Both the position numbers and the translations under genes were made by a program. Positions 1-32,861 of a stretch of 32,861 nt of DNA are shown one piece after another. The DNA lies in assembly GCA_029907045.1 (NCBI GenBank), contig JARYMR010000003.1, positions 1 through 32,861 on the forward strand, written 5' to 3'. This DNA comes from Candidatus Bathyarchaeota archaeon. GTDB lineage: Archaea; Thermoproteota; Bathyarchaeia; Bathyarchaeales; UBA233. The notes under the pieces are model-generated. The model was not told the DNA's origin. It was given only the letters and a program-made list of their open reading frames with translations, and made no database searches. Every line of letters begins with the position of its first letter. Within the stretch, counting starts at the first letter, position 1.

Positions 1-88
1 AAAATATTATGTACAGGGGGCTGAACATGGGGAATTTAAACGAGGATTTGAATCTACTCGGGCCCGCCAAGATTTCCTAATTCAGACG

Positions 89-625
89 TTAAGGGGATAA
101 TTTGTTGAAGACATGGCTTTCAATGGTATCCTCATCAATTTTGAAGGTTTCGGGTTCTTCTATTTTTAATATAGCCTTCAAGGCTTCTGGCTCAAGACCA
201 TTCACAAGTTTAAGAATTTCCCTTTTAGCTGATTCTAAATGTTTTTTGAGTATTTCGTCATTTTTATAGAAAACACCTGCAAGGGGGCATATTTTTTCCA
301 TTTTTAAGTACCACTCAATTTTTTGGGTTTGTTTGTTTATGTCAAAGGTTATTGGTCCGGCCACGCAAGTTTCTGGTTTTATTGGGTGAATTTTGCATTT
401 TCTTGTTTGTTTGTCATAGAATACGCAGTATCCTTCAGCGTCTTCTCTTGGAAAAGTGTACATTGTTTTCATAAATGGATTCTGGATTGGAATTTTATGC
501 TCTTTCAAGTATTCTTCAATAATTTTTCTGCGCTCATTTGTTATTGGAGGTCTCGCATTTTGGCAACAGCTAATTTTGCAATTAGCACATACGTTAAAGA
601 AGTTTTCTTGTCTTTGGTTTGTCAT
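89..625 (-). CDS. YkgJ-family cysteine-cluster protein
   Basis: The protein has 178 residues. Its N-terminus carries a CxxCxxxCC cluster (CANCKISCC), and the middle has a second set of cysteines (YCVFYD...RKCKIHP...ETCVAGP). This pattern is that of the YkgJ/UPF0153 family, proposed to bind zinc or an iron-sulfur cluster; its reaction is unknown. The start is ATG, with a GGAG about ten bases upstream. It lies 20 bases downstream of the GCS2-family ligase gene on the same strand, so the two are probably cotranscribed. No signal peptide or membrane segment is visible. The family assignment is firm; the role is not known and may be linked to the neighbouring amidoligases only by position. Confidence 0.85.
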   Translation of the reverse strand: MTNQRQENFFNVCANCKISCCQNARPPITNERRKIIEEYLKEHKIPIQNPFMKTMYTFPREDAEGYCVFYDKQTRKCKIHPIKPETCVAGPITFDINKQTQKIEWYLKMEKICPLAGVFYKNDEILKKHLESAKREILKLVNGLEPEALKAILKIEEPETFKIDEDTIESHVFNKLSP

Positions 626-645
626 GGCAGATTCTCCATAGACTT

Positions 646-1914
646 TTAGAAGTATGGTTGATTCTTCATAAGGCTTTTCACAAGTTCCAAGTAAACAGTG
701 ATGATGGCTTCTTTAAAATCTGTTTTTTGAGCTTTTCTTTGAACTTTTTCCTTTATAATTGTGGATAGGTTGCCCCTTTCAATTCTCTTCTGTATCAGTG
801 GAAGGTATTGCTTTTCCTCATTTGAAGCGTTTTCCCACGCAATTTTGAAAAAATGTTCGCAGACTTGTTTGGCAGTTTTTCCCTTCGGATGCAAAACGTC
901 TGCGTTTAATCCTGCGGTTATAACGGAGTTAAAGTCTTTCACAAGAGTCTGGTGAGGCAAAAGGTTAGGCTTATTCTTCATCAACCCCCTTAATAGTGCC
1001 CTTAAAAAGCAGCTTAGGGCAACATCTGATTTGATGCATTCTTGTTCGTCCATGATTCTTATTTCGATGGCTTTTCTGTCAAATCGGAAGATTGCTCCTC
1101 GGGAGTTAACCCAGTCTTTGTAGAGAAGGCATTTGTCTACGCCTTTTTCGGCTAATTCCATGGAGTATTTTTCTATAATTTCTTTCCTATACTGGGAAAA
1201 AGAGAAAATGTATTCTGGGATTACGTCTCCGGTTACTGAATTTACTTCCTTCTGATTGGTCATGTAAAAATATAATCGGTTATCCACGTAGGCGCCAAAT
1301 TTTCCTTCATAAATGGGTGAGGAGGCTGAAATTGCTGACAGATACGCACATATTTCCGCCAGAATGTTATGCATTAAAATTGCTTGTGTCTCGTTAAAGT
1401 ATGGAATGTTTAGTTGGAAGCTTTGAATGTTAAGCCACCCATGCTGTTTAAGGTTGAAAACCTTACTGTAGGCTTGGTAAATCTGTTTGTGGCGGTGAGG
1501 CCAAATCATGGTTTCTTCAAGCGTAAGCAGTGGATGCATTCCTGTTCCAAGAAGATACGCACTATATTTGCTTTTCAGAAATTCTGCAATGGTTAAAACT
1601 GCCCCATGCATGGTTTCTTCGAATTTTTCTGGAGATTTGAATGGCATGTTAGGTTTAATTTCCATAACGTGAAGTTGAAGTTCCTTTCCAAAAGTGAAAT
1701 GGGATTGTTCCACAAAGTTTACGATGCGGCCGTGAACATCTTTTATGACTTTGTCCACTATTGGTAACGCTTTTAACTCTTCGTTAACCAATGAAAATTC
1801 GTGTTCTGGACCTAGGACTTCTAGGGTTTTGTACGTATTCGGCTCCTCTTCATTATATTTGGTTCTGGAATGGGGATATAAGAGTACAGTTAATTTTAAA
1901 TATGACTGAAGCAA
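646..1914 (-). CDS. GCS2-family carboxylate-amine ligase (YbdK/COG2170-like)
   Basis: The protein has 422 residues and the glutamate-cysteine ligase type 2 fold. Recognisable signatures are GPEHEFSLV near residue 34, LGTGMHPLL near 121, and the later ENRxYFY-like and EIRIMDEQEC segments. The family joins a carboxylate to an amine using ATP; the substrate cannot be read from sequence. About 33 residues precede the first conserved motif, longer than usual, but I found no in-frame ATG, GTG or TTG between the ATG at 1914 and that motif. It is divergent from the RLAN/ATP-grasp pair across a 32-base gap and probably cotranscribed with the downstream cysteine-cluster gene. Family confidence is high; true glutathione-type ligase activity is not implied. 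Confidence 0.85.
   Translation of the reverse strand: MLQSYLKLTVLLYPHSRTKYNEEEPNTYKTLEVLGPEHEFSLVNEELKALPIVDKVIKDVHGRIVNFVEQSHFTFGKELQLHVMEIKPNMPFKSPEKFEETMHGAVLTIAEFLKSKYSAYLLGTGMHPLLTLEETMIWPHRHKQIYQAYSKVFNLKQHGWLNIQSFQLNIPYFNETQAILMHNILAEICAYLSAISASSPIYEGKFGAYVDNRLYFYMTNQKEVNSVTGDVIPEYIFSFSQYRKEIIEKYSMELAEKGVDKCLLYKDWVNSRGAIFRFDRKAIEIRIMDEQECIKSDVALSCFLRALLRGLMKNKPNLLPHQTLVKDFNSVITAGLNADVLHPKGKTAKQVCEHFFKIAWENASNEEKQYLPLIQKRIERGNLSTIIKEKVQRKAQKTDFKEAIITVYLELVKSLMKNQPYF
1894..1902 (+). promoter_or_regulatory. TATA box for the RLAN/ATP-grasp pair
   Basis: TTTTAAATA lies about 45 bases before the GTG at 1947. This predicts transcription from near 1925 and a short leader containing GGTG at 1935-1938. 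The box falls inside the first codons of the divergent GCS2-family gene. Confidence 0.45.
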
Positions 1915-1946
1915 TACCGAGCATTCAATAATCTGGTGTCACATGC

Positions 1947-2630
1947 GTGTTGGTCGTCTCAAACATCGACCTAACAACAAACTTGCCCGTTATGAAACCG
2001 TCAACTTTCCTCGAATCTTCAGTTAAAGACTTCACTCTCAACATAAACAATGATTATAGATATTTAAAAACTGGATACTATGTTTCCTTACATGCGGAGG
2101 TTTTGGGCAACCCCGTTATTCCACCAAGCGAAAGCCTTCTAGACGCTTATAGAACGCCCCTTTTGCTGCTTAGGGCTTCGAAGGCGGGAATTCCAACAAT
2201 CCCATACATGGTAACAGACTCGGTAAAACAAATAATTTCTCAATTCAATTTTCTAGTTTTGGTTTTCGCGGTTAATCCCTTCTCTTATGATGGATACAGA
2301 ATTGCAAAGAATAGAAGCGCCCTATACAGAGCCATAAAAAGCTTGGGTATGAACTACAAATTCGATGTATGCGTGCGACCTTTAAGGGGGAATATGCTCT
2401 CATTCAAGTCTATTTTCGGAAAATGCAATTTAGAAGAAGATGTAAAGAGATTTTCAGCTAAGGTTTATGAAGTGTTCAAAATACCTATTTGCAAATTGCA
2501 TGCGCAACGCATTGAGAACAGCGTGTATTTGTGCGGGCTTCAACCCTTAAAAAGAGAAGAAATCTCCACACAAGATTTAAGGATAATCTCTGAAGAAGTT
2601 TCCCGAATTTTAACAATGGTGACCCCTTAA
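1947..2630 (+). CDS. RLAN (RimK-like ATP-grasp N-terminal) domain protein
   Basis: The protein has 227 residues and matches the RLAN domain usually found fused in front of a RimK-type ATP-grasp ligase. Diagnostic segments are GYYVSLHAEVLGNPVIPP and the C-terminal KLHAQRIENSVYLCGLQPL. The start is GTG with GGTG eight bases upstream. The stop TAA at 2628-2630 is followed directly, in the same reading frame, by the TTG start of the ATP-grasp gene, so the usual single-chain protein is encoded here as two consecutive frames. Function is inferred from family context: the RLAN domain probably helps position the acceptor substrate of the partner ligase. Confidence 0.75.
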   Translation: MLVVSNIDLTTNLPVMKPSTFLESSVKDFTLNINNDYRYLKTGYYVSLHAEVLGNPVIPPSESLLDAYRTPLLLLRASKAGIPTIPYMVTDSVKQIISQFNFLVLVFAVNPFSYDGYRIAKNRSALYRAIKSLGMNYKFDVCVRPLRGNMLSFKSIFGKCNLEEDVKRFSAKVYEVFKIPICKLHAQRIENSVYLCGLQPLKREEISTQDLRIISEEVSRILTMVTP

Positions 2631-3509
2631 TTGTCTAGAATAGCATGTTTTGTTGAAAGATACAACTTTTCTGACCCGAAAGAGGAAATGGCATTACAAA
2701 ACTTTAGAAAGACAGCGGAGAGAATGGGTCACACCTTTAACTTCTTATTTAGAGAGCATCTCCAAGAAATTCCAAAATATGATGCAGTTTTTATTAGAGC
2801 CACAACAGATCCGCTTTACACCGCCTACATAGTTTCTAAAGCGGCTTGGGAAATGGGTTTGAACGTGGTTGATGATCCAAAATCCATACAAATCTGCGGA
2901 AACAAAATCCACCTATATTCTCTTTTCAAAAAATATAACATTCCCCATATTCCAACAATTTTCCTAAACAAGGACGAGTTTCATCATAAGCGCATAATTG
3001 AAATTTTCAAAACCTTCGGAAGACCAGTTGTGGTGAAAGCGCCATACACAAGTTTTTCAAGGTATGTGGAGAAAGTGGCTTGCGAAACAAGTTTCAGAGA
3101 AGTGGCAAAAAGATTTTTCAGAAGATCAGATGTTTTGGCTGTTCAAGAGTTTATGCCAACAGCCTTTGACTGGAGAGTCGGAGTCTTAAACGGCGAAGTC
3201 TTGTATGTTTGCAAGTATATGGTGCCGAAGGGTAGATGGAAACACGGCGCAAAAAGGAGAGGTAAACCAAGCTTTGTTTGGGGAAGAACCGTGACGCTGA
3301 AAAGAGAGAACGCTCCAGCACAATTGAAAGAAACAGCTTTGAAGGCTTGCAGTGTTGTTGGACATGGACTTTATGGCGTGGATATTAAAGAAGTCAACGG
3401 CAATTTTGTAGTTGTGGAAGTTAATGACAATCCAAGCATTTACGCTGGCAACGAAGACCTAAGAAACAAGGATGTATATGAAAAAATCATAGCCTACCTA
3501 GTCAACTAG
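2631..3509 (+). CDS. RimK-like ATP-grasp ligase
   Basis: The protein has 292 residues with an ATP-grasp layout: a preATP-grasp N-terminal part (RIACFVERYN), the FGRPVVVKAP lysine strand, the VQEFMP hinge, the DWRVGVLNGEVLYVCKY segment and the metal-binding VVEVNDNPS near residue 263. RimK relatives form peptide-like bonds between a carboxylate and an amino group with ATP. It starts with TTG immediately after the upstream TAA. GGTGA at 2618-2622, eight bases before the TTG, is a plausible separate ribosome site. With the RLAN protein and the divergent GCS2-family enzyme it forms an amidoligase neighbourhood; the product is unknown. Confidence 0.82.
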   Translation: MSRIACFVERYNFSDPKEEMALQNFRKTAERMGHTFNFLFREHLQEIPKYDAVFIRATTDPLYTAYIVSKAAWEMGLNVVDDPKSIQICGNKIHLYSLFKKYNIPHIPTIFLNKDEFHHKRIIEIFKTFGRPVVVKAPYTSFSRYVEKVACETSFREVAKRFFRRSDVLAVQEFMPTAFDWRVGVLNGEVLYVCKYMVPKGRWKHGAKRRGKPSFVWGRTVTLKRENAPAQLKETALKACSVVGHGLYGVDIKEVNGNFVVVEVNDNPSIYAGNEDLRNKDVYEKIIAYLVN

Positions 3510-3551
3510 TTCAATAGTTATTTATCTTAAAAATCATATTTTAGTTTGATT

Positions 3552-4493
3552 ATGGAGACTGAAGCAATGTTAGAAAAAATCGAAGATTATAATCTTTTTA
3601 AGGGCATATCTGTTAACGACCTTATTTTGCAAATGGAGAAGGCTTGGGGTTTTACTGCGGGGAAATTGGCTGTAGGCGTCAACATTTTAGAAAGGATGAT
3701 TAAGGACAGCGAATATGTAAAGTTTCTTTCTTTTACTGGAAATCTTGTGGCTACTGGAACAAGAGGCGCTTTAAGAGAGCTTGTTAAGCGAAAACTTGTT
3801 GATATCATAATTACAACTTGTGGAACCCTCGACCATGATATTGCTAGATGCTGGAAGAATTATTATAAGGGTTCATTTTTGATGGATGACGCTGAACTTC
3901 GTAGGAAAAAGATAAACCGTTTAGGAAATGTCTTGGTTCCAAACGAGAGTTATGGAATAATAATTGAAAAGAAAATGCAAGAGCTTCTCCAAAATTTATG
4001 GAATGAAGGCATCAAAGAATTATCCACAAGTCAACTATGCCGTGAAATTGGAAAACGCATATGCAACGAAAGCTCCATCCTTTATTGGGCAGCAAAAAAC
4101 AACATACCAGTTTACGTGCCTGGCATTACCGATGGAGCGGTTGGTTATCAGCTTTGGCTTTTTTCACAAGACCACAACTTTAAAATTAATTTGTTGAAGG
4201 ATTCCGGTGAGCTCAGCGACGCCATTTTTGCTGCAAAAAAGACGGGTGCACTAATTGTTGGCGGCGGAATTTCGAAGCATCACACGCTCTGGTGGAACCA
4301 GTTCAGAGAAGGGTTAGATTATGCGGTTTATGTTTCCACGGCTGATGAATGGGATGGAAGCTTATCAGGCGCAAGACCAAGAGAAGCAGTTTCTTGGGGT
4401 AAGATAAGCCAGAAAGCAGACATGGTTATGATTGAAGGCGATGCTTCGTTGATCCTCCCAATTATGGTGTGTTCACTCATAACAAGGCTTTAA
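3552..4493 (+). CDS. dys: Deoxyhypusine synthase
   Basis: The enzyme transfers the aminobutyl group of spermidine to a lysine of archaeal aIF5A, the first step of hypusine formation. The SGARPREAVSWGKI block near residues 273-285 is diagnostic; Lys284 corresponds to the active-site lysine that forms the enzyme-substrate imine. VATGTRGALRELV and GGGISKHH match NAD-binding segments of the family. I place the start at the ATG at 3552 (313 residues); a TTG two codons earlier and an ATG at 3567 are alternatives. It stands alone, with no polyamine gene next to it. Confidence 0.93.
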   Translation: METEAMLEKIEDYNLFKGISVNDLILQMEKAWGFTAGKLAVGVNILERMIKDSEYVKFLSFTGNLVATGTRGALRELVKRKLVDIIITTCGTLDHDIARCWKNYYKGSFLMDDAELRRKKINRLGNVLVPNESYGIIIEKKMQELLQNLWNEGIKELSTSQLCREIGKRICNESSILYWAAKNNIPVYVPGITDGAVGYQLWLFSQDHNFKINLLKDSGELSDAIFAAKKTGALIVGGGISKHHTLWWNQFREGLDYAVYVSTADEWDGSLSGARPREAVSWGKISQKADMVMIEGDASLILPIMVCSLITRL

Positions 4494-4499
4494 TGTTTT

Positions 4500-5289
4500 T
4501 TAAGCGTAGAACATGTCTGGATTCTTTCTCAAGTATTCTGCGTACAAGTTGATTAGGTCTTTTAACCTAACAAGTTTAAGGGTTGCTTTTCCAACCTTAA
4601 CAGTTTTCATTATTTTATGTTTTAGGCATGGTTTTTCCAATTTTGCAAAATTTGGATATGGCCCCACATCCCATTCCCACTCATTTTCTGGGTATTTCTC
4701 TACAAACCATTTCGGCGGAGTTATCTTTTCCAGTATGTGCTTTGGAAGTTGAACCATGCTTTCTGCGAGATGCATGGCGGTGCAGACTTCCAAGCCTACG
4801 CCTATCAAGAGTATATAGCCGTCAAGTTCTTACACTACTTTCCAGCCATCTAGACTTTTTCCATCTCCAGCGCTTGTTATTTCTTTAGACTTTGGACCTA
4901 TGGCTGCTATTGACAAGCTTGGATGTTGGCTTCTTATTACTCCATGGCGTTTTCTGAAAGTTTCTGGTATTATTCCCGTCGTGCAGGGCGTCTCTTTTGG
5001 GTTGGTATGGTAAGATTTTGAAAAGCCACGAAACCCCTGCAGCTTTTTCCTCTGGCGACAATTCAATCTTTTCTAGATTGTTTGAGTGTGTTGGCATGGT
5101 TATGGTTCCTTCTTTTCCGACAACTTCTAACAAAGCATCAATAATAGTGTCAGCGCCTCCTTCAACATACCCAAAACTGCTTAAAGAACTGTGAACACCT
5201 ACAATGTCGCCCTTTTTTAATCCAAGCTTCTTTAAACCAGCCTTAATGTCTTCTTTGCATACCTGTTCCATGGATTTTACCATTTTCAA
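4500..5289 (-). pseudogene. AAC(3)-family N-acetyltransferase, broken by a frameshift and a stop
   Basis: The family transfers acetyl from acetyl-CoA to an amino group. The N-terminal part ([29 protein letters not shown], written in two adjoining motifs) starts at an ATG at 5289. At about 5005-5030 the homology moves to another frame, which gives [16 protein letters not shown] and [15 protein letters not shown]. That frame meets TAA at 4830-4832 and continues in frame as ELDGYILLIGVGLEV and CTAMHLAES to a normal stop at 4500. Two independent lesions indicate a dead gene. Two assembly errors are the alternative. Antibiotic resistance is not implied: many members of this family act on other amines. 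Confidence 0.8.
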
Positions 5290-5380
5290 TTAGAGGCATA
5301 TACAAAGTTATATTTTACGAATAAGCTGGGAACCAGCATTGAGAAACCGCTAAATGCTTGCGTTTCTATTAAAGCGGTGG

Positions 5381-6061
5381 ATGATGCGTTTGAAAATATC
5401 AAGGGAAGAATTAGCTAAAATGATTGATTCAACCAACGTGAAAGCTACAGCAACAAAAAAAGATATTGAAAGACTCTGCAAAGAAGCCATCCAATATGGT
5501 TTCCGATGCACAGTTGTTAACCCCATCTACGTAAAGTTTGCAGCAAAACTGCTAAAAGGTTCAAGTGTTAAGGTTTGCTCCACCGTGGGTTTTCCTTTCG
5601 GCGTTTCATTGCCAGAAATAAAGGCTTTAGAGGCTGTTAAGGCTGTTGAGGATGGCGCTGAAGAATTGGATATGGTTATCAATTTAGGCGCCTTAAAGTC
5701 TGGTGATTACGAATTTGTGAAACGAGATATAATGGCTGTTTTAGACGTTAAACGGTTATCAAACGAGATAGTTGTGAAGGTAATTATCGAAACTGCTTAC
5801 CTAACAAGAGATGAAAAGATAACCGCTTGCAAACTTGTTAAGGAAGCAGGAGCAGATTTCGTTAAAACATCAACTGGTTTGTTTGGAGAAGGGGCAACAA
5901 TTGAAGATGTAAGATTAATGCGACAGACAGTAGGCAAGGATATGGGTGTTAAAGCTGCTGGCGGCATAAGAAACTACGCTGATGCAATAGCCTTTATAGA
6001 GGCTGGAGCAAACCGCATAGGAACAAGCACAGCAACCGCAATAATCGAAGGTGTACCATGA
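5381..6061 (+). CDS. deoC: Deoxyribose-phosphate aldolase
   Basis: The enzyme cleaves 2-deoxyribose 5-phosphate to glyceraldehyde 3-phosphate and acetaldehyde. The class I aldolase residues are visible: the Asp of ELDMVINLG, the Schiff-base Lys of ADFVKTSTG and the second Lys of GVKAAGGIRN. VCSTVGFPFG is a further family signature. Several starts are possible: ATG at 5354, ATGs at 5381 and 5384, and TTG at 5390. A GGTGG at 5376-5380 favours one of the last three, and I use 5381. A TATA-like TTATATTTTA lies at 5308-5317. The gene converges on argS with only four bases between stops. Confidence 0.92.
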   Translation: MMRLKISREELAKMIDSTNVKATATKKDIERLCKEAIQYGFRCTVVNPIYVKFAAKLLKGSSVKVCSTVGFPFGVSLPEIKALEAVKAVEDGAEELDMVINLGALKSGDYEFVKRDIMAVLDVKRLSNEIVVKVIIETAYLTRDEKITACKLVKEAGADFVKTSTGLFGEGATIEDVRLMRQTVGKDMGVKAAGGIRNYADAIAFIEAGANRIGTSTATAIIEGVP

Positions 6062-6065
6062 AAGG

Positions 6066-8018
6066 CTACATTTTTTCTGGAGCCAATATGCCAAGCAGAT
6101 TAAGCGCATTTCTTAACACAATTCTTACAGCATCTACCAGAGCTAGTCTTGCATCGCTAAGTTCTTTCGGTTCAGCCTTTATGACTGGTAGGGCATTGTA
6201 AAAAGTGTTAAATTTATCGCTTAAAGAATTTGCAAATTCTGCAATCATATTTGGTTTAAGAAAATCAGTGGCTTCAACGAAAACTTCTGGGAAGTTTGCC
6301 AAATCTAAAACTATTTGCTGTTCTATCCTCTCCTTCAACAGTCCATAATCTGGGTTTTTGGGTTTTCTCTCGGCTTTTCGTAGGATGCTGCAGGCTCTTG
6401 CATGCGTGTATTGAATGTATGGTGCACTATTTTTTTCAAAGTTTAACACTCTGTCCCATGTGAACACTACGGGTTTGGATGGGTCAACCTCCACAAGAGC
6501 ATAGCGGACTGCACCTATACCTACAAACTCTGCAATTTTCCTCTTTTCATCTTCAGACAATTGTGGAGAACGCTTCGAAACTTCCTTATAAGCCCGCTCA
6601 ACTGCCTCGTCCATAACTTCGTCAAAGGTGATATAGCGTCCTCTTCGGCTTGACATTTTGTAGCCAGGAAGAGTTACGAGGTTGTAGGCGAAGTGAACAA
6701 GATTATCAGCCTTCTCTCCATAACCCAAAGCATGCAAAGCAATTTTCAATTGCAACTGCGCAAGGCTCTGTTCCATGCCTATGACGTTAATGAATTTGTC
6801 TGCTCTTTCGAATTTCCATAGGGTGTAGGCGATATCCCGTGTTGTATATAGTGTTGTGCCGTCTGCACGCATAAGCGTCAAAGATGGAACTTCATAATCT
6901 TCTCTCAGTCTAAGTTTATGTTTCAAATTCAGCTCGTTAACAGCCTTTTCAGCATCAAACTCTAAAACTCCGCCCAAAACAAAAACGTAAGGTGTTTTCT
7001 TCAGTTTTTCAAGGGCTTCTGTGACGCTTTTGTTCCATACAAAATCGCTTTCCCAATCCCATGAATCATAAAAAATTCCAGCCCGCTCTAAGGTTTCTCT
7101 AAACCCTTGGAGGCATAAATTGCTAACCTCTCTTATTAGCGCTTTAGCTTTTTCTTCGCCTTTCTCGTAGGCTTGATTTAGCTTGTTAACCTCATTTTCT
7201 GGGTCTTCATCCTTGCTAATTGCATCCAAAAGTTTTTCAAAGAGAGTTGGAAAACGTTCTTTCAGCTCTACAGCCACAGACATCCAATCGTCCAGTTCCC
7301 TGTTAATCTTCGCAACTTCCTCGTCTAGCGAAGCCCTTTTTGCTTTTTCAAGTTCCTTTTTTAGGCGGTTAATTTCGATAAGGCAGCTTGTTATGGTATA
7401 GATTTTCCCGATAAAATGGTCTGGTTTTCCTTCTGGTTTGGGTTTTCCAAGTTTTTTGTATCCGTAGGCGATGACTGCTGTTTGACGCCCAACATCATCA
7501 ACATAGTAATGGCGAAAAACCTTGTATCCCATGACTTTAAACATGTTCGCAATAGCATCGCCCAAAATTGGATTTCTGGCTTGTCCAATATGGATTGGGT
7601 GAAGCGGATTTACGCTGGTGTGTTCCACAATTATTTTTAATGGCTTTCCAGTTTTAACAAAACCATACTCTTTGTTCCATTGCATAATTGATTGAATAAC
7701 TAGGGCTGAAAACTTTTCGAAGTCAACATAAAAGTTTATGTAACCGCCTCCCGCTTGAGCAACACGCTCAATTAAGGAAAACTTTGACTTGTCCATGGCT
7801 TCAACTATACGTTCAGCCAAAACTGCGGGCTTTTCCTTAACGCTTTTTGCAAGTTCAAAACATAAGGAAGAAGTCAACTGACCAAAATCTGGGTTTGGCG
7901 GTTTTTCGAATGTCAAACGTGCAATTTCAATTTTCGGAAAAAGTTTCTTTAGGGCGTCTTCTAAAACGGTTTGGCACTCAAAGCGGAATACGGCGAAGGA
8001 GTTTTCTGAAATCATCAT
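6066..8018 (-). CDS. argS: Arginyl-tRNA synthetase
   Basis: This class I aminoacyl-tRNA synthetase has 650 residues. The HIGH motif appears as HPIHIGQARN near residue 141, and the KMSKS equivalent as YKMSSRRG near 454. The N-terminal Arg-S domain (residues about 1-100), a long charged insertion near 195-290, and the anticodon-binding C-terminal domain (YIQYTHARACSIL onward) are all present. The start is the first of two adjacent ATG codons. It is divergent from the deacetylase-like gene and convergent with deoC. Nothing suggests damage. Confidence 0.96.
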   Translation of the reverse strand: MMISENSFAVFRFECQTVLEDALKKLFPKIEIARLTFEKPPNPDFGQLTSSLCFELAKSVKEKPAVLAERIVEAMDKSKFSLIERVAQAGGGYINFYVDFEKFSALVIQSIMQWNKEYGFVKTGKPLKIIVEHTSVNPLHPIHIGQARNPILGDAIANMFKVMGYKVFRHYYVDDVGRQTAVIAYGYKKLGKPKPEGKPDHFIGKIYTITSCLIEINRLKKELEKAKRASLDEEVAKINRELDDWMSVAVELKERFPTLFEKLLDAISKDEDPENEVNKLNQAYEKGEEKAKALIREVSNLCLQGFRETLERAGIFYDSWDWESDFVWNKSVTEALEKLKKTPYVFVLGGVLEFDAEKAVNELNLKHKLRLREDYEVPSLTLMRADGTTLYTTRDIAYTLWKFERADKFINVIGMEQSLAQLQLKIALHALGYGEKADNLVHFAYNLVTLPGYKMSSRRGRYITFDEVMDEAVERAYKEVSKRSPQLSEDEKRKIAEFVGIGAVRYALVEVDPSKPVVFTWDRVLNFEKNSAPYIQYTHARACSILRKAERKPKNPDYGLLKERIEQQIVLDLANFPEVFVEATDFLKPNMIAEFANSLSDKFNTFYNALPVIKAEPKELSDARLALVDAVRIVLRNALNLLGILAPEKM

Positions 8019-8059
8019 TTCTTCATCACGCCAATGCTCTAAACCTTTTAGGGTTGAGG

Positions 8060-8069
8060 TTATATTTTA
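8060..8069 (+). promoter_or_regulatory. TATA box for the deacetylase-like gene
   Basis: TTATATTTTA lies about 42 bases upstream of the ATG at 8112 in the gap between divergent genes. A GTGAG sits five bases before the start codon. Confidence 0.4.
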
Positions 8070-8111
8070 ATTTGAAAACAATAAAGGATGTATCTATAAG
8101 CGTGAGCTTCC

Positions 8112-9065
8112 ATGAAAACAAAAATAATCTTCTCAGAAAAATGCCTAAACTATGGATTCTCACACATAGAAAGCCCAGAAAGAGTCAGAAAAGCCTACGA
8201 AATCTTAAAGCAGAAAGGCTACGAATTCTTAACACCAGAACCAGTCCCAGAAGAATCCTTGCTAAAGGTTCATGACGCCGAATACTTATGGAATCTAAAA
8301 AAGGGCTTCGTAGAAGACGCAGACACACCAGCCTACGAAAACATCTACGAATATGTAAGACTTTCTGCGGGAGGAGCCATTTTAGCAGCTGAAAACAATG
8401 GTTTTTCTCTCATGAGACCTCCGGGGCATCATGTAGGCAGAAATGGCGCTGCGATGGACGCATACACCAGAGGTTTTTGTTATCTGAATAATATTGCTAT
8501 AGCAGTGAAACATTTGGACAAGCCAACCCTAATCTTGGATATTGACGGCCATCACGGAAACGGAACACAGGAAATTTTCTCCAGAGACCCGAAAGTAACT
8601 TATGTTTCATTGCATAGGCATCCTCATTATCCTAGAACGGGTTACGGTTGCGAGGCAAACTGCCTAAACTTTCCATTGTGGGCTGATTGTGGAGGAGAAG
8701 TTTACTTAAAAACTCTTGATGAAGCCTTAAGAAAAGTTGACATGAAAAAGTTCGAGGTTGTTGCGGTTTCCGCTGGGTTTGATGCCCACGCTGGAGACCT
8801 TGCCTCCTTGGGTTTGACAGAAAAGACTTACAGAGAAATAGGAAAACGCATAGCGGCATTGAAAAAACCTACATTCTTCGTTTTAGAGGGCGGCTACCAT
8901 GGCGAAAATATTGGGAAAGACATAGACCAATTACTAAAGGGAATGGAAACATGGCCCCCATTAATTTTATGTAAAATTTGCATGGTTAATTTCCTTTTTA
9001 GTGGAAGCGATAAGTTTTTAAATTTCTCCAAAATATTTTCGCCGAGGGGATTTATAAATGGCTGA
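8112..9065 (+). CDS. Histone deacetylase-fold (class II-like) amidohydrolase
   Basis: The protein has the arginase/deacetylase fold and a full zinc site. RPPGHH gives the histidine pair of the charge relay, DIDGHHGNGTQ gives two zinc ligands, SAGFDAHAGD gives the third, and LEGGYH gives the transition-state tyrosine. The substrate may be acetyl-lysine in a protein or a small acetylated amine such as an acetylpolyamine; sequence cannot decide. The normal family end is around LLKGMET. After that come about 37 extra residues (WPPLILCKICM onward) of intergenic-like composition that run over the promoter and first eight bases of the next gene, probably because an older stop was lost. Confidence 0.88.
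   Translation: MKTKIIFSEKCLNYGFSHIESPERVRKAYEILKQKGYEFLTPEPVPEESLLKVHDAEYLWNLKKGFVEDADTPAYENIYEYVRLSAGGAILAAENNGFSLMRPPGHHVGRNGAAMDAYTRGFCYLNNIAIAVKHLDKPTLILDIDGHHGNGTQEIFSRDPKVTYVSLHRHPHYPRTGYGCEANCLNFPLWADCGGEVYLKTLDEALRKVDMKKFEVVAVSAGFDAHAGDLASLGLTEKTYREIGKRIAALKKPTFFVLEGGYHGENIGKDIDQLLKGMETWPPLILCKICMVNFLFSGSDKFLNFSKIFSPRGFING
9016..9023 (+). promoter_or_regulatory. TATA box for the TIP49-like gene
   Basis: TTTTAAAT lies 34 bases upstream of the ATG at 9058, and GAGGGG at 9044-9049 serves as ribosome site. Both are within the extended tail of the upstream deacetylase-like frame. Confidence 0.4.
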
Positions 9066-10431
9066 AATTAAGGAGGTCCCCTCCAAAATCAGCCGTTTTG
9101 AACGAGTAGGAGCCCACACACACATTAAAGGTTTAGGATTAGACAAAAATCTGAAAGCAGTAAAAGTCAAAGATGGCATGGTAGGCCAAGAAAAAGCAAG
9201 GGAAGCTGCTGGTTTAGTTGTTGAGATGATAAAGGAAGGAAAGTTAAGCGGAAAAACTGTGATTCTGGCGGGTCCGCCGGGGACTGGGAAGACAGCCATC
9301 GCTGTTGCCATATCCAGAGAGTTGGGTCCTAACGTTCCCTTCATACAAATGAGCGGCAGCGAAATCTACAGCAGCGAACGAAAGAAAACAGAAGTTTTAA
9401 TCGAAGCTATAAGAAAATGCATCGGCGTTGAAATTCATGAAATGCGCAAAGTGTATGAGGGCGAAGTTGTAGGCATTGACATAAGAACAACATCGCATCC
9501 CTATAACCCATACCAAAAGATTCCAGAAAGCGTACGAATAACATTAAAAACCACCAAACAAGAAAAAACCATTGAAGCAGGAGCCTCCATTGCCCAACAA
9601 ATAATCCAGCAAGGAATAACCGAGGGGCATGTCATCCAGATAGATGCGGAAACGGGAAGGGTGGCAAACCTCGGTTTAAGCCTAGAAAGCACAAAAGGCA
9701 AAACCTATGATGTGGATACAAGCCAAAAAATTCCTAGACCAACAGGCGACGTTTTAAAGGAGAAAGAGTTTGTTTACTCGCTTACCTTGGCAGATTTAGA
9801 CGAACTCAACGCCAGACAAAGGTCAGGGGGATTTTTCTCGCTGTTTTTTGGAGGTTCAGAATCAAAGGAAATAGACACGGAAGTGCGCATGGCTGTAGAC
9901 CAACAAGTAAAGGAATGGGTGGATTCTGGAAAAGCCTTCATACACCCAGGCGTCCTATTCATAGACGACAGCCACCTACTAGATTTGGAAGCCTTCAGCT
10001 TTCTCGGAAGAGCCCTGGAAAGCGAACTTGTTCCAATAATTATTTTGGCAACAAACCGAGGCGTAACAACCATCCGCGGCACAGACGTAAAAAGCCCCAT
10101 GGGCTTCCCATTAGACCTTCTAGACCGCTCAGTCATAATTGCGACTCATGAGTATGACGCAGAAAGCATAAAAGAAATTCTAAGCATACGGGCAAGAGAA
10201 GAAAAGGTTACCATAGAAAATGACGCCCTAGAGAGACTTACAAATATTGGAGCAAAATCTTCGCTCAGATATGCTGTGCAACTCCTCAGCCTAGCAGCCC
10301 AAAACGCCACAGCCATGAAACGCAAAAGCGTCACTCTTGAGGATGTGGAGAGAGTTGATGCCCTATTCATGGATATAGGCGAAGCCAGCGAGCACTTGAG
10401 GAAATATGAAGAAAAACTGATGTACCATTAG
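9058..10431 (+). CDS. TIP49/RuvBL-family AAA+ ATPase
   Basis: The protein has 457 residues and matches archaeal relatives of eukaryotic RuvBL1/RuvBL2. The order is: N-terminal segment with RVGAHTHIKGLGLD, Walker A GPPGTGKT at 72-79, the insertion domain (about 120-260, including HVIQIDAETGRV), Walker B LFIDDSHLLD around 300-309, sensor 1 ILATNRG, and the C-terminal SLRYAVQLL sensor 2 region. The usual DEVH box reads DDSH here (Asp303, Asp304), so the expected catalytic glutamate is an aspartate. Eukaryotic members work as rings in chromatin remodelling and RNP assembly; the archaeal role is not settled. The gene overlaps the deacetylase-like frame by eight bases. Confidence 0.9.
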   Translation: MAEIKEVPSKISRFERVGAHTHIKGLGLDKNLKAVKVKDGMVGQEKAREAAGLVVEMIKEGKLSGKTVILAGPPGTGKTAIAVAISRELGPNVPFIQMSGSEIYSSERKKTEVLIEAIRKCIGVEIHEMRKVYEGEVVGIDIRTTSHPYNPYQKIPESVRITLKTTKQEKTIEAGASIAQQIIQQGITEGHVIQIDAETGRVANLGLSLESTKGKTYDVDTSQKIPRPTGDVLKEKEFVYSLTLADLDELNARQRSGGFFSLFFGGSESKEIDTEVRMAVDQQVKEWVDSGKAFIHPGVLFIDDSHLLDLEAFSFLGRALESELVPIIILATNRGVTTIRGTDVKSPMGFPLDLLDRSVIIATHEYDAESIKEILSIRAREEKVTIENDALERLTNIGAKSSLRYAVQLLSLAAQNATAMKRKSVTLEDVERVDALFMDIGEASEHLRKYEEKLMYH

Positions 10432-10503
10432 CAGCTGCACAATTTTTCTTTTCTCAAAAATGCAGTTTGGGAAAGTTTCTTTAAGCTAAAACTTTAACGC
10501 CAA

Positions 10504-10512
10504 TTTTAAATA
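10504..10512 (+). promoter_or_regulatory. TATA box for the V4R-protein gene
   Basis: TTTTAAATA lies 39 bases before the TTG start at 10552. Transcription would begin near 10535, just before GGAG at 10538-10541. Confidence 0.45.
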
Positions 10513-10551
10513 GAAGTTAAAAAGAAACGTTCACTACGGAGTATTGATCAT

Positions 10552-11346
10552 TTGAAAGATTTAAATTCCTTTGACATCGGTCGAATAATTATTACTGAAG
10601 GAAGCAGGATTTACGGTTTCGCCATAGAGGCAAGCTATGAAAAAGGTGTTTTGCGTCAACTTGGCGAGTTGGTGAAGAAATATGGGGTTATGGTGCGGTG
10701 CATTCAAATTTCAATGCCAAAACCCTCAGATGAAACTGCTAAAGCAATAGTTTTCATAGACTTTTCGCAGTCTAGACTTTCGCCAGAAGAAGCGGAAAAA
10801 ATTCTCAAAAATCAAAAATTTGTTAAATCGGTTAAGCTCCTAAAACCAGTGACTGACAAATTTGTCAGCGACCCCCACTATTTCCCCCTTACAACAATGG
10901 ATGAAAGAGCAATAATTTTCAGAAAAGAAATCTACGAAGGAATCTTTAAGGGCGTAAGAAGCCAATTTGGCACGGCAGGAGAAGCCTTTCTTTATTACAT
11001 AGGATTCGAAATTGGAAAACGTGCCTACCAAAGTTATAGTAAACTATCTGGAACAGAAAATTTTGAAGCCTTGATTGCCACAGCAAAAGCCGTCAACCTC
11101 ACATTGGGCTGGAGCATCCTAAAAGAGGCAAAAATAAATGAGAGAACAAAAACTGCAATCGTTATCCTACTAGAAAATTTTGAATGCGACCTCGCAAGAG
11201 GACACGGAAAAGCTTACAGCCAATTCTACAGAGGCGCCATTGCAGGCATATTCACGCAATATTTTAAAACTGAAATGAAAGCCGAAGAAACCAAATGCAT
11301 AGCAAAAGGAGACCCATACTGCCAATTTGAAATCAAACAAGCATAA
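10552..11346 (+). CDS. V4R-domain protein with ACT-like N-terminal region
   Basis: The protein has 264 residues. The C-terminal half (about 105-262) is a V4R (4-vinyl reductase) domain, a small-molecule or hydrocarbon-binding fold. Its signature CIAKGDPYCQFEI ends the protein, and GAIAGIFTQYF precedes it. The first 100 residues look like an ACT-type ligand-binding region, with alternating strands and helices from SYEKGVLRQLGELVKKYG. There is no DNA-binding domain, so it is more likely a sensor or adaptor than a regulator by itself. The start is TTG with GGAG ten bases upstream. The ligand is unknown. Confidence 0.8.
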   Translation: MKDLNSFDIGRIIITEGSRIYGFAIEASYEKGVLRQLGELVKKYGVMVRCIQISMPKPSDETAKAIVFIDFSQSRLSPEEAEKILKNQKFVKSVKLLKPVTDKFVSDPHYFPLTTMDERAIIFRKEIYEGIFKGVRSQFGTAGEAFLYYIGFEIGKRAYQSYSKLSGTENFEALIATAKAVNLTLGWSILKEAKINERTKTAIVILLENFECDLARGHGKAYSQFYRGAIAGIFTQYFKTEMKAEETKCIAKGDPYCQFEIKQA

Positions 11347-11392
11347 AACAAACAATAACCAAATATTTAATTTACATTTTCCTAAACTGTTT

Positions 11393-11471
11393 TGGCGGGC
11401 CCGCTGGGATTTGAACCCAGGATCTCCGGCTCCGCAGGCCAGCGTCCTAATCCGTACTAGACTACGGGCCC
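11393..11471 (-). tRNA. tRNA-Arg (anticodon GCG)
   Basis: A full cloverleaf can be folded on the minus strand. The acceptor is GGGCCCG with CGGGCCC, the D stem GTCT with GGAC, the anticodon stem CTGGC with GCCGG, the anticodon loop CTGCGGA, and the T arm CTGGG-TTCAAAT-CCCAG, followed by discriminator G. The anticodon reads GCG, for CGC and CGU codons. CCA is encoded at 11393-11395. No intron is present. The mature body is 76 nucleotides. Confidence 0.95.
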
Positions 11472-11494
11472 ACAAGAACAAATCTGGTCATTGC

Positions 11495-11502
11495 TAATAA
11501 AA
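11495..11502 (-). promoter_or_regulatory. TATA box for tRNA-Arg
   Basis: On the minus strand TTTTATTA lies 23 bases upstream of the tRNA 5' end, the expected distance for transcription starting at the first tRNA base. It occupies the short gap after the lysyl-tRNA synthetase stop. Confidence 0.4.
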
Positions 11503-11508
11503 GGGTTT

Positions 11509-13113
11509 TTAATTGCCTTTTAGGATTCTTTCTAAAGCGTCTATAACGTTTTGTTTTCCCATGGCCAGGATGTATGGGCCTAGTCTTGGTCCTTGGGGTA
11601 CGCCTAAGAGAATTGTGTATAGTGTTTTAAAGAAAGTTGCTGGTTGGATGTTGTGTTTTTTGGCTGTGTTGAATATAGCGTTTTGGATTTTTTCAGCTTC
11701 ATTTTCAACTTTTAAGGTTTCGATTAATTCCTTTATTGCTTCTTTTTCCTCTAGCGTTAGCGTTACTGCCGTCTCTTTTATTTCCTCGAAATCTCTTATC
11801 CAGTTAAAGGTGTATTTAATGCGCTTCTTCAAGTTTTCATCTAAGGTTTGATCTTTTCGTAGGTAGCCATAACTTCTGAGTTTTTCGGTGATAAATTCCT
11901 CCTCTCTTCCTTTTGGTGCCATTTTAGCCAAGAACGTTAACAGGTTATATGGCACTTTGATGCTTGGTTTTGATGGGGGCTTCATCACCCAGCAGTATTC
12001 GTATAATCCTCTAAGTTTTGCGAGTTCCCTTTCATCTTTCAGCTTTTTTGCTCCGAAGTATATGTCTTCTAGATAATCAAGTTCGTTCATGTATGCTGGT
12101 ATGTCTGTAACGTCTAAGGTGCGGGTTCCAACAAACCTTTTCAACATTAGCAAAAGTAGTGATTGAGGAGAACCATAACGGAACCAAACTTGTGGTGTAA
12201 AAACATTTCCTGTAGATTTTGAAATTTTTCGTCCGCTTTTGTCTAGGAACATTTCATACATGGCGTGGGAGGGAGGTTCATAGCCAAGGATTTCACGGCA
12301 GATTCTATCGTTTATGCGAACAGAATCGGCTATGTCTTTGCCATAAGCCTCAAATCTTATGTCAAGAGCCTTCCATCGTGCAGCAAACTCGCCTTTCCAT
12401 GAAAGCTTGCCTTCGCCCTTCTTTACGTTAGCTTCGCCTTTGAAGCCGCAGCCTTCAATCCATCTGCCTTTAATTTCCATTCCTTCGCAAATGTAGAGAA
12501 CTTTATTTTCTTTTGGCAGGTATTCTAGGGATTTGGTTGTGTATATGCGCCCGCAGTTTTCGCATATTGGAAAATATGGTAGAACTTCCATGTAACGCTC
12601 TTGTCCAACCTCTTCTTTGACGATTTCGCCGACTTTTTTAGCGTTCAAAAGCAAAGCCTCAACCTCTTTATTCAGAATTCCTTTTTCATAGGTTTCCTTA
12701 GCGGAAACGTAATGATATTCTATGGAGCACTTGTCCAAAGCCTCAAGCAGTAATGAACTCATATGTTTACCATAACTTTCATGGCAACCGAAGGGGTCTG
12801 GAATATCTGATACTGGAAAACCCAAATATTTTTCAAGAGATTTTGGCAAGCCAGCAGGAACCTTACGCAATCCATCCTTGTCATCACAGAAAGCAATCAG
12901 TTCTGAACGATAGTTTTGTTCCCTTAAGGCTAAGGTAACAGCATAAGAGCGGGCAGCATCACCCAAACTCCCAATGTGGGGAAAACCAGAAGCTCCCAAA
13001 CCCATCTCAGTTCTGATAAGGTCTAAACTTCTGCCCAGCTTCCGCTCCCTTTCAATTATTTTTGCTGCCATTTTATCGTACCATGTGCCTCTGCCAATAA
13101 TCTTCTTACTCAT
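11509..13113 (-). CDS. lysS: Lysyl-tRNA synthetase, class I
   Basis: This is the archaeal class I enzyme, unrelated to the class II bacterial/eukaryotic form. The HIGH motif appears in GASGFPHIGSLGD and the KMSKS motif as KISKSTGN. A cysteine set (CENCGRIY, then CEGMEIKG and EGCGF) resembles the zinc-like insert of the class. The C-terminal anticodon-binding part contains LLGVPQGPRLGPYIL. I choose ATG 13113 because AGGAG lies ten bases before it; an ATG at 13122 and a TTG at 13149 are in frame upstream. The resulting length is 534 residues. Confidence 0.94.
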   Translation of the reverse strand: MSKKIIGRGTWYDKMAAKIIERERKLGRSLDLIRTEMGLGASGFPHIGSLGDAARSYAVTLALREQNYRSELIAFCDDKDGLRKVPAGLPKSLEKYLGFPVSDIPDPFGCHESYGKHMSSLLLEALDKCSIEYHYVSAKETYEKGILNKEVEALLLNAKKVGEIVKEEVGQERYMEVLPYFPICENCGRIYTTKSLEYLPKENKVLYICEGMEIKGRWIEGCGFKGEANVKKGEGKLSWKGEFAARWKALDIRFEAYGKDIADSVRINDRICREILGYEPPSHAMYEMFLDKSGRKISKSTGNVFTPQVWFRYGSPQSLLLLMLKRFVGTRTLDVTDIPAYMNELDYLEDIYFGAKKLKDERELAKLRGLYEYCWVMKPPSKPSIKVPYNLLTFLAKMAPKGREEEFITEKLRSYGYLRKDQTLDENLKKRIKYTFNWIRDFEEIKETAVTLTLEEKEAIKELIETLKVENEAEKIQNAIFNTAKKHNIQPATFFKTLYTILLGVPQGPRLGPYILAMGKQNVIDALERILKGN

Positions 13114-13203
13114 CGCAGCCATGCTCCTAATAGCATAATTAGGAAACAAATAAAAATGTTACAGAAATAACTAGGCAGAACCATAAAAATAGAGGGATTG
13201 TGG

Positions 13204-14238
13204 TTACTCGAGTTTTGTTCCACAGTTGGGACAGAACTTAACTCCAGCTTGAACCTCGGTGCCACATTTTGGACATTTACTAGTGGCTTGCAATGGCGTT
13301 CCGCAGTTGCCGCAGAATTTCGTTCCAGCAGGGTTTGATGTGCCACATTTGGGACATGTGATGCCTACAGCTTGTAATGGTGCGCCGCAATTGTTGCAGA
13401 ACTTTGCTGTTTGTGGATTTTGGAAGTTGCATTTTGGACATAATACCATAGGTGCTGCTGGCGCTGGCGCCGCTGCTGGCTGAAGCACTTGCGGAAGAAT
13501 CACTGCTCCGGCACCTACGGCCGCTCCTGGGCTTTTTGATAGGCTTTCAGCTGATTTTTGGACCGTTTCCATTCTTAGAACTTCTGTTGCGCCGACTCCA
13601 GTTTTTATGTAGAATAATCTGTCTCTCCACTCTGGGGTTGTGTCGATTCCTTCAAACTTCACGTCAATAAGTTCAAGCCCTATCCGTGAAAAGGCGTCGA
13701 AGAGCACATTTTTTGCGAGAAGGCTTGTTTCGTCAAGTTTGCCGTACACGTCTGCCAGTGAATATTGGCTTAATGTGTCAATGAGTCTCTCGTTAAAGTA
13801 ACCCCTTAGAAAGTTTTGCAACCCATCCGTTGTAAAGGCTCCTTGTCCGCCAACAACCTCGTTGACGAAAAGGTTTGGTTCTTCAACTCTGAACCAGAAA
13901 CCACCAAAGAATTTAAGCGGCGCAAGCTCTTTGGTTTGTCCTTGCGCTCCAAACTTTCCTTGGAACTGCTTCAAAGAGACAAAGACAATTGTGGCTCTGA
14001 AAGGAACCTTGTCAAACCCGGCAATTTTTGAAATTATCTTTGTCAGTAATGGCAGATTTGCTGTTGTTAAGACATGGCGTCCAGCTCTGAAAACATCGTA
14101 GGCTTTGCCGTCTCTGAAGAAAACTGCAGCTTCATATTCGTGGACGATGAGGTTGTCTCCCCATACAATTTCTTCTACGGGATATTTCCAAACAATATCT
14201 CCTTCTCTCGCTCCAACCCATTCAATAACTTTTGGCAC
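13204..14238 (-). CDS. SPFH-domain protein with three C-terminal zinc ribbons
   Basis: The protein has 344 residues. The first 220 form an SPFH/virion-core-like (YdjI-type) domain, beginning VIEWVGAREGDIVWKYP with the HEYEAAVFFRDGKAYDVF segment. An alanine/proline-rich linker (about 240-263) leads to three CxxC-x10-CxxC ribbons with cysteines at 267/270/281/284, 295/298/309/312 and 322/325/336/339. No transmembrane helix is evident. The start is GTG with a near-perfect AAGGAGGTG seven bases upstream, so it should be well translated. It is last in the minus-strand operon. SPFH proteins form membrane-associated oligomers; the specific role here is unknown. Confidence 0.85.
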   Translation of the reverse strand: MPKVIEWVGAREGDIVWKYPVEEIVWGDNLIVHEYEAAVFFRDGKAYDVFRAGRHVLTTANLPLLTKIISKIAGFDKVPFRATIVFVSLKQFQGKFGAQGQTKELAPLKFFGGFWFRVEEPNLFVNEVVGGQGAFTTDGLQNFLRGYFNERLIDTLSQYSLADVYGKLDETSLLAKNVLFDAFSRIGLELIDVKFEGIDTTPEWRDRLFYIKTGVGATEVLRMETVQKSAESLSKSPGAAVGAGAVILPQVLQPAAAPAPAAPMVLCPKCNFQNPQTAKFCNNCGAPLQAVGITCPKCGTSNPAGTKFCGNCGTPLQATSKCPKCGTEVQAGVKFCPNCGTKLE

Positions 14239-14254
14239 TCAACTTCACCTCCTT

Positions 14255-15451
14255 TTAAATCGCTCCTTTAGGAATCCAAGGTCTTTGTCCAGCGATGACA
14301 CTTCCATTACATGCGTCAATTATCACGGAAAATGACCTCCCACCCATACGATATTCTATAAACCACCAAGGTGCATATATTAGTTCAGGCTCTTCTAGGG
14401 GATAGGCTCCAACGTTAAAGCGTGAAACAAAAGTGTATCTTGACCTTACTTCTTGAAGGGCTAATCCTTTTGCTTTTTCCTTGGCTTCTTGAGCGCTTAT
14501 TTCAACATTTAGCGTTTCTTCTCCTGTTTTCTTGAAAGGCTCCTTCCTATCCAAAGGAATTTTGTAGGCGCCCACATCTGGCTGATATTGGGCTGCTTTG
14601 CGTGCCACAACAAGAACATCCATTGTTTCGCTTACAGAAACTCTTTCTTTTCTATCCGCTAAAGCCTTTCCCGCCCCTTTTCCAGCCCCGCCGAAAATGC
14701 TTCCAAGGGCTCCTCCTAGGGCTTGCATTGCCACTTCTTGGGCGAGTTGACTTTTTGTGTCCTTTGCCTTTACTAATGCTTTTTTGCCTTCAAGGTCTCC
14801 TTCAAGCTGAACAGTTACAGCCCAATTTGGAACATAACGAAGGAGAATGGCGCCCCATTCAGCTTTTTCAGCCATGCCCCGAGTTACGAAGATTCCTTTC
14901 GCTAAGTGATTTTTGGCTATTTCAAGCACTTGAGAACCAGTAAGCAAGATTGGCAGCATGCTACATCTTGGGGGCTGCTCACCAGTTGTGTTATTGACGT
15001 ATCCGCAGTAGTTGCATATTACGAGAATTTCTTCTGGATTATATGCGAGTGGAGCCCCGCAGTGCATGCAAGCCTCCAGTTTAGGTTTCGGCGCCGGCAG
15101 TTGTTGAGATTGAACAGGAGTAGGTGCAGCAGTCTGCGGCGTCGGTGAAATTCCGCCTAAACTCTTAGCCATTTCCATGGCTTCTTGTTTCTCTTGCTCC
15201 TTCCATCCAATCAAAGCGCTTGGATTGTCGCATGAATTTGCCAAAGCTTGCTCCACAACATCCATCAAATCGTTTGGTCCATCAACTTCCACATAAATAT
15301 CTTCGGGTACGCCTCTAACCTTAACCGTTGCCTTTTCAAAAAACCCCTTCTTTAATTCAAGCATGAAGCTTCTTTCGCCTGGAATGATTTTCTTAGTGCT
15401 CCAACCAACCTGTTTAAGGTATTCGGGAAGAACTTGTTGAAAATTTGCCAT
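14255..15451 (-). CDS. Zinc-ribbon protein, larger paralogue, unknown function
   Basis: The protein has 398 residues in three parts: an N-terminal alpha/beta domain (about 1-85), a Pro/Gln-rich linker, then a zinc ribbon (CMHCGAP...CNYCGY, cysteines at about 128, 131, 146, 149) followed by a region with a Gly/Ala-rich stretch (ALGGALGSIFGGAGKGAG) and the ending APWWFIEYRMGGRSFSVIID. The ribbon and the ending match the 250-residue protein at 16418-17170, so the two are paralogues. I start at ATG 15451 because GGAG lies five bases before it. The in-frame ATG at 15487 overlaps the upstream stop but its GGGAGG is too close. Sixteen bases separate it from the SPFH gene. Confidence 0.72.
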   Translation of the reverse strand: MANFQQVLPEYLKQVGWSTKKIIPGERSFMLELKKGFFEKATVKVRGVPEDIYVEVDGPNDLMDVVEQALANSCDNPSALIGWKEQEKQEAMEMAKSLGGISPTPQTAAPTPVQSQQLPAPKPKLEACMHCGAPLAYNPEEILVICNYCGYVNNTTGEQPPRCSMLPILLTGSQVLEIAKNHLAKGIFVTRGMAEKAEWGAILLRYVPNWAVTVQLEGDLEGKKALVKAKDTKSQLAQEVAMQALGGALGSIFGGAGKGAGKALADRKERVSVSETMDVLVVARKAAQYQPDVGAYKIPLDRKEPFKKTGEETLNVEISAQEAKEKAKGLALQEVRSRYTFVSRFNVGAYPLEEPELIYAPWWFIEYRMGGRSFSVIIDACNGSVIAGQRPWIPKGAI

Positions 15452-15483
15452 TTTTGCTCCAATTTGGCGATAACGGGCTGAGG

Positions 15484-16020
15484 TCATCCTCCCAATCCTC
15501 TAAGAATCTCTGACCGCTTATCCACAAGTCCATCAAGCTCTTCAACTTTTGATATTAATTCATCCATTGTTGTTCTCCACTCTTCTTTTCCAGGCTCCAG
15601 TTCGGTTACTTTTTCAACGTTGGCTTTTATGGCTTCGGCTTTTTCTATCAAACTTACGTCATATTCGAGTACAGTGTCAAGCTTGTCTTCTTTAACTTTG
15701 ATGGCATCAAACATTCCAGCATACCCAGCAACAGCCCTGTCTATGCGTTGGGTGACTCTATCAATTCGGGCTGTAAGCGTGTCAAATCTGAAAGTGTCTT
15801 CGCTTGAAAGTTTTTGGATGAGGGCTGGATTTGCGAATTTTCTTCTGAAAGCGGTTTTTGCAGCCTTAAGTCTATTCACAACTTCCATTCGCACAAGGCG
15901 GTCGCTTTCTCTTCTCAGTTCCTTCTCTTTGTAGCCTCTGTATCCGGGAATATACCCCATAATTCTCTCAAGAAGGCTTCGTTCTTTTCGCACTTTTTCA
16001 AAATAGTCTTTTCCACTCAT
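15484..16020 (-). CDS. Coiled-coil protein, unknown function
   Basis: The protein has 178 residues, highly charged and almost entirely helical. The N-terminal motif IMGYIPGYRGYKEKELRRESD is followed by long heptad-like stretches (RLKAAKTAFRRKF, RIDRVTQRIDRAVAG, and the C-terminal TMDELISKVEELDGLVDKRSEIL). It contains no cysteine, signal peptide or membrane helix. Its start overlaps the membrane-protein stop as ATGA, pointing to coupled translation. By position and form it could act like the PspA subunit of bacterial membrane-stress operons, but I see no PspA signature and do not assign it to that family. Confidence 0.7.
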   Translation of the reverse strand: MSGKDYFEKVRKERSLLERIMGYIPGYRGYKEKELRRESDRLVRMEVVNRLKAAKTAFRRKFANPALIQKLSSEDTFRFDTLTARIDRVTQRIDRAVAGYAGMFDAIKVKEDKLDTVLEYDVSLIEKAEAIKANVEKVTELEPGKEEWRTTMDELISKVEELDGLVDKRSEILRGLGG

Positions 16021-16358
16021 TTCTTGCTCCTCCAGTATGCAACTATACCTATAACAGCAATAACAATTAAAAGTATGCCTAAAACAACGAAGGCATTTAC
16101 TACATTATAGAAGGCGGAAGCAGCGGCGATAGCAAACATTATTATGCCCCAAACGAGATAATAAGTTGATTCTTTACCAGCCATAAAGGAAAAAATTATA
16201 GTATAAACCCCAAGGGGACCCAAAAGCCAAGCGGGAATGTTGAAAATATCAAGAGGAATAATGTTCATGCTGTAGATAACCACCGCCAATCCTACGGAGA
16301 TGACGAAAATAACGAGGGCGCCAACATTGTAATCCAATATTTTACGTTCAGCGTTCAT
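16017..16358 (-). CDS. Small integral membrane protein with four predicted helices
   Basis: The protein has 113 residues. Four hydrophobic segments are visible at about 11-30, 42-60, 67-84 and 88-109, ending in a basic YWRSKK tail. The short N-terminus (MNAERKILDYN) is polar. The arrangement resembles small four-helix modules such as the LiaI/LiaF-type region of envelope-stress proteins, but this is a resemblance of layout only. It is translationally coupled (ATGA overlap) to the coiled-coil gene, so it likely provides the membrane anchor of the operon products. A 59-base gap separates it from the upstream zinc-ribbon gene. Confidence 0.72.
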   Translation of the reverse strand: MNAERKILDYNVGALVIFVISVGLAVVIYSMNIIPLDIFNIPAWLLGPLGVYTIIFSFMAGKESTYYLVWGIIMFAIAAASAFYNVVNAFVVLGILLIVIAVIGIVAYWRSKK

Positions 16359-16417
16359 TTTTATTCCTCAAGGCATGTTTAACTTAGTATTTTGTATTTG
16401 CTTCTTTTAAAGTTTCA

Positions 16418-17170
16418 CTATAATATTCCAAAACCAGCTGGAGGTATGTCGCCTTTTACGACTGTTCCTGTTGCCCCATCTACTATTAGCTGGTAAGTTT
16501 TTCCCTTATACTCATACTTTATAAACCATATTGGAGCGTGAAGGTAAACTGCTTGGTTAACTTTTATTTCATTTTTTATTTCAATTATTTTATCAACATC
16601 TTGCTGGGCTAAGTATTTATGATGTTCCTCGATTTCCTCTTTCGTCTGCTCCAAAGCCTCGTCTTTGTCGATTTCGCTGTTTAATATTTTAGCATATCCT
16701 TCAATCTTCCTAAAGTCATAAGGAATTTTGCCTTCTAATGGCACATCGTATTCTTTTGTTGGGAATTCCGTTGCTTTCCTCGCCAAAATCAGCCAGTTAT
16801 ACTTTTTCTTAATTTGTCCTTCTTTGACGACGGCTGGTGTGATGCGTTCAAAAATTCCTTTATAAGTTGTTTCGGCTTCTGCAGTTATAATCCAGAAAGG
16901 TATGTAAATTAAAGACTTTTCTATGATTTTTGATTTTCGTGCAAGGTCTGGGGGTTTTAGAAAACCTGTGTTCATCCAACTTTTTACAACTTCTTCAATT
17001 TGCCCAGGGTCGTATTTGTTTAGTAGCATTGAATGTTCAAAGGTGAAGGCTTTTCCAGTTTCTATCACAACGGTGTAACCGCAGTATTTGCACGTGGCTA
17101 TTATTTCGCCAGGTTCAAAAGAGATTGGAGCGCCACAATTTGAACACCTAATTTCTTGCACTATTGACAT
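16418..17170 (-). CDS. Zinc-ribbon protein, smaller paralogue, unknown function
   Basis: The protein has 250 residues. An N-terminal zinc ribbon with Cys9, Cys12, Cys27 and Cys30 (CSNCGAP...CKYCGY) is followed by a YIPFWIITAEAETTYKG strand region and the ending APIWFIKYEYKGKTYQLIVDG. The ribbon has the same 15-residue spacing between inner cysteines as the larger paralogue at 14255-15451, and the endings align. PFWI/PIWF strands recall the ribbon protein of the Bacillus ydjFGHI operon, which also has an SPFH partner; that comparison is from memory of the family. The gene starts seven bases after the FAD oxidoreductase stop. Confidence 0.72.
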   Translation of the reverse strand: MSIVQEIRCSNCGAPISFEPGEIIATCKYCGYTVVIETGKAFTFEHSMLLNKYDPGQIEEVVKSWMNTGFLKPPDLARKSKIIEKSLIYIPFWIITAEAETTYKGIFERITPAVVKEGQIKKKYNWLILARKATEFPTKEYDVPLEGKIPYDFRKIEGYAKILNSEIDKDEALEQTKEEIEEHHKYLAQQDVDKIIEIKNEIKVNQAVYLHAPIWFIKYEYKGKTYQLIVDGATGTVVKGDIPPAGFGIL

Positions 17171-17177
17171 TTTTGTT

Positions 17178-18605
17178 TCACGCTTTCGGTTTTTCCCTCT
17201 TTATTATTTCTCGCGCCACCAAAACCCCAGAAGCAGAAGCTTGAACCAAGCCTCTGGTTACACCAGCCCCATCCCCTATGGTGAAGAGATTGTGGATTTT
17301 TGTTTCTAAACAACTACTTAGCTGCAGTTTGGAAGAATAAAATTTCACTTCCACCCCATAAAGAAGGGTGTCTCTTGAGTAAATGCCGGGTGAGATTTTG
17401 TCTAAGGCTTTAATCATTTCTCGTATATCAGAAAGATAGCGATAGGGCAAAACAAAACTTAGGTCGCCAGGCGTGGCGTTTTTTAATGTTGGAGTTATGA
17501 CGCTTCTTGAGATTCTTTCAGGCGTTGACCTTCTTCCAGCCTCTAAATCGCCGAGGCGCTGTATTATTACGCCTCCGCTTAGGAGGTTTGAAAGCCTTGC
17601 GAGGTATTTTCCGTAGGCTATGGGTTCTTTGAATGGTTCTGTGAAGGATGTGCTTACGAGGATGGCGAAGTTTGTGTTTTCTGTTTTTCTTTCTGCATAA
17701 CTTTGACCGTTTACCGTTAAAACGCCATTGTAGGATTCTGTTATAACTTCGCCGTATGGTGCAACACAGAAAGTGCGGACTTGGTCGTCGAAATGTTTTG
17801 AGTAATATATAAGTTTTGGCTCGTAAAGGATGCTTGTTAACTCTTCCATTACGGAAGCTAAAACTTCAACCCTTATTCCAACGTCAACAGGGTTGTTGAG
17901 AGTTTTTAAGCCTAATGCTTGGGCTTCTGATTGGAGCCATTCAGCTCCGCTTCTCCCAGGCGCCACAATCACATATTTTCCAAAAAACTTTTCGCCATTT
18001 ACGGTTTCAACGCCTTCGACGGTATCACCTTTCAATATGAGCCCTTTAACGTCAGTTTTTGGTTTGAATTCAACTTTAGTGTTTAGTTCTTGCCTCATTT
18101 TTCTGAGGGTTTGGGCGCATCTTTCTGTGCCCATGTGACGAATTTTTTGGCGGATAAGCTTCAACCCAGCCAAAGAAGCTTTTCGTTCAATTTCCTCCAC
18201 CTTTTCAATGTCTGCTCCATAACTGTATTCAGGTGCACCAAACTTTAGGTAAATTGAATCCACATAATTCACAAGTTCTTCAAGTTCCCTTGACGAAACA
18301 TATTGATTAAGCCAACCGCCAACCTCTGTGGATAGGGTGAGTTTGCCGTCACTAAAGGCTCCAGCGCCGCCCCATCCAGACAAAAGCAAGCATGGTTCGC
18401 AATGTACGCATTCAAATCCACGGCTTGCTGGACATTTGCGTTGGTTAATATCTGGACCCCTATCAAGTATGAGAACGTTTAGTTTGGTTTTTTCTGTAAG
18501 CTCCAAAGCCGAAAATATTCCTGCGGGTCCTGCTCCGACGATTATTATATCATACTTCAATGGTTTTGTCTCCTGAAGCCCAGAAGTAGATGGAGTAACT
18601 TGCAT
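17178..18605 (-). CDS. FAD-dependent dehydrogenase (COG2509-like)
   Basis: The protein has 475 residues. The FAD-binding GxGxxG (VGAGPAG at 24-29) is followed by the family-specific cysteine segment CVHCEPCLLLSGWGGAGAF. A second dinucleotide-type motif is YVIVAPGRSGAEWL, and the C-terminus has the FAD-closing TIGDGAGVTRGLVQA. The family is an uncharacterised group of FAD oxidoreductases related to 2,4-dienoyl/geranylgeranyl-type flavoproteins. The first 17 residues before KYDIIIVGAG are probably a flexible tail, or the start lies further in. It sits 21 bases after the cupin gene and 7 before the zinc-ribbon gene in the same orientation. Substrate unknown. Confidence 0.85.
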   Translation of the reverse strand: MQVTPSTSGLQETKPLKYDIIIVGAGPAGIFSALELTEKTKLNVLILDRGPDINQRKCPASRGFECVHCEPCLLLSGWGGAGAFSDGKLTLSTEVGGWLNQYVSSRELEELVNYVDSIYLKFGAPEYSYGADIEKVEEIERKASLAGLKLIRQKIRHMGTERCAQTLRKMRQELNTKVEFKPKTDVKGLILKGDTVEGVETVNGEKFFGKYVIVAPGRSGAEWLQSEAQALGLKTLNNPVDVGIRVEVLASVMEELTSILYEPKLIYYSKHFDDQVRTFCVAPYGEVITESYNGVLTVNGQSYAERKTENTNFAILVSTSFTEPFKEPIAYGKYLARLSNLLSGGVIIQRLGDLEAGRRSTPERISRSVITPTLKNATPGDLSFVLPYRYLSDIREMIKALDKISPGIYSRDTLLYGVEVKFYSSKLQLSSCLETKIHNLFTIGDGAGVTRGLVQASASGVLVAREIIKREKPKA

Positions 18606-18626
18606 ATATTTTTAGCGAACCAATAA

Positions 18627-18968
18627 TCATTTTTGCGTGTAGGGTATGAGACAGAGAAACTTCACAACTTTTGAACCAGTATTTTTGAATTGATGTTCCT
18701 CTTTAGGCGGAATAAAAATAACGTCGCCAGGCTTAAACTTGCTTTCTTCGCCTCCACTTTGTACTATGCCTTCGCCTTCTAAAATGAAAACTTCATGCTC
18801 CCAATCATGAGAATGCAAAGGACTGTGACCACCAGGCTCTATTTCAAAAAGTCTCATAGCAAAGTTTTCAGCGCCAATCTCTTTTGTTATAAGCCATCTA
18901 ACCTTCAACTTGAACGTCCCTTTTTCCGCATCCTTTGCTTCTACACTAGTGTAAGGAAAAATTTTCAT
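18627..18968 (-). CDS. Cupin-domain protein
   Basis: The protein has 113 residues forming one small beta-barrel. Cupin motif 1 is visible as GGHSPLHSHDWEHEVFILEGEG (histidines and glutamate for a metal) and motif 2 as PGDVIFIPPKEEHQFKN. Single-domain cupins of this kind bind a metal and a small molecule or act as isomerases or dioxygenases; none can be chosen here. It is the first gene of the minus-strand run leading into the FAD oxidoreductase. Confidence 0.85.
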   Translation of the reverse strand: MKIFPYTSVEAKDAEKGTFKLKVRWLITKEIGAENFAMRLFEIEPGGHSPLHSHDWEHEVFILEGEGIVQSGGEESKFKPGDVIFIPPKEEHQFKNTGSKVVKFLCLIPYTQK

Positions 18969-19103
18969 TTAAACCATCCTCAATCGAGATTTTATAAACA
19001 CACTTCTAAAAGGCACATATTAATCCTTTATGCTTCCTCTGGCGGGGAAGGATAAGGGGGCATTCGGCTGAAATTCAGAAAACAGTTTTTATGTGCAGTA
19101 ATT

Positions 19104-19113
19104 TTTTATATTT
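19104..19113 (+). promoter_or_regulatory. TATA box for the C11 peptidase gene
   Basis: The AT-rich stretch TTTTATATTT lies 34 bases upstream of the ATG at 19148. It is followed by a long purine-rich ribosome site, GGGAGGAAGGA, at 19134-19144, which fixes the start. Confidence 0.45.
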
Positions 19114-19147
19114 ATACGAGAACATAAAACAAAGGGAGGAAGGAAAT

Positions 19148-20293
19148 ATGAGAAAAAGAATGATTCTGCCCTTTGGACTTATCTTTGTGTTCATAATCCA
19201 GACATTTTTAGTTGTGGGTGTATCAGCTCGACCTAGTGCCCAGTGGACTTTCATGATCTATGTATGCGGTGACAACGACCTTGAAAAGTATTGGCCTGAT
19301 AAAAACCTGCCAGCACTCGAAAGCGTAGGCTCCACTGCCGATGTTCAATTCGTTGCTCTTGTAGATCTTAAAACACGGATGGAAGGGTGTCAGCTTCAAC
19401 ATGTTATGAAAGGTTATACGGAAGTTGTTGAGACTTATCCCGAACTGAACCTAGGAGACCCGCAAGTTTGCATAAGTTTTGTTAACAAAGTTAAACAGCT
19501 TTATCCAGCAACTAAGTACATTTTAGATTTTTGGAATCACGGCAATGGCTGGGACTACTTCTGCTATGATGAGAGTGCTAATGATTGGCTCATTTTGCCT
19601 GAGCTCCGCCAGATTGTGGAAGCGGTTGGCTACATTGATATCGTAGCTTTCGACGCTTGTGACATGAGTCAGATTGACGTGTATTATGAAATGTTCGGTC
19701 ATGTTGGCTACCTAGTAGGGTCGGAGGAAAGCGTGCCAGGAGATGGTTTCCCCTATGATACAAACGCTCAAGACCTTGTAAACAATCCGCTCCAAGATGC
19801 TCGAACATACGCTATTGAAATGGTAATCAATTACGGACAATATTATGCGGGTCAGGGAGGACTTCAATACGCAACTCTTTCAGCCATAGATGCAAACCAG
19901 CTATTAACCTTAAAAAACGCTTTCACTACATGGACATCGGAGATGTACGCCAACTTGGCTACACACAAGAAGAAATACACATCGGCACTTTCAAGCGCCA
20001 AAAAAATGTGGGCAACGAACTACTACGTGGACATGGGCGACTATATGGACAAACTCTTGAAACAGAATATACCGCCATCCTTAGTGACAGCAACACAGAA
20101 CGTCAAAAGTGCTCTAACCAATGCAGTCATAGCTTATTGGAATGGAAAGAAAATGGATGTGTGCCAAGGACTAACTTTTTACTGGGCCAAATCAAACTAC
20201 TGGAAGGACCCATGGCGCACACGTTACCTCACAGAGGTTAGCTGGGGACAGGTAACGGGTTGGGCAGCATTCCTAGATGCCTACTATGGATAG
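19148..20293 (+). CDS. Secreted clostripain-family (C11) cysteine peptidase
   Basis: The protein has 381 residues. Residues 1-28 are a signal peptide: MRKRM, then a hydrophobic core, then VSARPSA. The catalytic dyad of clan CD is visible as His131 in FWNHGNGWDYF and Cys171 in AFDACDMSQ. The N-terminal strand WTFMIYVCGDNDLE is typical of C11. I use ATG 19148 because a strong GGAGG-rich site precedes it; an upstream in-frame ATG at 19091 would spoil the signal peptide. There is no C-terminal anchor or repeat domain, so it is probably released. Such peptidases fit scavenging of extracellular protein. Confidence 0.88.
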   Translation: MRKRMILPFGLIFVFIIQTFLVVGVSARPSAQWTFMIYVCGDNDLEKYWPDKNLPALESVGSTADVQFVALVDLKTRMEGCQLQHVMKGYTEVVETYPELNLGDPQVCISFVNKVKQLYPATKYILDFWNHGNGWDYFCYDESANDWLILPELRQIVEAVGYIDIVAFDACDMSQIDVYYEMFGHVGYLVGSEESVPGDGFPYDTNAQDLVNNPLQDARTYAIEMVINYGQYYAGQGGLQYATLSAIDANQLLTLKNAFTTWTSEMYANLATHKKKYTSALSSAKKMWATNYYVDMGDYMDKLLKQNIPPSLVTATQNVKSALTNAVIAYWNGKKMDVCQGLTFYWAKSNYWKDPWRTRYLTEVSWGQVTGWAAFLDAYYG

Positions 20294-20320
20294 TGCAAAA
20301 CATCGAATGCCAAAACTATC

Positions 20321-20336
20321 TTCCTTTTTATTTTTA
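20321..20336 (+). terminator. T-rich stretch after the C11 peptidase gene
   Basis: The sequence TATCTTCCTTTTTATTTTT, ending near 20336 about 40 bases after the stop, is the kind of pyrimidine/T-rich run that ends archaeal transcripts without a hairpin. Confidence 0.3.
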
Positions 20337-20463
20337 GAATCTTGCCATTAAAAATGTTCAAATTAATCTTTTATGGCTTCTAATATATCAAAGTGGCGAT
20401 ATCTCCCGCAAAATCCTCCTCTTTTTTGTTGGTTTTCGTGGTGCGTGGGTTTCGTGTTCGCGT

Positions 20464-20499
20464 GTTCGCTTGTGTATATAAACGTTCATTGTTAGCGAA
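20464..20499 (-). promoter_or_regulatory. Second copy of the AbiE promoter/operator, downstream of the toxin gene
   Basis: Read on the minus strand this has TTCGCTA (20499-20493), ten bases, TTTATATA (20482-20475), five bases, then GCGAAC (20469-20464). The element upstream of the antitoxin gene has the same three blocks with the same two spacings. A further GTTCGC lies at 20456-20461. It would drive leftward transcription, where only an AAGAGGAGGA site at 20423-20414 and no credible ORF are seen. Confidence 0.55.
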
Positions 20500-20501
20500 C
20501 G

Positions 20502-21326
20502 CTATAGTTTTACAGCCGGTATTACGTTTTTTATGAAAGTGCTTGTTCTTGTGTATGCGTCTGCGTTGACGTTTGTGCCGACGAATCTGGAAACCGAGTG
20601 CACGCCATAAGAGTCAACTGTTCTGAAGGCTTGGTTTATTCTATTTAGGCTAAGGCGTATTGTTGCCTTTTCTTTTGTGGTTAGATTTGTTTTTCTGATG
20701 TAGTCTATGTATGCTTTTGAAGCTTTAATTGGGTTCCCTTTGTAATATCCTGTTATTGCGTAGATGTCATAGCTATCTTTGTCGTTTAGACGAGGAAGTG
20801 CGAGGCCTTTCATTGTTAATGCTCCAACAATGTTTGCCGTATAGACTGAGACTAAGATTTTACCGTTATTGGGCATGGTGGCTTCTATCTCATTTTTGCA
20901 TTTGAATTTGAAGACTATGCTTGAGCCTTCAATGAGGCATGCTGTGAGGTCGTTTTGCACTTTTATGAATGGAATTATTTGCTCTGCAGCTTCAGGTTCT
21001 GTTAGAAAATCTAAATTTATTGTGTATTCTTTTTTGTCGAGTGGCGAGGTGACTTTTTTCTCGAATCTGAAAGGATTAGGCGTTTCTTTGTAGCCCAGTT
21101 CCATTATTATTTGTCTGATGCTTTCATATCTCGTCATTATTGCTGGTTTGAGGACTAAGTCTATGTCTTTTGAGCCGCAGTGGTCAAAGTAGTTCCGTGT
21201 TAAGAAGTATGGCGCCCATCCTCCTGCTAAAACAAAATCATTTTTGTAGATTGCTAGTGCGGAGCAGAGTTCGGCAAGAGCTGATTTTGACGCTTCAGTT
21301 AGATTTCTATCATACATTTTGTTCAC
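20502..21326 (-). CDS. AbiEii-like nucleotidyltransferase toxin
   Basis: The protein has 274 residues and a pol-beta-type nucleotidyltransferase core: LAGGWAPYFL near residue 33 and KDIDLVL near 54 give the GG...DxD metal-binding motif, and TINLDFL supplies a third acidic position. This is the toxin layout of AbiE (type IV) systems, whose characterised members modify tRNA or other targets with nucleotides. It overlaps the upstream wHTH gene by 17 bases, as expected for a toxin translated with its antitoxin. It could instead be a plain nucleotidyltransferase of the DUF1814 group; the partner gene favours toxin. Confidence 0.75.
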   Translation of the reverse strand: MNKMYDRNLTEASKSALAELCSALAIYKNDFVLAGGWAPYFLTRNYFDHCGSKDIDLVLKPAIMTRYESIRQIIMELGYKETPNPFRFEKKVTSPLDKKEYTINLDFLTEPEAAEQIIPFIKVQNDLTACLIEGSSIVFKFKCKNEIEATMPNNGKILVSVYTANIVGALTMKGLALPRLNDKDSYDIYAITGYYKGNPIKASKAYIDYIRKTNLTTKEKATIRLSLNRINQAFRTVDSYGVHSVSRFVGTNVNADAYTRTSTFIKNVIPAVKL

Positions 21327-22011
21327 CTACAAGTGCTTTTCCCCATTTTTGTATTATGTGCGGGTATAGGCGTTCTGCTGCCTCCATTCCTCTTTGAGGA
21401 TAATTGTATAGGTCGACGTAGAGTTGGATGTCAGAAACTACATTTACTTTGCTAGAAGTGTTAGAGGGCGAGAGGCTGACTTTTTGCTGACCGTAGAACA
21501 CGCCTTCGTCGTAGGGTATGACGAATTTTACGTTTCCGCCTTTCGGGATTGGTTGAAGGTTTAGGTGTTCGGCTAGTGTTTTGGCATCTTCTTCGCCATA
21601 TACATATATGTGAATGTCAACTGGTCTGACATAGGGTGCTATGAGGTATGCTCCTGCCAAAACTGTTAACGCATAATGCTGACTTTTGAGTTGTGCAAGT
21701 TCTTTTATAAATTTGTCTATTTCACGTTCGAAAGTATAGTATTCTAGAAATTTGTTCATTCTGTCGTATTGATTATATGCCGCCCATCTTCGCAGTAGGG
21801 TTGTTGGATTTGTAGTTCTTATTTTGTAGTTCGTTGTTCGCGCGACATAGTCATACTGGATCAGAGTTGATATTACCGCGTGAGCATAGCCCGGAGAAAT
21901 ATTCACCTCTGTTGCTAAGCCTCGAATAGTCCATTCTTTTACCGGGTTCATTAATAGTGCTCTTATGACCCGTGTTGCTTTGGTTTCAAATATGTTGGAA
22001 ACTTGTCTCAT
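21310..22011 (-). CDS. AbiEi-like wHTH antitoxin/repressor
   Basis: The protein has 233 residues. The winged helix-turn-helix occupies about 10-62 (WTIRGLATEVNISPGYAHAVISTL). The remainder resembles the AbiEi C-terminal region with DIQLYVDLYNYPQRGMEAAERL, a characteristic ending of these antitoxins. In studied AbiE pairs the antitoxin represses its own promoter by binding inverted repeats, and the region just upstream contains a perfect 12-bp inverted repeat around the TATA box. The ATG is 24 bases from the TATA box, so the mRNA is probably leaderless. Confidence 0.77.
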   Translation of the reverse strand: MRQVSNIFETKATRVIRALLMNPVKEWTIRGLATEVNISPGYAHAVISTLIQYDYVARTTNYKIRTTNPTTLLRRWAAYNQYDRMNKFLEYYTFEREIDKFIKELAQLKSQHYALTVLAGAYLIAPYVRPVDIHIYVYGEEDAKTLAEHLNLQPIPKGGNVKFVIPYDEGVFYGQQKVSLSPSNTSSKVNVVSDIQLYVDLYNYPQRGMEAAERLYPHIIQKWGKALVGEQNV

Positions 22012-22021
22012 GTTTGAAATA

Positions 22022-22064
22022 GTTGTTCGCTATGATATATAAATATTCGCTAATAGCGAACAAC
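22022..22064 (-). promoter_or_regulatory. Promoter and inverted-repeat operator of the AbiE pair
   Basis: GTTGTTCGCTAT (22022-22033) and ATAGCGAACAAC (22053-22064) are perfect 12-base inverted arms. Between them lies TATATAAA (22036-22043), which reads TTTATATA on the minus strand, 24 bases before the ATG. A third half-site makes TTCGCTA-A-TAGCGAA at 22046-22060. Repressor binding here would cover the TATA box. Confidence 0.75.
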
Positions 22065-22114
22065 CTTCACTTCGCGCTCCTAACATATTACGAATTTAAA
22101 ATGGAATTGTTTGT

Positions 22115-22138
22115 TTCTGTTAACAACAACTAACAGAA
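22115..22138. repeat. 8-bp inverted repeat beside the recombinase remnant
   Basis: TTCTGTTA and TAACAGAA are separated by ACAACAAC (8 bases). The geometry is that of a tyrosine-recombinase core site, and it lies about 100 bases upstream of the recombinase fragment. It may equally be a chance hairpin. Confidence 0.35.
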
Positions 22139-22231
22139 TAAACGTGCACTAAAGGTTATATAAAATGTTGATGTTAGAAATTGAACTAAAGTTTTATGGT
22201 TGCATATTTGTAATACTGAAAAAATTTAAAG

Positions 22232-22684
22232 GTGCCTTGGATAATTTATTTTAGTTACTGCACAAGACTCTCACTGTTCTTAGTAGTAGGTATACTTGAC
22301 AATCTTCCAAGAAAAACAGATAAAGTCTGGGCAACGCTCTACAGTCTAAAATCCAACGTCTACAAAACACGGAAGAGTCTAGCATTCAAACTCCAAAATC
22401 CAAGGTTAAAAGAGATAGGCTTGCATACATTTCGGCACTGGAAAGCCACCATGGAATACCATAAAACAAGGGACATACTGCATGTGCAACAATTACTTGG
22501 TCACCGCGACTTAAGGAATACATTGATCTACATCAACTTGGAGAAAGTGCTGTTCCAAAACACAGATGATGAATTTCATGTAAAAGTTGCTCAGAGTTTA
22601 GACGAAGCTTGCAAGCTGCTTGAAGTTGGCTTTGAATACGTAACAGACATGAACGGAGCCAAACTTTTCAGAAAGCGAAAGTAG
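22232..22684 (+). pseudogene. Tyrosine recombinase (integrase) C-terminal remnant
   Basis: The open frame of 150 codons matches only the C-terminal half of an archaeal XerC/D-type integrase, from about residue 22 (NLPRKTDKVWATLYSLK). The conserved HTFRHWKATMEYH gives the HxxR box, LLGHRDLRNT the second histidine, and TLIYI the nucleophilic tyrosine. The catalytic first arginine and the whole SAM-like N-terminal domain are missing. The apparent GTG start and first 20 residues (PWIIYFSYCTRLS) do not resemble the family. It is a relic of a mobile element, next to the AbiE pair. Confidence 0.78.
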
Positions 22685-22700
22685 TCTTTTATGCTCACGG

Positions 22701-22988
22701 TTAGTCTTTTATTGCCTCCAAAAGGCTCATTACGTTCCATAATTTTACTCGAGTGTAAGGTGGCATATTCGGGTCCTGCAAAATCTCATCCAGAATTGAT
22801 ATGGCGTTTGAGGCTCTAACTGCAGGCGTAAACTCTGTCGTTTGCAAAGCATCCATGGAATCTTTGGCTGCTCTCCTAATGTTTCGTGGCGTAGTATTAT
22901 CTTCAGAAACAGCGCTTAACACAGCCAATGCTTGTTTAATTCTTTCCTCATACTCTTCAAGCTTCTTCTTCCTAACCACAACAGCCAC
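22701..22988 (-). CDS. UPF0147 family protein
   Basis: The protein has 95 residues, entirely helical. The block DNTTPRNIRRAAKDSMDAL followed by RASNAISILDEI is typical of this archaea-specific family, present in nearly all archaea; its function is unknown. The start is GTG. It is divergent from the p27-like gene across 65 bases and convergent with the recombinase remnant across 16 bases, marking the return to core genes. Confidence 0.88.
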   Translation of the reverse strand: MAVVVRKKKLEEYEERIKQALAVLSAVSEDNTTPRNIRRAAKDSMDALQTTEFTPAVRASNAISILDEILQDPNMPPYTRVKLWNVMSLLEAIKD

Positions 22989-23053
22989 CCCACATAATTT
23001 TCAATAATAAGTTATTATAGGCTTTTATACTATTCTATTGGAGGCTAAAACTC

Positions 23054-23416
23054 TTGCCAAAAGAAAAAACCGAAGAAAAGCACGTCAAAAGAATGGCTGA
23101 TCTGCTACGCCAAGGGTCAACTCTCACAGACTTGGCTTGCCCCGCTTGTGCTTCTCCACTTTTTAAGCTAAAAAGCGGTGACTTATGGTGTGCAAAATGC
23201 GAAAAGAAGGTTATTGTGGTGAAGGAGGGAGAAGAGCCGAAAATAACAAGTTCTATGGTCTTAGACGCTATGGAGGCTACGCTTTTAACAAAGATACAAG
23301 AGATACAAAACAAAATGCAAGGCGAACAGAACATAGAGGAACTTCAAAAACTTGGCAGGGCGCTTTCCGATTTGTTGGAAAATCTTGAAAAGCTAAGAAA
23401 GGTTAAAAGGTTTTAG
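23054..23416 (+). CDS. Autoantigen p27 (Sjogren/scleroderma antigen 1)-family zinc-ribbon protein
   Basis: The protein has 120 residues: a helical KRMADLLRQGSTLTDLACPAC start and one zinc ribbon (CPAC...CAKC at about 29-32 and 46-49), then a C-terminal helix (NIEELQKLGRALSDLLENLEKL). The start is TTG with GGAGG nine bases upstream. Archaeal members are small, conserved and of unknown role, probably nucleic-acid or ribosome associated. It is followed after 12 bases by an unknown gene, likely cotranscribed. Confidence 0.82.
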   Translation: MPKEKTEEKHVKRMADLLRQGSTLTDLACPACASPLFKLKSGDLWCAKCEKKVIVVKEGEEPKITSSMVLDAMEATLLTKIQEIQNKMQGEQNIEELQKLGRALSDLLENLEKLRKVKRF

Positions 23417-23428
23417 GCGAAAAGGCAC

Positions 23429-23938
23429 ATGCTTGGGTTTTACGAAAATTTTCCCCAAAAAGTCCATAAAACAGCCCATTTCACCACTTCAATTTCAAAC
23501 AAAAGATTACAACAAACCCTAATACGCGTACTCCAACAAATAAATACTAAACCTTTCAAATTAGAAGAGATCGCAGACCCATCAATTCCTCAATGCACAG
23601 TACTTTTCGAGTTTGGAATAGCTGAAGCCAACACCTTCAACTTTCTAAGCAACGAAGAAACAAATAAAGCGCTAAAAGCCATAAACAAAAACCAATTCCA
23701 ACTTATGGATTTCTTCTGCGCCATCCGCTACTACAAGACAGAAAATGAACAGAAAAAGCCCTTGAAATTCGATTACTACATGATACGCTTCATATTCAAC
23801 AAAAACTATGTGGAAACACAAGTTTTCCATGAAAGAGGACCAAGATACATATCCCCAAACGACATAGTCAAACTTGTTTTTGACAAAATTAACGAAGCTT
23901 TTTCGAGGAAAATACTAAAAGCCCTTCAGCCCTCTTAG
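23429..23938 (+). CDS. Conserved-looking protein of unknown function
   Basis: The protein has 169 residues. I do not recognise a family. It appears soluble and mixed alpha/beta, with KFDYYMIRFIFNKNYVETQVFHERGPRYISP as alternating strands and IVKLVFDKINEAFSRKIL as a C-terminal helix. It has two cysteines and no motif suggestive of catalysis. ATG 23429 follows the p27-like stop by 12 bases with a weak GGC upstream. Its last four bases overlap the end of the convergent tmk gene. Codon use is like that of its neighbours, so it is probably a real gene. Confidence 0.65.
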   Translation: MLGFYENFPQKVHKTAHFTTSISNKRLQQTLIRVLQQINTKPFKLEEIADPSIPQCTVLFEFGIAEANTFNFLSNEETNKALKAINKNQFQLMDFFCAIRYYKTENEQKKPLKFDYYMIRFIFNKNYVETQVFHERGPRYISPNDIVKLVFDKINEAFSRKILKALQPS

Positions 23939-24537
23939 GTTCTTTCCTCTAAAAAATTTGTAACAACATTTAGAATGGTTTCAGCAACTTCTGCTTTACA
24001 GTTGTTTCCATCTATCCTAACAAGTTCGCCTTTCTGGACAAAATCCAAATACACTGAGCGTACTTTTTTCTGAGTTTCAAGATTTTCCATAACAGATTTT
24101 TTAGACTTTAGCCGTTTAATTGCAATCTCTGGCTCCACATCAATAAAAATCGCCAAGTCTGGACGCAGCGCATGCTTATTTATGGCTTCAATCCACTTCA
24201 AATCAAGCCCCGCAGCCCCTTGATAAGCCAAAGAAGAATAAACATAACGGTCAGAAACCACAATTTTTCCCTTATTTAAGGCTGGAATAATTTCGTTGTT
24301 GACATGTTCGAAACGGTCTGCGGCGAAAAGTAAAGCCTCTACAATAGCTGAAACTCTTTTTCCGCCATGCAAACAATACTTTTTTATGAACTGCCCAATT
24401 TTTCCAGAACTTGGTTCCGCCGTGTAAACTGCCGCATAACCCATCTTTTTCAACCTTCTCACAAGGAGCCTCGTTTGGGTTGTTTTTCCACAACCGTCTA
24501 ATCCTTCAATGCAAATGAAACAGTCTTTCCCCTTCAT
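23935..24537 (-). CDS. tmk: Thymidylate kinase
   Basis: The enzyme phosphorylates dTMP to dTDP. It has 200 residues, with the P-loop EGLDGCGKTT at 11-20, the DRYVYSSLAYQGAAG (DRx) segment binding dTMP, and the IDVEPEIAIKRL lid region. Length and order are standard. It is divergent from the HD phosphohydrolase gene, another nucleotide-related enzyme, across 86 bases, and convergent with the preceding unknown gene with a four-base overlap. Confidence 0.94.
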   Translation of the reverse strand: MKGKDCFICIEGLDGCGKTTQTRLLVRRLKKMGYAAVYTAEPSSGKIGQFIKKYCLHGGKRVSAIVEALLFAADRFEHVNNEIIPALNKGKIVVSDRYVYSSLAYQGAAGLDLKWIEAINKHALRPDLAIFIDVEPEIAIKRLKSKKSVMENLETQKKVRSVYLDFVQKGELVRIDGNNCKAEVAETILNVVTNFLEERT

Positions 24538-24623
24538 TTTATCAATCCTTAATTGCTTATACCATTAGGCATTATAAGTGAAGATGCATTAATAATTATT
24601 CCAGAACCCATGGAGGAGAGGCA

Positions 24624-25904
24624 ATGACAAAAAACTATTGGGGAGAAATAAAAGACCCAGTGCACGGATACGTATACATAACAGAAGAGGAAAAGGAAAT
24701 AATAGATTCCTATCCGGTGCAAAGATTACGAAGGCTACGCCAATTAGCAGGGGCAGAATATGTTTACCCAGGAGCCAACCACACACGCTTTGAACATTCC
24801 GTAGGCGTCATGTATTTAGCTGGAAAAGTTGCCGAAAACCCCAACATTTCTCAACATATGAAACAAGAAGAAAGGGAAATGATTAAAATTGCAGCTTTGC
24901 TCCATGATGTTGGACACGGACCTTTCTCCCATGTATTTGAACATTTACTTGATAAAGAGTTAGGTAAAACTCATGAGGATATGACTTATTGGATCATTGT
25001 AAACAGCGAATTAAAGGACATCATCAAAAAATTTGGTTATAACCCTGAACACATTGGAAAATTGGCTGTTGGAAGACTTCACAAACCCAAAAAAGCCTTT
25101 TTAGACCAAATAATAAGCAGCACCGTAGATGTAGACAAACTAGACTTCGTCATAAGAGACACACACCATACGGGCGCAGAGTATGGCTTTGTTGACATTT
25201 TCAGACTAATCTACGCATTAGATGTGTTGGAAGAAAATTTGGCAGTGGATCTGGGCGCTCTCTCAGCCCTCGAATCCTTCATAATAGCCAGAATAGAATC
25301 CTTCAAAAGCATATACTTCCACCGTGTCGGAAGAGCCGCACAAATAATGCTTGCCATGGCTATGGAAAAGGCAAATCCGGAACTGGGATTAACCCAATTC
25401 AAATCCCCCGAAGAGTATCTCGCCATGGATGATTATACAGTTTGGACCCAGCTTAAAAAATGTAGAAAATCAAGTGAAGTCATGAAAAACCTTGAAAGAA
25501 GAAGGATGCTCAAATGTGCTTACGAATGGACTTTTTACGAAAAAGACGTAAAAATCTCAAACATTTTCAGCAAAGAAGCCCACAGAAGACAACTTCAAAT
25601 CGACATTGCGAAAAAAGCGGGCATAGAAACGGAAGCCGTAATAATAGATGTGCCCACTGTCCCATCAGTTCCCTATTACCATTCAGTTTTAATGGAGCCA
25701 ATCGAAATTCCAGCCTTCTACAAAACTCGTGAAGACAAAAAAGTTCCACAACGCTTAAGCGACATTTCAAAAATTTTTGAAGTCTTAAAAGGGTTCATAA
25801 ACATACTGCGTGTTTACACAGAAGAAGAAAACCGTGAAAAAGTTAGCGCTGCAGCAACAAAGATTTTAGGTGGAACCCCTACAACAGCAAGAATATCCTA
25901 TTAA
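24624..25904 (+). CDS. HD-domain phosphohydrolase (COG1078, SAMHD1-like)
   Basis: The protein has 426 residues. The metal-binding set is visible: His of TRFEHSVGVM, HD of AALLHDVGHGPFSHVFEH, and the distal Asp of VDVDKLDFVIRD. The order matches dNTP triphosphohydrolase-like proteins, so removal of triphosphate from dNTPs is plausible but not proven. ATG 24624 is preceded by GGAGGAGAGG at a good distance. Its stop is ten bases before the start chosen for the phosphomevalonate dehydratase small subunit, so the three genes may be one transcript. Confidence 0.87.
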   Translation: MTKNYWGEIKDPVHGYVYITEEEKEIIDSYPVQRLRRLRQLAGAEYVYPGANHTRFEHSVGVMYLAGKVAENPNISQHMKQEEREMIKIAALLHDVGHGPFSHVFEHLLDKELGKTHEDMTYWIIVNSELKDIIKKFGYNPEHIGKLAVGRLHKPKKAFLDQIISSTVDVDKLDFVIRDTHHTGAEYGFVDIFRLIYALDVLEENLAVDLGALSALESFIIARIESFKSIYFHRVGRAAQIMLAMAMEKANPELGLTQFKSPEEYLAMDDYTVWTQLKKCRKSSEVMKNLERRRMLKCAYEWTFYEKDVKISNIFSKEAHRRQLQIDIAKKAGIETEAVIIDVPTVPSVPYYHSVLMEPIEIPAFYKTREDKKVPQRLSDISKIFEVLKGFINILRVYTEEENREKVSAAATKILGGTPTTARISY

Positions 25905-25914
25905 AGTGCGTGAA

Positions 25915-26331
25915 ATGCAGCTAATAACACTAAAAGGAAGAAAAATAGTTGAGGGACACTGCAAAGCAGAAGCTCTCGTATCCACTAAGCCAATAAGTTT
26001 TCTGGGAGGAGTTGACCCAGCCGACGGAAAAATCATCGAACGCGACCACGATTTGTTTGGAGAGTGCATAAAGGATAAAATTTTATGCTTTCCCCATGGA
26101 CATGGCTCAACAGTCGGCAGCTATGTATTATATTCCCTTGCCAAGAAAAAGTGTGCACCAAAGGCCATAATAAATCAGACCGTTGACCCCGTCGTGGTGG
26201 TTGGAGCCATAATAGCAAACATCCCAATGGTTGACCAAATAGACATCAAAAAGATAAAGACAGGCGACATTGTCGAAGTTGATGCCCACAAAGGCATTGT
26301 CAAAATTTGGAAAAGGGAAGGAGCAAAATAG
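25915..26331 (+). CDS. Phosphomevalonate dehydratase, small subunit (aconitase X swivel domain)
   Basis: The protein has 138 residues and the DUF126 swivelling domain: ISFLGGVDPADGKIIERDHDLFGECIKDKI (two adjoining motifs) and FPHGHGSTVGSYVLY. In the archaeal mevalonate pathway it pairs with the large subunit to dehydrate 5-phosphomevalonate to trans-anhydromevalonate phosphate. I start at ATG 25915 after the HD gene stop; the open frame runs up to an ATG at 25870, inside that gene, and a GTG at 25906 is also possible. Stop and next start are two bases apart. Confidence 0.88.
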   Translation: MQLITLKGRKIVEGHCKAEALVSTKPISFLGGVDPADGKIIERDHDLFGECIKDKILCFPHGHGSTVGSYVLYSLAKKKCAPKAIINQTVDPVVVVGAIIANIPMVDQIDIKKIKTGDIVEVDAHKGIVKIWKREGAK

Positions 26332-26333
26332 GC

Positions 26334-27509
26334 ATGTATTTGACAAAAGAAGAGGAACGCATCTACGATGGCGAATTTGGCTGGGCAAACCAAATCTGCA
26401 TAAAAATACTTGTCCGTTTGGGCGAACTTTTTAACGCCAAAAAACTCATTCCAATAAGCTCCTCCCATGTTTCAGGAGTATCCTACAAAACATTAGGAGA
26501 TGCACCTACAGAATTCCTTGAAGCCTTGGCAAAGGCTGATGCAAAGGTAAAAGTAAAATCAACACTAAATCCTCAAAGCCTTGACTGCAATTTTCTCTGC
26601 AGAAGGCTTCCATCTGAATTGCATGAAAAGCAAAGGAAAGTTTTGAATTGTTTTGAGAAAATGGGGTTTACGTCCTCCTTAACGTGTACACCATACTATC
26701 TAGAAAAACCCAAAAAAGGCGTTCATTTGGCTTGGGCTGAATCTTCAGCTGTGGTTTATGCAAACTCTGTCATTGGAGCGTGGACAAACCGTGAAGGAGG
26801 ACCAAGCGCTCTTGCAGCAGCAATAATAAGTAAAACACCAGATTATGGAATGCACCAAGCCGAAAATCGACAACCAAAGGTTTTAGTGAAATTAGAAAAG
26901 CCATTATCGAACGATGTTGAGTTTGGTGCTTTAGGAATTTTTCTGGGCAAAATTTTGAAGGACGAAATCCCAATAATCCAAGGATTAGAAAAAGCTTCAA
27001 AGGATAATTTAAAACAGTTGGGAGCTGCCCTTGCAACCGCTGGAATGACAAACATGTTCTACCATAAGCTCCCAAGCATAAAAACTGACAAAATTGAAAA
27101 AATAAGCGTGCAAACTGACGATTTAAAAAGAACAATTGAAAAATTAACCACAACACATACAAAAACATCAGACTTGATTTTTGTAGGATGCCCCCACTGT
27201 TCCCTAAATGAAATCAGGCAAATTGCAAAGTTAATAGGCGACAGAAAAATCAGAAAAGAAACAGAATTTTGGGTTTGCACATCCCGCTACATAAGAGAAA
27301 AAGCCAGAAAAACTGTGGAAAAAATAGAGAAAAGCGGAAGTCACGTGCTTACCGGCACATGCGCCGTCGTAACATGGACAGAAAAACTTGGAATAAAAAC
27401 AATAATGACAAACTCAGCAAAAACAGCCCATTATGCACCCACACTAAACAAAGCACAAACAATACTCGCACCACTAAAGGAGTGTATAAAAAAGGCTTTT
27501 GAAGGATAA
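26334..27509 (+). CDS. Phosphomevalonate dehydratase, large subunit (aconitase X catalytic)
   Basis: The protein has 391 residues and the aconitase-X catalytic fold that carries an iron-sulfur cluster. Likely ligand cysteines lie in SLTCTPYYLEKP, GCPHCSLNEI and LTGTCAVVTW. SYKTLGDAPTEFLEAL near the start and WAESSAVVYANSVIGAWTNREGG (two adjoining motifs) are family signatures. I choose ATG 26334, just after the small-subunit stop, with GGGAAGGAG upstream; an in-frame ATG at 26307 would overlap the small subunit. Together the pair supplies isoprenoid precursors for archaeal membrane lipids. Confidence 0.9.
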   Translation: MYLTKEEERIYDGEFGWANQICIKILVRLGELFNAKKLIPISSSHVSGVSYKTLGDAPTEFLEALAKADAKVKVKSTLNPQSLDCNFLCRRLPSELHEKQRKVLNCFEKMGFTSSLTCTPYYLEKPKKGVHLAWAESSAVVYANSVIGAWTNREGGPSALAAAIISKTPDYGMHQAENRQPKVLVKLEKPLSNDVEFGALGIFLGKILKDEIPIIQGLEKASKDNLKQLGAALATAGMTNMFYHKLPSIKTDKIEKISVQTDDLKRTIEKLTTTHTKTSDLIFVGCPHCSLNEIRQIAKLIGDRKIRKETEFWVCTSRYIREKARKTVEKIEKSGSHVLTGTCAVVTWTEKLGIKTIMTNSAKTAHYAPTLNKAQTILAPLKECIKKAFEG

Positions 27510-27555
27510 GGTTTATTCGAAGGAAAAAGCATCTTGCATGATGCCACAAAAGAAA

Positions 27556-27630
27556 GCTCCGGTAGTATAGCCCGGTCAAGTATTCCGGCCTTTCGAGCCG
27601 GAGACGCGGGTCCGAATCCCGCCCGGAGCA
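27556..27630 (+). tRNA. tRNA-Glu (anticodon TTC)
   Basis: The cloverleaf has acceptor GCTCCGG with CCGGAGC, D stem GTAT with GTAT (two G-U pairs), anticodon stem CCGGC with GCCGG, loop CTTTCGA, and T arm GCGGG-TCCGAAT-CCCGC, followed by discriminator A. The anticodon is TTC. The T loop begins TCC rather than TTC. CCA is not encoded. Its 3' part is repeated exactly at 28304-28321. Confidence 0.94.
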
Positions 27631-27634
27631 CTCC
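27617..27634 (+). repeat. Attachment-like repeat, left copy (tRNA-Glu 3' end)
   Basis: TCCCGCCCGGAGCACTCC covers the 3' side of the T stem, the acceptor 3' strand, the discriminator base and four bases after the tRNA. An identical 18-mer is at 28304-28321 in the same orientation, so this copy could be the left boundary of an insertion at the tRNA gene. Confidence 0.75.
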
Positions 27635-27762
27635 AAATCTGAGCGTATTTTGGGATTATTTTGGTTAAAAAAGTTCAATTCGAGCAGTTTCTAAAAGAGG
27701 CTAAAATTGGAACATGAATTTACTGGCAAAAACATCAATGCGATTTAAAGCTTGATATTAGT

Positions 27763-28014
27763 TTAGTAGACACGTTTACGATGACCTACAACTAGCAAGA
27801 ACACTTCGTTTTTCTTAATCTGATAAAGAACTCGGTAATCTCCTATTCTTAAGGAATAAACACCTTTCCATTCACTGCGTAAAGGCTTTCCAACATAAGG
27901 GTTAGTCTTTAGTGTGTTAATTTCTCGAATTATCCGCGCTTGGACTTTTCTGTCCAAAGCCTTGATGTTCTTCAAGAAACGAGGTGTAAATCGAATTTCA
28001 AATTTCGCCTTCAA
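27763..28014 (-). CDS. RelE/ParE-family toxin
   Basis: The protein has 83 residues. FEIRFTPRFLKNIKALDRKVQARIIREI (two adjoining motifs) followed by LRSEWKGVYSLRIGDYRVLYQIKKNEVFLLVVGHRKRVY-type strands is the RelE fold. Basic residues at RIGDYRVLY and HRKR are the ones expected to contact mRNA on the ribosome. It overlaps the antitoxin gene by 17 bases. The pair lies alone between two copies of the tRNA-Glu 3' end. mRNA cleavage is inferred from the family. Confidence 0.88.
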   Translation of the reverse strand: MKAKFEIRFTPRFLKNIKALDRKVQARIIREINTLKTNPYVGKPLRSEWKGVYSLRIGDYRVLYQIKKNEVFLLVVGHRKRVY

Positions 28015-28198
28015 GGTTTAACTCTCTTATAAGCTCATTTAGCGGCTTAGCTTTGCCCTTTTCAACTTCTCTTAAGGCAATCTTCAAATCTTTGACAAGT
28101 TTCTTATCTTGTATAACTTCAAGAGTTTCCAATAGCTCATCCATCAAACTGGCAGCTTTTGTTAACAGTTCTTTCTCTTCAGCTGTTAAGAGAGTCAT
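27998..28198 (-). CDS. RelB-like antitoxin
   Basis: The protein has 66 residues, acidic and helical, with a C-terminal GKAKPLNELIRELNLEGE tail that would wrap the RelE toxin. The N-terminal part (TAEEKELLTKAASLMDELLETL) may dimerise. It precedes and overlaps the toxin gene. ATTTTATAT-type TATA sequence 23 bases upstream of the ATG points to a leaderless mRNA. Antitoxin identity rests on size, order and the tail. Confidence 0.78.
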   Translation of the reverse strand: MTLLTAEEKELLTKAASLMDELLETLEVIQDKKLVKDLKIALREVEKGKAKPLNELIRELNLEGEI

Positions 28199-28221
28199 TT
28201 ACCTTACACAACCTCTCCAGA

Positions 28222-28229
28222 ATATAAAA
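28222..28229 (-). promoter_or_regulatory. TATA box of the RelBE pair
   Basis: ATATAAAA reads TTTTATAT on the minus strand, 23 bases before the antitoxin ATG. With an archaeal start about 25 bases from the TATA box the transcript would begin at or next to the start codon. Confidence 0.5.
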
Positions 28230-28303
28230 TCTCTACAGACGTTTTAACTCTTACTCTCAAAAATAGATTAGCATATGTATTTACCAGCAACCCTGTGCGC
28301 CGT

Positions 28304-28321
28304 TCCCGCCCGGAGCACTCC
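28304..28321 (+). repeat. Attachment-like repeat, right copy
   Basis: This is an exact 18-base copy of 27617-27634 in direct orientation, not followed or preceded by other tRNA structure. It lies five bases past the threonine synthase stop, so excision between the copies would leave tRNA-Glu directly beside thrC. Confidence 0.75.
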
Positions 28322-28326
28322 GCTTT

Positions 28327-29532
28327 TTATGGCAGTGAATTTGCTTCTTTTTTTAGTATTGGGATTTCGTTCTTTTTTATTTTCATAAAATCAAAATATT
28401 TCATGGCGTTGCCTGTTAAATATAGGAGCACGCTTTCGTCTTTGCCAATTGCGCCATCTTTTTTGAGTTTGTTTAATGCCGGGAGGGTTGCGGAGGCTTC
28501 GGGGCATGCGTAAACGCCGTTTTTGAGGAAAACTTTCATTGACGCAATTATTTCTGTGTCGTCTACTGCCACTGCCATACCCTTTGTTTCCCTTATTGCC
28601 TGCAACACGAGATAGCTTGCATATGGACGGGGAACCCTCAAACCCGCCGCTATGGTTTCAGCATTTTCCCAAGCCTCTTTCACTTCTGCCTCTCCGCTAT
28701 TATATGCCTTAACTAGGGGGGCGCAACCACTAGACTGGACAATAATTAGGCGTGGAATTTTTTCTGTCCAGCCAAGTTCTATTAAATTTTTGAAGCCTTT
28801 CCAAAGTCCTATTATTCCTTCGCCTCCGCCTGTGGGGAAGATTATGTTGTCTGGTAAATCCCAATTGAATTGGTCTGCAATTTCAAAGGCTATGGCTTTG
28901 TAGCCTTCATACCTGTATGGTTGTTTGTTGGTGGAAATGTCTATCCATCCATACTTTTTTCCAAATTTTCTCACCATTTCTGCAGCATCATTTATTAGAC
29001 CATCAACAAGGTAAACTTTGGCATCCATAGAAACGCATTCTTTAATGTTGCTTTCCGGCACATCTTTTGGCATGAAAACATAAACTTCCATTCCAGCCTT
29101 TGCTCCATAAGCAGCCAAAGCTGCTGCTGCATTTCCAGCAGAGGGCAAAGCAACCCGCTTAACTTTTAACTCTTTAAGTTTAGAAACGGCCACAGCCATT
29201 CCTCTGGCTTTAAAGGTTCCAGTTGGAAGCCTTCCGTCATCCTTCAAAAAAACATTTGAGAACCCATTGTTATCTTGCCGAAATTGGAGCAGAGGCGTAT
29301 AGGGTTCGCCTAAAGAAACTATATTGTTGGATGATGATAAAGGAAGCAGTTCTTTAAACTTCCAAAAAGTATCTTCTCTAAGCTCTAAATCACGTTTTGA
29401 AATTTTTTGGGCAACACTATCTAAATCATATTTGAATAGAAGAGCTCCACCACAATTCGGACATATGGTAAGAATATTGTCGGGTGGAAAAATTTCTCCA
29501 CATTTGCTGCATTCGGCTCCAATTGTGAACAT
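28327..29532 (-). CDS. thrC: Threonine synthase
   Basis: The enzyme is a PLP-dependent fold II protein converting O-phosphohomoserine to threonine. It has 401 residues. An N-terminal zinc ribbon (CSKCGEIF...CPNCGG, about 9-27) is followed by the PLP lysine in LPTGTFKARGM near 107, the SAGNAAAALAAYGAKAG asparagine loop, and the phosphate-binding FPTGGGEG. A cystathionine-type or other fold II enzyme is less likely given the ribbon and lysine context. The start is ATG 29532, divergent from the M32 carboxypeptidase. Confidence 0.9.
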   Translation of the reverse strand: MFTIGAECSKCGEIFPPDNILTICPNCGGALLFKYDLDSVAQKISKRDLELREDTFWKFKELLPLSSSNNIVSLGEPYTPLLQFRQDNNGFSNVFLKDDGRLPTGTFKARGMAVAVSKLKELKVKRVALPSAGNAAAALAAYGAKAGMEVYVFMPKDVPESNIKECVSMDAKVYLVDGLINDAAEMVRKFGKKYGWIDISTNKQPYRYEGYKAIAFEIADQFNWDLPDNIIFPTGGGEGIIGLWKGFKNLIELGWTEKIPRLIIVQSSGCAPLVKAYNSGEAEVKEAWENAETIAAGLRVPRPYASYLVLQAIRETKGMAVAVDDTEIIASMKVFLKNGVYACPEASATLPALNKLKKDGAIGKDESVLLYLTGNAMKYFDFMKIKKNEIPILKKEANSLP

Positions 29533-29672
29533 GCGGTTTCCCGAATATTTGTGGAGAAGAAATCCTTTAAGTTTACTGTGAAAAATCGTTCAGCCATAAA
29601 CATATTTTACATAAAACTCATATAGAAGGTTTCTCCTATCGATAATCTTCAAATCTTAAAAGGGATGGAGAA

Positions 29673-31208
29673 GTGACCGAAAAAACACCGTCAAGTTATA
29701 AGAAACTGACGGAAAAAGTTAAGGATTTACTAACTCTTCAATCCGCCATTTCCATTATCCACTGGGATATGGAAACAATGATGCCGCCGAAAGCAATCAC
29801 TCTACGAAGCCAACAATTAGCCCTCCTCAGCCGAATCGAACATAGAATGAGCACGGATCCAGAAATAGGTAAGCTATTGGAAGAGATTATGCGCCCTTTG
29901 GAATATGAGAAACTTGACGTAGTTCAAAAAAGAAATGTGTATTTGATAAAGAAGCAGTATGATGAACAGACAAAGCTTCCAGAAGAGCTTGTTGCAGAAA
30001 TAGCAAAACAACAAGCTATAACTGTGGATGTTTGGAAGAAAGCCAAAGCAGCCAAAAACTTCGCTATGTTTAAGCCTGAACTTGAAAAACTTGTTGAATT
30101 AGAAAAGAAAGCTGCAGAAATTTTGATGAAAGTAAAAGAAACCGCCACGCCCTACGATGCGTTAATAGACATTTTTGAACCAAAAATGACAACAAAAACA
30201 ATAACAAAAGTCTTTAACGAATTAAGAGAAGGCTTAGTTTCTTTATTGAAAAAATGCGAAAGCGCTCCAAAACAACCAGACATAAGCATTCTCAAACGTA
30301 AAGTTCCAATCCATTTGCAAAGAAAAATTGCTAAGGCACTTGCCGAAGTTGTCGGTTATGATATAGAATCTAGAGAAGCTGGAGGAAGAATTGACGAGAC
30401 AGAGCACCCCTTCACAACTGGTTATTATGATGATGTGAGGATAACCACGCATTATTATGAAGATAACCTTACATCTTCAATATTTTCAGTATTACACGAA
30501 GCTGGACACGCCCTTTACGAGCAAAATTTGAAAAAGGAATGGATGTTTCAACCCGTCGGAACAAGCTGCTCTTCTGGCTTCCACGAATCCCAATCTCGGT
30601 TTATAGAAAATATAATTGGAAGGTCCCGTGAATTTTGGATTTATTTCCTGCCAAAAATGAAGGAAATTGTAGGCACCATTCTTTCCGACGTAAATTTGGA
30701 CACTTTTGTCCATGCGGTTAACCAAGTTAAGCCTTCCAAGATTCGGGTTGAAGCTGATGAGGTAACTTATGGGCTTCACATAATAATAAGGTTCAACATG
30801 GAAAGAGAGCTTTTCGCCGACAAAATAATGGTGAAAGAACTTCCAGAAATATGGAATCAAAGTTACAAGGAATACTTAGGAGTGAAAATCGAAAACGACT
30901 CAGAAGGGGTAATGCAAGACACGCACTGGGCTAGCGGTTTATATGGATACTTTCCAAGCTATGCATTGGGCAATATTTATAGCGGGCAAATTCTTGCAGC
31001 TATGGAAAGAGACCTTAAAAATTGGAAAGAACAAATTGCAAAGGGGAACATTAAGACCGTGAAGGAGTGGCTTATCAAAAACGTTCACTCTTATGGAAAC
31101 ATTTACGATCCAGAGGAGCTTATAAGAAAAATCACTGGAAAAGGATTGACTGTTAAACCATACCTAAACTATTTGAATGCTAAATACTCTAGACTTTATG
31201 GCTTTTAA
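29673..31208 (+). CDS. M32-family metallocarboxypeptidase
   Basis: The protein has 511 residues and is cytoplasmic (no signal peptide). The zinc motif HEAGH has His275, Glu276 and His279, and a third ligand Glu is expected in the ESQSRFIENIIGRS helix about 30 residues on. WDMETMMPPKAITLRSQQLALLS (two adjoining motifs) and the late TYGLHIIIRFNMER-ELF are M32 signatures, as in Taq and Pfu carboxypeptidases. It removes C-terminal residues broadly except proline. The start is GTG, with GGGATGGAG upstream. A partner in peptide breakdown with the secreted C11 enzyme is plausible. Confidence 0.92.
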   Translation: MTEKTPSSYKKLTEKVKDLLTLQSAISIIHWDMETMMPPKAITLRSQQLALLSRIEHRMSTDPEIGKLLEEIMRPLEYEKLDVVQKRNVYLIKKQYDEQTKLPEELVAEIAKQQAITVDVWKKAKAAKNFAMFKPELEKLVELEKKAAEILMKVKETATPYDALIDIFEPKMTTKTITKVFNELREGLVSLLKKCESAPKQPDISILKRKVPIHLQRKIAKALAEVVGYDIESREAGGRIDETEHPFTTGYYDDVRITTHYYEDNLTSSIFSVLHEAGHALYEQNLKKEWMFQPVGTSCSSGFHESQSRFIENIIGRSREFWIYFLPKMKEIVGTILSDVNLDTFVHAVNQVKPSKIRVEADEVTYGLHIIIRFNMERELFADKIMVKELPEIWNQSYKEYLGVKIENDSEGVMQDTHWASGLYGYFPSYALGNIYSGQILAAMERDLKNWKEQIAKGNIKTVKEWLIKNVHSYGNIYDPEELIRKITGKGLTVKPYLNYLNAKYSRLYGF

Positions 31209-31226
31209 CCAACTCTTTCTATTTTA

Positions 31227-31337
31227 CGACACTCATACATCTTCAAATGATCTTTGGAGCCCAAATCCGACATAGTCGACACCAAATGAAAGCCAAGAAG
31301 AAAGCCACAACACAGTTGATATTGCATAGTACCGACA
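31227..31337. promoter_or_regulatory. Cluster of four CGACA motifs upstream of the Fae-Hps gene
   Basis: CGACA starts at 31227, 31268, 31277 and 31333, all on the plus strand; the second and third are nine bases apart and overlap a GTCGAC palindrome, and the last lies three bases before the TATA box. They may be operator half-sites. Confidence 0.35.
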
Positions 31338-31339
31338 GT

Positions 31340-31347
31340 TTTATATA
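31340..31347 (+). promoter_or_regulatory. TATA box for the Fae-Hps gene
   Basis: TTTATATA is a consensus archaeal box, 35 bases before the GTG at 31383. Transcription would begin near 31370, at the GGTGA that serves as ribosome site. Confidence 0.6.
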
Positions 31348-31382
31348 CAACTTAAAAGATAACGTCTCTTGGTGAGTTTAAA

Positions 31383-32840
31383 GTGTCGGAATATAATTTC
31401 AAAAAGCCCGAATCAAGGGAAGAACTTATCAGAGTGTTGATGGATGCTGCCAGAAGAGAAATGCAAGAACGCGTTCGCGCCAAGGAAAAACCGACAAAAC
31501 CTACAGTTTCAGGGACTGCGAAGATTTTGAACATACATAGGGATACGCTTTATACTTGGCTTAAGGAGTTTAATGTCGATTTTGACGATATCTGTAAACA
31601 AGTTTCTACGAAAGTTTTGTCGGAGACTGTCGAAATGCCGGGAAAGTATACTTATTTAATTGGGGAAGCCCTTGTTGGGGAGGGTAATGAAGTGGCACAT
31701 ATTGATCTTTTAATAGGAGATAAGGATGGGCCTGTTGGAGAGGCTTTTGCTCAAGGGCTTTCTAATCTTTCTATGGGGCACACGCCGCTATTAGCGGTTA
31801 TAAGGCCTAATCTTCCGCCTAAACCTCACACGTTGCTTGTGCCAAAGGTTACTGTGCATCGCTTGGAAGATGCAAACAAGATTTTTGGTCCGGCGCAGGC
31901 GGCTGTAGCGAAGGCTGTTGCTGATGCTGTTGAGGAGGGAATTATTCCTAAGGAGAAGGCGGATGATTGGGTTATAATTTGCAGTGTTTTCATGCATCCG
32001 CAAGCAAGCGATTATCGAAAAATATACCATTACAATTATGGGGCAACAAAGTTGGCTTTGAAGAGGGCTTTGGCAAAGTATCCTTCATTAGAGAAGGTGT
32101 TCTATGATAAAGATAGGGCTAAACATCCAATAATGGGATTCCGAGTGCCGCGCCTTTGGAGACCACCGTATTTGCAAATATCTTTGGATATACCAGATTT
32201 GGATAGAACTAAGAAAATTATAGCTCAGATTCCCAGAAGTGACAGAATAATATTGGAGGCTGGAACACCGCTAATTAAGAGGTATGGAACAAGGGTGATA
32301 AGCGACCTTCGAGATGTTGCTAAAGACGTTTTCTTTATTGCGGACTTGAAAACTTTAGATGTTGGAAAGGTTGAAGTTGACTTGGCTTATGATGAAACTG
32401 CAGATGCCGTTATAGCTGCTGGATTAGCCCCAGAAGAAACCCTTAACGCCTTCATTCATGAAGCCAAAAGACTTGGGATATATGCCGTAGTGGATATGTT
32501 AAATGTAGAAGACCCCATTAAAAAATTGAAGACGCTTAGAGAATTCCCTGATATAGTAATCTTGCATAGAGGGATAGATGAAGAAAGTGGGCGGACGTTG
32601 GGATTAGAGCTCATACCAGAACTGCGGAAAATCTTCAGCGACAAGCGATTTCTGATTGCTGTGGCGGGCGGCATTGTGCCAGAAACCGCTAAAGAGGCTT
32701 TGGAAAAAGGCGCTGACATAATTATTGTTGGGAGGTATGTGACGCAGTCAAAGGACATTGAAAGGGCTGTGAGGGAGTTTCTTGAAGTTACGCCATCCAT
32801 GCGGGAAGACATAGACTTGTTCAGAGTTCACGTAGAATAG
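31383..32840 (+). CDS. fae-hps: HTH - formaldehyde-activating enzyme - hexulose-6-phosphate synthase fusion
   Basis: The protein has 485 residues. Residues about 40-72 form a helix-turn-helix ([22 protein letters not shown]), preceded by a charged helix. Residues about 88-250 are Fae, starting [20 protein letters not shown] with catalytic His106; it condenses formaldehyde with tetrahydromethanopterin. Residues about 265-475 are Hps, with the ADLKTLD catalytic motif of the OMP-decarboxylase superfamily; it joins formaldehyde with ribulose 5-phosphate, and in archaea the reverse reaction yields ribulose 5-phosphate. Usual Fae-Hps proteins are about 390 residues and begin near the Fae motif, so the 85-residue front part is extra. 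The start is GTG with GGTGA eight bases upstream. Confidence 0.9.
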
Positions 32841-32861
32841 CAACTATTGTTTAGCAAAGCC

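Follow-up and report, generated by a model that had tools for sequence, protein, structure and literature searches.

A helix-turn-helix domain fused to the bifunctional enzyme Fae-Hps in Bathyarchaeia and a conserved array of putative operator boxes at its gene

Fae-Hps, a bifunctional enzyme that handles formaldehyde and produces pentose sugars, carries an N-terminal helix-turn-helix (HTH) domain in the case examined here, and its gene is preceded and overlapped by conserved CCGACA/TGTCGG boxes that accompany the HTH in relatives and decay where the HTH has been lost. The gene lies in a stretch of 32,861 nucleotides from a Candidatus Bathyarchaeota archaeon, which is called the window below. 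The domain fusion, the conserved boxes, their phasing upstream, their joint loss with the domain and the lack of an equal cluster elsewhere in one 1.5-Mb contig can all be read at the sequence level. Together they make it quite likely that Fae-Hps with the HTH regulates its own gene, and we think it very likely that the HTH itself binds the boxes. Bathyarchaeia are common uncultured archaea of sediments, and to our knowledge their transcription control is hardly known. If the proposal is true, an enzyme sensing its own amount or ligand state and silencing its own gene would form a compact homeostatic circuit.

The enzyme and its N-terminal domain

Pfam places Fae at residues 93–251 of the window protein (241 bits) and OMPdecase/HUMPS at residues 262–466 (115 bits). 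The NCBIfam model PRK13307 for bifunctional Fae/Hps matches residues 91–484 over model positions 2–390 of 392, with 588 bits against a cut-off of 274, so a complete Fae followed by a complete Hps is found above the curated score. Both parts also align to solved Fae and Hps chains. In an alignment of 16 sequences H106, E292, D321, K323 and D326 are invariant; we take H106 to be the Fae histidine and the other four to be the glutamate and the D-x-K-x-x-D core of Hps. Judged by its sequence, the window protein is a true Fae-Hps. The best 120 of 6249 homologues (E < 0.001; 7999 candidates) are likewise Fae-Hps proteins of 468–527 aa, mostly 485, and the motif HRDT[LV]YxWL is present in 118 of these 120. 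Because the PRK13307 match covers residues 91–484, residues 1–90 are extra, which bears out the claim of an earlier note on this DNA that standard Fae-Hps proteins lack the N-terminal part. Among the PDB matches, residues 128–286 of chain 8ub7_B, named Avd, match Fae almost as well as 1y5y does, and this chain is presumably an engineered fusion or scaffold. An aconitase X (AcnX) gene is located at window positions 26307–27509 (Pfam PF04412, E = 3.6e-138).

Table 1. Features of the HTH-Fae-Hps gene and its promoter (window positions), and loci of the ribbon-helix-helix (RHH) form
Feature	Position or loci	Strand	Details
HTH-Fae-Hps gene	31383..32840	+	ORF, 485 aa, GTG start
N-terminal extension, residues 1-91	31383..31655	+	HTH ~residues 40-67; recognition helix 52-63; variable linker 74-91
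Fae domain, residues 92-251	31656..32135	+	Pfam, PRK13307, alignment to solved chains
Hps domain, residues 262-468	32166..32786	+	Pfam, PRK13307, alignment to solved chains
Further upstream box CCGACA	31267..31272	+	65 bp before main box
Main operator box CCGACA (putative), directly 5' of TATA box	31332..31337	+	Exact in 86/89 upstream regions
TATA box TTTATATA	31340..31347	+	Read from sequence; 35 nt before start codon; conserved in 70 aligned upstream regions
Inverted operator box (putative), TGTCGG on + strand, within GTG TCG G at start codon	31384..31389	-	81/89
Intragenic box CCGACA, codes Pro37-Thr38	31491..31496	+	Box search of window
Intragenic inverted box, TGTCGG on + strand	31618..31623	-	Box search of window
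RHH-Fae-Hps loci	L104, L105, L116, L128-L132, L141, L146, L149-L151, L153, L155-L157		

The HTH, at about residues 41–64, was matched by HTH_29, HTH_28 and HTH_23 under the Pfam cut-offs, with 16–19 bits when the whole window protein was searched and 19–22 bits when residues 1–91 were searched alone. Individual scores were 21.1 bits for HTH_28 (cut-off 25), 21.8 for HTH_29 (28.1), 13.8 for HTH_8 (22) and 23.1 for GP3_package (29.4); since the window HTH is below every curated cut-off, we describe it only as a homeodomain-like HTH. Among relatives, HTH_28, HTH_29 and GP3_package match 40 of 40 at E ≤ 0.1 (best 1.3e-5), and the nearest solved HTH relative is 2ao9, a weak match (E = 0.039). In the 121 sequences made up of the window and its 120 best homologues, the mean majority-residue frequency is 0.84 in the HTH (residues 36–73), 0.66 in residues 1–35, 0.55 in the linker and 0.93 in Fae. 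The HTH that the earlier note had placed ahead of Fae is thus confirmed by the family matches in relatives and by the conservation peak at 36–73, and judged in this way the match is not due to chance. A DNA-binding domain fused to the enzyme was found as an HTH in relatives and, over the cut-off, as an RHH domain in one protein of the RHH type described below.

A search for short HTH relatives returned 107 proteins, in 13 of which PF16677 (GP3_package, a phage DNA-packaging HTH) is the precomputed Pfam domain. These were considered as a source of the HTH and rejected, as the 17 inspected look like pieces or frameshifted copies of HTH-Fae-Hps. P0294, P0299, P0297, P0286 and others are short HTH-only proteins on long contigs, with tails apparently frameshifted in the HTH-Fae linker; this may stem from sequencing errors, or the gene may really be split or frameshifted where the two domains meet. 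Among the 107, P0280 carries the label of a Verrucomicrobiae MAG, presumably through misbinning.

Promoter boxes and the proposed autoregulation

The earlier note had credited the gene with its own promoter and ribosome site and had named positions 31209–31382 for a DNA-binding assay. The promoter is there in archaeal form, as a TATA box, together with a weak GGTGAG at 31371–31376 before the start codon, and the named region and the gene start hold the conserved CCGACA/TGTCGG array that tracks the HTH (Table 1). A sigma-70 promoter scan gave nothing useful. To describe the array we used 89 distinct upstream regions, drawn from all 119 HTH loci among L001–L174 and from the window, with starts set by profile, and a set thinned to 49 on N-terminal similarity. 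CCGACA stands against the TATA box in exact form in 86 of the 89 (47 of 49 after thinning), the exceptions being L038 and L118, each one base off, and L081, a degenerate paralogue in which H52 and R53 are changed. TGTCGG is found at the start codon in 81 of the 89 (41 of 49 after thinning) and is absent in exact form in eight. At least one further box lies between −200 and −61 in 58 of 87 upstream regions. A match to six bases is not in itself unusual, since the 32.9-kb window holds 10 boxes in total (five in the gene region and five elsewhere) against 6.4 expected by chance.

Subsets other than the 89-region set were used to count codons and flanking information. Most positions flanking the boxes hold little information in 70 aligned HTH upstream regions. 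The Ser2 codon is TCG in 67 of 70 HTH genes, against 136 of 1111 other Ser codons, and CCGACA encodes 103 of the 149 Pro-Thr pairs in N-terminal regions, compared with 5 of 23 for the Fae-Hps part and 9 of 209 for neighbouring ORFs. These two biases point to selection acting on the DNA within the gene.

The spacing of the boxes follows the helical repeat upstream of the gene. From main box to start box the distance is 51–55 bp in HTH-type upstream regions, with a mode of 53, and 52 bp in the window. Boxes farther upstream tend to lie about 32, 42, 53, 63, 74, 85 or 106 bp away from the main one. A scan of periods from 8 to 14 bp peaks at 10.5 bp (n = 80 distances, R = 0.735; thinned n = 54, R = 0.765), a signal reached by 0 of 5000 random sets, though such permutation figures overstate the certainty because the sequences are related. 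When each distance was counted once, the 37 distances up to 150 bp gave R = 0.616 at 10.5. For the intragenic boxes, whose positions are constrained by codons, 10.5 is no better than 11.5 (R = 0.548 and 0.558, respectively), so phasing is shown only upstream. Steps of whole turns would be hard to account for unless protein occupies several boxes from the same side of the helix.

We propose that the N-terminal HTH reads the half-site (T)CCGACA. One box adjoins the TATA box, a second, in inverted orientation, covers the start codon five helical turns (about 53 bp) from it, and others lie whole turns upstream and in the first 300 bases of the coding sequence. On its own Fae forms pentamers, and the PDB entries 1y5y and 1y60 hold ten chains; an oligomer could thus offer enough HTH heads to link boxes to one another. 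Tethered by flexible linkers, several heads of the oligomeric enzyme would occupy boxes along the same side of the helix, hide the TATA/TFB site together with the start of transcription, and shut the gene when enzyme is sufficient. Occupancy by formaldehyde, H4MPT, Ru5P or hexulose-6-phosphate could modulate the regulation, and the natural candidate for a signal would be the status of pentose or formaldehyde.

Transcription would be expected to start about 26 bp after the TATA box. With the main box overlapping the TFB-recognition position, the second box just past the expected start and others inside the gene, autorepression is favoured, as TBP/TFB and polymerase would be blocked; should the HTH bind, we lean towards repression over activation as its effect. 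The main alternative, which we think possible but unlikely, is an activating role at the same promoter: the box would replace the TFB-recognition element, the bound enzyme would recruit TBP/TFB, and positive or bistable feedback would follow. The archaeal BRE lies directly 5′ of the TATA box, just where the main box is found in all but three of the 89 genes, and this placement would be compatible with an activator too. The start-codon box and the intragenic boxes, however, fit blocking or looping better than recruitment. Furthermore, in two HTH-deleted genes the enzyme frame is intact and the TATA box still present, and expression therefore probably does not depend on the HTH.

Box loss, controls and genome scans

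Natural losses of the HTH bear on whether the boxes depend on the domain. In one genus (32 genomes, 30 loci read) all 27 HTH genes start with TGTCGG and 25 of the 27 have the exact main box, the other two (L366 and L391) being one-base variants; L390, which is without its start, was left out of the count. Where the HTH is deleted, in L377 and in L373 (L123 under another number), the TATA box is still there, with CCGGCA in place of CCGACA, and TGTCAGG or TGACAGG where the HTH genes have TGTCGG. The degenerate paralogue L081 and the HTH-deleted L123 and L140 are without both exact boxes. These HTH losses amount to about two independent events in one genus, with loci related by descent. L081 (in G008) and L140 (in G129) are second Fae-Hps paralogues that have no operator boxes, each beside an HTH copy in the same genome.

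Genes of other types served as controls. Neither box is at those places in 17 distinct RHH-type upstream regions, and 2 of 16 RHH upstream regions carry a box far upstream. In 13 domain-less genes, one HTHb gene and 2 HTH-deleted genes, no CCGACA was present between a point 200 nt ahead of the open frame and the beginning of Fae; two domain-less genes, L119 and L169, have one stray TGTCGG each. The RHH clade has a palindrome of its own, TGTGACAC..GGTCACA, which is unlike CCGACA/TGTCGG. When 16 of the 17 RHH genomes were searched (G052 was left out), the 18-base RHH pattern was found in 13, with 14 matches, 13 of them at fae-hps, and one control match. The extra match, in G093, is inside an unrelated reading frame and was taken as chance.

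In a contig of 1,497,384 bp, the fae-hps promoter is the densest cluster, holding 4 of the 406 boxes within 131 bp, with two more boxes within 350 bp; random placement also produced four boxes within 250 bp in 5 of 300 trials. Since no equally dense cluster was found elsewhere in this one contig, control looks limited to the gene's own promoter. The aldolase-Fae gene (see below) was considered as a regulon member and rejected, no CCGACA box being seen by eye in 9 upstream stretches.

These results can be set against a reading in which some unlinked regulator owns the boxes and the enzyme uses its HTH for oligomerisation or to contact other proteins. HTH-like folds can indeed mediate protein contact, but the boxes decay or vanish where the same protein has lost its HTH or keeps it in degenerate form, the palindrome is unrelated where the enzyme carries an unrelated DNA-binding domain, and the contig scanned has no second cluster of equal density, all of which make an unlinked regulator improbable. 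The earlier note had weighed an enzyme that also binds DNA against an HTH recruited for protein contact, and because the conserved boxes track HTH presence the DNA-binding branch now appears favoured. Taken together, the boxes, their phasing and their co-loss amount, on sequence grounds, to an operator-like sequence that depends on the domain, one of the marks by which a trigger enzyme (an autoregulatory enzyme that binds DNA) is recognised.

We also searched 30 genomes, 29 with an HTH gene plus the HTH-deleted G080, for the layout of box and TATA box. The pattern CCGACAN{2,4}TTWWATA was found in 29 of the 30, G080 being the sole genome without it, with 29 matches at fae-hps and 12 elsewhere versus 19 for the reversed control. 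A narrower pattern, CCGACAN{1,2}TTWWATA, was found in only 10 of 30 genomes and was dropped. The two-box pattern CCGACAN{42,52}TGTCGG occurs in 28 of 30 and also matches elsewhere, and its reversed control outnumbers it in several genomes, for example G109 and G150. As the patterns of the box-TATA and RHH scans were drawn from the very promoters they match, it is uniqueness and the controls, not presence, that carry the weight of these scans.

We consider it very improbable that CCGACA is a lineage-specific core-promoter element and TGTCGG a start-codon context, both unrelated to the HTH. Such an element would account for the fixed position of the main box relative to the TATA box, but the layout is matched away from fae-hps less often than its reversed control, the domain-less and RHH fae-hps genes of the same class are without it, and the whole-turn spacing of the extra upstream boxes is left without explanation.

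The earlier note had named two findings that would speak against an HTH on the enzyme, a recognition helix missing in relatives and a translation start inside the gene near residue 85, and no sign of either was seen. The helix is almost invariant in the relatives examined: H52-R53-D54-T55 is kept in 88 of 89 distinct genes while the codons vary (five for R53, four for T55), and this constancy despite codon change indicates constraint on the protein and argues against the internal start. That the N-terminal part is untranslated is scarcely credible, for although five of 120 database entries of the RHH version begin after the RHH, nothing of the kind was found for the window gene, and the changing codons of the helix, the length of the best homologues and the position of the TATA box, which suits a start at 31383, all go against it.

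Distribution, the RHH form and related systems

When genome contigs were scanned with the N-terminal part, 70 loci were obtained, 63 of them labelled Bathyarchaeota, Bathyarchaeia, Bathycorpusculum or miscellaneous Crenarchaeota group and the other 7 labelled Crenarchaeota, Nitrososphaerota or uncultured archaeon. In a class-wide sample, 84 of 151 genomes have a Fae gene, and HTH-Fae-Hps is present in 43 of the 84 (in one of them truncated at a contig end, in another accompanied by a further, HTH-deleted copy), so the form whose phylogenetic spread the earlier note had wished to see checked is widespread in Bathyarchaeia. The others of the 84 have RHH-Fae-Hps (17), domain-less Fae-Hps (12), the other HTH type (1), an HTH-deleted gene only (1), a Fae-Hps cut at a contig end (1; L161, G117) or an aldolase-Fae gene only (9). 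In a phylum sample, 66 of 398 genomes score above the PRK13307 cut-off, and the loci of 30 were read; outside the class sample, L189 and L197 have the HTH, while L176, L177, L188 and L194 are without an N-terminal domain and served as tree outgroup.

The maximum-likelihood tree was built on the Fae-Hps core alone, with 81 rows. Of these, 46 are of the HTH type, namely the window and 45 left after thinning 80, and the remainder are distinct rows of other types that survived filtering; L137 was dropped for its masked bases. Domain-less forms are basal. The RHH rows group together (100/94), as do the HTH rows (100/88), with one gain needed for each, and two HTH-deleted rows call for two separate losses within the HTH clade. 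The HTH and RHH clades fall together (98/86), so a domain replacement in their ancestor is possible; the long-branched domain-less L119 is placed beside the RHH clade (98/87). The other HTH type, which falls among the domain-less rows, is a third N-terminal HTH type on Fae-Hps and was seen in one genome only (L145 and L179, the same gene in G014).

The RHH domain passed the PF01402 cut-off in one of five RHH-type proteins scanned, and in the other four it was below the cut-off or absent. A profile of the RHH clade gave the ParD antitoxin 3kxe as its best PDB match (E = 0.00058), and the first seven of its nine matches are RHH antitoxins. Among the 120 RHH-type homologues listed, the RHH motif was found in 115 (104 by pattern and 11 by eye). 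The RHH-type database entries that start after the RHH are P0134, P0193, P0212, P0235 and P0237; some public records thus hide the domain.

We see roughly even chances for a wider scenario, in which the Fae-Hps autoregulator arose on two or more occasions when unrelated DNA-binding domains (HTH, RHH, perhaps also the third HTH) were captured, the HTH and RHH forms each with a new operator. The HTH-form oligomer would wrap or loop several hundred bp, including the coding start, by way of the whole-turn boxes, reading pentose or formaldehyde status. With HTH and RHH forms, matching promoters and natural losses at hand, the origin of regulators by domain capture becomes directly testable.

Enzymes with N-terminal DNA-binding domains that regulate genes are known in PutA, BirA and NadR. 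The principle of PutA and BirA, a metabolic enzyme with an N-terminal HTH or RHH regulating genes, would be shared here. The differences are that the enzyme is another one and archaeal, that HTH and RHH occur on the same enzyme in different clades, and that the putative operator is a phased multi-box array reaching into the coding region, with control apparently of the own promoter only. The enzyme-as-regulator principle is thus known; we found no description of an HTH or RHH on Fae-Hps in the literature searched, mostly non-subscription papers. Group II BirA belongs among the compared systems (PMC4016012). BzdR, an HTH-XRE domain fused to a shikimate-kinase-like domain, is described as having lost enzyme activity (PMC3602430); it is alike in joining a DNA-binding domain to an enzyme fold, whereas the enzyme domains of Fae-Hps keep their conserved residues.

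PRK13307/NF009833 Fae-Hps proteins have the same two catalytic domains in the same order as the window protein, but the PRK13307 model is without a DNA-binding domain, whereas the window protein has the HTH in residues 1–90 and its own box array. Of the homeodomain-like HTH_28/29/23 and PF16677 families, HTH_28, HTH_29 and PF16677 are matched by relatives, with the window below the cut-offs and the domain partner a different one. The RHH clade best matches ParD among ParD/CopG RHH proteins and, unlike these, is fused to Fae-Hps. The Hps activity of a Fae-Hps, Mhun1628 of Methanospirillum hungatei, has been assayed (PMC5241800). For hot-spring Bathyarchaeia, published genome analysis infers that genes of the non-oxidative pentose phosphate branch are missing from most lineages, which likely rely on the reverse ribulose monophosphate pathway in their place (PMC8407382). 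Fae-Hps would then be the gate to nucleotides and the point at which free formaldehyde is both released and trapped.

In addition to Fae-Hps, we observed aldolase-Fae genes of about 500 aa (L082, L083, L084, L085, L158-L160, L162-L168 and L170-L174), with an N-terminal DapA-family aldolase and a C-terminal Fae; TIGR00674 and TIGR03126 are over their cut-offs in the three proteins scanned. As a guess, formaldehyde from a keto acid may be passed straight to Fae in these proteins.
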